From Echinostoma caproni (lineage: Eukaryota > Platyhelminthes > Trematoda > Plagiorchiida > Echinostomatidae): a stretch of DNA of 64,000 nucleotides. The stretch spans positions 51,430 through 115,429 of the forward strand of contig UZAN01039748.1 of the NCBI GenBank assembly GCA_900618425.1. Direction: 5' to 3'. Below the pieces are notes generated by a model. The model was not told the DNA's origin, searched no databases, and saw only the letters and a program-made list of their open reading frames with translations. Position 1 is the stretch's first letter. Each line of letters opens with the position of its first letter. The position numbers were made by a program, and so were the translations under genes. Shown here one piece after another: positions 1 through 64,000 of this stretch.

Positions 1-2734
1 CAGTCAAAGAGTTGGTGTGGCAAGATGCAAACGTGTACAAGCAGTTTTATCAGTCGTTAGGGAGAGAAATAACACCCTAGGCGCACGGCACAAAATAAAA
101 GCCTTCTGGTTTTTGTTAATATACCGTTGATGTGCTCAGAACTAGATAGCGGATGGTTAACAATACTCCCTAGTATTTAAATTATGTTTCCCGACTAAGT
201 GGTGTATCGTTATAGAATAGTGGCTGGCATATATCAAGAGAGTCAGAGTATGATTTTCCCCTGCGGATTGAAAGTAAAATATCAAAACATTAAAATGGAT
301 TCATAGAAAGGTTACATGCAGAAGACCACTCGATAGCAAGCTGAAGAGTTGATAGAACAGATATTTGGGGACAGGGTCGGCCAAAGACATTACCAGCGTG
401 TTTTATTAGCAAAGAGTTATTCTAAGTAGACATTGAAGTTAAGTAAGTGGAAAAGAAGAAAAGAGACAAAATGGTTCTTAAAGAATCTCTAATTCAGAAG
501 TTAGGTTACCAACTATGAGTGAGTACTAGCGGTTCATATACAAAGATATAATCTTACAATCCAGCTAAAAAAAACTATAAAATATGGATACTGAGTAATA
601 CAGCATTTCTTCAAAAGTCTACAATCCTTGTGACCCGAAGCTATTATCCATTGAACTTATGTGAAAATTCTTTTTTTTGCCGAGCAAAAATTACCATTGT
701 TTGACGAAATACATTGTATGGTGCACTTGGTCGCAAATGGCTTCATTCCAATTCGGTTCCTGGTTACCCGAAAGAATTCTGACCACTGTAAAACTGACCG
801 CTTGGCGGTCAGTTTGTCGTTTCATACCCCAAAAAGGCCAACGCTGCATACCTACTAACAGAGATTGCTCCATGGCACATCAGCCCAAAGTGCTAGCTCT
901 TTATTTGACAGCAATCGACACTAGACAGAAGACGTTTGGTAACTATCACAAACATTTTAAAAAAGTTGAATATCCAAGTCAACCAAATTATGAGGAATAT
1001 CACTGGATCCCGATTGGAATTTCAGAGACTTGACAACCTTGATGAATTCATATTGTTTTCCACCCAGAAGTATAACCAGAAAGGAATTATTAAGGTGATG
1101 GAAAATTTACGTATTAGGCATTGTGGGACACCAGGTCTTTAAACGTAAAAGGACAGCTAACGAAACTTTAATAGAGCTACTTTCAACATGTATTGACCAC
1201 AAAAGACTGTGAAATAAAAAGGAATGTTTCATATATGTGGCATTAGGAGTAGGTTAACCACAAGCAGTGGGAAACGGCGAATTTTGAAAAACCAATCGAT
1301 ACTAAGAGCGAAACTAAATACTTAAAGGATATTAGCGCAGTTTAGAACATTCAGCTCAACGGAGCGGTATGTTGATCAGTTGCAAAGATCAGCGAAACAA
1401 TCTTAAAGAGGATGAAATGAAGAGTGATCAGGTCACAGATATCCGATATCATACTTTCAACCAATTAAAGTGTGCAGAGTAGGAAGAAGGTAGAAAGAAT
1501 AGATTTCGGACGTGCACCAGAACTGTCTGGAAGAGCCGAGGACCTTTTGATACTGTATGATGTAAAGGGTGTTTTGTTTGTGAAATATTAAAGTAAAACA
1601 TTCAAGACATCTGACCAAACACAGCAGTCATATGGTAGATGCAGTAGGGGGCCCTCATTCGCGCAACCGAAAGCGTTTTTGAAATAGAGAACTATCAACC
1701 TTGTTTTCCAAAGGCCCTCATTGAAAGTAGACGCACAACGCAGGCAACAGAACCATGCGCCGAGAAAGATTTATTCACAAACTGGAACGCTTATTTGGAC
1801 TTCTCTGGTGACATTCGCTGGAGTAGTAGGTTCCCAAATGCTTTCAGCAAAATTTTAAAAGATGCTGTCGTCGAATTCACTTTATGCACTCTAGATAGTT
1901 CTGTTTTTCAAGAATATGGTTTCGAATACTCTCGTTAGGATAGAGAAGAATAAGTGGAAATCTCCAAAATGATCACAACAGTAGTGAAAGGAATATGGAA
2001 TTCCGAGCGCTGCCAGGTTGTTTGTGTAAGATCCAAATTTTCCGAAAGTTCTGTACAACTAAACCCTGAAGTGCTAAATCGTGAATAGTCCGGCATTCAT
2101 GTCAGAGTTTTGGATCAAAATGTTTGGATGAAGTCCGGTTCAAACACACACACAGCATCATTAGTTGTCACCAATCATTCATTTGGTGCACACAATACCA
2201 AAAGCAACACAAACGAGTGAACAAAAATTCTGTAAAATCGTGTGACTTACTCATTTCCTAATGTTTTCATTGGGGAAATTCCAGGCCACGTATTACATGA
2301 GTCACGCGCTTACATGTGTTTTATGGAAGAATGAACATGATGGAAAACCTTTGTCATCGTTATTTCATCTTATCTAAATTAAGATGATGGTAGAGCGAGG
2401 TAGAACACCATGTTTGTAAGAGAAAGTCATGGCGAATGCAGACGTTTGCTTTGAGATGTTTAAGCTACGCAAGCGCCAAAAGAAGACTAATTAATCAGTT
2501 TCTTCTAATAAGACATTTATACAAATCCTTTTTTGTCTGACTTGATCCCAGCAAATAAAGTTGTAATCCCTGAGAACATGAAAATGCTCATGACAAATCA
2601 GTGTTCAATCTCTTGGGACAGCCTGCTGACCAGAAAAATAACTTTGTTTAATCATTTGGGTGCGATTTTCTTGCAAAATGAAAAAAACATCATTTGGATG
2701 GTGAATCCTGAAGCATGTCACTACATCTACACAA
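1..2734. other. No gene recognised
   Basis: The open frames are short (118 codons at most), overlapping and without recognisable motifs. I see only AT-rich intergenic sequence. Confidence 0.6.
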
Positions 2735-3105
2735 AAGTATACGAAAGGTGTTTGCTCACCCTGCGAGTAGGATAAACAAATTGGCAGGAGAGTGAATGTC
2801 GGACCACTAATGTTTATCAATGATTGTTCCAATAACATAACCAGCCCAATCCTTGCAAATGATATATTTGTGGAGTTAACATGCTGAAATAGACAACATG
2901 TACTCAGTATTACGGATTTGGTCTGTTCGAAGAGAAACTATGCTCTTAATTTACATACGCGTTGCATAATCCGTACTCTAAACTTTCGGGTTTTGAGTGA
3001 TTACTCGAAAATGAAAAGATCAAAACTGATGCATCACAAGAGAAAATATGGGGTGCAGAATTGGGGAGTCAGTTGTTTCGGCAATATTCATTACAAGTAG
3101 AAATT
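2735..3105 (+). pseudogene. LINE reverse transcriptase relic (CR1-like)
   Basis: Frame-broken fragments match the palm and thumb of CR1-type reverse transcriptases. VGPLMFINDCSNNI corresponds to the conserved QGSVLGPLLF...INDL motif, and SPILANDIF sits where the FADD catalytic motif is expected, with the aspartates lost. A second open frame at 2918-3100 (CSKRNYALNLHTRCIIRTL) fits the W..KN.L.LN..KC thumb segment. Stops and frame changes show it is dead. The identification is from motif order only. Confidence 0.5.
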
Positions 3106-6100
3106 TCTACTTGGAGAATTTATATTCAAAATGATTTGTGATTCGGGTTCCTAAGGTGTGAAGCATCTTAAACGCAAAACACGAAGGTACTTTTTCGCCG
3201 GGTTATTAGTTTTTTCAAACACAACAAGCTAATTCGCGCATTGTCAAGATGTTCGTTTGATCAAGTTTTCTGGCCACCACATACTTTATGTTATATTCAG
3301 TTATTTATATTCACTGAAATCCTTTGAAATTTGGCAGTTACATAAGCACTGGTTGACATCTCTTACCATGAGGGGAACACGGGCATCATTGAGGCATTCT
3401 GGTGGATTAGCTTTGTAAATGTGCATGAAATTGTACAGTTTTTGGAAAATGTACTCCAGATCATGGTTTAAGTATGGATTGATCGGGGTTCAGTTGAAAA
3501 ATTGGACGTTGTTCTCATATTGCTTGACAAATTTAGCTCATTTTTGCCTCAGACATTAAAACAAGACACAGATACTACGTTTCTGATATCTTGTAAGCCG
3601 TATCTCAAATAATAGTCTATCTATCAGACCATCTCAATTTACGCATGACTGTAAGAAAAATAGCCTTATTCTGTTGAGATCTCTGCTTATGTATTTAGGT
3701 GCAAATGTGGGTGTGTTTATCAGCAATCGTTCAACGTATAGACATCTAATAGCGTCGAGCGTAGGGTTTGGTAGTAAGTAAAATTTTTATTGTTCTAATC
3801 GTGTGAAATATCATCGAAATTCCAATCGAGACAGTTGTGTACGCACAGACTTCATTTCCTTTGATTGCTGACTCCTTAATGTTGATAAGAAATGACACAG
3901 CTGTCAACAGCTTCTTACAGCTTCTGAGCATACGGTACGGAATATCCAGTGTTAATGAAATTAAGCATGTATCAATTGAGTAAGTTCCATTTCGTTCCGT
4001 CTCATAAAATCTTTTTGGATCTCCCTCATCAGCGCATATGATCAATTATTTGTGCGTTTAAGTACCTTGAGGTTTGATATAAATGCGTGAACACACGATA
4101 GAATCACCTGAGGAAATTACCTGAAAAACACAGTGATAGCAACTGACCACGAACGCTTTTGAGTCAGCGTAAAACAAAAGTATTCGTTCACATCAGCCGC
4201 GTGAATTCTGTTAATGTTGGCGACAAAGCTAGAACGAATAATGGCCTACGCACGATAACAGGAATCAGTCTTGAGAGTAAAACTAAAATGAACACATTTT
4301 GTTATCTGTTACAGGAAAAAAATGTGGTCATAACTGGTAATCAGTTCGTCTTGTCTATCTTGGATCAAACGATATCTGTGAGGACCAAAAGAGACGTGAT
4401 AAGTGCATAAGTAGCATATTTGAGTATAACGATTGCCAAAGGAATAAAAGTTTTTCTATAAACAAAGAGGGATTACAACAACAACAAAAGCAGTATTAAA
4501 AAACCCAAAAATGTATTACTTAAACAAGATGATATCCAAAATTAAACGAAATGATATAAATTTTACATGAGTAATGGTCAATAAGTATGCTGGATTTGAG
4601 GTAAGGCATTTCAGGCCTCGTTCTATTTAATGAAATAGATCTTGCTAGTAAAGACTTTCTCAATCCCAAGGGAACACAGGGAACTATCTAACTACTAACG
4701 AATGGACGCTGAGATCACTGAGGACAATAGTCTGCTGTGCGCGGTCGTCATGTATTGAAAACATGGCAGGTTCAAAGCTATATGCAATCAGGACCAATCA
4801 TAGTTATCTACCAATTTTCTGGCTCTTAATTTTTAATGATGGGATCAACAATTGATCAAAGCTGGCAAGATGTCAAAAGAAAACCTAGCGGAATCCTCCA
4901 TTGCAAACCTTGAATGTTAAAAACGGCTGAAAATGCCAGACGATATCTAAACTGAAAGGAGCGGAATGAAGGTAGAGAGAATGGGGTGCAGTGCAGTGCA
5001 ATGCCTGACAATGTGCTGGTTCTAAATAATAGATTTAATTTAGTATAAATTTGATTCTTAGTTAACGGAGAGCTACATTTCTTTTGCTCCTAGATTATTA
5101 ATTAGGAGACGCTTAATCTCCCTGTATTTTGCTGCTAACCAGAAAATGAGTGTCGCTTAGACTAGCTCAGTAATGGATTCAAAGAGTTGCGCTCAACCAC
5201 ATTCACTTTGTAACTCACTGCCTTTTTAAACCTAAGAGACAAATATTATTTGCAAGATTTAGTTTGTTTAGTTCAGTAAGGTTTACAAACTGAGAGAGAT
5301 TGCAAGAGGACCACAAAATAAACAAATTGGGAAGCCCATGCAGATCATAGGGGTCAGGTGGTACGATCCTAATTCAAAAGGTTCACGGTATATTTGACCG
5401 ACTGATGTGATTTACCCGGCATGCAATACTGTCTTTAAACTGATTTTTGCCTGTATTACTGAAATTACAGATGATGAAAAAGATGCATGACACAGAGTAA
5501 ATTCCAGGAAAATAAGTTGATATGACTGTGGTGATTGTAATGTTTACAGATAGATACCGTCGTAGGTAATTATTTCGTGGCATTTACGGATATTTTATTA
5601 CATTCGAGGCTTCTTATTCTATGAATCATTTTTCTGTATTTCAATGCTTGTTAAAGGTTGACGTTTAACAAGGCTCCCAATTCAATAATTTCCAATCTGG
5701 AAGCAGTGAACTGCAATAAATTGGGTTTGGTTGACATTGCAAGATACCGGAAAATGGTTCAACAACTTGAAAGAAAATCATACTTACACTTTTGTGGATT
5801 TATTTGTCATCAAATCGCATTGTTATCAATTTAAAGGACACCAAATGCTATCCTACACGAGCACGTTCATGAAATCGTTGTGTTATCGCGCAAACTGTAC
5901 CTTTTGTGAAATATTCCAACAATGTGAGAAGTAAATTCTAGCGGATGATCAAAACACAAAACGGCAGAAAGAGAAAGCATCGAGCAGTCTGGCAAGTCGC
6001 TCTCTTTAGAGGCGCATAAAGCACATATTTGAGGCTTGATCTGAGGCTAATACAGAGTCTGACTCGCTAAATAACACGTAGTTTAAGCAGGATTTCTCGG

Positions 6101-9100
6101 AATCATGTTTATCTCCCGGCGAAAAACGTGGTATCATAGCCAGGCATGTCAAACCGCACTCTTGCTTATCAAGTCTAGTTGTGTCAGGTACCACGACTCT
6201 ATCTGCATTCATTGTGCATTTAGTGAGTCCACAAATTTCAAGTAAAATCATAACTAGGAATAATCTCTATTCAACTGAAACGACAATTCATTTTACAACC
6301 GAAGTTTTTAATTAATCTAAAAGCAACGATTTTTTGTTAACTTTTTCTTTATTAGATCAGATACTCTAGTTCCACTTGAATCCAACACAAACAATACTAT
6401 TTATAACAAACATATCTTCCCTTTCCAAAACTTTTCTTACCATCATACTTATTGGTTTTTTTAACTGAAACGAATATTTTGCATTTACATGCTGCTGGAC
6501 TTAATTTTTGCAGAATAACCTGAAAAGCTGATGAAGCTGCGTATTGAAGCGTTTTCCGTTTTTAAATTTAAAGCACTTTCGACTTTCTAACCATTGTTGC
6601 CCAAGCCAGATTCGGATTATGTACTGAGTTGTTATGCTAATTTTTAACCCCATATTTCTGTGTTTCCTATCCAAGTTACGTCATATTAATCAAAATTAAT
6701 TGAACACTTTTACTGCGAGATACATCAACAAAATCCTTATAAGATAGCTTTGGGAAGCAAATACGTGTGATAAGCTTTTGGTCAAATCTTCTCAGAACCG
6801 CTTCCGAAATACATAAGAATTTCTTTACCAAACGAAATAATTGCCAATCGTTTTGAAATTCACCAATGCAATCACATACGGACGTAGACGGCCTTCATAA
6901 AATACACCTGGGGTGCACCACGCTTTGTTTGAATCTGTGCTTTAATGAATTTCTGATTCACAAGAATCATAAACTACGGATTAACCGTTTTATCTTGAAT
7001 CAGAATAAGTCAGTGAACCCCATTTCTCAATCTGAACATTAATGGCTGACGTTCCTCACACAAACAACAAACCACCCTACAAGGTATATTGGGGAAGGGA
7101 ACTCAGTGCTACATAAACACGTCAGGTAACTGAACCTGATTGGCATCGTGTTTTGTATTAGTAATAGTATGACAAACTTGTGGTTCATATTTAGAACATT
7201 CAATGAATACTACTTAAGACAGGCAGGAGTTGTAGGTCACATTTTTGTTGTTGGCTGCTCATCATACGATCTCTTTTTACCTAAATTCATGTTCACATGA
7301 TAAATAAGTATGTGAGTTATTTAGCTGTGATCGTTGGACAACTAAAAAGTTGTCATTTCTAGCCCGGTTAGTTATGAAATGGAACGATAAACACATAAAT
7401 ACATGTGAGATGAACGCTGTCCTGTTTCCTTAGTGATCAGCTTTTGTGAAGCTGCTAAATAAGAGCCGTTGGATAAATATTTCATCCTTTTGGAGCTCGT
7501 CAGCAGTACCTAGTTTTCTGTGCCTACCGTGGCTCAAAATGCCAAAATCCTTGGAGTGAATTTTAGCCCTTTCTTCCCTTGGATATACTTGATCGACGAT
7601 GAACACTTTGAAAGGATAGCTGCGGTTAATGAAAGCGGGCCTTTGCGTTACATCCAAAATCTACAAACGCTGAGTTTTGTACTTTTTCTCCTATTCCAAC
7701 GTGGATTTGATTGAACTTCTCGCTATGATTGGTCAAACACTGAATCAAAAAATGATCAATTTTCCGTAACCGATACTCAGTTGACTTATCATCTTACATC
7801 ATCTTATAACAACCCACTTGGAAGTTCTAAGTGCTTGATCTTTTCTTCAAAGCGTCATGAGTTTTCCGGTTTCTTTCACTTATAATGTAACAAGTCTTTC
7901 CACCTTGCGCGCTATATTATTCATGCTTTGTAAAACCACCAATTTTGTTGAAACACAATTTGCTACGTTCAGACCTGTTTCGCATCAGCGTTGGCCAATT
8001 GTATCAACCGTTTGCACAGATGCGAAACAAATTTATTGACGAACAAGTACCCTTTGTTTAAAGAGCATAATCCTTTTAGCAACAATTGGTCTTTAAATGC
8101 TCGCTTCTTTCAAAGTTCATATCATCAGTTCTTCTTGTCAGCATTCAAAAACCGGTTACCGCTCCGTGACCGTTATTACGCATGCAAACCACGACCACAA
8201 GGAAGCCAAATCCCTCTAGATTAATTCTCTCTCTCACGTGTCGTGTGTATGCCACTCTGCTGTACACTGGTCAAAAACGTTGAAATTTTACTGTCTGGTA
8301 TAGACCAATCGGATTCCTCCAGACTCACCATCTAGAGATCTCACCCCTCACCATACCGGTGCATCTATTCAGCTTGGCGATTGCCCAATTGGCAATCCCA
8401 ATGAAATGTAAATTAGCACCAATGTGTACGGATTATCTGTTGAACAATTCAGATTACTAGACAAACCCTTGATTATCCCATGTAAGTGGATTTTTCCTTG
8501 TGCTATGTTAACATTTTCGGGTTTTATTAGTTGTATTCAGAATGTGCGATTAAGATGAGCCCTTTTTTCTTGACAGATACTAACCGTTGAGCATGATGCA
8601 GCTTTGGGACCAATTATTAACAATTCCGACATTTTTATCACCTTTGATTAAACTGGAATAACGTTTTTGGTCAATCTGATTAGATCGAATAGGCAGTGTG
8701 AATTGAATTTATTGTGACAATTTTGTTTACCCACAATCACTTTTATAATGAATGCCCGAGACGAGAAATTTTTTCCAGTATGAAACGCATATACCACATG
8801 CGAACTCATTCATTATGTATCTGGAAAATACACCTTGTTTTTTTCGTACTTATGCTATTTTTCCAACTGTTCCAACGGTCAGTGAATGATACGTCAAGTC
8901 ACGTTTCTTAGTTACAAATATAGATTTATTATTAAATCGTCTTAACTTACAAAATTGCAGTAACACAATACAAAAATTAAACACGATTTCTTATTTATGT
9001 CCATAAATGCAACTGGGATCTGCAGAATTACAATTATGTACCAAAGAAAATCTACTAATTTTAGAAACAACAATTTGATTTAAACCAACACTTACAACAA

Positions 9101-12100
9101 GCTTTAATGGCACACAGTACGCCATTTGTGGAATGAAGCAAAACAAGGTTGATTCCGAAGGTGCAGGCAGCATTGGCGAATGAAATTTCTGGTGTTTTTA
9201 GTTTGATGTACTGGAGCAAATGGTCATACTGTTGAGTGACTGCAGCCCGATTGGTTCGCGTTCCGTTACGTTGATGTTTACACCTTGAATTGCTATGCTA
9301 AAAGTGATCACTGCAGTATAACTTAACATTTGAAAATAAGAAAACATTTTATTTAACCTCTTTAGTCGCTATGGTGTTAAATCATGTAGTCTTTGTACAG
9401 TTATTGTTTGATGAATACAGTGGTTCGACGGATAGTGGTCGGGAAGGGGCAATCAGTCACACGGGGGTTTGACCAAAGCCGTTACGCACACAAAACCTGG
9501 TTGTATAACTTGATTATTATCTTTTTGCTGAATTCTGACTGCCTGGGATGCATGTCGCGTGAGAACAGCCTGAACGTCAAAAGTGGGTCCACGATGTTTC
9601 AGTTTTCGCAATTGATGACCCTGGATTTCTCTTATCGGATGGACCTCTGAGACTGCGTTATTTACTGTACTAACTAATCATTTGAAAATATGTTTGGACA
9701 ATCGTGGTGTCAGGGGATGATTGGTTCCATTGATGCTGACCGTTCGCAGTTGTTCTTAGGAAGTCCCTGGGCAAACGGTGTCAGGCGAAGCTGTTTAGCG
9801 GGAAATGTTTTGCACAATGTTGCCAAGGAATTTGACGCACGGAATTCGTTAGATAATTATCTTTTAAAACCAGGCTGTTCAAGACGCTTTTATTCGGTAA
9901 TTCGCAGACGGATCTTCGTTTATTATGCTCAGCAATAAATTTCTCTAAATGACTAACATCCTTTTAGAAAGGGTTATTCTTCCTGAAGCGTTTCAGGAGA
10001 GAAACTGTTCCCAGAACTATCTAAACTTGCAAAACGGATACCCTTTTTCTCCTCCAGTTAAGCAGAGGATTCTGGATTTCGTGGTTGTTTCATTTCATGA
10101 GTCAGGTAGAGAAAACTGATGCGACAAACACTTGTCAAATAATGTTTCGGAAAACTGATGGTCATTTACTATTCCTAGTTAAGATTAGTAGGATGGCGGT
10201 ATTCAGTAGAAATTGAACACCATTCCATGCAAATTTAAGAACTAAAATTTCTTCACAGAAAGTAATTGTACACTGAAATTCGTGAATCGTTTTCTTTGTT
10301 TTTTATTCATCCAGATACCCCACGGTACACAAAACAAATAAAAAATGCTCTAAAACTCTCCATAATTATCTTCTCCTTGTAATGTTTATCTTGAACTGCC
10401 AGCTTTAGTTATAGATGAACGCTGAAATAGGAAAATGTCAAACTAATCGAATAAAATGGTTGTAAAAGGATTGAAAATACAGCACATTGTAAGCGCTAAA
10501 CCCATTGAAAATGAAAAGCTAAAATACCCATGTATTCACTGAAACGGTCGAGAGTTGAGCTGAAAGTATGTAACAAAGTTTAGATGTTCTGTAACACACA
10601 AATCACTTGTTTCTTTTTGCTTTTGTTTTGGTGTGACTGCTCAATAGGTAACCTCGGTTTTATTGACGATTTACTTGACACGTGGTCATACAAATTTTCT
10701 TGAGAGGATAATACACTTAGATTCCACAATCAGTGAATCCGTCTTCTCTATTTCTTTGAGAGAAATCCAACGAAATAAGAGTTTTGGGGAATTTCGAAAC
10801 CACTGATAATTGTATGATTAGACAGACAACAATGAACGAGAATAAAGCAAAACGTTTTTAATCAAAATGATCACTTCAAAGTTGACGTCACGAAAGCAAA
10901 ACATACTTCAAATCCTTCACGAAGTCCTTTTGAAAAATTAGGCGATTTATGCAATCTAAACTTTATCATACATGAATAATGGTCCCAAAAATGTTTTTTT
11001 CAAATAAAATGGCAAAATAAAAGCGGGAATTTCTATAATGATAATGACAGAGAAAAAGCTTATCATTGTTAACTACATAATGATACAAATTTCAGGAAGT
11101 GGGAAGCAGCCAATCAAAGGGCTGTCGTTCAACACAATGGGGAAAGTCAGGCTGTGGGGGGTGGAATTTGAACAGACGTCCTTCGGGGTGAGTTTAGTGA
11201 AGTTATCACCGGATCACCACCCGACAATTATAAAGTAATTATTAAATTTCAGTTAAATAAATAACTTTAAATTGATAACCGATAAACGAAAGAAATGAAG
11301 GTTTCACTTTCGCTTTACTCATTTAAGTGATAGGAGTCCTAGTTTGCAGGGAAATTTGTTGTTTACTTAGTCATTTAGTTCTTATTGTTCAACTATGAGT
11401 TAATCTTTTAAGCCTAATGAACGCTTTTGTGAAAATGAGAAATATCAGCAGAAGAATTCAAGAATAACAGTTATAATAAAATCAATTTTCTCCAAACCCT
11501 GCTGATAACTGTGGACACCTGGAACCGGTACCAAGGGGCCAGTTCCTAGTGGATGCAATGTGTTGTGAGACAATATGCACAACACGACTCACGAAATCCC
11601 TCCGCGAACATGCAATCAAGGTCACTGGTTTGATAGAAGCTGGAATTGTTTGGGGAATCAAAAACTGTCCCCTTTGGCGTGCAATTTATTCGTTCTGTTT
11701 TGACAGAGAACAATAAGGTGTATCTGACATCTGTCTCGTCCAGTTCTCAACTCAATCCCACTGAAGAAAAATATGAATGTTTCTCGTCAGAAAGCGAGTG
11801 AATTCAAGCGTTTTAAGTGTTTGCGCTTTTGAGACCAGGCTAACGGAAATCGTACTCTCGAGTAGAGGAGAATTCTTCGCTGGGGATAAGCAAAGTATTT
11901 ACTCTACTGCATTTAGTATCTTGTTTACTGAAAATGGAACATCAGTGATTCGTACGACTTGACATCTTGTTTTGCTAGTGATTAGTTTGATAGCAAGTAA
12001 GCCCATAGGATTATCATTGGAATCAGAAAAATTAATATTTCTGAACAATTCTGTAGCTTTGTTGATCATAGTACATTTTCTTCACGTGATTAATGAAGAA

Positions 12101-15100
12101 TATTGCTTTAAATGTCATCCCAGATTGAAGGATTCCCTTTATTTCGTCATGCAAGGCAAAGAAACGACAAGAAAAACAACATTCGAAGCTCAATATATCA
12201 CTGAGTAAACAATTTAATTGTTTTTATTCTCACAAGTTCCTATTCCTCAATGCCTAACAAACCCGATAAAGATCACGAATTCCCAATGCGAAATATGGGT
12301 GTATCCCTGGGCGTTTATTTCATGTATGTTCCTTTTCCTGCCCAAGGAGAGAAAATAATGAGCAAACTTAAAATGAGCACATTAACTGCTTTTTGTTCAA
12401 AACAACCACCGTCAGTTTGTAATTTTTCTTAACCTATTCTGATTGACTGAGTCACGTAGGACAAGCAAAACGTCCTTTGAATTTGACTTCTTTGGAGAAA
12501 ACAGTACCTTGAAAAAGGATTTTCTATCAATCCAGGTAGATTTGAGTTGGCTTTTATTTGGTCTCATCAACAATTTATAGATGTCTACTGCGAGAGGCAT
12601 TTTTATGATCACATATGGTTTCAGTGTTTTACTATTGCAAACCACAAAAACTGCTCTCGAAAATAATCTTCCCTAGGGTTACTTTTAGTTTGTCCTAAGG
12701 GAATGCTTTTCGCTTGGGAACTTTTACACTTTCCTACTGCAGGTTTCACAATATTCCACTCATCCGATGCGGCCATTGCTCAGAGAATTGAAGGTTGACT
12801 GACGCTGTTAACCATTTCTATATCTACGCTTCTCATTTCGCTGGTCCGCAGGTAACAGAAGAATTCACGGGTATCATCAGGCTGGGTTGAGAGAAGAGCT
12901 AAGAAGTCATCCGCAGCTCAACTATGGGACATTCAAGTGACACAAGACATGCAATAGATGTTGAGGTCACTTGCACAAACTGAAGTAAATTGAACTATGG
13001 ACAGTATAAGAGGTAGCCATCCGGATTCACCAAGCAGAACCAATAAAAGCGGATTACCCCGATCATAAAGTTGCCATCAGCAAGAGACGCAACTTAATTG
13101 CATCAGAATAAAATATGCAGTTGTTTTTCAACACCCTTCGGGATGTATTGCCTACGTGCGCATAGGTGAAAATTTAGATATTTCCAATACACGGTGCGGG
13201 TTTACACTGACTAGGTGATTCATTTAGACATTTTCGGTTGCGATAACTTCGAGAACGCCCACAAACATTTTTCGTTTTCTGCTCTAAAGCACAACATACT
13301 TTCACTGCTTGGATGATCGCATTAAATCCCACAGGGTTTTCTTCCGACGGGAACACACACTGTACATGATTGTTAAACATAAATTTTCTGAATAAAATCA
13401 TTCACGATATTGTAATCGAAGCTATCACAGTCAGATGATTTAAAGTGCACATGCCTCTGGCATCTATAAAAGGACTTAAAGAATGGAAAGCAGATGTAAT
13501 AGCGCTTTAATAAAACTATAATGAAAGGACCAAGATTTATTCACCGCTTGCTGGACTAGTTCAAATGAAGACAAAAAATAAAACCCAAAAGTCCATCTCA
13601 AGTATAACTGCCCCTTACTGCACCGTCGTAATATTGTCATGATTGAGTATTATTGAATTCTTTAGCTGTTGAACACATATTGATGCACATATAACCGTAT
13701 CCTATTGATGTAAAAATACTTTTATCAGCCATAAAATATGTTCAAGTTGAAGCGATTGAGATTTTAGAAGTTGAATCTTCCTAATGACCTTTAATTCAGT
13801 GGCAAACAGTTGGTATGCTGCAGCATTTATACATACGTAAGGAGAGAGAAAGGTTTTACACATTTGTGTGATGAGATGTTTTGATTACATGAAACTTTCT
13901 GAAACGTTTACGAGTAACAACTGAATCTATTGGTTGACTCGCGTGAATTTTTGTTGTATGAAACATAGCGTTACTCTAATTTTTCTTTGATCTGGTGAAA
14001 GAAATTTGAAAAAACCACATAAATTATATTTTGTCTCGTTTTTTATGTGACGTGCGCTGCCAAACAGCTCATGATACAGAAACTGAGGATTGTTTAAGCA
14101 TAAGCAAGTTCAATAAGTGCACACACACGCACTTCAATGAGTGCACATTTATCAGTTACATAACTACTCCATAGCAAACATGGAAGCATAATGGTTTATA
14201 ACAATACTTATTATCAATGAATTGTTTAGAAAACGATTTTATATAAATCAAATGCTAGGAGTGCCCGAACTTGAGGAACATGTAGTCCATCAAGAATAAA
14301 TGAAACAGTCATGCGCCGTATCACGTGGACATTTGATGTAGCACGAGGATTGTAAATCAAAAAGAGACATAACTACTTATCGAGGTAAGGGACGAAGACA
14401 TTTAGTGAAATTATGATTCGATTGGATTAGGCAGCTCCGAGACGTAAAAGATTGTATAATCCGCTCACCGGATATGCGACTATTGATTGTAAACTTTGGG
14501 TTTCACCTATGGTCGAACATGTACCTTTCAGTCATTTTACTCAAACATAGATCTACATTCTAGTAAACACTATATATTTGAGCTAATGATAATTACATTC
14601 ACGAAGCCTATAACGTCTTCCAACGGTGCAATTTAGGCTATGCAATAACGATGTTTCAAATAAATCAAGGTTTGCAACATGAAGTTGGCTTTGTTGTAAA
14701 ATTCGATGACCATTCACGATATTTTTTATTGAGCAGTGCAGAACTATAAGTGGTTTTCTATCAGAAAAGAAAACATAACTTCATGAATTACGGGTTCACA
14801 TGGGTGCTCTGTTATGACCCTTTTCTAAGTTTATAACATGCTGCATATCCTCAACTTAGTTTCATCCTTTGCATAAGTAAAAAAACGCAGAGGAGTTAGT
14901 TTTCTTTGTCCGGTAGAACTTCTGAAAGTTGATGCTACAGTAAAGCACTACTGACCGATGGCCCTAACAAGTACCATTGATAGATACTTCTATCCTATAA
15001 AGGCTTCGATGACTAGATGTGTATTCAACAGGATAGAATTCAGAAAACCAACAAAAGCACTGAGTTCACCTTGGAGATCATTTTCCTGCTGAATCACACT

Positions 15101-16840
15101 TTCCTAATGACAGTAAAAATATGATAAAATAAAATAGCTTTCCCGGCCATTTTTCAACCATTTAATTCATTTTGGAATCATTGCTTCTTACGAATGATCA
15201 AATGTGTAATACTTCAATATAACCGATACCTTAATTATCAGTTTTCGTGCTGAACAAAGCATCTGCCAGATTTTCGGTTCTTATTTCTACAATACTGGCC
15301 GATTGTGATGCACCAAAATATTTTCTTTATGATCAAATTGAGTTTCATTATATTTATCACCTATATTAATACTTTAGGCTTTGATAATAAGTTATATCTT
15401 GTCTACTTCGATCTACTTAGTTTCTAGGCTGCATGAGTGTCACTTAAACGTGCCTGACCTTGGTTACCAAATTTAAATAATCTCAACATGAAAATCGCAA
15501 ACTTTATGAAGTATGAAAACGCAAACGATTCTAATAAGAATGACTCAAATTATTTCCATAAACCCTTGCCATCTCGGTAATTTGTTATGATGCGTGATTT
15601 CACCTAATATACAATCCATTATAGCATTATTGAATAACCAGATGGAATTCTTTCACAACTTGGAGAAAGTGCATTAAATAAGGTTTCATAACAATTATCT
15701 GTGTTTGATATCCAACTCACCGAGTATATACAAATCAGAAAAATCACTGCTATAACGACTCACCATGGCTTGTTTATTACTATTTGGAAAAAAGATTTAC
15801 TCCAATATAAATGCTGTTGCCTATTCGAACCCAAAAATGTTTCACAGGGATTCGTTGCTTCAGTTTCAATTAGACCTGTTTGGAGTGCTTGACTGTTTCG
15901 TTTTTTCAATTATATTCCCTTTCATGTCCTAAAATATATGATTAATTTAATAATGCTTCATTCCGTTTGATTTCAAGGCCCATCTAGAATAACGGCTTCA
16001 TTATTTTGAATGCTATGGTCAGGTAAACTAAATATAAGTTTACCGACATTGCGGACTGCGGGTATTTTTAAATATACTTCTGTTATTTTGTTCAGACCTC
16101 AATCCTCCCAATTATTCATCCCTTACAATATGGATGCATTTGATTTTGAAATAAAGTTTGCCGTAATGGTTGACTGCAAACCTTTCAGTATGGATACCAA
16201 TAATTTTTCAGGTCGAAATTGATGATGTGCATCAATCTTAAAAATTTAAAATCCCCTAATTGTACGTATCTGAAAGAGTTTGACAAAAACTTCAGTCAGT
16301 TTATCTCAAAGATCAACTTCAAATGTTGACAATTACTGGGAACCGAATTTCGTACCAGTGTTTATTAATCGATGGGGCTTTTTGAATTTTTCTGATAACG
16401 TGATACTGTGCTCTTTGTTGATGATTTTTCTGACCCTTTTATGAACTTCCGTTTGTAACAATTGACCATTCTCATATTTTCCCCTTCCACCGGTGAAGTA
16501 ATAACATTATGAGAGTTTTCGTATGTTTTCTGATTTTGTGATGATCAGATCAGATCGTTTTAAGACGTGTTTTGTTAGAGACAAAACAAACCGTTACAAT
16601 AATACAAAATGAATCTTTCGAAACAACTGGGGTTCATTGATCAATGCGGCTTGTGATGATGTACTACAAACTGATACTTTTGTCGCCACGGATAATATTT
16701 GTGTGAAATCAATCAATATCTCACATTATTCACACTAACGTATGATGCTCATGGACAGAAATGAACTACCCTCGTTAGATTATTTTCCATTTTTGAATAT
16801 CGTACATTCTCCCATTAAATCAAATGGTTAATTTTGTCCT
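3106..16840. other. No gene recognised; upstream flank of LARGE
   Basis: About 13.7 kb of AT-rich DNA holds scattered open frames under 100 codons. Some (minus strand 7430-7657 and 6006-6251, plus strand 9393-9938) have fairly balanced composition and could be decayed repeats, but I cannot name a family. The promoter and any 5' UTR exon of LARGE should lie here or be replaced by a trans-spliced leader. Neither was identified. Confidence 0.5.
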
Positions 16841-17000
16841 GTACAGAGGAGGTGAAGCGCGAACTGAAAAGTCAGGAAACAGCTATTTCGACCTGATTAG
16901 GTCTCATCAGTAGTGAGACTCCACCGTTAAACCCGGGACTTCACACGTAGAACGTGGTCCTACTACTTGCTTGAGCGTCGAGTAGGTTATCAGATCTAAT
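16841..17000 (-). repeat. SINE-like repeat carrying the minus-strand hammerhead
   Basis: On the minus strand, sequence upstream of the ribozyme contains CCCGGGTTTAACGG, which resembles a decayed tRNA T-arm/B box. Downstream, CTTTTCAG followed by TTCGCGCTTCACC is shared, with changes, with the repeat at 36805-37211. The boundaries are approximate. Confidence 0.5.
16851..16925 (-). ncRNA. Hammerhead ribozyme motif with intact core (SINE-embedded)
   Basis: Read on the minus strand, CUGAUGA (complement of 16904-16910) is followed by a stem II of GACCU/AGGUC closed by AAUC, then GAAA (complement of 16886-16889). This is the complete hammerhead core. Stem I can form from GGUGGAG (16919-16925) with CUUCACC (16851-16857), an internal loop, and ACU/AGU next to the core. 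Stem III is weak (A-U, U.U, A-U, G-C). The arrangement resembles the type I hammerheads of schistosome Sm-alpha SINEs. It lies 178 bp upstream of the LARGE start codon, on the opposite strand. Cleavage activity is inferred, not shown. Confidence 0.6.
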
Positions 17001-17077
17001 GAATTGATTGTCCTGATTGTATCGTGAATATGTCCTGAACCCCCAATACTTTTGTCGGTCATTAACTCTTTTTTTCG

Positions 17078-17103
17078 TATTCACCACTATTCCCTTTCAG
17101 CCC
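17078..17103 (+). promoter_or_regulatory. Splice acceptor 3 nt upstream of the LARGE ATG
   Basis: A pyrimidine-rich run ends in CTTTCAG at 17100 and is followed by CCCATGG. An acceptor this close to the start codon implies either a 5' UTR intron or spliced-leader trans-splicing, which is known in trematodes. No upstream exon could be identified. Confidence 0.5.
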
Positions 17104-17289
17104 ATGGCATTGAATAATCTCAAGCGCTGTTATGTAAAAGATAATTGGAACCTGAGGCGCTTGTTCTACATTTTTCTGATCAGCGGTTCAGCTTTGTATA
17201 TTCTCTCCATGACCCAGCAATTATGTTTGTATTTCAAGTCAAAACTGGATCCATGTGATCAGCTGACGCTTGAACACGCAGTGTTACCG
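17104..17289 (+). CDS. LARGE: LARGE exon 1: cytosolic tail, signal anchor, start of stem
   Basis: This exon encodes residues 1-62. The ATG has a purine-poor but G(+4) context and lies 3 nt after a pyrimidine-rich acceptor ending TTTCAG at 17100. Basic residues (KR, K, RR) precede the hydrophobic run FYIFLISGSALYILSM, which fits a type II signal anchor. The donor at 17290 reads GTAAGA in phase 0. The reading frame is open upstream to another ATG at 17017, but that stretch lies in the polypyrimidine tract, so I did not use it. No homologue alignment supports this exon directly. The assignment rests on its position, phase and topology. Confidence 0.7.
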
Positions 17290-20200
17290 GTAAGAGCGAA
17301 GTATTTTTGTGATTTCTGAAAACATTTTAAAGGTAAATTATTCATGTGCAATTGTGAAGTCGAATATAACGGTAAACAAAATAATATTATTTCTACTTTG
17401 TTTAAATAAACACAGTTATGCAGCTGGCTTCCACGAGGGGAGGTTTGCAGTCACCAAAAGACTACTTTGATGTAAATGGAAGGACTGCACGAAAAAAAAT
17501 TTGCTAGAGAGAACAAAGCTTAGCGGACACTGAATTCGTTTCTGGTTTTCTTAACCTGAAGACCGACTGACAGCCGTATCAAGTTCTATGACTACATAAA
17601 ACTGTAATCAGATCCTATCACAATTAAAATCTCTCCAAACGATGAAATGTTCTCTTACTTTACCAACTTTGACGGTTATTGAAATTTGAATGGAAGGGTT
17701 TAAAAACCGGTGGCTTATTTCTTGGTTAATGGAAGTATATCCCCAGGGAAAGTCGCTGGTAGTAAACTTATTTCTATTATTGTTTATAAAAGCGCTGCGT
17801 AGGAATTCATCTCCAGAGGAAGAAAAGATCCACCCGCCGACCTTGGCTTCCTTGGCAAATATATCTAAAATAATTGCTCATTTATACCAAAGAAGGATCA
17901 ACAAGATGAAGATATTTCATTCCTGGAAACACGATATCATTTCATCTATTTAAAAAGGTGGCCGCAGAAGTGATCGTGCAAATTACCATCAAGTTACACT
18001 TCTTCCTGCTCTTTCAAGAGTAATAGAATCTATTGTTCCTGATTCTCCGATGGAGCATTTGGAAAAGTACAACATTCTTTCGCCGGCCCAACATTAGTTT
18101 TCAATAAAACGGCTGTTCACCACAAACCTGCTACTTGGATGAGATGAATGGACCAGATCAGTCGACACGAGGGAGGCAGTGGACTTAGTCTACTTAGACT
18201 TGTCCAAAGCTTTTTGCAGGTTTAACCACCGTATACTGCTCCAAACGCTCCATAACTAGGGTTTTCAAGGATGCTGCTTGACTGGATTAATGAATTTCTT
18301 CGACAACTTACCACATCGGTTCGAGTTAATGGTTCCCTATCGGGACCGATCGAGGTTGTCCGTGAAGTTCCACAAAGATTTGTACTCCGTTTATACCTTT
18401 TCCTAGCATTCATAAACGACCTACCAGAGGTCATTGGAGAAAAGGCATTTTTATTCGCTGACAAAGCCGAAACATGGAGGACATTACAAGACCCTGAAGA
18501 TTATGAAATCCTGAAGGAAACTCTCGACACAGCTTACCGATGGTCTATCACTAATAACATCAAATTCAACGTTGGGAAATGTAAGGTTGTACCGCTGCGC
18601 CACGGAGTTCGCTTTCCATACTTACTTGGAACTCAGCCACTACCGCGCTCTTCAAACAAAAAGGATGTGGGAGTTATTGTTCGTGAGGATCTAGGATGTT
18701 CCACACATTGCGCAAGAGCGTCATCAAAGGCCATAAAGCACGTTGGATTTCTGAAACGTATTTTTGAATCATTCAAAGCAGACCTATTGCCCTGTTTGCT
18801 ATCAGCACATATTAGGCCACACACCGAATACACTATACAGGCTTGGAATCCATGGCTGATTCGCGACCAAAAGGCACTCAAAAAACGCAGACAATAGGAA
18901 TCAAAATGGTCAGAGGATTACAATTTAAAACCTACGGTGAAAAAGCTGAAAATTTTCGGACTCTATTGGTCTGAATACCGTAGAATATGGGGTGACATTA
19001 TCCTCGTTTATCAAGTACTACATCAACCTAACCACCCATGTAGTACTCTACTACCACTATCCAGGAATAGCCACCTCAGAGGAAATCCTTTTAAACTTTT
19101 GATCCAAAAGAGTCGGCTAGACTGCAGGCGTCATTCTTTCAACCTCAGAGTTTGTAATACCTAGAACTCTTTTCCACCTCAAGTTGTTTATGTATCAAAC
19201 ATCCATTCATTCAAGTCACGGATGGATGAAGCATTGAAACACCCAACTTTTCAGCACCCATGGCTGAACTCTCTAATTTCCTATTTGATTTTACTACCTA
19301 CCGAACCTAGTGTGTACAGATCCTATGGGATTTAATAAACATCGACCTTGTAATTTACTCATAATAAAAATTTGAATTTGAATTTGAAATTTGATCTAAA
19401 TGTATCTTTAACCAAAAAACATCAATCCTTTTTTTTAATTATCACTGTAGTTTGTACTCTGAACATTGAGGAAGTCTATGAACTGTGCCGAACAATCATC
19501 AAAACATTTAATTATTACATTTTTAAATAAGTGAGCCAAACCGCTGACGGGTTCGACGATAGGTTTATCTCACAGAGGAAATCATTTTCAATACCGCACA
19601 TTTACGCTCGCAAATAGCCTCAAGTAGCGTTGACTTGAAACTCCTCTCTAAAATAGTTGTCGTACAAAGAACTCAATATATCCATGAACCTGGTCAACTG
19701 AAATTACAAATTAAATTCTTCAATCTCCTCCCCAAGTGATTTTGCAAACGGTTATTCAAGAAACTAATATGCAGTTAGTGACATAAACTCAATTACGCGC
19801 CAAACTCTTCCGATCCAATTTCGTTGGTAAAACAGTAGAAATATAATTCAAAGTGGCTATTATTTGTTCCCAGTGTGGCCTGACAAGTCATTAGTACAAT
19901 CATTCTGGCATTTGTATCAGTTGTTGTTTTGTTGTTGTTTTTTACTCACTTACTCACTATACATAACGGGGAAGATACACGCAGGTGGGAAAACAAAATT
20001 CTATCATTCAGTTAGCCGATCCCCCATGATCCCATCTCGTATGCTTCTAACACGTAGGGTAGCACAGTAACTGTCGCTGTTGTTGTTGCTGTTGTTGTTG
20101 CGTGCGAACGAGCTCATTCCTGCGTCAATTTGAACTACCTAGATGCGATGTGTTACGAGTTTGTTCACTCATCAACTGTCACTGTCAAAGTCAGATTTTT

Positions 20201-23200
20201 GTTACCCAGTAGAATAGTTCCCATCCAGCTTGTCATCGAGAACTCACAAACTCTGTCCTGTTAGCAAGGCTTTGGTCTAAGCCGTCGGGTTAAACCATAT
20301 TGTTTGTAAAACGTACTGAATTCTGAATAAATTTATCGTCGTTCGGAACTACTTATGCAGGACTGATTCTAGTAATTCTTCCTTTTTAGAGTTTTCTATA
20401 GAGAAGTTGAATTTTTTCAGAAAATGAATAATCCATCGAGATTGATTACCAGTATTTGGAAGGAGCATCATACTAGATGATAGGATAGTTTTTTTATGAT
20501 CATAAAACATAAACAATGTAATGGCATTTTGTTTGATTGAAGTTAGTCTGTATTCATGTTTGAAATTCCAGGTTGCTCAGCCAGTAAGGGGAAGGTGAAA
20601 CGATAAATAGCTAGACAACCTACTAATCGCACACAATGAAAGATAAAAGCACCTGAATCGTGAGAAAAAGTAGACAACCTATATGAACTTGCCCTAAGCT
20701 TGTATCGGTTAAAACCCAAATTATACCTTACAAGCTTTACACTTATGGTTTTCGAGGAGCGTTTTCTATTTGATTGGCGAGGAGTATACTCGGCAGTATA
20801 CCAAGTCAACCCAATTTCGTGATATGGACGCAATTCTTGGGGTTCCAAAGAGTTCATGCGTGGTCACTGTATTTTGATTTTGTGATCTATCTATTTCACA
20901 TTCCTAGATTACAAACTTCACCGTTCTCCGAACTTGTAATAAAAGTAAACTTGCGAGATAAATGTGAACCACTTCGGGACAAAGTTGATGTTTTTTCTCA
21001 GATTTCGTTCAAGAACAACACAATGTATACTATTTTATAATCGTATTGCAAGATTCGCTGTATGTATACCCTTGGTACAATGACCACAGTCACATTATCC
21101 TCATTGAAAGTTCCTGGGAGTTTGTTTCCGAGGAACGCTTGCTTAGATGTCAAAGTATGATGAATCAGCCTACTCGGACATTTTATCATCTTGGCTGAAC
21201 CTGCTCTGTTACTCGTGTGCTAGCAACATTGAGTACGCTGCCCTCATTTGTATTCCGCAGCCTTGGCATTACTAGATCGTCAAGGACGAGCAAGAGAAGA
21301 AAGAATCCAATAGTTATAAGCTAAGAACTATGCTAAAAACCTGCAATAATTTGAACATGGTTGGTTTAAACACTGCGGAAATTGGAAAACTTTGCTCTGT
21401 TTTAAAGCAACTATTGAAACTGACTAGATATCTGTGTCACACTATCTTATACTTATCCACGAATGTCCACCACAGAATAAGCTGCCCAAAGATGTTCCAC
21501 ATGAACCGTCAACTAGATTGATTGTGATGCACTTTTGATTCAGGTTTAATACCTGATACTCTTCCGTCCAAAGTTGTTCGCGATCTCACCTTTGACCTCA
21601 ATGAAGCTACAACTGGCTGAAGCATCTGAACAATTTTACCTGTCTAATTCAATGGATAAAGGTGCATTTATTTGCCCAACCCCTTCGACTCAATTTGGAA
21701 AGAGTTATTGGGGTATGATTAACTTGGGCTTTTCGAGTTTGACGGTGACTACCTTCTTCTTCGAATTAACGGCCAACCCTTTGGGATTAAAGAAAACTGA
21801 GGGTTGATGTTGGATTCAAGATTTAACTTTGATGAGACGTTACTATCGTGGTTACACAGAGATGTTCACCAAAGCAAACAGAAATCAAACTTGAACTCGT
21901 GGGGGTTGATGCGGTTGCACAGATAAGATATACACTTCATTGCTAGAAAGTTCTATAATATCTCCCGACGTGAAATGTATTTTTAAACAACCGAATTAAG
22001 TGAGTGGCGACAAAATGCACCGGACAGCTGTACCATCCTTGTTGGAACTCGTTGACAGTGGGCGCTTTTTATGTCCCCACCTTGACTAGATCATTTATTC
22101 ATGCTTTGCTATTGATAAAATACCTCAAGGAGTAAGTATTTTGACACTAAAAGCAAGATTTCACTTTTGAACAGAAACCAAACCAGACCCGACGTTCAGT
22201 CACAACAAGGTTAGAACAGATACTCAGCACTCTTTGCCACCCATCACACATCATAGCTCTGTCGCAAGCAATATGCTTAAAAATCAAACAGTTTTACGGC
22301 TGTAACACCGATAACAGGGTATAAGTAAAAATTCTGGAATCTAATAGTAACAACCTGGTACGAGCTCAAGCACAGGCATTCAACCAAACATATTTGGTAG
22401 ATATCTGCGGTAAACATAGGTCAATCGAGGAATCTGACTGTTTTAAAATGGTACAATAAACAGATTAGACTATGAAAAGAATACTTGAGAAAAGTTAATC
22501 ACAACCTAAACCAAAATGGTTCTTTCGCAGCATTTGGGGAGGACTAATTTGAAGGCAACAATGTTTACGAAGCTTTACACTATCAATCCGATATCATTTG
22601 ATAATCTTCGACAGAACTCGGTTCAAAACCGCCTGTGGATCTCAGATCCACTCGGCCTTCTGGTCGACATTACCATTTTTGTGACATAGGATGGCTAATT
22701 GGTACCAAAATTTTCATTCTACCCTTTATTACTATGCAAATTCTGGGTAGTATAGAGCTGAAAACTTAAAAAAAATNNNNNNNTGATTTTGATATGCGAT
22801 TCACAGTGACCACAGTTTGATATCACCATATGTTTCCAAAAATGCAGTGTTTGGATTGTATCAGATGAGGTGTGGGTGTTTCGGATGATAACCCTGTAGT
22901 TCGATTCAATTGTTTGACATCCATGCGCACACATGGCTGTTTATGCATGACCGTTTGCAAATATCAGGTGTCCCTGAGCAGTTTTAACATCAACGAGCAC
23001 GTTGGGTTTGGTTAGTTCCTGAGGGGTGGGGAGATTAATCATTTGATCATTTGAGTCATCATTTAATCCAAAAGACATGTTTCTCCATGAATGGAGTGAA
23101 CGATAAGAAGGTTAAGGAACAGAGTTAGCTCCATATGTACATTTGCAGAGCAGTTTCGTTGAACTTTGGAATGTACCACTGCAGCTTTGATATATCACAC

Positions 23201-26200
23201 GGTTATACTAGTATGATCGATGACTGATTTACCGTAATATACAAAGCTTCCAGCTAATAACATAAGTGTAATATTAGTTTTAAATGGCTATGCAATTTTT
23301 CAATGTTATTTTGGAATTTTCACTTCTACTATTTATCAAAATGATGAAAAAATACGTTTCTACAATAAAAATCTTAATACGACTAACAGTCTCAGGATGA
23401 ATAGATTTAGAGTTCGAGTTTGAGAACCGTAAACCTTAACCCCGATTTCCTTAAAGATCCAATACAGCCTGCGTGATATCTAACTAGAAGACAGTAAATC
23501 TTCCTATCACCAAAGTCCGGTGACAATATCTGGGTTTGAAACAAACAGCGCACTAGCCGTTCATGTAAAGTTCTGTCAATTTGATGAATTCCTTCTTTAT
23601 ATTAACCTTGATCGTTTACTACTCCTAATTGGTCGGATTACATTTAGAACGCACGAACTCAGAATGTCTATGGACTGCCTGCCCTTGTAGCTTCTGAATG
23701 CCCGCAACCAGATAAATTATCAACGATCCTCATTGGAAAATGGTTGATCTCTAAGCACAAAGTATTGGTATCAGTCAGAATATATACAAAGCCGTCTGTA
23801 TTAAATTAATATCCTTTAAATATATATATTAGCTTAAAACTTCAAACAACTGTTGATATTTTAAAATGGAATACTGTTGCTGGTAACTTTAAAAGTAGTA
23901 GCGAAATGGCATAAAACTTTTGTCGCAATGAAAAGATAATTGACCATCCGGGAATGCTACCGTAAGCAACATCTGGATGCTTTATCTCCTTTGTTTGATC
24001 ATAAAGGGACGCCGTTTTAAGGTTTAAATAAGGAGGATAAATATGGGATGATTTCTGCAGCTCATCGGTGAAAATTTTATTATATACATGATATTATAAC
24101 CTCTTTTTCTGCCTGTTTGACTCACTGCCCTTTTTCAAACTGTACACAAATATTTCAAAGAATAACGACTATCAACCAAAAGGTCGGAAATATACGGAAC
24201 ATTGAAAGTGCATATATCAGATGGAACTGGGTGAAAGAAGTCCTTCTATACGACTGTACCCTATATGTTACATAGGCCGGTGTGCGGACAGTTCTTTGAA
24301 TGCTGGAGTATTTGTAATTCTGAACCGCCTTTTATAATAATTTCCAGTATTGTTTGTACTGGACGACTGTCGGAAAACCGCATTATTGTAACGTCTGTTG
24401 ATTTGCAAAATTTTGCCAAATCACATATCTTCCCGAGGCACTCGTAATGTTATATTTGGGGAATATGATGAATTTGACTGTAGGACTGTAGGATCTATGG
24501 AACGACCATTTTCCACCCATCACGTTTTCAATATATTTGCCACCTAGATATCATTTCAGATATGCCACGAACTATTTAATTCATGTGCGTTTGCAATTGG
24601 CAGTCACAATTGTGCAACTGGACAACAATACATCTTTCGTTTATGGTCGGAGGAGCGGAAACGACCAGGCAGGTGATTACCTTGATCAAATCAATCCTGT
24701 ACTATATGGTTGACGAAGTCACCTGCCAAACCAAACATGAAAGACAATTGGACACTTTTCTACATTTCCATTTTATTGTCGATCATCAAGCTCATATCAG
24801 TTTGCAATCTATGCTTCAAAGTTGGCCCCTTCCCGCAGTTGAGTACAGTTTCTACGATTTTGAATCCCACCAAGTAAGATAATTTATAGTCGATAAAAAT
24901 GAACATCATTACTGTCACTCAATAAGCTGTGATTGTACTTACTGATATTTTTAAAGTTGAACCCTCTCGCGAAATTCAAGTGCAGTTTTAAAATCTCGAA
25001 ATGTTTTGTTCGAACTGTATGACGAAAGGCACTAATCTGGTACAAGCGGGGTTGGTTCATATTCGTAGGTCATCATTCTGAAAAGCTCATGCGGGCTAAT
25101 TCACACGTAATATGTGCAGTTGTGGTCTTCATTAAGCTGGGACACTTCACCAAGCGGTTAACAAAACCAAGCTTAATGAACCACCAGAACATCGTCAACG
25201 AATGATTCATGTTTTTGCCAATTCGTATAATCAAATAACAACTTTCAAGGACCTAAGGCTACATTTTCACGCTACCCTTGTTGTGCCAGTAAAGAATCAC
25301 TGCGGTTATCTGCACTGCTAATAGCATCATTCCAGAAAGAGGGCCTATAAATGAGGAGCAAATGGTAATTAAAATGATCATTATTTCTAATTTTATTAAT
25401 CAAAAATATTAGCGTTATTTATCTTGTAGCGCATAGGCATTTGAAATGGGTGCTTCTAAAGTAGATACAGTTGCACTTTCAAAGCATGGCGAATTTCAAG
25501 GTAGGAGTGATATGTGAATTTCAATGCTTGACAATAAATTCAAAACCCTGGACACAGAAGCGCTCCAATTATAATACTACTATTTTTTATTTCTTTGTCG
25601 TTTATTAATTACAGAAAAGCAAAATACTCTTTCAGGAAGATAGTCGCTGTGATACAAATGCTGCCTGTAGAAATACAGATAAGAGGAAGGTGGACCTCCA
25701 GACCTCTAGATGGTTATTTGATGACCATATCACTCGGCCACTACCAACCAACCACAGCATTAAAAGTAATCAGTCCTCTGAAAAAATTGAACCTAGATTA
25801 ACAATCGTTCGGAAGCAATAACAATAACAATACTTGATATCGGAGTTGAAAACACCATAAAAGCTCCAGATATATCACTAATAATGAGGCGATCATGCAC
25901 ATAATCAATTTGTACGCTCAAACAAAAAATGCACATCCAGTGAATTGAAACAATTCAATGCCTGGAGGGAGAATACTTATAATAAGCGAAAGCTCAACCA
26001 ATAATGATCTCTACTCTACAGCGTTGTCAATGAAATTATATCACTCACAATAGGTTATATTCTTCCTGGAAGTTTATGATTTTTTATTGCTAGACCACCA
26101 ATTTTGCGAAAATCAAAAAAGTATTAGTACAAATGCAGTGATACTTCGTTTGAACTTAAAAAACAAACTTATTTCAATTTGGAATTGATCGGGACCTTGG

Positions 26201-29200
26201 AGAAGATCATTGATAATGAATCTTCGAAATGGCTTAATTAAACTGTGGATCTGACAAAAGATTGTGCTTAAAAAAAGATGATGGTCATTCCATACTACTC
26301 AAATGACGGTTGGGTTCAGTACAGTGCGATCTAACCTGAGGCAGTACTTTCGGGAATAGCTCAACTGACCAGCCCCTTAGTTGGTAGCTTTTATGCCACT
26401 ATATAAACCGAATAGGGTTCATTGAGTAATTATAGATAGCTTTCTTCTGGAAAACCAGAAAAAAACAGCTCTTCATCATTTCAGTAGTTGTTTGTGTTGA
26501 TAATGGTGTTGACATCACAGAAAAGTTTATTATTACTAGGAGAATCATATGTTTCACTTTTATCGCTGAGAGTATTTTTCCAAATGTGTGACCTTCTGAC
26601 AAAACAGCGCTAACAAACTACGCTTCCTTGGAATAGAATAAGCTCTTAATTTACTTTTTCTCTTAAATATTTTTTTCGTTATTAGTATTTCTCAAATTTA
26701 TCGGGCTTTGTGGAATTTTAACTTTAAAAAAAACGAATCACTTTTTTGTAGAATAAAATTTCTTGGGTCCAATCGATACACTATTCTGGAATATTCGGGT
26801 GTGGAAAAATGCTCCTCCCGGAAATCTTACCAGACACTTTGGATAGAGTAAGTAATAAGCATATGTATTTTACAAATGTACAAATGGGTTTCTTATGATT
26901 GCATCAAAAAAAAGTTTAAGATGCAAAGTTTCATAAGTTGCAATAAAAGATTTGATCCCGTCCGTTTTCCCCCTTATCACCTAAGTACCGAGAGTAACAA
27001 ATCACAAACTGACTTCTGTAATGCTAGATCATTGCAGACGGGCTCAAACTGAGTGGAATTTTTATCCTCTCGTTTACATAACCAATCACATTCCCCCGAT
27101 TCGACCGATACATTTATTTGATTATTTCTATACACTCCGTGTTCTGCTTTTATCTCTCACCTTGTGCACGACACATGTTGATTTCAATAATAGCCTCAAT
27201 AGATATAAAATGGATATCAGTGAGGATTAAAGATTTGCTATCCTCCAATTGTTATTTCAGTGTTGAATCCAATTTTGAGGGACAATCCGCAGAAACTCTG
27301 ATATTCTCTCGGAATGATTCTATTTTCTAGAATCCCAGAAAATAAAAATAACCATATGCTTAGCTGAGTAGCTTTACTGTTCTACATTGTTAAACTTAAC
27401 TTCTTACGCCTACTCACTCTAACCGGTCGTCAGTTTCACATTCTTCATATACATCCTATCTTACAATCTTTTCATAATCACACACATTGTACATAAACTT
27501 GCAGCCATACGATCCCGAACACATTTTTGCAAGCGAATCGGCCTCCCTCTATCACAACACAAACTGCCAGAAACTACTGCTCTGGGTTCGTAAACTCAAT
27601 TTCCAGATATTCTTTTCTTCATCTCTATAATATACAACTAAACTAACTTTTATTTATCTGGCAAAATTTGTATTTGAAAAAGTTTAATTTTCCTCAGCAC
27701 TGATCGTTTATGTAAAAATCAATTCGTTTATAAAAGTTAAAAGCAGGTTTGGTGATTAAAGAATACAATCGTACTTCACGCAGGTGACGCAGGTGAAATA
27801 TCATAACCACATTTATTTGTAAACTGCTGCAGCAAAAAACATCTGATAGATCTGATAGATAACATCTGATAGATAACAGCTGGAATCCCAGTGTTTTTGG
27901 ATTCGTGTTTATATTACTATCAACGTTTATAAGTAAACAAAGCACAATGAAAGAAAACCAAAGAGGTCTTTGAGACAAGATGATATTGCCATATAAATCT
28001 TTATGACCTACAAAGGGGTTGTTTATCCTGTTGCAAACTCCTCATCAATATGTCCTTTTTGTGTCCCCACCTGGATTCGAACCACGAATCTTCGGGTCGA
28101 TAGTTTAAATCTTTACCCAGAATCACAAAGCTGACGGTAAACACCTTGTACGAATGGACGAATTAATCTGGAAGTTGGATGTTTAGATCAGCCATTTTTT
28201 TTCAGGCACAAGGCACAGTTCATGATTTTAATCGGTGAACAGTAAACAGTTTCCCAAGGAGTGAAACGCACACCCAAAATCATTAACAGTGCCCGGTGCC
28301 CATGAAATTCCGAATAGGTTATTCTAAACGTTCACGTTCTACAGTAAGACTGCCCGTTTTTATACACCAGAGTAACGTTGGGAAAGCAATTTTGAAAAGT
28401 TTCTAACCTAAGTTTTCGAACTTCGGTAAAAAAAAGTTCATCGGATTGTCATATCTTGTACTCAAAGAGTGATCTATTTCCCCTTTCCCTGCCTCAGGTC
28501 ATCGCACTCGATTCGGACCTATTATTCAACGCAGATATCAGAGAATTATGGAACTATTTCGGAGAGTTTTCTTTCACTGAAGTTAGTTTCACACAAATAG
28601 AAATAATATAGTTATATTTTGTTATATAAGAGAGGTAAAGAGAGTTTCTTTTGTCCTACTGCTACCCAGATTGATACAAATTTCTATTTAAAAGGAATGT
28701 AACAACTGAGTAGAGAAAATATATTTGTAGTTTACGTAAACATATCCGGTATGCCAAATACATCACAATAAATATTACGCTGTTTATATATAAATCGGTA
28801 TTCAATCATAAAAAACGTAAACCAATGTTTCGGGAAACAAATCACACTGTGAATGTGACCGAGGCATTCCGTCCCCTGTATCGGGTTCGTGGTCGATTAT
28901 CAAGGCAGGTTCGCTGTCGTATACTAGCCACAGCGGAAGCGGTAGGAATTCGGCTGCACCACCCCCCTTTGTGTGCCCAAAAACAATTTGTGCAGGCGCT
29001 TAAGCTCCCCTGGCCCACCCCCTATACACCTCATATTCCGAGTGGTCCCAACGATCGGATGACCTAACAATCATACGATCATTGAGAATTCCATATCCGG
29101 TCCCAAGATGAACTTAGCCCCAGATAACCCATGAGGTTATTTTCCCTTTCCCGAAACATTTGTTTACGTTTTTTATGATTGAATACCGATTTATATATAA

Positions 29201-32200
29201 ACAGCGTAATATTTATTGTGATGTATTTGGCATGACTACGAATCATTGAAAACGAGCTTGTTCGCCACTCTTTGTTCTATTTGAAAATGTGCTCTGTGGG
29301 ACTGTTTAGACAATATCCGGTATGCTTCTGAGTTGTACATCGACTTCAGTTAGATGACCTTTACTTGACGTTGTGACCATTAATTAATATTATCAAAACA
29401 TCTAGCAAATCGTCAAAAGATATTAATTGAGCTCTGTTACTGACTTCTTTACCAACCCGTGTTTTATGAAGTTTACAGATAAAACATTTCGAGCAACTCT
29501 AAGGCCGCAGTGACATTCTGCGCAAAGATTTATTGTAAGATTATACAGGCATCTCGTCAGAAGTTGTTAGATGTTTCAGTGCCCAAAACAAAGCGATTTT
29601 GAGCCAACCTTAAACATATTTTTCATTTATTTGACATACCGATGTTGCAGTTGTAAGTGGACATTGAGATAAATGATGAAATTTGATGCGTTAAATAGTT
29701 CTCACTCAGTTTATCCTAAATACTTTATTGGCTAAGCAACAGATTTAAAACTCTCGCTCATGATAAATGGAGCAAGATGATTAGGGCTTTCCCAGCTTAT
29801 GAAACACAAATTTCTAATACTCAGACTTTCTGACGATAAGGTATTATAAATTTTTTAATAGATTGCGGGAGATTGAGAAATCCCCTCACTCAGCTTTCAT
29901 CTTGATCCTGTCTGATCTAAGTACGTCAAAATGCTACTACTGCTAGGTCAGATTTGTTGATTAATTGAGACATACGTTCTAGTGGGCAGTGGTGGTCAGC
30001 CGTTAAGGTATTACCTTTACAAACATTAACTGGTATTAAAATGCGATGAAAATGTTTGTGCCCATCAAGAATGAACAATCTAATGGACTAATCTAAGCTT
30101 GACACTATAACTTAAATAGTATTTTTCAAATCACGAAATATAACCATTGTTTAATAACACAATGTAGGCGGAAATGTATTCGGTGAATTCCTTTTCAAGC
30201 CTTTCCAATCACATTTATATGTAACAATTTCAATAGGATCGAACAGAAAGGTGGATGAGTCATGTGTTTGGTAATGAGCATAAAAGAACTCCAAATTTTT
30301 ACACTGTTTGGATTATGTAACCAAAAGTCGCTATGTTACGTCACAATCATGTGAACAGGCGATGTTCTCTTCCCTTAGTCAGGAGAGCTTGAGAGCTTCG
30401 ATCAGTTTTCATTGTGCGCATAGCTCAGGAAGCCTGAGTCAAATGCTAATTGCCCCTACGGTTTTTAACGTCCGAAACCGTATTGTTTTCAAGGGTTATG
30501 AAGAGACTCGATAAATGATTTTAAATGCCGAGCGCATGTTAACTAAGTGTTCCGTTTCCACGAGATGAGCGACGATTGAGCTTGACACAGCTCTACTCTC
30601 ACCCTGTGTGAGCCAGTGGGGATTGTGTTCCTTGATCCGTTGATATAACTGCCTTGTCGTTCGACCTATATCAGTTGCACCAGGGCTATTAGTTGTTTTG
30701 AACAATATCACCGTTATGTAGTTGATATTTCAGAACATACATTTTCAAGTAAGGTTCTCCTCACTGGTTAAAGTCTGTCATCTAAAGTATCTTGTGAACA
30801 GATTCGCCTTGCCGTCTGCAGGAGATAGACGACGAGGATGGGAGAAAGCTATGAAAATTTATGTACTGTCGACTCTATATTGTTTTTCAATAAAAATTTC
30901 TTTGGGGCGTCTAGTCAGATAAACATCGGAAAACGGAAGGCAATCACTCTCTTTGGGTTCGGTTATGAACTTAATTGACAAAAAAGCTGCGTCGAATTCT
31001 GACTCAACAATGGCATGATAAGTGTTCATGTTAGCCACGAAAAGATATCAATATTAGGAAGTAAATAAAAGATGAATGATAAAATATATGTTCTCTTTAT
31101 TTTGCTTCAGGCGATTGGCATGACTGTTAACCAAAGCCCGTGGTACAAAATCAAAGAAGCAATGGTTTGGCCCGCTATCGTAAGTTACAAAATAAACAAC
31201 TACCAAACGTAAACGTTGAACGCTCAAACGGGTTTTGAAATGGTTCTGTACAATGAATATTTAAAAAAATGGTTGGCGAAAATATTAGTCTATCGAAACT
31301 AAACAACAAAAATGGTCAACCATTTGTTGACTTTAACTCGACAATGATAACGCTTTCAAATGAATGAATGTTTTTGCGCGACCGATATTTTTACGTAATT
31401 CAAATCACAATTAAAACAATACAACCTTAATTTTCCCTACAGGGACAGGGATATAACACTGGTGTGATGCTATTAGACTTGAAAAAGCTACGCCAAACAG
31501 GATGGATGCAAAGATGGCGTCAAGTGGCAATGGAGGAAACGAAAAAGCATGGACATGTTTATTTGGCCGATCAGGTGAGATGAGACATTTTTCAACTCTT
31601 GATAAAAGTATTATTGTCATTGTACTCAGGTGTGAGTTCAATCAAGCAAGTAAATAGTAACCTAAGAAAACTCTTATAATGTCAAAAGCAAATGAATTTT
31701 GATAATCACCTAACCGTACAGTTAGTCCAAATCTGGGATGGTCAGAGTTGTTTGGAAGTAGTCTAATCTTGACAGAGGTCAGAACAGTTGTCGGATATTT
31801 TTGGTGACCTGGTTTATCTATGATTGTTCGATATATGTGTGCATCTTTGCCTGTGAATAAGGATTGCATTAATACATTTAGTTAGCCAGTGGGTAAATAT
31901 CAGTTTTGTAAACAATCACTACTAACTTATGGGCATCGGCCGATTGTTCTCCTTTTTACTTCTATCTCCAACAATATTATACAGATCATTCAGACACCAA
32001 CTTTCACTTAAAATTAGCATTATTTTACTCAATGGAATGCATTTCATTTATCCACCATAGTCTGCCGCGGTATCCTCATTGGTTTCCACCGCGGGTGTAT
32101 GTATGCATTGAGAAATATTCCATTTAATGATAGTTCCCCCAAGAAAAAGTTTCCGTTGTCACAAATTATACTTGTCTCCCTCTCAACTATAATCAAATGC

Positions 32201-35200
32201 GCATAAACAAAAATCATTCACATCTAGTGGACCAAACTATTTCAACCACACTCTGAGTCAAAAATTAACGAGCTCGATGAAAGGACCCTGAAATTTCTAA
32301 TCATATATGCACTGGGAGTAAAGTAGTCTGACCAGTATAACACACAACGAGAAACGACGAGTTACTCCATTCAGTTGGGTAATACGACACCTGTTCACCT
32401 GTGCGGGGTTGTCACAAACAACTGCCAAATATCCGTAATCGATGCTTGACTAAAGAAAGTAGCATAATCTTATACATAATACACTTTTTCAGACCTGATA
32501 ACTGATGTAACTTTCGGCACTCGGTAGTCTGTGCCTCGAAATTAATTGTGAAAAGGCACTTATAATGAAACAAGCCCCGAGGTTGACAAATGTGGCGTTG
32601 TTGATGCGTATATTTTAAATTTAAATCAGTATACATGTTTGACTCCATACTGAAGCAATCACCGTACAATGATTTATTTTGAATGTTTCGCTATTTTCGC
32701 GTCAGTTACTCGTTTAAACGGCAAGTTTTCTCTCAAATATAATTCTCTGAAAGGCAAAAAAATTAAACTTGTATTTATGTTACTTATAAGCATTTCGTTT
32801 TCTGGAATCTTACAAACAACACTCATTTTGAATCAAAACGTTTCTACTTCAAATTTAAAACTTTTAGCTCAAGGCCAAACAATCGATTACTAAAATCTTT
32901 AGCTTGCATTTTACAGAGAGCCAACACTTGCTGATTTTTACAAAACAGCGAATGTCATCTGTAATAAAACAACTAAAGTAACAGAAAAGGAAACTTTTAT
33001 ATATGTACGCACACCAGTTACAGTATAGCAAGGGTTGATTTAACACCAGCAGCGGCGTACCATTTCTGTTATTCTAGGCAGGTTCTCAAACTTGGTGTTT
33101 GCTTTAAGGTGTAGAAGATGCTATTTCATCCGTTTTGTTGTAGATGTCACTTTTTGTCACACTTCAGGCAATATTTGCTCGCTTGTTCACAGGACCTTAT
33201 GAATGCTGCAATTGTACGTCAGCCCTATTTGCTATACACGTTGCCGTGTGAATGGAATCTGCAAATAAACGATTGGAATGAAGCCCTCCGTTGTCCGGTT
33301 GAGCAGCCGTACACCAGACCGATCAACCTGTTCAGGTCACGTTCGAAAACGTTCAAGATAGCTCACTTGAACACAAAACGAAAATCAGAGTTTTTGGCCT
33401 CCGGCCTGAACTTTACCAGTTCCGTGAATACTGGTCATCCAGAAAGTGAGAGATTTTGATGAAAAAGCCAAGCCACTTTGGGTTGAGTTTCCTTTATTCG
33501 CGTTCAACAACAACTTTAGAACACAAACCCTTTTTGTACTTTAGTTATTTTTATTAAAAACCAAAAGACAAATCTTATTTTTATCACAATAACCTTGTTT
33601 GCAACACCGGGTAACCAATGGATAGACAGCTCTTTCAGAGCCAGTCCAATGAACAATCAGTGCTATGATTCGGTGTTTTGTAAGTGGGTTAGATGCAACT
33701 AACAGCAACAAACGTGACCTGATGGTCTTGGTAGAATATTTCATAGTAAGTAGTATGTGAATGACTGCACAAAATTTCCCAGGAAGTGTACACTTCCTGG
33801 GTACAAGTATATTAATGAACTGACAAAAGATTACTGGATACGCATGCCTGACGAGCGGCAAGTACTGCAAAACCGGTCGTGTGCTACCGGGGAAATTTTG
33901 TCCAGTCATTCACACACTAATTATTATGACAAATCTTATATTAACCTTTGTCCTCGGTGGTTCTGTGCTAAAATTGTTACAATCATTCGGGATGTAAGCG
34001 GGATTGATAAATGCATAAAGCACAAAGCGTGCTCTCAAAGAGGATTGGTTCAGGGACTGCCTTTCCCATGAGCTAAAAAGATTGATCTTGCAGTGCATTA
34101 TCAAGTTATTGAATTAACTTAGCACGATGCATTGCGTCTGCCCAACGCGAATCGTCCAGGTTTGTTTGTCTACCACTCTCCTCTTACTCCAATGTGATCC
34201 GACTCAACTGACCTTCATTGACTTATCCGTGTTAACGAATCTGGAAGCAAAAAAGTGCGAAGGCTGACCTGCGTGTCACGCCCTGATCTTGTTCGTGAGC
34301 ATTTTATGTGAGGTCATACTAATGGTTATCCAATTCAGAAAGGGAAATTCTCAAGTGAACTATGCTTCGGTTTATTTAGCCCAGTATCATAGAAATAATT
34401 CGTCAATGGCAATTTAGATATCAAACTGAGTGATTCTTCCTCGAGCCATTGCAGTTACTATATAAAAAGGGAGAATGAGTCGAAAAATCCATGAACCGAT
34501 TACCTATGCACAAACTGTGTGGACTTTAGAACATTAAATGTCACTGAGCAGATCGATGTGTGCTATATAATCTGAATATTGAAAGAATCTTTAGGTAATA
34601 ACAGGCATAAAATACGTGTACAAAGGAAACCTAAATGATGAGCAACAGGTGCTAGTACCATCTAAAATTGACCGATGAGCTTCAACAAGTTCACGATTCC
34701 CAAACTACAAAGCTTCCTACTGAAGTTCCTTCAGTAGTATGAAGTTAAATGTCAAAACAATCCGCCGCGAATGCACCTGAGAGGTTTAGTTGGATGTAGC
34801 GCCGGTCTCTCCATTAAAAATGACTTACATGAAATGGTCTAACTTAGATCTAAGTTTCATTCCTTGTGTTTCTTATGTGAAATAGTATGCAATGAAATAT
34901 TCAGTTTTACCAAATCGTCATTCATACTGCCACTGGAAGGGAAAAAATATACGGCTGCAGTTTGTGAATGCGGTAATGACAAAGCTCAACCTAAAAGCGT
35001 CACGTTCAATATCACTTCTTGTTTATCTTTTACTTACAGAAGTTCAGTGGCGCCAGTTTTATGTTAAACGATATCATATGTTCCGGGAATACGACCCACG
35101 TTGGTTGACGGACAAGCTGGCAGCGATTACATCAAGTCGCAAAGAAGTAAGCTTTCATTCATGAATTGATCTGTTAATAGTTCATCACGATTGTCATGCC

Positions 35201-38200
35201 TGCTGGCAGATTGTGTATCATAATCAAATTTCGCCATTTTCATTAGAAACTGAAACCTGTTATTGAATTTTGCACTAGTACAATGGTTTCCGAGATCTTT
35301 TTTGCTCCATTTTTCTTTCTCCTTCATACTCGAATCTCTGCCCATCGTTTGAAGAATGCATGAAATTGTTCTCTCTTAAATGGACGGTGGTTACCAGTCA
35401 TTGGCACACACACTGTCCTAAGTTTAATGATGAACCTTCACAGACACGGTGGATATGCATTGCTGTCAATTCTCAACAAGGATGAAACTGCTTCTTTTCA
35501 TCAACAGTCATTTTTATCTTTATATTTCCCACCAATGAAATAAAATTGATACTCACCCTGGTGATTGTCTTAAAAGGGTACAATGGTAAATATGTCATTA
35601 GTAAAATGACTATCAAGAATCGGAACTATTTTCAAAAGTGTGCACGGTAGTGTGTTAGACACCAAATTGTCTTAGCTCGTGAAGGGTCTACCGTTTTCAA
35701 TTTTACTAGTTTTATGCCCTTAACTCGCTTTATTTCGATAGATAAGTTAACCATCAAATGTGGAAAGGAGAAAATGGTCAGCGAAGAGGCAGTTGTGCAA
35801 CCTAAGGAAGTTAAAAGGTTTAACGGAAGTGATGGTGGCATTCATATACACCAATGTTCGATGCTATGCGTTCATCAGTGCCTTTGATTTCTGGAGGGAA
35901 TCTTCAAACGCGTGATCATAATCACCCTAAATACTTAGAAGTCAATTCAGTACATCAGATAAAAACTGTGATGTATCTATAGCGACTACATAGATCGTAT
36001 TTATAAGAATATACGGAAGACATTGCAAAGATGAAATTCACTCGCTGAACGTTTTCCTGATTTGCACAACGCTCGGCTTATGACTATTACACTGTAATTT
36101 TTACAAACATTGGGGCTTACAATTCGATTAAAACCATCACACGAACATAGTTGACGGGGGAACTGTTTACCACCGGCTTGTGATATTTCATAGTTTAAAA
36201 CGAAGTTCACATGTCTCCAGCTCTTCGTTTGTGAATAAAGTTGGAATACAGGGTAAAAGTGAGTTTCGGGAAACGTTTATGCGAGGTGGCATATCCTCAG
36301 TGTTAACGTTTTCGACTACCAACAGTTACAGTTACAGCCCGAATCCCGACAGAGGAACAAAACACAATTTTGACGAGCCTCAGAAGTTCAACTGCAGCGG
36401 TTATTGCACGAAAAAGATGCTGATGACGGCTATCTTCTTTCATTTTAAGGTTGAATCTTCAAAAATGCTTTCATTACATTTTTGAAAACATTCAACGGAT
36501 TTTCCATATCCTCCAGCAAATGCCATGAGGAATGACTCCTCAGTTAAGCAACTGGCTATGTGCGACGAAAGATATTCAAATAAAAATATTGATGAAAGGA
36601 TACCCGTTGATATCAAGTCATCATGTGGAGTGAAATAGATCGAGATTCTATCAGCCCGAGTTTCGTATATTCGTACTCCGAATTCATGATCCAATTTTCC
36701 TGCTTAGAGACTGAACGTATTCCATGGGAGGAATTTCCTTTCCAGTATACGAACCATGCACTTATTGTGAGTTAAATAATGGGGCAAGAAGAGTATTACA
36801 TAGTTCAAAGGGGAAATTCGCCGGGTATATAGAAAATGAAGCGTGAACTGAAAAGCTAAGAAGCACTGCAAGCACACGAAATAAGTATTCCGGTTTGATT
36901 TTTTCCAATCGAGTCATAACCCTGAAGGCCACTGCTAAGATGAGTAAGGTCTGTGGCCTGCAACAATCTCGCAAAGATGAGTTGTGCTTTATCGTGTAAA
37001 TGGAAAATGAAAAACGGTCTGATCAGCCGCCCGGTGGCCAAGTGGGTAGCATGCTTGCGTACTGCCCATGAGGTCCTGGATGCGGAAGTCAGTTGGATCG
37101 ATGAATCCGCGCTGCTGTTGAGACCCAACCAGGTCGAAATAGCTGTCCAGTGCTTCCTAGCTTTTCAGTTCACGCTTCATTCGCCATATACACAACCAAT
37201 TTCCCCTCTGAAATTGAATCCAATTTCCCATTACTCACATGAAGTGATACACATTTTTGTCGAGCCGTGAACAATCTGTATTTAATGAGTGAATTGAACA
37301 CCTCAGCAGATCTCGCATCATGAGCCCTCATGTCGATAACCGGAATAACCTGGGAGAACTTACGCAATTTGTGAAGTTATGCACACACAATGATCACCTA
37401 TAAGCATCAGAAACAAAAATGACGTGACTGCCCATAGACTAAATGAACTGGTAATGTAGAAGAACAAATGTCATCTTTACGACGATAATATACATCCTAT
37501 TCGTTGAATTATGTAGTAAAAGGTCTTTTAGGGACCTAACAAGTGACAATATTTTCATGAATAACAGTAGGGGAAACTATGCGAACTCGCGCAACCAAAC
37601 TGGTCAATTTCTAACCTCATCGGAATTAGCGTAACTATTTAAATCAATAAAACAAAAAGGACACCCCAGCGGAATGTATACTTAGAGATGAAACGATTTT
37701 TGGAAGCATTGTTGAATGATGTCAAGGAAATCTTTTTAGTCCATGTCTAGATCGAACCGCATTTTCATCCAGTAGTCAGCCCAAGATACTCAAATTATGC
37801 AAAATCCCACTGATTACTTCTCTGGTTTATTTTTAAATCCACGCAGACGCCCTCTACTGTGACAGCAAACTCACAATTATGTTCCCAGTTCGAAGAAGAG
37901 TCTCGTATTCAAAGACGTGTACATGCATTCTATCTGGAATACAATTTCACCGATTTCAATCAGCTGGACTCGAGAAATACGGTCACACTGATCAGCCAAA
38001 TGAGTTATCAACGGTAATTTATGTGCACTCAATGTGAATAAGCAACTTATAATTCACGTACTATTTTATCGACAAAGTGAATGGAAGCACAATCATTTAA
38101 TTTCACCTTTTCACGCTAATGCAGATAGTTACATGTGACATTTGGTATTTCAGTTTTACTTTTTCCAGGTTGACTCAAATCCAAAATAACACAGAATTGA

Positions 38201-41200
38201 ACTATTCATTATCCGCTAAATTTCGTAGAGTACCGTGCGATTAACACTTATTAGCTAATGACTATTGTTTCAACCTTGGTAATTCTGGTGAATTCTTTTC
38301 CGAACGCACACAAAACTCTTATCGGTCAATTTTTAATCGAACCCAAAGGTGATAGCCTCTGGTTTTCTTAACTTCCTCAACCACTCCACATTTTGGGATC
38401 GGTAGAGTTTGTGCTTAGGCCTATGAGTAGAATGCATCAACGAGATTTCTATTGAATACTACTTTACACCCAATCCATACAAACGACACATGATTTTAAT
38501 TCTCCAAGTGATAGAAAAAAACAAAGTAGTCTAGACAAGTACTCTTGTATTGAACTAAACTGAACTATGTACATACCCCTAGTTATTTATAAAGTTTACA
38601 CAGTTACTCAATAAACTGTAAAACTTCATTTTACTCTTGAAGCCAAAATACCTAAGTAAAAAGTTACTGCTCAAGTGAATTGGATGCAAGTCTTTTACCA
38701 CAGTTTCCATCAAATCGATTCATCATTGCATTATTTCCTTATGAGCTCTGAATAATTCTTTGCTCTCCAAGTGCAATGCAGCTCCACGGGATTTGAAGAC
38801 AAGCGATAAAATACCCGCTAAATACAAGCTGTTACAACCGCATTTTGAGCCGTTGGTATCAGACATCTGAACGCTCGGGTGTACAAAGGATATATATACA
38901 GTAGATGGGATAGATATAGAAAGGATAAGCAACATAGTTCCCGAACATATTGCTTTGTTGCCCCGATGGTAAATGTTTACTGATAGCAAACTGGATCTCT
39001 CGGTCGATCACTGCACTTGCATAGTTGAGGTATTTGTTCACTCTGGCTAATCTTCGCTTCCTCAGACAAACTATATTTTAACACCTCGTGAATTCTTACC
39101 TCAGTAATCCGGCGGTGACTTGTAACTCGTAGTCAACAATTGATAAACCCCTTATGACTACCAAACACCATTGATCCCGCTTCCTGTTCTACATCATTGC
39201 TATCTAACTGCAATGCAAAACTGTTGGCAATCAGTGAAACGTGCCTAATCAGTTTACATCATCCCGTTCTGTGCGCCCAAAACTTGTTGATGCAATCAGT
39301 TCACTTGCCGTGGAGTTGACCTCTCATTTTTAAGTGTAATAGCCCCTGTCTATACGAAGATATGTCTGTTCACTGGGACTTGCACAAAAAATGTTCTATA
39401 AATGTTGTTGCTTGTTTGACGTCAGCGAGTGAGAAGAACACACGGAATGGCAACATCTTGTGATCTATGTCTTCTTTTGGGTTTGAAGAGAAGAATGAAA
39501 AGTTCTCCGAGTTTTTAAGGCAAACTGAGTTTTTTCCTCACTCACGACAAACTGGTTGACCGTAGAGCCCTTAAAACAAACGGATTCAATTCAAAGAATC
39601 GCATTATTCTGTAACATTGTAAATTAAATCAAGAATTCAAATGAGGTCTATCCATTTTGCATTTACATTTGATCCCTTTTCTTGATTTTGCTTTCTTCGT
39701 TCGTCATTTTTCAAGGCTTCACCGTCTAGAACAACTGGTGTCCACATGGTCAGGCCCGATTAGTATTGCGCTTTACTTAACGGAACAGGAAGCCTACAAT
39801 CTTTCCATCTTTGTAGCTGAGTCGGAAATCTTATCGCGACGACGAAACATCGGTTACCATGTCATGTTTGTTGAAGGAGTGAGTCATTTGTTTCACACTC
39901 AATTGATCGTGTGCATGTGTGCATAGTCCCGTGCATTGTCTTACTCGCACAGTGATTTTCACTTTAAATCTCTAATGCGTTTCCAATTAGAATCAAATTC
40001 ATCCATTACAGCTAAACTTTTAAATGAAGTTAAGAGCCCGGGGGAGAACTCAATTTTTGTCTTCAAACGACAGAAATTTTTAAACCGGATCATTCTCTTC
40101 TGTTATTCCTTGGGTGGGAAACCTCACTCAAACACTGTAGTGAAATTCTGATTCTACTGGTTACATAATGTGAATACCAGGACGGATGTTAATGAAAACA
40201 GGAAAACCGACATTTGAATCACAATCAAAAATGCATACACAAAGCTTAATGTTTTATGCATTATGCACGACGATAAATTACCTGCATGTAGCCAAGCAAA
40301 CGGATGGACAGGCAGGATTGTTTGATCTGTATTTATTGAAAACAATGAATGAGTCAGTAAGTTATAAGTGGTTAACACATAAATCAGTAGCATATCAGAA
40401 TCATAGCCTTTATGAAGGTTCATGAGTGAACTGTGTGGCGAAAATCACTAGGCCTGAGATACATTTGCCTTTAGTATAAAACACATAAAATAATATGCTA
40501 TAGTTGAAAATATCATATCAGAGTTTAACAGCACAACTGAGACAATTTATCGTTCTTAATTATTCATCACTCTTGATCAAGTTTTTCTTCCTCCTACCCC
40601 GGACAAATGCGATAAGAATAAATAAATGACGAATTTCGTCTCCCTTCAAAGTGATCGGGACAACCACTGCCTGATTGTATTTCAATATAATATCTAGAAA
40701 ACTTTGTTTTGTTTTGCTTTCCATTTTACGTAGTTTTATCATATATATATATATATGTGTATATATGAACTTCTACAAAACAATTTTTGAAGGAGGCAAA
40801 CTGGAATCTGTAATTTTGATCAGCTATAGTGGGAGCTGAGTTCCACACTGATAATCCATGCATCTTTGGCGCGAGCAATCTGGAGTTGAACTCCCGAATG
40901 GTCTGCTAGATAAACACGATGGATGAACCCTAAAAAACTTGAGCTTGTAGTACTCAATGAATGTTTAGCTAGGTAACTAGCAGAGGATTTTACATGACCG
41001 GGTAATCACAAACCATCCCACTTTGTTTTCGCTCAAACTAATGGCCCCAGTCGCTACCAGTGATCACTGTGTTCTCCTCTTAAGACCAGAGATATACTCC
41101 CGCTCTGCATATCCAACATTCATACGATCAAACCAGATAAGGTTTCATCTCCGTAACTTTTCATCAACCCGCATTTCTCTTCTTTGTCGTTCCATAACGG

Positions 41201-44200
41201 TTGCCCAATCTTCGTTTGCTTCTTGTTTATCGCTTCTTAAATGTATCAGTCTTTTCACCGAAACGATGAAATTGATTTTCCATCTTTGCTGTCCCATAGA
41301 AAAGGGGTTTGCTTGCAACGGCAAAGTTGCATCTCCTCGCTTGAACTCACTACGAAGGTAAAAGAAATGATTCTATTAATTTCACCATCCATTTGCTATA
41401 AAGTACCATTCTAACTTAACCAAGGTTAAGATTACATGTTCAAACAAGACGTTCGCTTCCCAAATCCTGCAAACGAAAAACACAAGGTTTCTCTGTCCAG
41501 GAATTCGTCTTCTCTGCGGACAAAAAAGGAAAAACGTGAACAGTGATGTTGATGTAAATAGCCTTAACGCTGCATTTCTTTATCCGTCTAGCGATACCCA
41601 GATACCTTCTTTCCCATGTGAGGCTTTCAGTTTTGATCTGTTCCCTTTTTCTAATGACAAAATTTTTAAGCTTCTACGTTCCTTCAAACCATCATTACCT
41701 GCGGGCCCTGAGGGTATTTCTCCAGCGTTTCTCAAGTTTGGAGCAGCCCCTCTAACTAGTGTGATGACATCCCTCATCAACGAGTCTCGTTCTGCACAGA
41801 TGATCCCCGATTCCTGGCGACCAGTGGCCATAATACCTGTTCCAAAGTCCTCATCCTCAAACGTTCTTGCAAAACGTTTTCTTCCCATCGCATTGACGTC
41901 TGTAGTTCTAAAGTTGACTGAGAAAGCCATCCTGAGTTGCTTACAGTCACTTGTCATCATTCGCCATGATCCTCTTTAGTTCGCGTATAAACCCAACAAA
42001 TCCACTTTGGAAGCTGTGTCTACTCTGGTCCATTTTATAATCAATTCATTAAACAGCTCTACTACATCTGTTCGTTGCGTTTGTCTCGATTATTCATCTG
42101 CCGTTGATTCTGTATCTCGATCATCCCTCCTTTGCAAACTTGAATCTTTTGACACCCCGAGACAGCTGCTTTCATGGCTTTCTGATTATTTCACCGAAAG
42201 AACCCAACGAACAAAGCTGGGCAGGAACAACTCAAGTCCTCTAGTCAATAATTCTGGTGTGCTTAAAGGTGCTGTCCTCTCTCCGTATTTTTTCTCTGCT
42301 GTCATTAGTGATCCTTCAGTTCCACACCCTGCTCATATCCAAAAGTATGCTGACGATGTCGTCAGACCGTCTCTTCCTCTTCGGAATTTTCTTCCTTCAC
42401 TAAAAATCTGTCTCAATTTGACCAGTTTTCAAACAGGCCTTAATTTTAACACATCCAAGTGCTATATGGACTTTTGTTTCTGTGTGTATCGAATACTATA
42501 ATATAAGATCTTTCATCTATTACTTTGAATTAATCGGTCATCTCTTGGGTGTTTCAACTAAAGGTGGATGTACCTCTTCTTTTTTCATTTCGATCTTTTA
42601 GTACTCATCAAACTCACAAAATAATAAATTTTGGTTCTGTTGTCGTACTTGAATTCATTTTTCTGTGAAGCATTTTCCAATCACTTTTCACAGAATTGCT
42701 GAAAGTTAATATTTAGCCATAGTTAGCCGTTTTCCAAAAAATGAAGAAAACGTTCTTTACCGGATGGTGACGATGATCATGGTCATGATGATTGGGCTCT
42801 TTCTGTCTCTTCATTTCACCTCAATGCCAATATACTCGGGAAGCAGTGAACTCAAGTTTCATTCCCAATAAATCAATATTTAGTCGCAATGACAAACGCG
42901 TCTTTCATACCATCTATCATAAGTAAGTTATTTCAAATGTCATTTACTGTTCCACAGTGAAAGGTTAGTGACTTCCTGATGACTTTCTGCTCATCAAGGT
43001 CCGAGTAAGAATAAAAGGAGATCGGCACCCACTGATGTATTAGCGTGAAAGCACGCAGTATTGTTGTGAACCTGATGGGTGCGAACCAGTTCGGAGTGCC
43101 TAGGAGTGTAGCTCATCAAACCAACATCTCCTAATGTGCCCTGCTCTGTACTGTTGACTTAAACCCTAAGTCTGCATGTCTGATTGATCTTTTAGAATTC
43201 AGATGGTTATCACTCTAGAACTAGGATGTACACACATGTGGCATGCATTTGTTACCTTTTCTGACTGTTCACTTACCAACTAAAATGTGGTGACTCATTA
43301 ATGCTAAACACCTTTGTTTTTGAAAAAAAATGCATCAAAACCGTTGGCAATCATTCAATTCTACATCTCTTAGCGATTTTCTTTCCGTAAGTAAGATGAC
43401 AGTTTGTGTAGTTCAAACTTAACTCTACAGTTTAAACTTTTTGGCGGGAAATCATATATAGACAAGACAGAAGCATTTGTTTAGTGATATTTTTATGCCA
43501 TTTGGTTATACGACGCATGCTTGCCTCAACCAGGTCGGCCGCGAATTACCGCTTTTCAATTCATCTATTAGTTATTCAGTCGCTGAGTCGTCGGTAGGCA
43601 TACGGCGTGTATAGGCTAACAGACTTCAGTCAAAAACACTAATTTACATAAATGCTTCTCACTGGAGGAAAGCAGATATTATCTGACTTTCTTATTTTTT
43701 TTCAGTCCATGTATCCCATCAATCAGCTGCGTAATTTGGCTCTACTTTACGCTCGCACTGATTTTGTCTTCCATCTGGATGTCGATTTCATTCCCAGTGC
43801 AAATCTGCATGATGTTTTGCAGAATCTGATCAAACAACGGTGGAGTAAGGTAAAGTCAGCAGTGAACTTACTGAATGCTTTATGGGGTTGGTAGTATATT
43901 TTTAAAGTCATCCTACTGACAAATACCAACTGGACTGTCATTTTTAAATTCGGTAGTTATTGTGCCTAATGAGAGGATTTGTGACTACTCACTTTGCACA
44001 TGTTAGCTTTTCTGCAGAAATCCTGATTACTTATGCTTCCAGAGTTGGTGGTACACAACATATCATATGTTTTAATCTTGTAACATCAACTTGAACTATC
44101 AAACAAAACTGGTCTCTATCTCATAACTTCAAATTCACTATCAAACTGACTCCATCGGGCTGCAAATTTCACTTAAATTTGTTTTACATACCCAGAGACT

Positions 44201-47200
44201 CCTGCGTCTTTCACCAGGTCGATACCCAAATATAAACTTCATTGCTACCCCACGCAAAGTGTAACTCAGATGGTACGCTCAAACCTGACTGGTTAAACAC
44301 AACAACCCGCCCATCTGGTAGCATGAAACGTCAGTAATTTGCCCCATATACTGCTTGGACGAGCGTTTGCGTTAACCGAGTTACTGCATGGAAAGGAATA
44401 CCCCAAGGGTTTTATCTTTACCGTACGGACTGGATTATTTCTTCGTAATTATAATGGGACTGAGTCCTGAAATCGCCATGCTAATCTGGCCTATGGCTTA
44501 CGTATTGAAAATCATCATGCCCGTCACTTAGACACGGCCTTCGGTTTACGCTAGTCTTAGTACTTCGCAAGACACATAGTGAACAACATTTTTAATTACT
44601 GCATAGACATTGTAAACTGAAGAATGTATGGTTTGCCGGTTACACAAGCCGTTTTATCACAGAATGGGAAAACAAAATTCTGGTGAAAATTGATTGTTGG
44701 CTAATTATTTCGTTACTGTTCTTTTTGTGAGTAAAATTGCGCTACTCATGAGTAACTGTGACTTGAATTATAAAATTACCTTGCCTTACTAATTGAATTT
44801 GAAAACCCAAAATTGCTAAGACGTAAAAATAATCTAGTAGCGATAATAGTAATGATAGCAGTAGCAATAATTGCGTAGTGATGAATTGGAACTGATGGAA
44901 ATTTGCTTTTATTTCAATAATGCAGACAAATAACTCCAACTCAAGCTATGCGGAGGACGCGCAGCTTAGGAAAGATTGTTTTGTTGTTCCGGCCTTTGAG
45001 ACATTCGACACTCAGATCCCAGTTCCACCGACGAAGCAAGACCTGTTGAACGCGTGGGGCCAGAACCGAATCGTTCCTTTTCGACACCAGATTTGGACTC
45101 GCGGACATCTAGCAACCAACTATACCCGATGGATAAGTGCGACCGATGTATATCAGGTTGGAATGCGTTATTATTTTAATTTTTCTACGCACTAATGTTT
45201 CACTATTTACCTACGTTCTTGCACGTTGAATAGGGAATAGATGACAATCTTCCATTTCCTCGCACTTTGGTCGCCCATAAGATGGCATAGTAGATGAGTG
45301 GTTCTACACGACCGTGAATTAACCTGAACAAAGTTTTCATCTCAGTTGATTTTGATGTCAATCAATGCATGTCATCCTACTTGTTCCACAACTTGCCTAC
45401 AGACGCATTTTATTTTACTTCTGTTGTATCACATTTACTATAATGCTTTTCAGTGAAATATTTCTTCCAGATTTGGTGATTTTGTAGATAAAAGTTTTAG
45501 TGCTGTCAGATAATTGTTCCGCTCATTATAACCCGATGAACTTCGGATAACCAAAGCAGTTGGGTCTCAAATGTTTGACGACATGCAATTTTGTGTAGAG
45601 ATTTCCTTCCTTTTTCTCTCCAAGATAAAACACCATATTTCTCAAGCATCTTCTCCAGTTTGGGTTTTCTTATCTGTTATTTATTGGCTTACTTCTGATT
45701 AGTGAGGAGACGCTTCGCTTAGTATTACTCCCCGGATTTTGAATATAAATTGTGTATTAAAATTATAATCGAAAGCATACGCAGACAAACTATGAGAAAA
45801 ACCACTGGATACGCGTACATTTATGAACGGCAAATTAGCGGTGTTCTTTAATGAAGATTATCTAATGAATTATATACAATTTATTAATAATGACGGACAT
45901 TACTTGAGTGAATACGATTTGTGTCCGAACCCAGTACGCTCTCGAAAGTTTAGCTTCTACTTGGGTGCTTCAACATTCATAACTAGTTACATCGTTCAAG
46001 TTTTTATTGTAATTTTGACCAATTTATGGATAGATTTTGTTAAATTTTACTTGCCCACATGCACAGTCCCGCAAATTTTGGCCTTAATATGATTCCAATG
46101 TCATCCCTGTCATTAACTTATTAATTCACGAACTGATGAAAATACACCTACCAGGACCATGAAGACTATTTTGGTTCGACTTTAACAGGTGTGATTAAAT
46201 AATGTTTAAATATATGGTACCTTATTCAGGTTGTTTGGCTTCAGTAGTAATAAATATTCCTGTAATGTCTGATATAGAATTCTGGATAGTTGCTACACTT
46301 TATTTACCCTCTCAAGCAGTGAGTTCATCTAGTGTTTTTTACAGTAACTGTACTGTGGGACTTGAAGTAGACAAAAATCGAGCATCTTAGTTCTCGGCTA
46401 CACAATTAGATATTCCCATGCCTTTCGCATCGAATAAGCCAATCGGCATTTACTTCAATTTCTCAGCAGCCGTACCTTTTGTTCATTGGTAAATCATTGA
46501 TTGTTAGCCATCGTGAATCAAGCACGGGTAACTAACGAATTACACGGTACTAAAAACAAATCTTGGGTCTAATGGAGAGTTCGTTATTATCGTGATGTTC
46601 CATAGATTTATTGCTTTCTTTTGTGTTTTGTACCCAGTTCAACATTCATTTGAACTTTCGAGTTTATAATACAGCTGACGTTTTGTAAAATAAGCAAAAA
46701 TATGACCCACTGTCATGTAGAAATATCTAATTATTTATGGAACTATCTTCGTCAACCTATCGCTCACCAAGAAAAGCGCGGCTCTTTCATTCTTGTTGGA
46801 ATTTGGAAACTGTATATATCGACCGAATTTACCTGAATAAGAACTCCAGCATGAGCATCTGTTAACCGAAAGCGCTACCGACTTTAACCATCCAGGTTAG
46901 CTACAAAGCGGATTGCTGCCTTAAATAACGCTTATTTTTCACTGTGACCAAAAGTACCAGTCCCTACAAGACATTGGTGAACTTCCGCAGGCAAGGCTTT
47001 GCTGCACTGTCCGGGTTCGAGTTCCAATGGGCTTAATGGATGTGATAACAAACAGCAAAACGACGGTAGTGTACAGTGCATTCCAGGCTTGTAGTGGTAA
47101 GTTAACTTTGCGTGACAAATATACTGTCACAAACAAATAAAATCACCAAAACCGTTTCTTCTGAATGGGCTAATCACTTTCTTTGTTTGACGGTTATGAA

Positions 47201-50200
47201 ATGCGTTGAAAACTTGGCTCAACTTATTCTTCGCTGAGAATCGGATCATATTACGCTTTTGATTTGCAGGCTTAAACACAGACAGTGCGGACCAACAAAA
47301 GAATCGTTTTTGCTGTGTCCGTAGAAGTTTATGAGAATAGTACACTTCCCTTCATTTTGTATTTCACGGTAGCACCTAAATAACAATACATTTTGAAAAC
47401 AACGCCCTGGATTAAAGGAAAAACATAAATACAGAAAATCATATTTATTACTCATTTATCTTGAAAAAGGTGTTTCATACTATGACTCGTATAAATTGTT
47501 TATTCTGTTTCTTTAGGTCCAGTGGTCAGCCGATTACGAACCCTATGTGGTCGTCCATCGGGATGCCCCCAAGTTTGATGCACGATTTGTTGGGTTTGGT
47601 TGGAATAAGGCGTCCTACATCATGAGTTTGGACGCTACCGGCTATCGAATGTTCGTGTTGCCTGATGTGTTTGTGCTTCATTTACCTCACTCACCAAGTG
47701 TAGAAGTCCTTCGATACCGATCAAGTTTCATCTACCGGTATGTTATCATCTTTTCTTAAGAAAACGTTTGTACCCTAACATCCTCCTTTACTTATTACGT
47801 CTGGCTTATCGACAACTTGGTCATGCCGAGCAATTCAGGTTGAACTACAGTAAAAGACAACAGGCTCGCTGTGTGCGAATAAACTGGTAAACCAACGGAA
47901 GTGTGGTGTTGATAATAAATAACTTATCTCGAAAATAATTTTCCAAGAGTCTGTATTTCAGTTTCGTTTCACGTAATGCATTGTATTATCTTTTTAATGA
48001 CAAATATATTTCATCTGCATCTGAGTGAACTGTGATTCCAAAACCCGGTGTTACTGCATCCCTACAATTTCTTCTGGAAAAAATTAACTTTAATCCAGCT
48101 CCATGTTGCCTTTACAACAACAGTGTTTTCTGTTTTATTATCTTGCGTCTCAAGTTTCATCACTGAAAATTACATTCTCTTACATAGTTGGTCATTCACT
48201 TACATACTCCATCACAATTAGGGATTAAGGGAAGGTAAAGAAATAAACGACTAGATGAAAGAATATCGGATAAGCGAACCTGACGAGGGAGCGAACCCCG
48301 TGAACCCGGTCGTATGTTTCCAAGGAAATTTTTCCATTGGTTCACATACTACTTATTATACTGATAAGAGATGTTCAAAGAAAATTCCATTCAACAATAT
48401 TAAATGAATGAGTTTCTTCCAGATGGAAGTGTATTTGTCACTAACGCGTTATTGTCGGTAGAGGTGACAATAAGCCGGCCATCTGGTTACCGTTGGTTAC
48501 CATTTTACAGGAAACGTTTAGATTTTTTTGATTGAAAATTACCTTGAAGTAGGTGTCCCGCGGTGCCCGGCACGTCGCCTCATTGTCACCTCTACCGCCA
48601 ACGCCGTGTTATTGACAAATATATACGTACGCATTGCGTGGAATATCGTTTCTGTTCGATAAACTCAAAATCTGGTTAGGATGGGAAACAACGAAACAAC
48701 ATATACTTACACGTTACTGTATAGGTTGGCACGGGTCCTGCAGTGTAGTTCGTCCGCCCATCGTCCCTTATTTTGTACCTCCAAACCCCACCCTCGTTGT
48801 TCCGCCTGCACACTTCCGATTTGGCAGCCAGAAAAGACCGCGGCTCTCCTTCGTAATGACTGACTGTATATTAAATGAGTGGATGTAAAAAGATCACAAT
48901 TAAGTAATGCTTTATGTAATATAACGCTGCCCCCACCACAAGACGACCAAACCTGGATATGGCATATTTTCACATGACTCAACCAGCCGATGAGTCCTAA
49001 ATGACTATTTATATTAATTAGAAATTTAGCCTGATTTACAAATTCTCTAATGTGTATTCAAGAAGCAATCAGCTTTACATACCCACTCAAAGGTATCTGA
49101 ACGAGTTTGCCTACAGGAATCAGTATTCTGAGCTGTAGAAACGCGACTATACATTAACGCGAAGAACAACAGTCTGGTAATCTGAGCCGTTCAATAAATA
49201 AACCCACTATAAGAGATTTCTGAAAGATTTTTATGGTAAGCAAATTTAAAATGATGTTACTTGTGTTTAACCTAACTATTTCCAGGCAATTTGTCCGGTC
49301 AAGCATACGATTTGCCTTCTTATTGATTATTTTATATAACAATTCCACTGTTGTAATTCAAATAAGAGCAGTGGTGTACAATGTAATAATGCCCATCTTC
49401 GAAACATGTTGGATGCATCAGGTTATTAGTTTAAAAAGCCCTCTAAATAAGGTTTCGGTTATACTTACGTACTGAACAGACATATCAGTAGTAGTTGGCG
49501 TTTATTGCTTTCGAATAGTGAAATCTTTCAGGGAAAATAATCACAGATTGCGATAAGTAAAGTAGTAACGGATGTCATTTACACGATCTATCCCACTTAT
49601 TCATTGTCCCTGAACAACTTATCTGATTTTTGCAAGAAGCATCACGTACGTGAACATACGTCTTCTGTATTTTTGGGGGATGCATACAAAAAGAGTTTTG
49701 TACGCAATACTATCCATCTTTGGCCGTGAACTTCAAGGTTTCCGTATGATACCAAGGAGCCTAAATACCTCAGCAAGTTCTTAAGCAAATTGACTGTTAA
49801 TATCCTTTTGGCTAGCACATATCCTTGGCATCAAACTGACTGACTAAGAATGAGAAAATGTCGGCATAGCGTTTTTCATTTGTAGCTATCAGCTCCCTCA
49901 TTTTAGCATTTTATCTGTTTAACTTTTAAAGAACTAATATCCTCTGAACTAATCAGTTTTACCGAATGGAAGCTCGTGCGGTTGTAGGTAATAATTATCA
50001 AAAGGGGGGATTCGTCAGTTGTTCTAAACCAGTTCCATTCAAAGCTACATTTTTGCTATCTTTTCTCGTTTTTTTAGACATTGCATCGACAAAATGAAAT
50101 TGGAATTCATAAAACAGCTTGCCAAAGAACACGGAGTCCTTGCCTTGAAGTACTTGGATTTTCGCAAGTTTGATGTCAAACCGGAATCCAGATTGTCGTA

Positions 50201-50201
50201 A
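17104..50201 (+). CDS. LARGE: LARGE-type xylosyl- and glucuronyltransferase (whole gene, 14 coding exons)
   Basis: The product is a Golgi type II membrane enzyme of the LARGE family. In animals these enzymes alternately add xylose and glucuronic acid to build matriglycan on alpha-dystroglycan. The exons join as 17104-17289, 24604-24873, 26752-26847, 28498-28581, 31111-31179, 31443-31574, 33193-33445, 35040-35146, 37847-38013, 39716-39878, 43706-43849, 44926-45156, 47517-47737 and 50078-50201. All are flanked by AG/GT and total 2247 nt (748 residues plus stop). Residues about 21-40 form a signal anchor preceded by basic residues. The GT8 domain covers about 70-365 with DSD at 189-191. The GT49 domain covers about 415-748 with DVD at 534-536. 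Collinearity with vertebrate LARGE is continuous from exon 2 to the stop. The stem is shorter than in vertebrates, so a further exon inside the 7.3-kb intron 1 cannot be excluded. The acceptor substrate in flatworms is not shown by the sequence. Confidence 0.93.
17800..19395 (+). mobile_element. CR1-type LINE relic, reverse transcriptase to 3' tail (intron 1)
   Basis: Broken frames give the ordered CR1 reverse-transcriptase motifs: SWKHDIISSI, KGGRRSDRANYHQVTLLP, VDLVYLDLSKAF, LLDWINEFL, VRVNGSLSGPIEVV and AFINDLPEVI. The catalytic box reads LFADKAE where FADD is expected, so one catalytic aspartate is lost. The longest open frame is 18271-18897. The C-terminal end includes FPPQVVYVSNIHSFKSRMDE and HPWLNSLISYLILLP. 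The 3' end carries three TTTGAA units (19371-19388), the short tandem tail typical of CR1-clade LINEs. The insertion has the same orientation as the host gene and is 5' truncated, with no endonuclease seen. Confidence 0.85.
20081..20101. repeat. GTT/GCT triplet microsatellite
   Basis: This is an imperfect trinucleotide run (GTTGTTGTTGCTGTTGTTG). A related GTTGTT-rich patch lies at 19919-19939. Confidence 0.7.
22777..22783. other. Assembly gap (7 N)
   Basis: Seven undetermined bases follow an A-rich run, so it is probably an unresolved homopolymer. A single N also occurs at 53808. Confidence 0.95.
24604..24873 (+). CDS. LARGE: LARGE exon 2: start of GT8 domain
   Basis: This exon encodes residues 63-152. 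It begins after TTGGCAG (acceptor at 24602-24603) and ends at CAA|GTAAGA. The segments IHLSFMVGG, RQVITLIKSILYY and FHFIVDHQA match the first beta-strand and nucleotide-sugar region of vertebrate LARGE (IHVAIVCAG, VVTLVKSVLF, FHLIADS). About 15 extra residues after ILYY (VDEVTCQTKHERQL) are an insertion relative to the human protein. A CNWT sequon lies near the exon start. Confidence 0.9.
24874..26751 (+). other. LARGE intron 2
   Basis: This is an AT-rich GT-AG intron with no recognisable element. Confidence 0.7.
26752..26847 (+). CDS. LARGE: LARGE exon 3: GT8 domain
   Basis: This exon encodes residues 153-184. The acceptor TTTTTTGTAG is at 26742-26751 and the donor is AGA|GTAAGT. ISWVQSIHYSGIFG aligns with the LARGE segment VSWIPNKHYSGIYG, followed by LPEILPDTLDR. 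Both ends are phase 0. Confidence 0.92.
27841..27877. repeat. Short tandem repeat, 14-bp unit
   Basis: Two exact copies of ATCTGATAGATAAC (27850-27877) follow a partial 9-bp copy (27841-27849). Confidence 0.8.
28060..28140 (-). repeat. Possible tRNA-derived repeat
   Basis: The minus strand reads GTGGTTCGAATCCAGGTGG, a good T-arm/B-box (GGTTCGAATCC) followed by GGGGAC. No convincing A box or cloverleaf precedes it, so a SINE fragment or tRNA pseudogene is more likely than a gene. Confidence 0.3.
28498..28581 (+). CDS. LARGE: LARGE exon 4: first DXD motif
   Basis: This exon encodes residues 185-212. It starts after CTGCCTCAG and ends at GAA|GTTAGT. VIALDSDLLFNADIRELW matches the GT8 metal-binding segment of LARGE (VIVLDTDITFATDIAELW). 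The DSD triad at 189-191 is the expected Mn2+/UDP-sugar site of the xylosyltransferase domain. Confidence 0.94.
28751..28837 (+). repeat. Left inverted repeat arm (87 bp)
   Basis: This arm begins ATGCCAAATACATCAC and ends with ATGTTTCGGGAAA. It pairs with 29147-29233 with one mismatch. Confidence 0.9.
28838..29067 (+). pseudogene. Penelope-like element GIY-YIG endonuclease, C-terminal fragment
   Basis: The open frame that starts inside the left arm (28825) and stops at 29067 contains NHTVNVTEAFRPLYRVRG, then CRILATAEAVGIRLHHPPLC and AQKQFVQALKLPWP. This is the region after the catalytic GIY-YIG part of PLE endonucleases (GH...AFK.IYRV, then ILATAEAV.IR...LC.QK..VQ.L.LPWP). The catalytic YIG half is missing, because the frame begins right at the inverted repeat. 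The remaining frame has no stop or frameshift, unlike the other PLE relics in this window. Confidence 0.75.
29147..29233 (-). repeat. Right inverted repeat arm (87 bp)
   Basis: This is the reverse complement of 28751-28837 apart from one base. The two arms would form a long hairpin in single strands. Confidence 0.9.
30370..30711 (-). pseudogene. Penelope-like element GIY-YIG endonuclease relic
   Basis: On the minus strand, DIGRTTRQLYQRIKEHNPHW, SIVAHLVETEHLV and AFKIIYRV match the PLE endonuclease (YIGRTTR.L..RI.EH...W, HL.ETGH, FK.IYRV). The first Y of YIG is D. Past the stop, another frame gives FRTLKTVGAISI and LRLPELCAQ, then KLIEALKLS, collinear with the tail of the copy at 28838-29067. 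Stops and a frame change mark it as dead. It lies in intron 4, on the opposite strand to the other PLE fragment. Confidence 0.75.
31111..31179 (+). CDS. LARGE: LARGE exon 5: GT8 domain, short exon
   Basis: This exon encodes residues 213-235. It lies between TTGCTTCAG and ATC|GTAAGT, phase 0 at both ends. AIGMTVNQSPWYKIK...VWPAI aligns with the LARGE segment around ENQSDWYLGNLW and RPWPALG. Confidence 0.9.
31443..31574 (+). CDS. LARGE: LARGE exon 6: GT8 domain
   Basis: This exon encodes residues 236-279. It starts after CCCTACAG and ends at CAG|GTGAGA. GQGYNTGVMLLDLKKLR is the conserved GT8 motif (GRGFNTGVILLLLDKLR in vertebrates). YLADQ at the end splices to DLMN in the next exon, rebuilding the LADQD motif. 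The intron before it is only 263 bp, the shortest in the gene. Confidence 0.94.
31575..33192 (+). other. LARGE intron 6
   Basis: This is a GT-AG intron. I recognise no repeat or gene in it. Confidence 0.7.
33193..33445 (+). CDS. LARGE: LARGE exon 7: end of GT8 domain
   Basis: This exon encodes residues 280-364 (last codon split, one base here). The acceptor is TTGTTCACAG and the donor GAAA|GTGAGA. LLYTLPCEWNLQINDW matches LVYQLPCFWNVQLSDH, and FKIAHLNTKRKSEFL matches the KVIHWNSPKK region. An NFT sequon occurs near the end. Confidence 0.93.
33751..33919. mobile_element. MITE with 36-bp terminal inverted repeats (intron 7)
   Basis: The ends 33751-33786 and 33884-33919 are inverted repeats identical at 32 of 36 positions, starting TAGTATGTGAATGACTG and TAGTGTGTGAATGACTG. 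The 169-bp element has no coding capacity. A 24-bp perfect palindrome (33778-33801) lies at the inner edge of the left arm. The internal GCCTGACGAG...CCGGTCGT block recurs at 48284-48314, so it is a dispersed family. No clear target-site duplication was seen. Confidence 0.75.
33778..33801. repeat. 24-bp perfect palindrome
   Basis: The sequence runs from CCCAGGAAGTG to CACTTCCTGGG around a central TA and is exactly self-complementary. It probably arose by duplication and inversion of the inner edge of the MITE arm. Confidence 0.9.
35040..35146 (+). CDS. LARGE: LARGE exon 8: linker after GT8
   Basis: This exon encodes residues 364-399. It begins after TTACTTACAG with the two bases that finish the split lysine codon, and ends at GAA|GTAAGC. 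VQWRQFYVKRYHMFREYD aligns with VEFFRNLYLTFLEYD of vertebrate LARGE. Confidence 0.88.
37025..37095 (+). promoter_or_regulatory. tRNA-like RNA polymerase III promoter of the SINE
   Basis: TGGCCAAGTGGG at 37035-37046 fits the A box (TGGCNNAGTGG). GAGGTCCTGGATGC at 37070-37083 is a decayed B box. The 35-bp spacing is normal for a tRNA-type promoter. Confidence 0.55.
37100..37181 (+). ncRNA. Degenerate hammerhead ribozyme motif in the SINE
   Basis: CUGUUGA (37115-37121) stands where CUGAUGA is expected, followed by stem II GACC/GGUC and GAAA (37136-37139). Stem III can form from AUAGCU with AGCUUUU (one U.U mismatch). Stem I pairs GAUGAA (37100-37105) with UUCAUU (37176-37181), and CUG with CAG at the core. 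The A-to-U change in the CUGAUGA box should abolish cleavage. The layout is the same as the intact copy on the minus strand at 16851-16925. Confidence 0.6.
37847..38013 (+). CDS. LARGE: LARGE exon 9: inter-domain region and start of GT49
   Basis: This exon encodes residues 400-455 (last codon split after two bases). The acceptor is TCCACGCAG and the donor CG|GTAATT. The segment CSQFEEESRIQRRVHAFYLE aligns with CYEFRRERF...HRTHLYFLH, and NTVTLISQMSYQR with DVTLVAQLSMDR. An NFT sequon is present. Confidence 0.88.
38014..39715 (+). other. LARGE intron 9
   Basis: This is a GT-AG intron bounded by matching phase-2 exon ends. I recognise no element inside. Confidence 0.7.
39716..39878 (+). CDS. 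LARGE: LARGE exon 10: GT49 domain
   Basis: This exon encodes residues 455-509. It lies between TTTTCAAG and GGA|GTGAGT. WSGPISIALYLTEQEA and RRRNIGYHVMF match WEGPISLALYLSDAEA and SRHNVGYHIVY of vertebrate LARGE. Confidence 0.94.
40741..40766. repeat. (AT)n microsatellite
   Basis: An alternating AT run with a single GTGT interruption lies in intron 10. A shorter AT run is at 61195-61207. Confidence 0.8.
40990..42485 (+). mobile_element. L2/CR1-like LINE relic with YADD retained (intron 10)
   Basis: The first part (41023 onward) ends an apurinic endonuclease-like domain: SDHCVLLLRPEIYSRSAYPT. The reverse transcriptase runs from PAGPEGISPAFLKFG through IPDSWRPVAIIPVPKS, a single in-frame stop near 41978, FAYKPNKSTLEAVSTLVHF, VCLDYSSAVDSV and VLKGAVLSPYFF to the intact box KYADDVV. 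The two open frames are 41536-41979 and 42007-42501. It is collinear with the relic at 57.9-60.4 kb (the STLxAV..VH segment), so both belong to one lineage. The + orientation is that of the host gene. The 3' end was not located. Confidence 0.8.
43706..43849 (+). CDS. LARGE: LARGE exon 11: second DXD motif
   Basis: This exon encodes residues 510-557. The acceptor is TTTTTTTTCAG and the donor AAG|GTAAAG. YPINQLRNLALLYARTDFVF is followed by HLDVDFIPS, matching YPVNLLRNVAM...FLSDIDFLP. DVD at 534-536 is the metal-binding triad of the glucuronyltransferase domain. Confidence 0.94.
44280..44480 (+). pseudogene. Possible small reverse-transcriptase scrap (intron 11)
   Basis: One frame gives VNRVTAWKGIPQGF, which resembles the V.VN.V.S.....VPQGS.L motif of CR1 reverse transcriptases. 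Nothing convincing flanks it. Confidence 0.25.
44926..45156 (+). CDS. LARGE: LARGE exon 12: GT49 domain
   Basis: This exon encodes residues 558-634. It begins after AATAATGCAG and ends at CAG|GTTGGA, a weak but usable donor. FVVPAFETF, VPFRHQIWTRGHLATNYTRW and SATDVYQ align with [28 protein letters not shown] and TATTPYR. The first 20 residues, rich in N, S and charged residues, are not conserved. Confidence 0.92.
45157..47516 (+). other. LARGE intron 12
   Basis: This is a GT-AG intron. An open frame of 89 codons at 45823-46092 has no recognisable motif, and the flanking exons join without it in collinearity with vertebrate LARGE. Confidence 0.65.
47517..47737 (+). CDS. LARGE: LARGE exon 13: GT49 signature
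   Basis: This exon encodes residues 635-708 (last codon split). It lies between TTTCTTTAG and CG|[31 protein letters not shown] and HLPHSPS are almost identical to vertebrate LARGE ([32 protein letters not shown]). Confidence 0.95.
48241..48352 (+). repeat. Truncated copy of the intron-7 MITE family (intron 13)
   Basis: The block CCTGACGAG, then CCGGTCGTATG, AAGGAAATTT and TTCACATACTA follows the same order as the right half of the element at 33751-33919. The left inverted repeat is missing. Confidence 0.6.
48434..48619. mobile_element. MITE with 38-bp terminal inverted repeats and TA flanks (intron 13)
   Basis: The arms 48434-48471 and 48582-48619 match at 32 of 38 positions, both beginning TTTGTCA and ending GGTAGAGGTGACAAT. 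TA dinucleotides flank both ends (48432-48433 and 48620-48621), as expected for Tc1/mariner-mobilised elements. It is 186 bp with no coding capacity. Confidence 0.75.
50078..50201 (+). CDS. LARGE: LARGE exon 14: C-terminus and stop
   Basis: This exon encodes residues 708-748 and a TAA stop at 50199-50201. The acceptor is TTTTTTTAG. LEFIKQLAKEHGVLALKYLD matches the end of vertebrate LARGE (FQQDMSRRYGFAALKYL). About 13 residues follow that are not conserved. Confidence 0.92.
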
Positions 50202-50330
50202 TGAAACTCACTGCCTCCATCTAACTGTACATTTGAAACTCAGATAGACACCATTCGAAACAGAGCTTTCAATAATAATCTCATTTATTTTTAAATATGT
50301 TGAAAACTGAATAAAATATTTTCATTCACT
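50202..50330 (+). terminator. LARGE 3' UTR with polyadenylation signal
   Basis: A canonical AATAAA lies at 50310-50315, 109 nt after the stop codon, followed by a T-rich stretch. It is the first such hexamer downstream of the stop and a plausible transcript end. Confidence 0.6.
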
Positions 50331-50999
50331 GTCTTTTATTGGTCACCCAACGTTGCTCTGATGGAGTCATTCATCGAAATGGTTTTCAGTTCACATCGGA
50401 AAAGAATATAAAAAATACATTTCGTTTGGTATTTAGGCCTTGGATTCTTATTTTCTGCTGAATTGAGCCTTTCCAACCGGGAAGATAGTTTCGCACACAA
50501 ATTTGGGTATTTTGAAATCCGGATTCTGGAGGATGCTCATTGCTACCAGATAACATGTGACGGGGAACAAACTAGCCTTTACGAACAGTTTCTTTCTCTT
50601 ATCTGTAAAAACCCTAAAAACATATATGTATCACTTTCTCGTCTGCTTGTGAAGAATATTTTTGGCGCAGTTTTGTTGGATAAAGCTTATGCGCTGAATT
50701 TTCAAAATTGTCTTCAATTTCTCAAATTTTAGTTTTAGCAATGAAATAAAATTGCACAGATTTGAACGAATTGGACAGAATGAGTCATTTTTGTTGTCAC
50801 GGTTCAAAACCACTACATATGAATGTGATACTTCGATTAGGTAATTACAATGTATCACTTGAGCTAATCTAACCTCCGCGATCGTATGAAGTGGATTGGG
50901 TACATCATGAAGCACAACTACCATTCTGTTTTCTCTTTGCCTGACCCCTGCACAGACGTGTTTCATAAGAATGCCATTTTGCAGACTTGAGATTGTGCC

Positions 51000-51310
51000 A
51001 GGGGAAACCTAAATTCCCCCGTTAATTTCCACTGTATCAATTTGATTTGGATTTGGACCAATCGACACCGTGTGGAAGTGCCGGTATTTTCTCGATTTTA
51101 CTGGATCCGTGGGACCCGGGGTACCGGACAGAATACCGTAATCTGATGAGGCCATTCCTTCCTCAGCGCTCCCGTATTTGTCATTCCTGAATAATCTGGA
51201 TTGAACGCAACCCTATAAATATATCACTGTACTCTGTTAGCCAATGCACTTTCTGGCGCTTTTAATAAACGCATGCACTGTTTTGCCCTTGTCTTTTGAC
51301 TGGAAGCGTT
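51000..51310 (+). other. GC-richer block with TATA and AATAAA, LTR-like
   Basis: This block contains TATAAATATA (51213-51222) and AATAAA (51264-51269) 42 bp later, an arrangement seen in retroelement LTRs. No partner LTR, primer-binding site or coding region was found, so a solo LTR is only one possibility. Confidence 0.25.
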
Positions 51311-52344
51311 GATAAACGTATCACGCGACCTCATTCAGTGATACACTAGCTGTCAAAACGAATGCACCAAACCAAAACCTTATCTATAATTTGAAATCAG
51401 TCGTGGACTTTATTGAAAACTGCAATGATAATTAAAACTGAACCAACCTCCTAATCTTAATGAGCGTTTCGTTTTTTTCCAGTTGCTCACAGGGAAAACC
51501 GATTTGCTTTTCTCATATTTTATAAGTATCATCAACCTAGCGACATGGGGCCTAGATAAGCTCTGGTTTGATGAGCAATCCTGGTTTTTTTAAGCACACC
51601 CAAGAGTCCGCAATAGCTCCTCTGACCATTGTTTCCCGTGAATTCTCTCTGCCTAACCTGGGAGCAAAACGTCTGCGGACCCCATTTTCAGCTCAGAGAG
51701 TACACCAACATTTTTTTGTGAATGTTGTTCGGTTGAATAACTCAAATCCTTTTCCAGTTCTAATCAAACATATTTTTTAAATTAAAAATTTTTAGTTGAT
51801 TTCTACTGATTGTTGCATATTTTGATGCATGAACCTTCTTATTGTTGTGAGGCGCTTTCAGATTACTTCAAATTCTGTTGCAATTTATCCTGCCCGGTCG
51901 AAAATATTCATGTTCGGAGTTGATCCGTTTCCTTCTGCTTTTCTCACGCGCCTCCCTTGGAACGATGGACGGACATGTGTGTCCGGAAAGCCCAATATTG
52001 TCAGCACGATTACGTGTACTTACGTACTTCTGAACGATTATACTTGGTTGCATACTTCTTCATCATAAGCTCTCGCTATTTGGTTTCGTGGAACCCCGTA
52101 ACTATGCTCACCAGCCCCCCCTTTCAATATTTGATTCTTTTGTCTGTGTCACACACTGTATTGTTCGTGCTTGAAGAAACGATTTTGTTTAACTTTTTGC
52201 TTAAGTAAATGTATTTGGGCCAGTGAATCCAAATGCACTTCATCTTTTCTATGAAAGAGACATGTGTTGCAGTGTGCGAAATATTTCACGTAATTAAGTC
52301 CTGCGGTTCCTAACGTTCACTTTTACTAATGACTACTGTTTTTC

Positions 52345-53215
52345 AGGGTCCTTTTTGAGCTTCTTCCTATTTCTGTTATTATCTACATATCTACCATTCG
52401 CCCCTGATAATTCATTCGTTACAAATGCGCTGATTATCTCGTAGCTGGGAATCCTTACATTGATGCTACTTGTTTTTTGGATCCCGTACGAAAGACGATT
52501 GTTCCCTGAGGTCCATATTACATTCGCCCAAATCACGTATTCTTAAACGCGTTGGTGTACCTTGTAGCCTTGATTGCGATACCCACTTCTTTCTGATTTA
52601 CAGTGATCCGTCATTCCATGGTGTTTTAACTCATTCCGTTCTCAATGCCACCAATGTCAAAAACCTTGGCCTAACCCTTTTCCACAACTTTTATGGTGCC
52701 ATCATATCGATAATATCTGTTTTTACCGTTGAGTGCCATCTTTTTTTGCAATCAAACCTTAGAAGCTTGGCCGTTCTCAATAATTTGTTACATGATTTTT
52801 TATTGTATGCTGTTTGCCCAATGGTTGTACTACACTCAATTATTTTATTGGTCTAAATGTTAAGGATTTCGTCCTGACTTCTACGTCCCTTAATTTCCTG
52901 TGCAAAATCACCGACTTACTGTTTGTTTCCCTTCTTGAGTTTGTCCAGAACATTCATGTTCAATTTTCCAAATGACTATTGTCCAGCAGAGGACAGTTTG
53001 CACAAATCGTCCAGGACATAAATCATGTAACGTTGCTATACTGGTTTCTCTTTTCAAATTTATCACGGGAAAATCGTGTTTCAATAACTAAAGGACTGTC
53101 TACCACAATAGCCCGAGGTGCTCAATATCTGCCTTTCTGTCGATGTATTGCCCTCGAACACTTGCAACCGTGTTCTTTTTCATGACACCATATGGTGTGT
53201 AGCATGCCCCAAATC
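52345..53215 (+). pseudogene. LINE reverse transcriptase relic (L2/CR1-like)
   Basis: Broken frames give GSFLSFFLFLL and YLPFAPDNSFVT (the GSVLSP..F..YINDLP region), then CADYLVAGNPYIDATCFLDP, where CADY replaces the catalytic YADD. Next come NVKNLGLTLFHNF, LRSLAVLNNLLHDFL and GLNVKDFVLTSTSL, matching the post-RT segment of the 57.9-60.4 kb LINE (VKYLGVTL, GLKKKDFTVPSRSLK). At least two frameshifts and the mutated catalytic box make it inactive. Confidence 0.7.
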
Positions 53216-56200
53216 AACCTGTCTAGAGCGCCTAGATTTTATTTTGATCTGGACTAAACTTAATAACTTATAATCAAAGACCTAAGAGGCATAATTATTC
53301 ATTTTTCACGTTCCCTAACCAGAAATGGGACAGTTTTTTGCAGTTGTAATCGAGATTTATGATTCCGCATTTCGAAATACAATAATTGTTTTCCAGGTTA
53401 AATGAAATTGGATGGCATGCTTAACCCACGCAACGAACACAAATTTAAATTTTACACTCCTCAGCCAACTCTGTAATTGATCATCAGAATTGACTTACTC
53501 TAGAGGCTAATTAGTGCCGTTTCTGTCGTTGATAAAAAAGCAAACAAGGTGGTTACCAGTTTTGAAATATTGTTCTTTTGTGATACATCCGTTGCATCTA
53601 ATGTAGCTTTTACCAAAATTGCTCGATTTCGTCCTTGAACCTTGCTATTCTATCCGGATAGTGTTTCGCATTTTTCCACTCCACATTTTCCTCCGCTTAC
53701 ACATGGCTATTTTTTTCCTAAAACGATCATAATTCTCTCACTTCTATTTCCAACGAAACAAAAGCAACAGTGAACAGCACTGATCTTGGAATCTGGTTAT
53801 GTCGGCTNCAGAACTAATACTGTATTTGTGACTAACTTATAGTGTCGATGAAATCAGATAGACGGTATGTGAATGAACCCACCAATAATTTTCTTGTAGA
53901 TCCTTTAGTTTTGTAGGGAAAATGGCGTTTCGAGAATTCATAATACGCGAACCGATGTAACTGATTGATTAAGATTGTGTAACTGATAGCGTAGGTAGAG
54001 AATATGCGTTTCAGAGGATATATTGATTAAGTTATAAATTCGCAATTCATCTCCGAAGCAATTAGGCCTATGTTATGACAGTACAAAGATAAACCATTGC
54101 TGTGGGAGATTTTATGCATAAGAAGTGAATGAGGTCAGATTGATAGACATGCATACATCTTTATCTTGACACAAAAATGGAGTCGCTGCTATTTTACACA
54201 GAGTTTTGTCAATATGAGTAGATCACTTGAGATTTTCAACTGAAGAAACGCTAAGGTAATTGACATCGTAAACAGAAGTGACGCGAAACCATTAGTGCGC
54301 AACCAGGAACACATGCCTCCTCCTTCTTTCAAATATTTACCCATGGTAAATGGGAGTAGGATGTCACTTTATTTGGAGGCAATAATGGTTAACGAAGCGG
54401 AAGACGACCTATACATAATGAACGGTATAGATTGTTGAAGTTATGGGTTCACTCTAGATTTCCGTCTAATACAGAACAGACTGCGACGCCACCAGCATAT
54501 TGAATTATCAACTTGTCTGTTGTGAATAATAAATAGGTCCCAAATGTAAAAGTGGGGACAAAAGGTGCTCAGTAGCTCCCAAGGAAGGAGATTAGATTGA
54601 GAAACATTGGGGGATGAATTACCAACAAGTATTATTTGACTTATGCTAAAGTAAGACTCCAGGTAGTCAAGCAGCTTATAGAAATGAGATTAAATTGGAA
54701 CGATCACATCAGTTCACAGTATTACTATATTCCAGGAACCACTTGCAATCTTGCCAGAAATGGTAAAATTATAAAAGCTGAGTGAATGGGACAGGTAATC
54801 GTTTTTTAAGCAGATCCTTTGCGACTGTAGGGAAACTGGTTATAATTGTAATACTTTGTGTTGATACGTGCTGAAATAAATCTATGTTAAACAATAAAAT
54901 ATATGTGCAGGCAATGAGTCGAAATATTTTAGCTGCTATTTTAGGGTGGAGATAATACACTCAGTTCTTCTATCACGTGGGTTTTTCCAGCCATGGATAT
55001 GTTGTTAAAACTGAAGTGGTCGGATTGGTTAGCGTAAATGCATGTTTTTGAAGACCAGTGGCTAAAGTTCAGCAGAGCTTGATGCTTCGTGAGGTTGAAA
55101 GGTTTTGAGCAGACAATGACTCGACTTTGGTTAAAAGGAAAATAAGTTAATTCTTTCAGTAGAAACCGAGCGTGCTATTCATTTCTGCTGTTACTACCAG
55201 GCAAGACGCACAAAGTCAGTACTGCACGCCACAGAGTTGAGTTAGATCGTTTCACAGTTGAACACAGTTTGGGATTCTGGCATCCAGTCGGTTTGGTTTT
55301 TTGAGCTCATACCTAATGAGCGTGGAAGGTTTTATTAGAGAAGGAGAAAATTCAAAAGAGTTGATGTTGTAAACGACTACAGATATCCTAACCAGAGTTC
55401 TTACTGTCTGTCGGTTATCCGATCCCATTAAATGAATATGTCAAAATTGTAAAATTGATCCAAGTCGACGGTAGCAATCAGTCCTCTAAGAGAAATGGAA
55501 TCATTGTGATTGCAATCCCTGTCGGACACCTTGCCATATCAGATGAACATGAGCATCTGATGACGAGACTTCCAGCAAGATCTTTTAGATCTCCTTTCCA
55601 GCCCTATAAAGGCGTTACAAGCGGGAATAAACAATTATTACGTAGCAACAACAAATTAGTGGTCATATTATTTGGTGTTGTAAAGTTACCAGTGTTTCTT
55701 TTGTTGGGAAAAGTGTAATAGTTGCAATATGCACTGATCACGTAATAGCAATCACGAATTAGAAATCATAGACGCCACGTAAGCACTGGATCACACTGGT
55801 ACTAGCATGACAGCATCCCACGTAACCAAGACACGAGGAGGCCACAGAAATAGCAGTTCGTTTATTGAAAGAAATCATGGGGTTTTAATGATTTGTACAA
55901 ACCAAGTTCATTGATCATCCAAGCCTCTGCCAATGGCGTGCTAGTATTTCTGGAGTCGTATAGCTTCTGTCTGGGCCGCGCGGCTGCTTATTGGTTGGTA
56001 CGATTGGCCTTTGGTTAGTAGACCAGAAGCTGTGACACGTACGTGCTTTGCGGACGTCACCCGGGAAGCTTGGTTCATCACAGACGCCCGGAAATTGTAA
56101 CGTGTCGATCCGTGGTATGCGTCGTCTCGTAGGCTAGGATCACCACAAAAAGTCAAAAAATTGCCACCCCATCTTGAATAAAATCTTCATCGTCAATATG

Positions 56201-57879
56201 AATACAGGCATTTATGTAGAGGAAAAGTTTTGAGGTGATTACATTCACAATGTTGGACATTTCTAATGTTGAACAGCAAGGTGTAATGTGGACGTTAGAC
56301 AACAAAATTGAATGGAATAAGATCAGAAAACCCGGGTTGCATGCAATCATATTTCACATTAATCATGATGCATCGCATAGTTTTGGTAAACCTACACCAA
56401 CTGGGAATAATATAGGTGACGACAGTTCCAAACTTGATTTTGTTAATTGACAGTGCGATCTAGGCTACATAATTCAAATTGCTTCATTTAGAATGGAGTA
56501 TCGTGAGTATTATATAGTGTTGCGTTTATTACTTCTGTAAGCTCAGTGCTTACATTTCATCCATAGTTCCCATTTGACAGTAGTCCGTCTTTGTTATCAT
56601 GTTTAATAGACCACACAGTTCATCGAGAATCGAAGAGAATCGTGGCAAAGACATTTTTGTTTTCTAACGCGGGGCCGACCAATTTTCATCATACTTAACC
56701 GCTCCTACTGATTTCGGCTTAATTCAGTGAAAATCTCCTGCATTTGCTTCCGACCCTATATGGGAAAATTTTCAAATGACCTTTTGTGCATCATAAACAC
56801 AAAATGCACATGTTAAATTTCCACTGACCACAGAAATTAGGACCGAATTTAAATACCCTAATTAGCTGTTGACTATGATGCCTGTCGTGAAAAATTACTC
56901 GGTCAGCGTATCGCGCCAATCTTTTTCACTTTTAGTATGTTTTGTCGTTGAGACTTCATTCAGGATCAGCTTTGAAACAGCGGATGTAGCTTCTTGTTCA
57001 CGTCCTCGATGTGCTACAAATAAGCAGTTATTTTGGTCATCACCATAGTTTTTTATCCTCCAAACACATATTAAGCAAGAGGCTTCATTCATCAGAGGTA
57101 ATTTCACTTTGATCTTAACCCCCAATAGTTAGATTTACATACTTCTGTCAAGCTTTAAAAGAATAAGCCTTTATTGTCTATATTTTCGTATGCAGAAATC
57201 ATATTTCTAACAGGATGTGGCATTCGAAACCTGTCAGAGGAAACCTTACCTCACCTTGAGAATTCTCGCAGTTTGAATTTGAAATGGATTAGGTTCAGCT
57301 GCCACAGCGAGAACATATCGTCTTCTCGAGCATCCTAGATACGTAGTCGTTGGTTTAAGGAGAAAAGCAACCTGGTTTGTGCAATATCTGTATCGCCGCC
57401 CTCGTTACCCCGATTCCGGACAAGTGACTGTGATCAACCCCACATATGCCGCACGTTTTCTCCCTTTTCAATCCACGTTTTGCTTAGCACTACCAATAAA
57501 GGTTTGCACTGCTGGCAACTGTATTTTAACTGGGATCGTTGGGATATGCATCGTGAGATCAGGTTTGGTGATATTTTAGCGAGACACAACAAAACCTAAT
57601 TCCAGTTGGAGCAGACAAGGATGTAATTTCGTAAATTTGCAGTAGAGGAGAGCCCGCTAATCATTTTGGGATCATTTCGTTGAATTTTCAAGATCAAACG
57701 CTATCCTACAACCCCATGTATTTTTGAAATATTTGCAGTCAATCGCTCAGAAACATCACTGCCTGGCTTTTGCCCATTCTATGGGGAATCGCTTCAAAAT
57801 TTGGCGAAAATTTGTTCAAGGACAACATAATAAACAGCGGGCTAGCTGACGCGTTGCGCTTAGGTAGCGTTCCGTCGAT
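53216..57879. other. Intergenic, no gene recognised
   Basis: Short unrelated open frames only, apart from the GC-rich block at 55770-56150 listed separately. Confidence 0.5.
55770..56150. other. GC-rich island, probably repeat-derived
   Basis: This stretch is clearly richer in G+C than its surroundings (for example GGGCCGCGCGGCTGC and GGACGTCACCCGGGAAGC). No frame, inverted repeat or family motif was recognised. Confidence 0.3.
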
Positions 57880-60440
57880 AATTCAACCGCTCCGATTAAT
57901 TTTCTCAAGTAAAATTTGCTCTCTCATGAGAAAACGCGATGATGTCAAGAGCATGGTACATCAAAAGGAATGTAAAAAATGTAGGGGTTATCCTACTCCA
58001 GGAAAGTTGGCTACATCCAGCCACTGAGGACAACTTGGTGCATCTTGATGGATTTGACATCTTCCGAGAAGATCAAAATGTGAACTTCCTTCACAGAGAT
58101 GGAGAAGTGGTAACTTTCGTTGAAAGAAAATGGTGCAGAAACGCTCATCAATTTTTTCATTTTAGTACTGCTTAGTTAAATTGTACTTTTGTCTATTTTA
58201 AGCCTCGATTTCTCAGTTGTTTTTATCAAATTACTTTAGCTAACCTTTACGCTGCTCCCGACACGCCTGCCTTTGGTATTCGTTTGTCTGTTGACTCTTT
58301 CTCCTCACAAATTGCAACAGGTTTAGACCGGTCTCTACGCATTGCGGCTGGCGATTTTAATCGTTTTCATATCTCTTTTATAACAACTTTGGATCTGTCA
58401 AATCTTATAAATTTTCCTACTCTGCTCATTGTCAAACTTTGTAAACAACCCAGAAATCTTTTATCATTAAAAAGCGGGGTCCCATGAATAACTTAGACCA
58501 CTACTCTATTTATTTACATCCCAAAAGTGACGGTAAGTATTTTTATCACCAAATGAACCATTTTACATTTAGAATCCTCAGAAGGAAAAGTTGCATCCCT
58601 GACGATTTATCCACACTTAGAGATATCGTTTCTTCTGCCGATTTCACTGTCTTTTCCAACAGTGATAACTCCAGTTTTGAGCATCTTACATGTTACCTTA
58701 ATTCGTTGTGATAAAGAAAAGGATTACAGGACTGGAAGGAACATTGCTGTTGAACATCTATTCGTATAAAATCAAAAAGGAACTATTGCATCTAAATCAA
58801 ATGTACACTGAAACTCATATGGGAAACAAGAACTATCGTGATACATGATCAGCATTCAAGCAGCTCTGTGGATCACGCAAAAGCTCTTTCTCTCATGTTG
58901 AGAAGTTAAGCCGTGAATTCGCAAATGCTTCAGTACTGAGCTCAACGTCACCTTCATTTGCATCCACTGGGGAGAACCAGTCTGTCACTGTGCATGTCAT
59001 CTGGAATTACACCTGATTCCTGGAGAACCACCCGGATAACACCAATCCCCAAATAGATCTTCCAAATATCGACCGATTGTCTGCGCACCAGCACTATTGA
59101 AAGTTTTCGGAAGAGTGCTTCTTAACAGGACGACTCTTTTATCTGCTGTTCATGACCGCTTTCAGTTTGCTTACACATCTTCGCTTTCCACTCTAGATGC
59201 TGTTGCTCACGTTGTTCACTACGATTCATCCTTATTAGACAATGGGTCTGACACCGTATGTTTAAATTTTCTTGAATATGCTAATGCTTTCGGATCACTT
59301 GACCGCGGCATTCTCTTTCAACGTCTTTCGGATTGTGGTGTGGCACCTGATGTGTTGAATGTTCTAATCAATTACTTCTCACGCAGGACGGAATTCAATC
59401 TTTGTAACGGTAAATCTTCCTCTCTGCTAGAAGTTAACTCTGGGGATTTTCAGTTTGTTATTTTGTCTCCATTTCGTTTTTTACTGTATATTAAGGACCT
59501 TCCCATCCCTTTCAACTTTATCGCGCGCAAGAATGCTGATGACATAACGGTTAGTGGCCCCTCGACTGATTCTGACTACCTCCGCCAACTTCAAGATTAT
59601 CTAAATCTATTTTTTATATGTTCTACACCTCTATCTTTGATGCTCAATACAGATAATTGTTTGGATGCTCCATTTAGCCTTGAAACAGGCACCCATTATC
59701 AAACCCTTTTGAGTAATTAGCCTAAACTTGTTGTTGATGGTAATATCATCCCCAAAGCCAACCCTGTCAAATATCTTGGAGTTACTTTGCCATGAAACCT
59801 TTCTTGGTTCAAACATGTTGAAAACATTCAGATCAAAGTTTGTAGACTATTCTTCTGCGCTTTTAGGCTGAAAAAGCTCGCCGTTTCCCTAAATTTAATT
59901 CTTAAATTTGTGACCGTCTGCATTCTTCCAGACTTGTTATGCTTTCTCCACGTATATTTTCCTGGTCTAAAGAAGAAAGACTTTACTGTCCCTTCCAGAT
60001 CTCTTAAACTTCTTTCCCGTTTCAGTGGCATTCGAAGACTGCTTTGATTGATTTCATTGTGAGCAAGCACCTTGATTCATGTGATAGATTTATCAGCCAT
60101 ACACTATCCATTGAAGAACACTGTCTGCATGACCATCTCAACAAATCGGTGTCTCACCCGAACACGAGTTCCAAATTTAGGAATTTTGTGGACGTAAAAC
60201 CACCATAAAACAGCATTGTCCTTTATTTTGTACGGATATTAGTGAACCGAACCAATATCATTACTGACTTAGAAAATCACCTGTCGCAGTAGGATGTTAT
60301 CACGTACATTTGTTTTTCATTTAGTTAGTGTATAATTTCTTTTTCAATGCTTAACGTTTTCTTCAGTGTAACTTGTCGAAAGTGCTGAAAGTTCATCCTA
60401 TTGGGTGCATAAAGCTTAACTTGACTTGACTTGACTTGAA
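57880..60440 (+). mobile_element. L2/CR1-like LINE relic with endonuclease, RT and TTGAC tail
   Basis: This is the most complete LINE in the window. The endonuclease part includes NVGVILLQESWLHPATEDNL (about 57975-58030) and the motif RIAAGDFN (58339-58362). The reverse transcriptase, open at 59097-59720, has FQFAYTSSLSTLDAVAHVVH, LNFLEYANAF and LSPFRFLLYIKDLPIP, with the catalytic box KNADDITV (Y to N, both aspartates kept). Past a stop, NPVKYLGVTL and GLKKKDFTVPSRSLK continue the C-terminus. The 3' end carries nearly four TTGAC units (60421-60439). Several stops and frameshifts show it is dead. Confidence 0.8.
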
Positions 60441-63390
60441 CGATTCAATAAAGTGTATTGTATACGGAGACCAATATTCTCGTTTCCAGTCCTCCAGGTT
60501 TTGTGTCACTGTGCCTTTCGTATGAGTGTCAAGACGCAGTAAATGTACCGTTTGCCTGCAGGAAAAATTCCCCCCTCCCGGTACCAATTGCGATAATACC
60601 GAGTGAAGGGGATTTTTTCTCAATATGTTAGGGTCAGTAGCATCTAAAGCACAAAACTGTTTTTGAACGATTGTATGGCTAACTCAAGTAGAATGAAGTA
60701 CAACAGACTAATCGGGATTGTTTAAGAGAAAAAATGGGATCATGTCACAACTTCAGCAGGGATAATAGTTCAGATGTGGAGAAAAGAAAGCAAAGAGCAC
60801 ATCGAATAATAACTTAAGCCTTAAGCTGACTAGGAAGTAGCGATAAGCATGCAGTTTGGTATTTATTAAGTGGCGTCTCCATCTGGGTACTAAGACATTA
60901 AGTTAATGTTTCAACAAGCTTTCTTCGTAGACAAAGAGAACTTTGAAACCTTTCTTATATACGTCTGAGTAACACAGACACTCAAAACCAAGGAATATTT
61001 CGAGCAGTTTCTCTGAAGTGGCATGCGAGATCACCAACCAAACCTCAAAATTGTGATGTGAATATGATGAAACCATTTTTGTAAATCATTTCTCAAGATA
61101 TTTTCATCTTTTCTTAACTTTAAACCCATTGCTACCATTTAGCTCAAAACGACCTGAAAAATTGAGTGACAGTCGTTTCATTGAACATGGACTAATATAT
61201 ATATATACTATACAACTAGCATCATTGTGCTACTCGTGAGTAAGTTGTTTGTATGTTGAAAATCACATCAGCATCCCGTTAGTCACCACAATTATTTTCA
61301 ACTCAGTTAATGGATAAATGAGAAAAAGAAAACAAATAATGGAACGAATTTCAATCATTGTATGGGATTATTATTTCATTTAATCACAATAATCCACGTC
61401 ACAATTCACTCAAAAATATGACGCGGCATTGCATTGGCATTGCATATCTAAAATTTGTTGTGGTTAGAATAAATCTTTCCAGAGACATCGATTGATACTG
61501 AACAACACGATAAACCTGTGGTATTAATTTTGCTTCATTTTCAGTCAAAATAACTGCTTGCAATCCCTTATCTGGTATGTGGATAAATCCAATTACTTTG
61601 TTCTTTTTCCTGTTTTTTTATTCACATTTCGCTTCATGGTCTCCATTTCAGATATTCTCACTGAATGAACGGAAAGTAACCTATCTCAAATAGATCACTG
61701 AACGCCAACAGCATTTTGCCGTCATTCGAAATTTACAATTTATTCGGATGACCATGGATGATCGTTCGATCGTCGGTCACTTTCGACCAAAAACACGATG
61801 CAGCTCATCAATGACAATCTGAAAAGCAAACAGCATGCTAGATTCAAGCATATTTGTCCGGTCGAATCGGCTATTTACATAATATACACATAAATCTAGG
61901 CAACCGAAAGAATGTTTTCGCTACCGACCATTCGTTTAACCCGAAATCCTGGAGCACTATAAGACACCTAGCCCTTAGTAAATATCATTGATGATCATGA
62001 CCATTACTGCAAAGTTCTCCAAAGTGAATTTGCAAAATTATTGCTGCTTAAATTCTAAAAACAGAGTCCAAAGACTTTAAACTCAATTCCGATCATTCCG
62101 AATTGGTATGAGGTACTGAAAGAGCTTTTCATTTAATAATAGAATTGGCTGTCTAGTCTACCTGAAGTAATCTGTTAGCAAGATGAAACGAAGTTGGCAG
62201 AATGTTGCTACCACAGTTTGCGAATGTACCGACCTCTCTGAGTACAAAACTTGGAACACCATTAATTTTGCAATGCTGGACCTCACTCACGTAAAGAATT
62301 ATTGCTTTTTTTAGCTATCATCATCGGCTCAGGAGAAATCAAACTTTTGGCAGTGATTGAAAGAGACATTTAAACTGTTCTGGCGCTGTGAAAACTCATA
62401 GCTGCTGTTGATACTACTAGGGAACTAGTAGTCGCAACATCATGACTAAAATTACTGGATTGATGCTCAAGTATAGATGAATTAAAATGGTCCCCATAAA
62501 GTGCACAGTGTTGTGTCTGGATACATGCTTTCGCTATCCGTGAAAGAATCAATTTCCTCATCTATTTTTACATCTGCAGCGCACATAGCTGAAGACCGAT
62601 ACAAGGCTATGGATCAGCGGAGCATTATCATGCTCTGTGAGATTTTGAGTCAGTTTTCTCAGAGGTTATTCCGTTATTAATAAATGGAAACCAAAAGGCC
62701 TTTCCTGGGAATCAATATCCATTTTCCCATGTAGCATATACCAACAATAGAACACATTCGCTGATCCATACAGAACAATAAGTCAGCGTCGCCCTTCGCG
62801 TATACAACCAAGTCCTATCCCTGATCTGAACGATGACATTTGGTAAATGACTACCTAAAAATATAGTTTTTGTAACGCCCGGTTTAAGTAACGCTGGCAG
62901 TAACCATATACTTTCTGGTTCCTAGTTGTATGCGATTACGGCTACCTAGTAAATTTGGTGGACTGTTTACTCTGTTAAGTAGATTTAAGACATCATTCAT
63001 GTTGCCCAGAAGGACTGAAATGACGTTTTTCATCTATTCTTTATTAAATATCCAATGGCTTTTTAAGCTGTTATTCAACTGTTTGCTTTGAAGGTGCTCT
63101 CCTTATTTGCGGATTATAGGCAATAGGCAAATGATAAATAGGTTACCTTTCTATTTTACGCTTCATTTGCTCTGTGCACGACGACATTCACTTTATGGGA
63201 CATATATGAAACTTAATGTCCAAAGGTATTGTCCTTCGGCCATTATATCAAGTGGTACTCCAAGTCTTACGTATATCAAATTCTCTCCTGAGCTCCGGGC
63301 AAAGTTCATAATAGCCATCCTCTGCCCATACTGATTCAACGAAAGAAAGATGAATTGCTTCATCAGTCCAAATCCTTCGCTTTAGATCTT
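60441..63390. other. Intergenic, no gene recognised
   Basis: AT-rich sequence with a short AT run near 61.2 kb. No open frame with recognisable motifs was found. Confidence 0.55.
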
Positions 63391-63579
63391 TTGTTGTGCA
63401 GCGGTACTGTGCTATACATTGGACACACGACCAGGCGATTATCAAAACGTATTGCTGTGCACTGATCTACGACCCTTAACAAAGGAGCGGTTAGGAGTAT
63501 TCCCAGCTAGGTTCCCTGTCATCTTATTAATAACGGGCATGTTGTGAGCAAATCAGATGCATCCAAAATCAGAAATATG
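63391..63579 (+). pseudogene. Penelope-like element GIY-YIG endonuclease relic
   Basis: One frame reads LLCSGTVLYIGHTTRRLSKR, IAVH, stop, then STTLNKGAVRSI and CHLINNGHVVSKSDASKI. This matches the PLE endonuclease core (C..YIGHT.R.LSKRI.EH, V..HL...GH.V...) with YIG intact. Two in-frame stops inactivate it. The IYRV and LPWP segments expected downstream are not recognisable. Confidence 0.7.
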
Positions 63580-63779
63580 ATACAGGAATAAGGAGGCATC
63601 ATTTAACTACTTATAAGACGATTGCTACTCATAATTTCAATCCTTAACTATGCAGGCAAAAGAAGCTAATCCAGACACTGTTGTTACCCTGACCTGAACC
63701 GCAGACCGGTAACCCATTTTCCCCAAACCAGCCCATACCCAGCATTATTCACCACAATCTTAACAACCGATTGTTTTCA

Positions 63780-64000
63780 TAGTTAGGTTATGAAAACTTC
63801 ACAAGCACTGATGATGTCACTTCGGCTGGTGATGAAACGTTCGCAAACAAATTGCCAAGCTCGGCGAACAGGCGAAATAGGTTATGAAAATCTCGAACCA
63901 AGTCATAACCCTGAAGGCTAGTGCGCAGATGTGCGAGTGCGATGCCTGCAACAAGCTCTCACAGATGGGTTGTGCTACATCGTGTGAATAGAAAATGAAA
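63780..64000 (+). repeat. Second copy of the composite repeat, cut by the window end
   Basis: GTCATAACCCTGAAGGC at 63902-63918 and the following GCCTGCAACAA, TTGTGCTACATCGTG and AGAAAATGAAA parallel 36913-37015. Upstream, ACTGATGATGTCACTTCGGC and GGTGATGAAACG (63808-63838) have the order CUGAUGA ... GAAA of a hammerhead core, with a stem II UCAC/GUGA slightly offset. Confidence 0.55.

What the first reader, a model, noticed from the sequence alone, without database searches (positions are those of the whole stretch)
28742..29325. Foldback element that encloses a Penelope endonuclease tail between near-perfect 87-bp inverted repeats
The arms differ at one position in 87, and the open PLE-derived frame begins exactly at the inner edge of the left arm. 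Either a non-autonomous element captured PLE sequence, or this is a PLE copy with an inverted terminal structure, as described for Penelope elements with repeats in mixed orientation. The frame is undamaged while the other PLE relics here are decayed, which suggests a young element.
Basis: partly seen in the sequence, partly recalled or inferred. Interest (0 to 1): 0.75.

Follow-up and report, generated by a model that had tools for sequence, protein, structure and literature searches.

The report
Two-ended insertion of a Penelope retroelement
The palindrome is a shortened copy of a Penelope-type jumping gene whose two ends were apparently each copied from its RNA by a different cut DNA strand, and its sister copies in the same genome give clues to how these poorly understood elements insert.

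Summary
The inverted repeat is real: arms 28751-28837 and 29147-29233, 86 of 87 positions complementary. It is not a foldback transposon. The right arm is ordinary 3'UTR of a Penelope-like element (PLE). The left arm is an extra inverted piece of that UTR, joined to a 5'-truncated PLE copy. A 13-bp target duplication, ATATCCGGTATGC (28742-28754, 29313-29325), encloses the whole unit, so it is one insertion.

Of 57 distinct loci of this family examined, 21 have the same head-to-head form with both outer ends readable. In 18 of 21, one end carries a ~27-bp 'tail' and the other stops ~27 bp short. In 3 of 21, the window copy among them, the second arm starts further in. None of the 21 has two tails or two tail-less ends.

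Best explanation: both nicked target strands primed reverse transcription of PLE RNA at different start sites, and the two cDNAs joined head to head. This fits published in-vitro work on an anole PLE. In 7 of 21 copies the arm lengths exclude self-priming, an older proposal. Rare variants are shared between the arms of one insertion more often than on re-pairing. A new member of a known kind; the pairing rule makes PLE integration testable.

The parts
28742..28754 (.). left target-site duplication ATATCCGGTATGC; its last 4 bases (ATGC) are also the first 4 of the inverted arm
   Evidence: exact 13-bp match to 29313-29325; 9 bp or more in 10 of 2520 mismatched boundary pairs
28751..28837 (-). 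inverted arm: PLE 3'UTR, el 583 back to 497 (el = window minus 28650)
28834..28837 (.). GAAA shared by the inner end of the inverted arm and the start of the direct arm
   Evidence: 4-nt overlap; junction overlap in the family only weakly above chance
28834..29312 (+). direct arm: 5'-truncated PLE 3' end, el 184 to 662
   Evidence: 98.5% identical to L011 over 28834-29314
28834..29067 (+). last 77 codons of the PLE ORF and its stop, downstream of the GIY-YIG motif
   Evidence: tblastn 98.7% over 77 residues; frame listed
29147..29233 (+). right arm of the palindrome: the normal 3'UTR piece of the direct arm, el 497-583
29288..29312 (+). 'tail', el 638-662: present at one outer end of each of the 21 two-armed copies with both ends readable; tail-less ends stop near el 637 (window 29287)
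29313..29325 (.). right target-site duplication ATATCCGGTATGC

Best explanation
This is a single, 5'-truncated insertion of a Penelope-like element in a fluke-like genome, made by target-primed reverse transcription from both target strands. Inferred steps: (1) the PLE enzyme cut the two target strands about 13 bp apart; (2) one 3' end primed at the distal start site of the PLE RNA (el about 662-664) and copied back to el 184 in the 3' part of the ORF; (3) the other 3' end, ...ATGC, primed on PLE RNA at el 583, where 4 bases match, and copied to el 497; (4) the two antisense cDNAs were joined head to head at GAAA; (5) gap filling duplicated the 13 bp. In 18 of 21 two-armed copies the second strand instead started near a fixed second site about 27 nt further in (el about 637). 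Shown: the anatomy, the TSD, the one-tail pairing in this sample. Inferred: strand order, enzyme dimer, joining step.
For: 13-bp TSD round the whole unit. 12 of 18 two-armed copies with an outer exact repeat of 9 bp or more, against 10 of 2520 mismatched boundary pairs; two of three more with 12 bp, the third 8 bp. 18 of 21 two-armed copies are tail/tail-less, 3 of 21 tail/internal start, 0 concordant; P(0 of 18) 4.6e-7 with single-arm frequencies 22:11, 3.8e-6 at even odds. Inner junctions differ from copy to copy, so the form is not inherited from one master. In vitro, an anole PLE cuts and extends both strands and starts RT at two adjacent RNA sites, and its authors equate the tail with the stretch between them (PMC11167929, parts 1-2 of 4).
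Against: L025 has no TSD and L052 and L064 only 7 bp. Inner-junction microhomology is only weakly above simulation (10 of 18 with 2 nt or more against 30%, p 0.02; 3 nt or more p 0.09). Resolved one-armed copies with TSD exist (L044, L047, L057, L059), so the second arm is not obligatory. The window copy starts its second arm at el 583, not at the usual site, and taken alone would also allow self-priming. No reads, no empty site.
Confidence: 0.84

Rival explanations
1. Self-priming or snap-back: the strand folds back at its truncated end and copies itself outward, making the inverted arm without a second priming event. Self-priming, on an antisense template, was proposed for PLEs in 2013.
For: Proposed in PMC3846280 (passages). 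In the window copy the short arm lies inside the long one and starts at a 4-base match. Arms share minor alleles more than re-paired arms do, which copying one arm from the other also predicts.
Against: In 7 of 21 two-armed copies (L009, L013, L025, L042, L051, L062, L063) the tail arm is the shorter one and the other arm reaches further in, so neither could have templated the other; in L013 and L063 the long arm holds an assembly gap, and L025 has no TSD. It gives no reason for one end stopping about 27 bp short.
Confidence: 0.09
2. Foldback or MITE-like DNA element that captured a PLE fragment and moves with the arms as terminal inverted repeats.
For: Near-perfect inverted arms with a TSD outside.
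Against: The arm sequence is PLE 3'UTR; 33 of 57 loci show one arm only, though 12 of the 33 have an unreadable 5' end. Arm ends and enclosed segment differ from copy to copy, and copies end beyond the arm at el 637 or 664.
Confidence: 0.02
3. Assembly artefact: a false inverted join of two reads or copies.
For: Draft assembly of 12689 contigs. In 12 of 33 apparently one-armed loci the 5' end is lost in N or at a contig end, so the assembler had trouble at such places.
Against: 21 loci with differing junctions, mostly with TSDs; no N near the window copy. A false join would not produce TSDs or the one-tail pattern.
Confidence: 0.03

Closest known systems
PAc (Poseidon of Anolis carolinensis), in-vitro PLE system, PMC11167929 (parts 1-2 of 4 read, further passages)
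   Same: Two adjacent RT start sites, a 'tail' between them, cutting and extension of both strands, AT-rich targets
   Different: The paper reports no difference in start site between strands and calls later steps not yet validated. Here the two ends of one insertion use different starts in 21 of 21 copies. No hammerhead was found by Rfam inside the copies scanned (7 loci).
Penelope families of Adineta vaga, PMC3846280 (passages)
   Same: Inverted UTR copies (pLTRs), 8-10 bp TSDs, a 31-bp tail optional on one of the inverted pLTRs, head-to-head arrangement
   Different: Those are larger elements with direct pLTRs, and self-priming was proposed. Here copies are short, 5'-truncated, and 7 of 21 exclude self-priming.
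L1 twin priming
   Same: Both target strands prime on element RNA; 5' inversion inside one TSD
   Different: In L1 the inverted part is usually upstream RNA that does not overlap the direct part; here both arms copy the same 3' end

Membership tests
Penelope-like element with endonuclease | ORF with GIY-YIG endonuclease region | tested here: met
   77 window residues at 98.7% to the end of the L011 ORF; that ORF holds TYIGR..., read by eye; one relative is named GIY-YIG domain-containing protein. Pfam on the window pieces gave no PLE family; the Pfam scan of L011 did not run.
Penelope-like element with endonuclease | telomerase-like reverse transcriptase in the same ORF | tested here: inconclusive
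   PLE-like RT stretch in L014, read by eye, with stops; no family scan ran
Penelope-like element with endonuclease | inverted UTR/pLTR arms with short variable TSD | tested here: met
Penelope-like element with endonuclease | optional 30-40 bp tail at one end | tested here: met
   about 27 bp
Penelope-like element with endonuclease | direct tandem pseudo-LTRs in full-length copies | not tested
   no full-length copy recovered; further genome searches did not complete
Penelope-like element with endonuclease | hammerhead ribozyme in the pLTR (common in PLEs, not defining) | tested here: not met
   no Rfam match with E up to 1 inside the PLE copies of 7 loci
Foldback / MITE DNA transposon | constant terminal inverted repeats that bound the copies | tested here: not met
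   arm ends differ from copy to copy; 33 of 57 loci show one arm
Self-primed (snap-back) insertion | one arm lies wholly within the other | tested here: not met
   violated in 7 of 21; met by the window copy taken alone

The most novel reading that the evidence does not exclude
PLE integration is a paired reaction on ONE RNA molecule: two enzyme units load at the two start sites about 27 nt apart on the same RNA, each takes one nicked target strand, and they copy it one behind the other. Because both cannot sit on one site, a two-armed insertion has exactly one tail, and its arms carry the same rare variants. The window copy is a case where the second strand primed further in, at a 4-base match.
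Probability: 0.33. Interest if true: 0.62.

Novelty: new member of a known kind. Interest (0 to 1): 0.42.

Why it matters
How PLEs, a third class of eukaryotic retroelements related to telomerase, finish integration is open; the 2024 PAc paper calls those steps yet to be validated. Truncated two-armed copies are frozen products of priming on both strands. They show two start sites used in one event, argue against self-priming in 7 of 21 copies, and give a simple test for any PLE family with enough copies: one tail per insertion, and shared variants between arms.

Tried and rejected
Foldback/MITE reading: rejected, see rivals. Snap-back of the first cDNA: an early idea, consistent with the window copy, contradicted by 7 of 21 copies.

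A prediction of mine that failed: tail-less one-armed copies should hide a short inverted tail arm at their 5' end (note). L015 and L044 have the TSD directly at the 5' end and L043 after 6 extra nt, with no such arm.

Inner-junction microhomology as a main argument: dropped, since simulation gives 30% with 2 nt or more by chance. RNA structure of the UTR: folds no better than shuffles (z 0.32, 117 of 200 shuffles at least as stable). Hammerhead in the element: no match inside the copies of 7 loci (one match lies in L023 outside its PLE copy). Tail as the start of the next ORF copy (ATG at el 638 reads MCSVGLFRQ): left open.

Full report
OBSERVATION. The inverted repeat is present as described: arms 28751-28837 and 29147-29233, 87 nt, one mismatch, 309 nt between them. 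The genome has 426.5 Mb in 12689 contigs. Of 20 related proteins listed (E up to 1e-10), the named eukaryotic ones are from flukes: Echinostoma caproni (88% over 45% of the query), Paragonimus westermani (67% over 82%), Fasciola hepatica (54% over 64%). The host is most likely a digenean fluke; no tool named it.

WHAT THE ARM IS. The left-arm stretch has 41 listed genome matches (379 candidates, 40 scored), the UTR end 46 (1355 candidates, 40 scored). I compared 57 distinct loci (L001 and L009-L064; L002-L008 are other views of loci in this set and were left out) with one real copy, L011, in coordinates el = window minus 28650 (my notes used minus 28649, off by one). The right arm of the window (el 497-583) is normal 3'UTR, which in these copies continues to el about 637 or 664. 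The left arm is an extra inverted piece (el 583 to 497) joined to el 184 with 4 bases, GAAA, in common. The frame inside is the last 77 codons of the PLE ORF, beyond the GIY-YIG motif.

FAMILY ANATOMY. Of 57 loci, 21 hold a two-armed, head-to-head copy with both outer ends seen: L001 (the window), L009, L013, L021, L025, L026, L028, L035, L036, L039, L042, L045, L049-L052, L060-L064. Three are two-armed with one outer end lost to N or a contig end (L010, L012, L019). Thirty-three show one arm, 22 with tail and 11 without; in 12 of the 33 the 5' end is in N or at a contig end. Of the 21, L021, L062 and L063 were completed by fetching adjacent DNA, and all three closed as one tail plus one tail-less end. 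An automated scan found 18 outward-facing pairs, 17 tail/tail-less and 1 tail/tail. I dropped two: the tail/tail pair (S021, the extended L021) links two separate insertions, the true partner of the older one (el 482-636, 86%) being too diverged for the anchor; the L018 pair is a young copy inside an older one. With S021 and L025, which the anchor missed, added from the alignment map, 18 of 21 are tail/tail-less. The other 3 of 21 (window, L009, L036) have a tail and a start at el 583, 595 or 588. Zero concordant of 18 has probability 4.6e-7 at the single-arm frequencies and 3.8e-6 at even odds. If the 3 internal starts are counted as concordant, it is 1.2e-4 and 7.4e-4. On 9 copies from the loci of the neutral query (one of them, L021, lying beside the hit) it is 6.8e-4 and 2e-3. 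The query ends at the tail, so its 40 scored hits have at least one tail; a tail/tail pair would not have been missed for that reason.

ONE EVENT. Outer exact repeats of 9 bp or more occur in 12 of 18 two-armed copies, against 10 of 2520 mismatched boundary pairs, and in 8 of 27 boundaries then treated as single (six of these 27 belong to two-armed loci or their neighbours). Of the three completed later, two have 12 bp and one 8 bp. L028 has 13 bp displaced by 19 extra nt; L035 and L061 have 8 bp, L052 and L064 7 bp, L025 none. The L049 repeat includes element bases, because its contig ends 6 bp after the arm. Of the 20 repeats listed for two-armed copies, 15 begin with A and 9 end in TT. Some of these bases may belong to the element, but the pattern fits T-ended primers on both strands. 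In the window the left primer end is ATGC and matches the RNA at el 580-583. I read this as the reason for the inner start; it is an inference.

MECHANISM. Two cDNAs, one from each target strand, explain overlapping arms of either relative length, varying junctions, a TSD round the whole unit and the two outer start points. Self-priming needs one arm to lie within the other. This fails in 7 of 21 (L009, L013, L025, L042, L051, L062, L063), with an assembly gap inside the long arm of L013 and L063, and no TSD for L025. The window copy alone cannot tell the two models apart. Inner-junction overlaps are weakly above a simulated null (10 of 18 with 2 nt or more against 30%, p 0.02; 3 or more p 0.09; 4 or more p 0.16), and three junctions carry 5, 5 and 16 extra nt.

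ONE RNA OR TWO. At 82 variable sites the two arms of one insertion carried the same minor allele in 16 cases and differed in 43 (0.27), against a mean of 0.03 when arms were re-paired between loci, 0 of 2000 reaching it. Without CpG-like sites it was 8 and 23, again 0 of 2000 (21 pairs, L010 included, the old S021 left out). Against a single RNA: in only 2 of 19 pairs with enough overlap (L062, L063) are the arms closer to each other than either is to any other sampled copy. In the rest the UTR is too uniform or mutation after insertion too large, and L028 (18 of 141) and L051 (14 of 160) differ much. Shared alleles fit one RNA, two RNAs from one source copy, or self-copying. Two enzymes on one RNA would also need the first cDNA to be displaced; the tail arm reaches further in 13 of 21, the other arm in 7, and in L049 they are equal. 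With the absence of equal end types, one RNA with two enzymes is the simplest bold reading; it is not proven.

COMPARISON. PMC11167929 (parts 1-2 of 4 read, further passages): both strands cut and extended, RT starting at two adjacent internal sites, tail = stretch between them, predicted dimer, no start-site difference between strands, later steps not validated. PMC3846280 (passages): inverted pLTRs, 8-10 bp TSDs, tail optional on one inverted pLTR, self-priming proposed. So the object and the tail are known. This survey adds the pairing count, the case against self-priming and the allele test. Searches listed no paper that by title or abstract start states the pairing rule or a one-RNA model; the listed papers other than those named were not opened (PMC12910113: passages only, nothing on this). 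Subscription papers are mostly not held; the original Drosophila virilis Penelope papers are recalled only.

LIMITS. One family, one draft genome, best-scoring copies only; no full-length copy, reads or empty site. Twenty further genome-search requests did not complete, so the sample could not be enlarged.

Noticed in passing
window 37109-37153 (+): Type I hammerhead ribozyme, 37.4 bits, above Rfam's gathering score of 34. A weaker hammerhead HH9 match lies at 33830-33901 (28.6 bits, gathering 52).
   Followed up: no
window 30385-30717 (-), 39218-39322 (+), 63373-63731 (+): Other, diverged PLE endonuclease relics at 37-49% amino-acid identity to L011.
   Followed up: partly
L028, right of the tail end: 19 nt of unknown origin between the tail and a 13-bp TSD.
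   Followed up: no
L037 647-1933: About 1.3 kb inserted into a PLE copy, with el -111 to -103 (9 bp) present on both sides, like a TSD of a nested insertion.
   Followed up: partly
L042 4522-4914: An older relative with the same form: arm ending at el 664 (65% identity) and inverted arm ending at el 633 (81%).
   Followed up: partly
window 29288 onward (el 638): The tail begins with ATG and reads MCSVGLFRQ in L011; it may be the start of the next ORF copy, as reported for other PLEs.
   Followed up: partly
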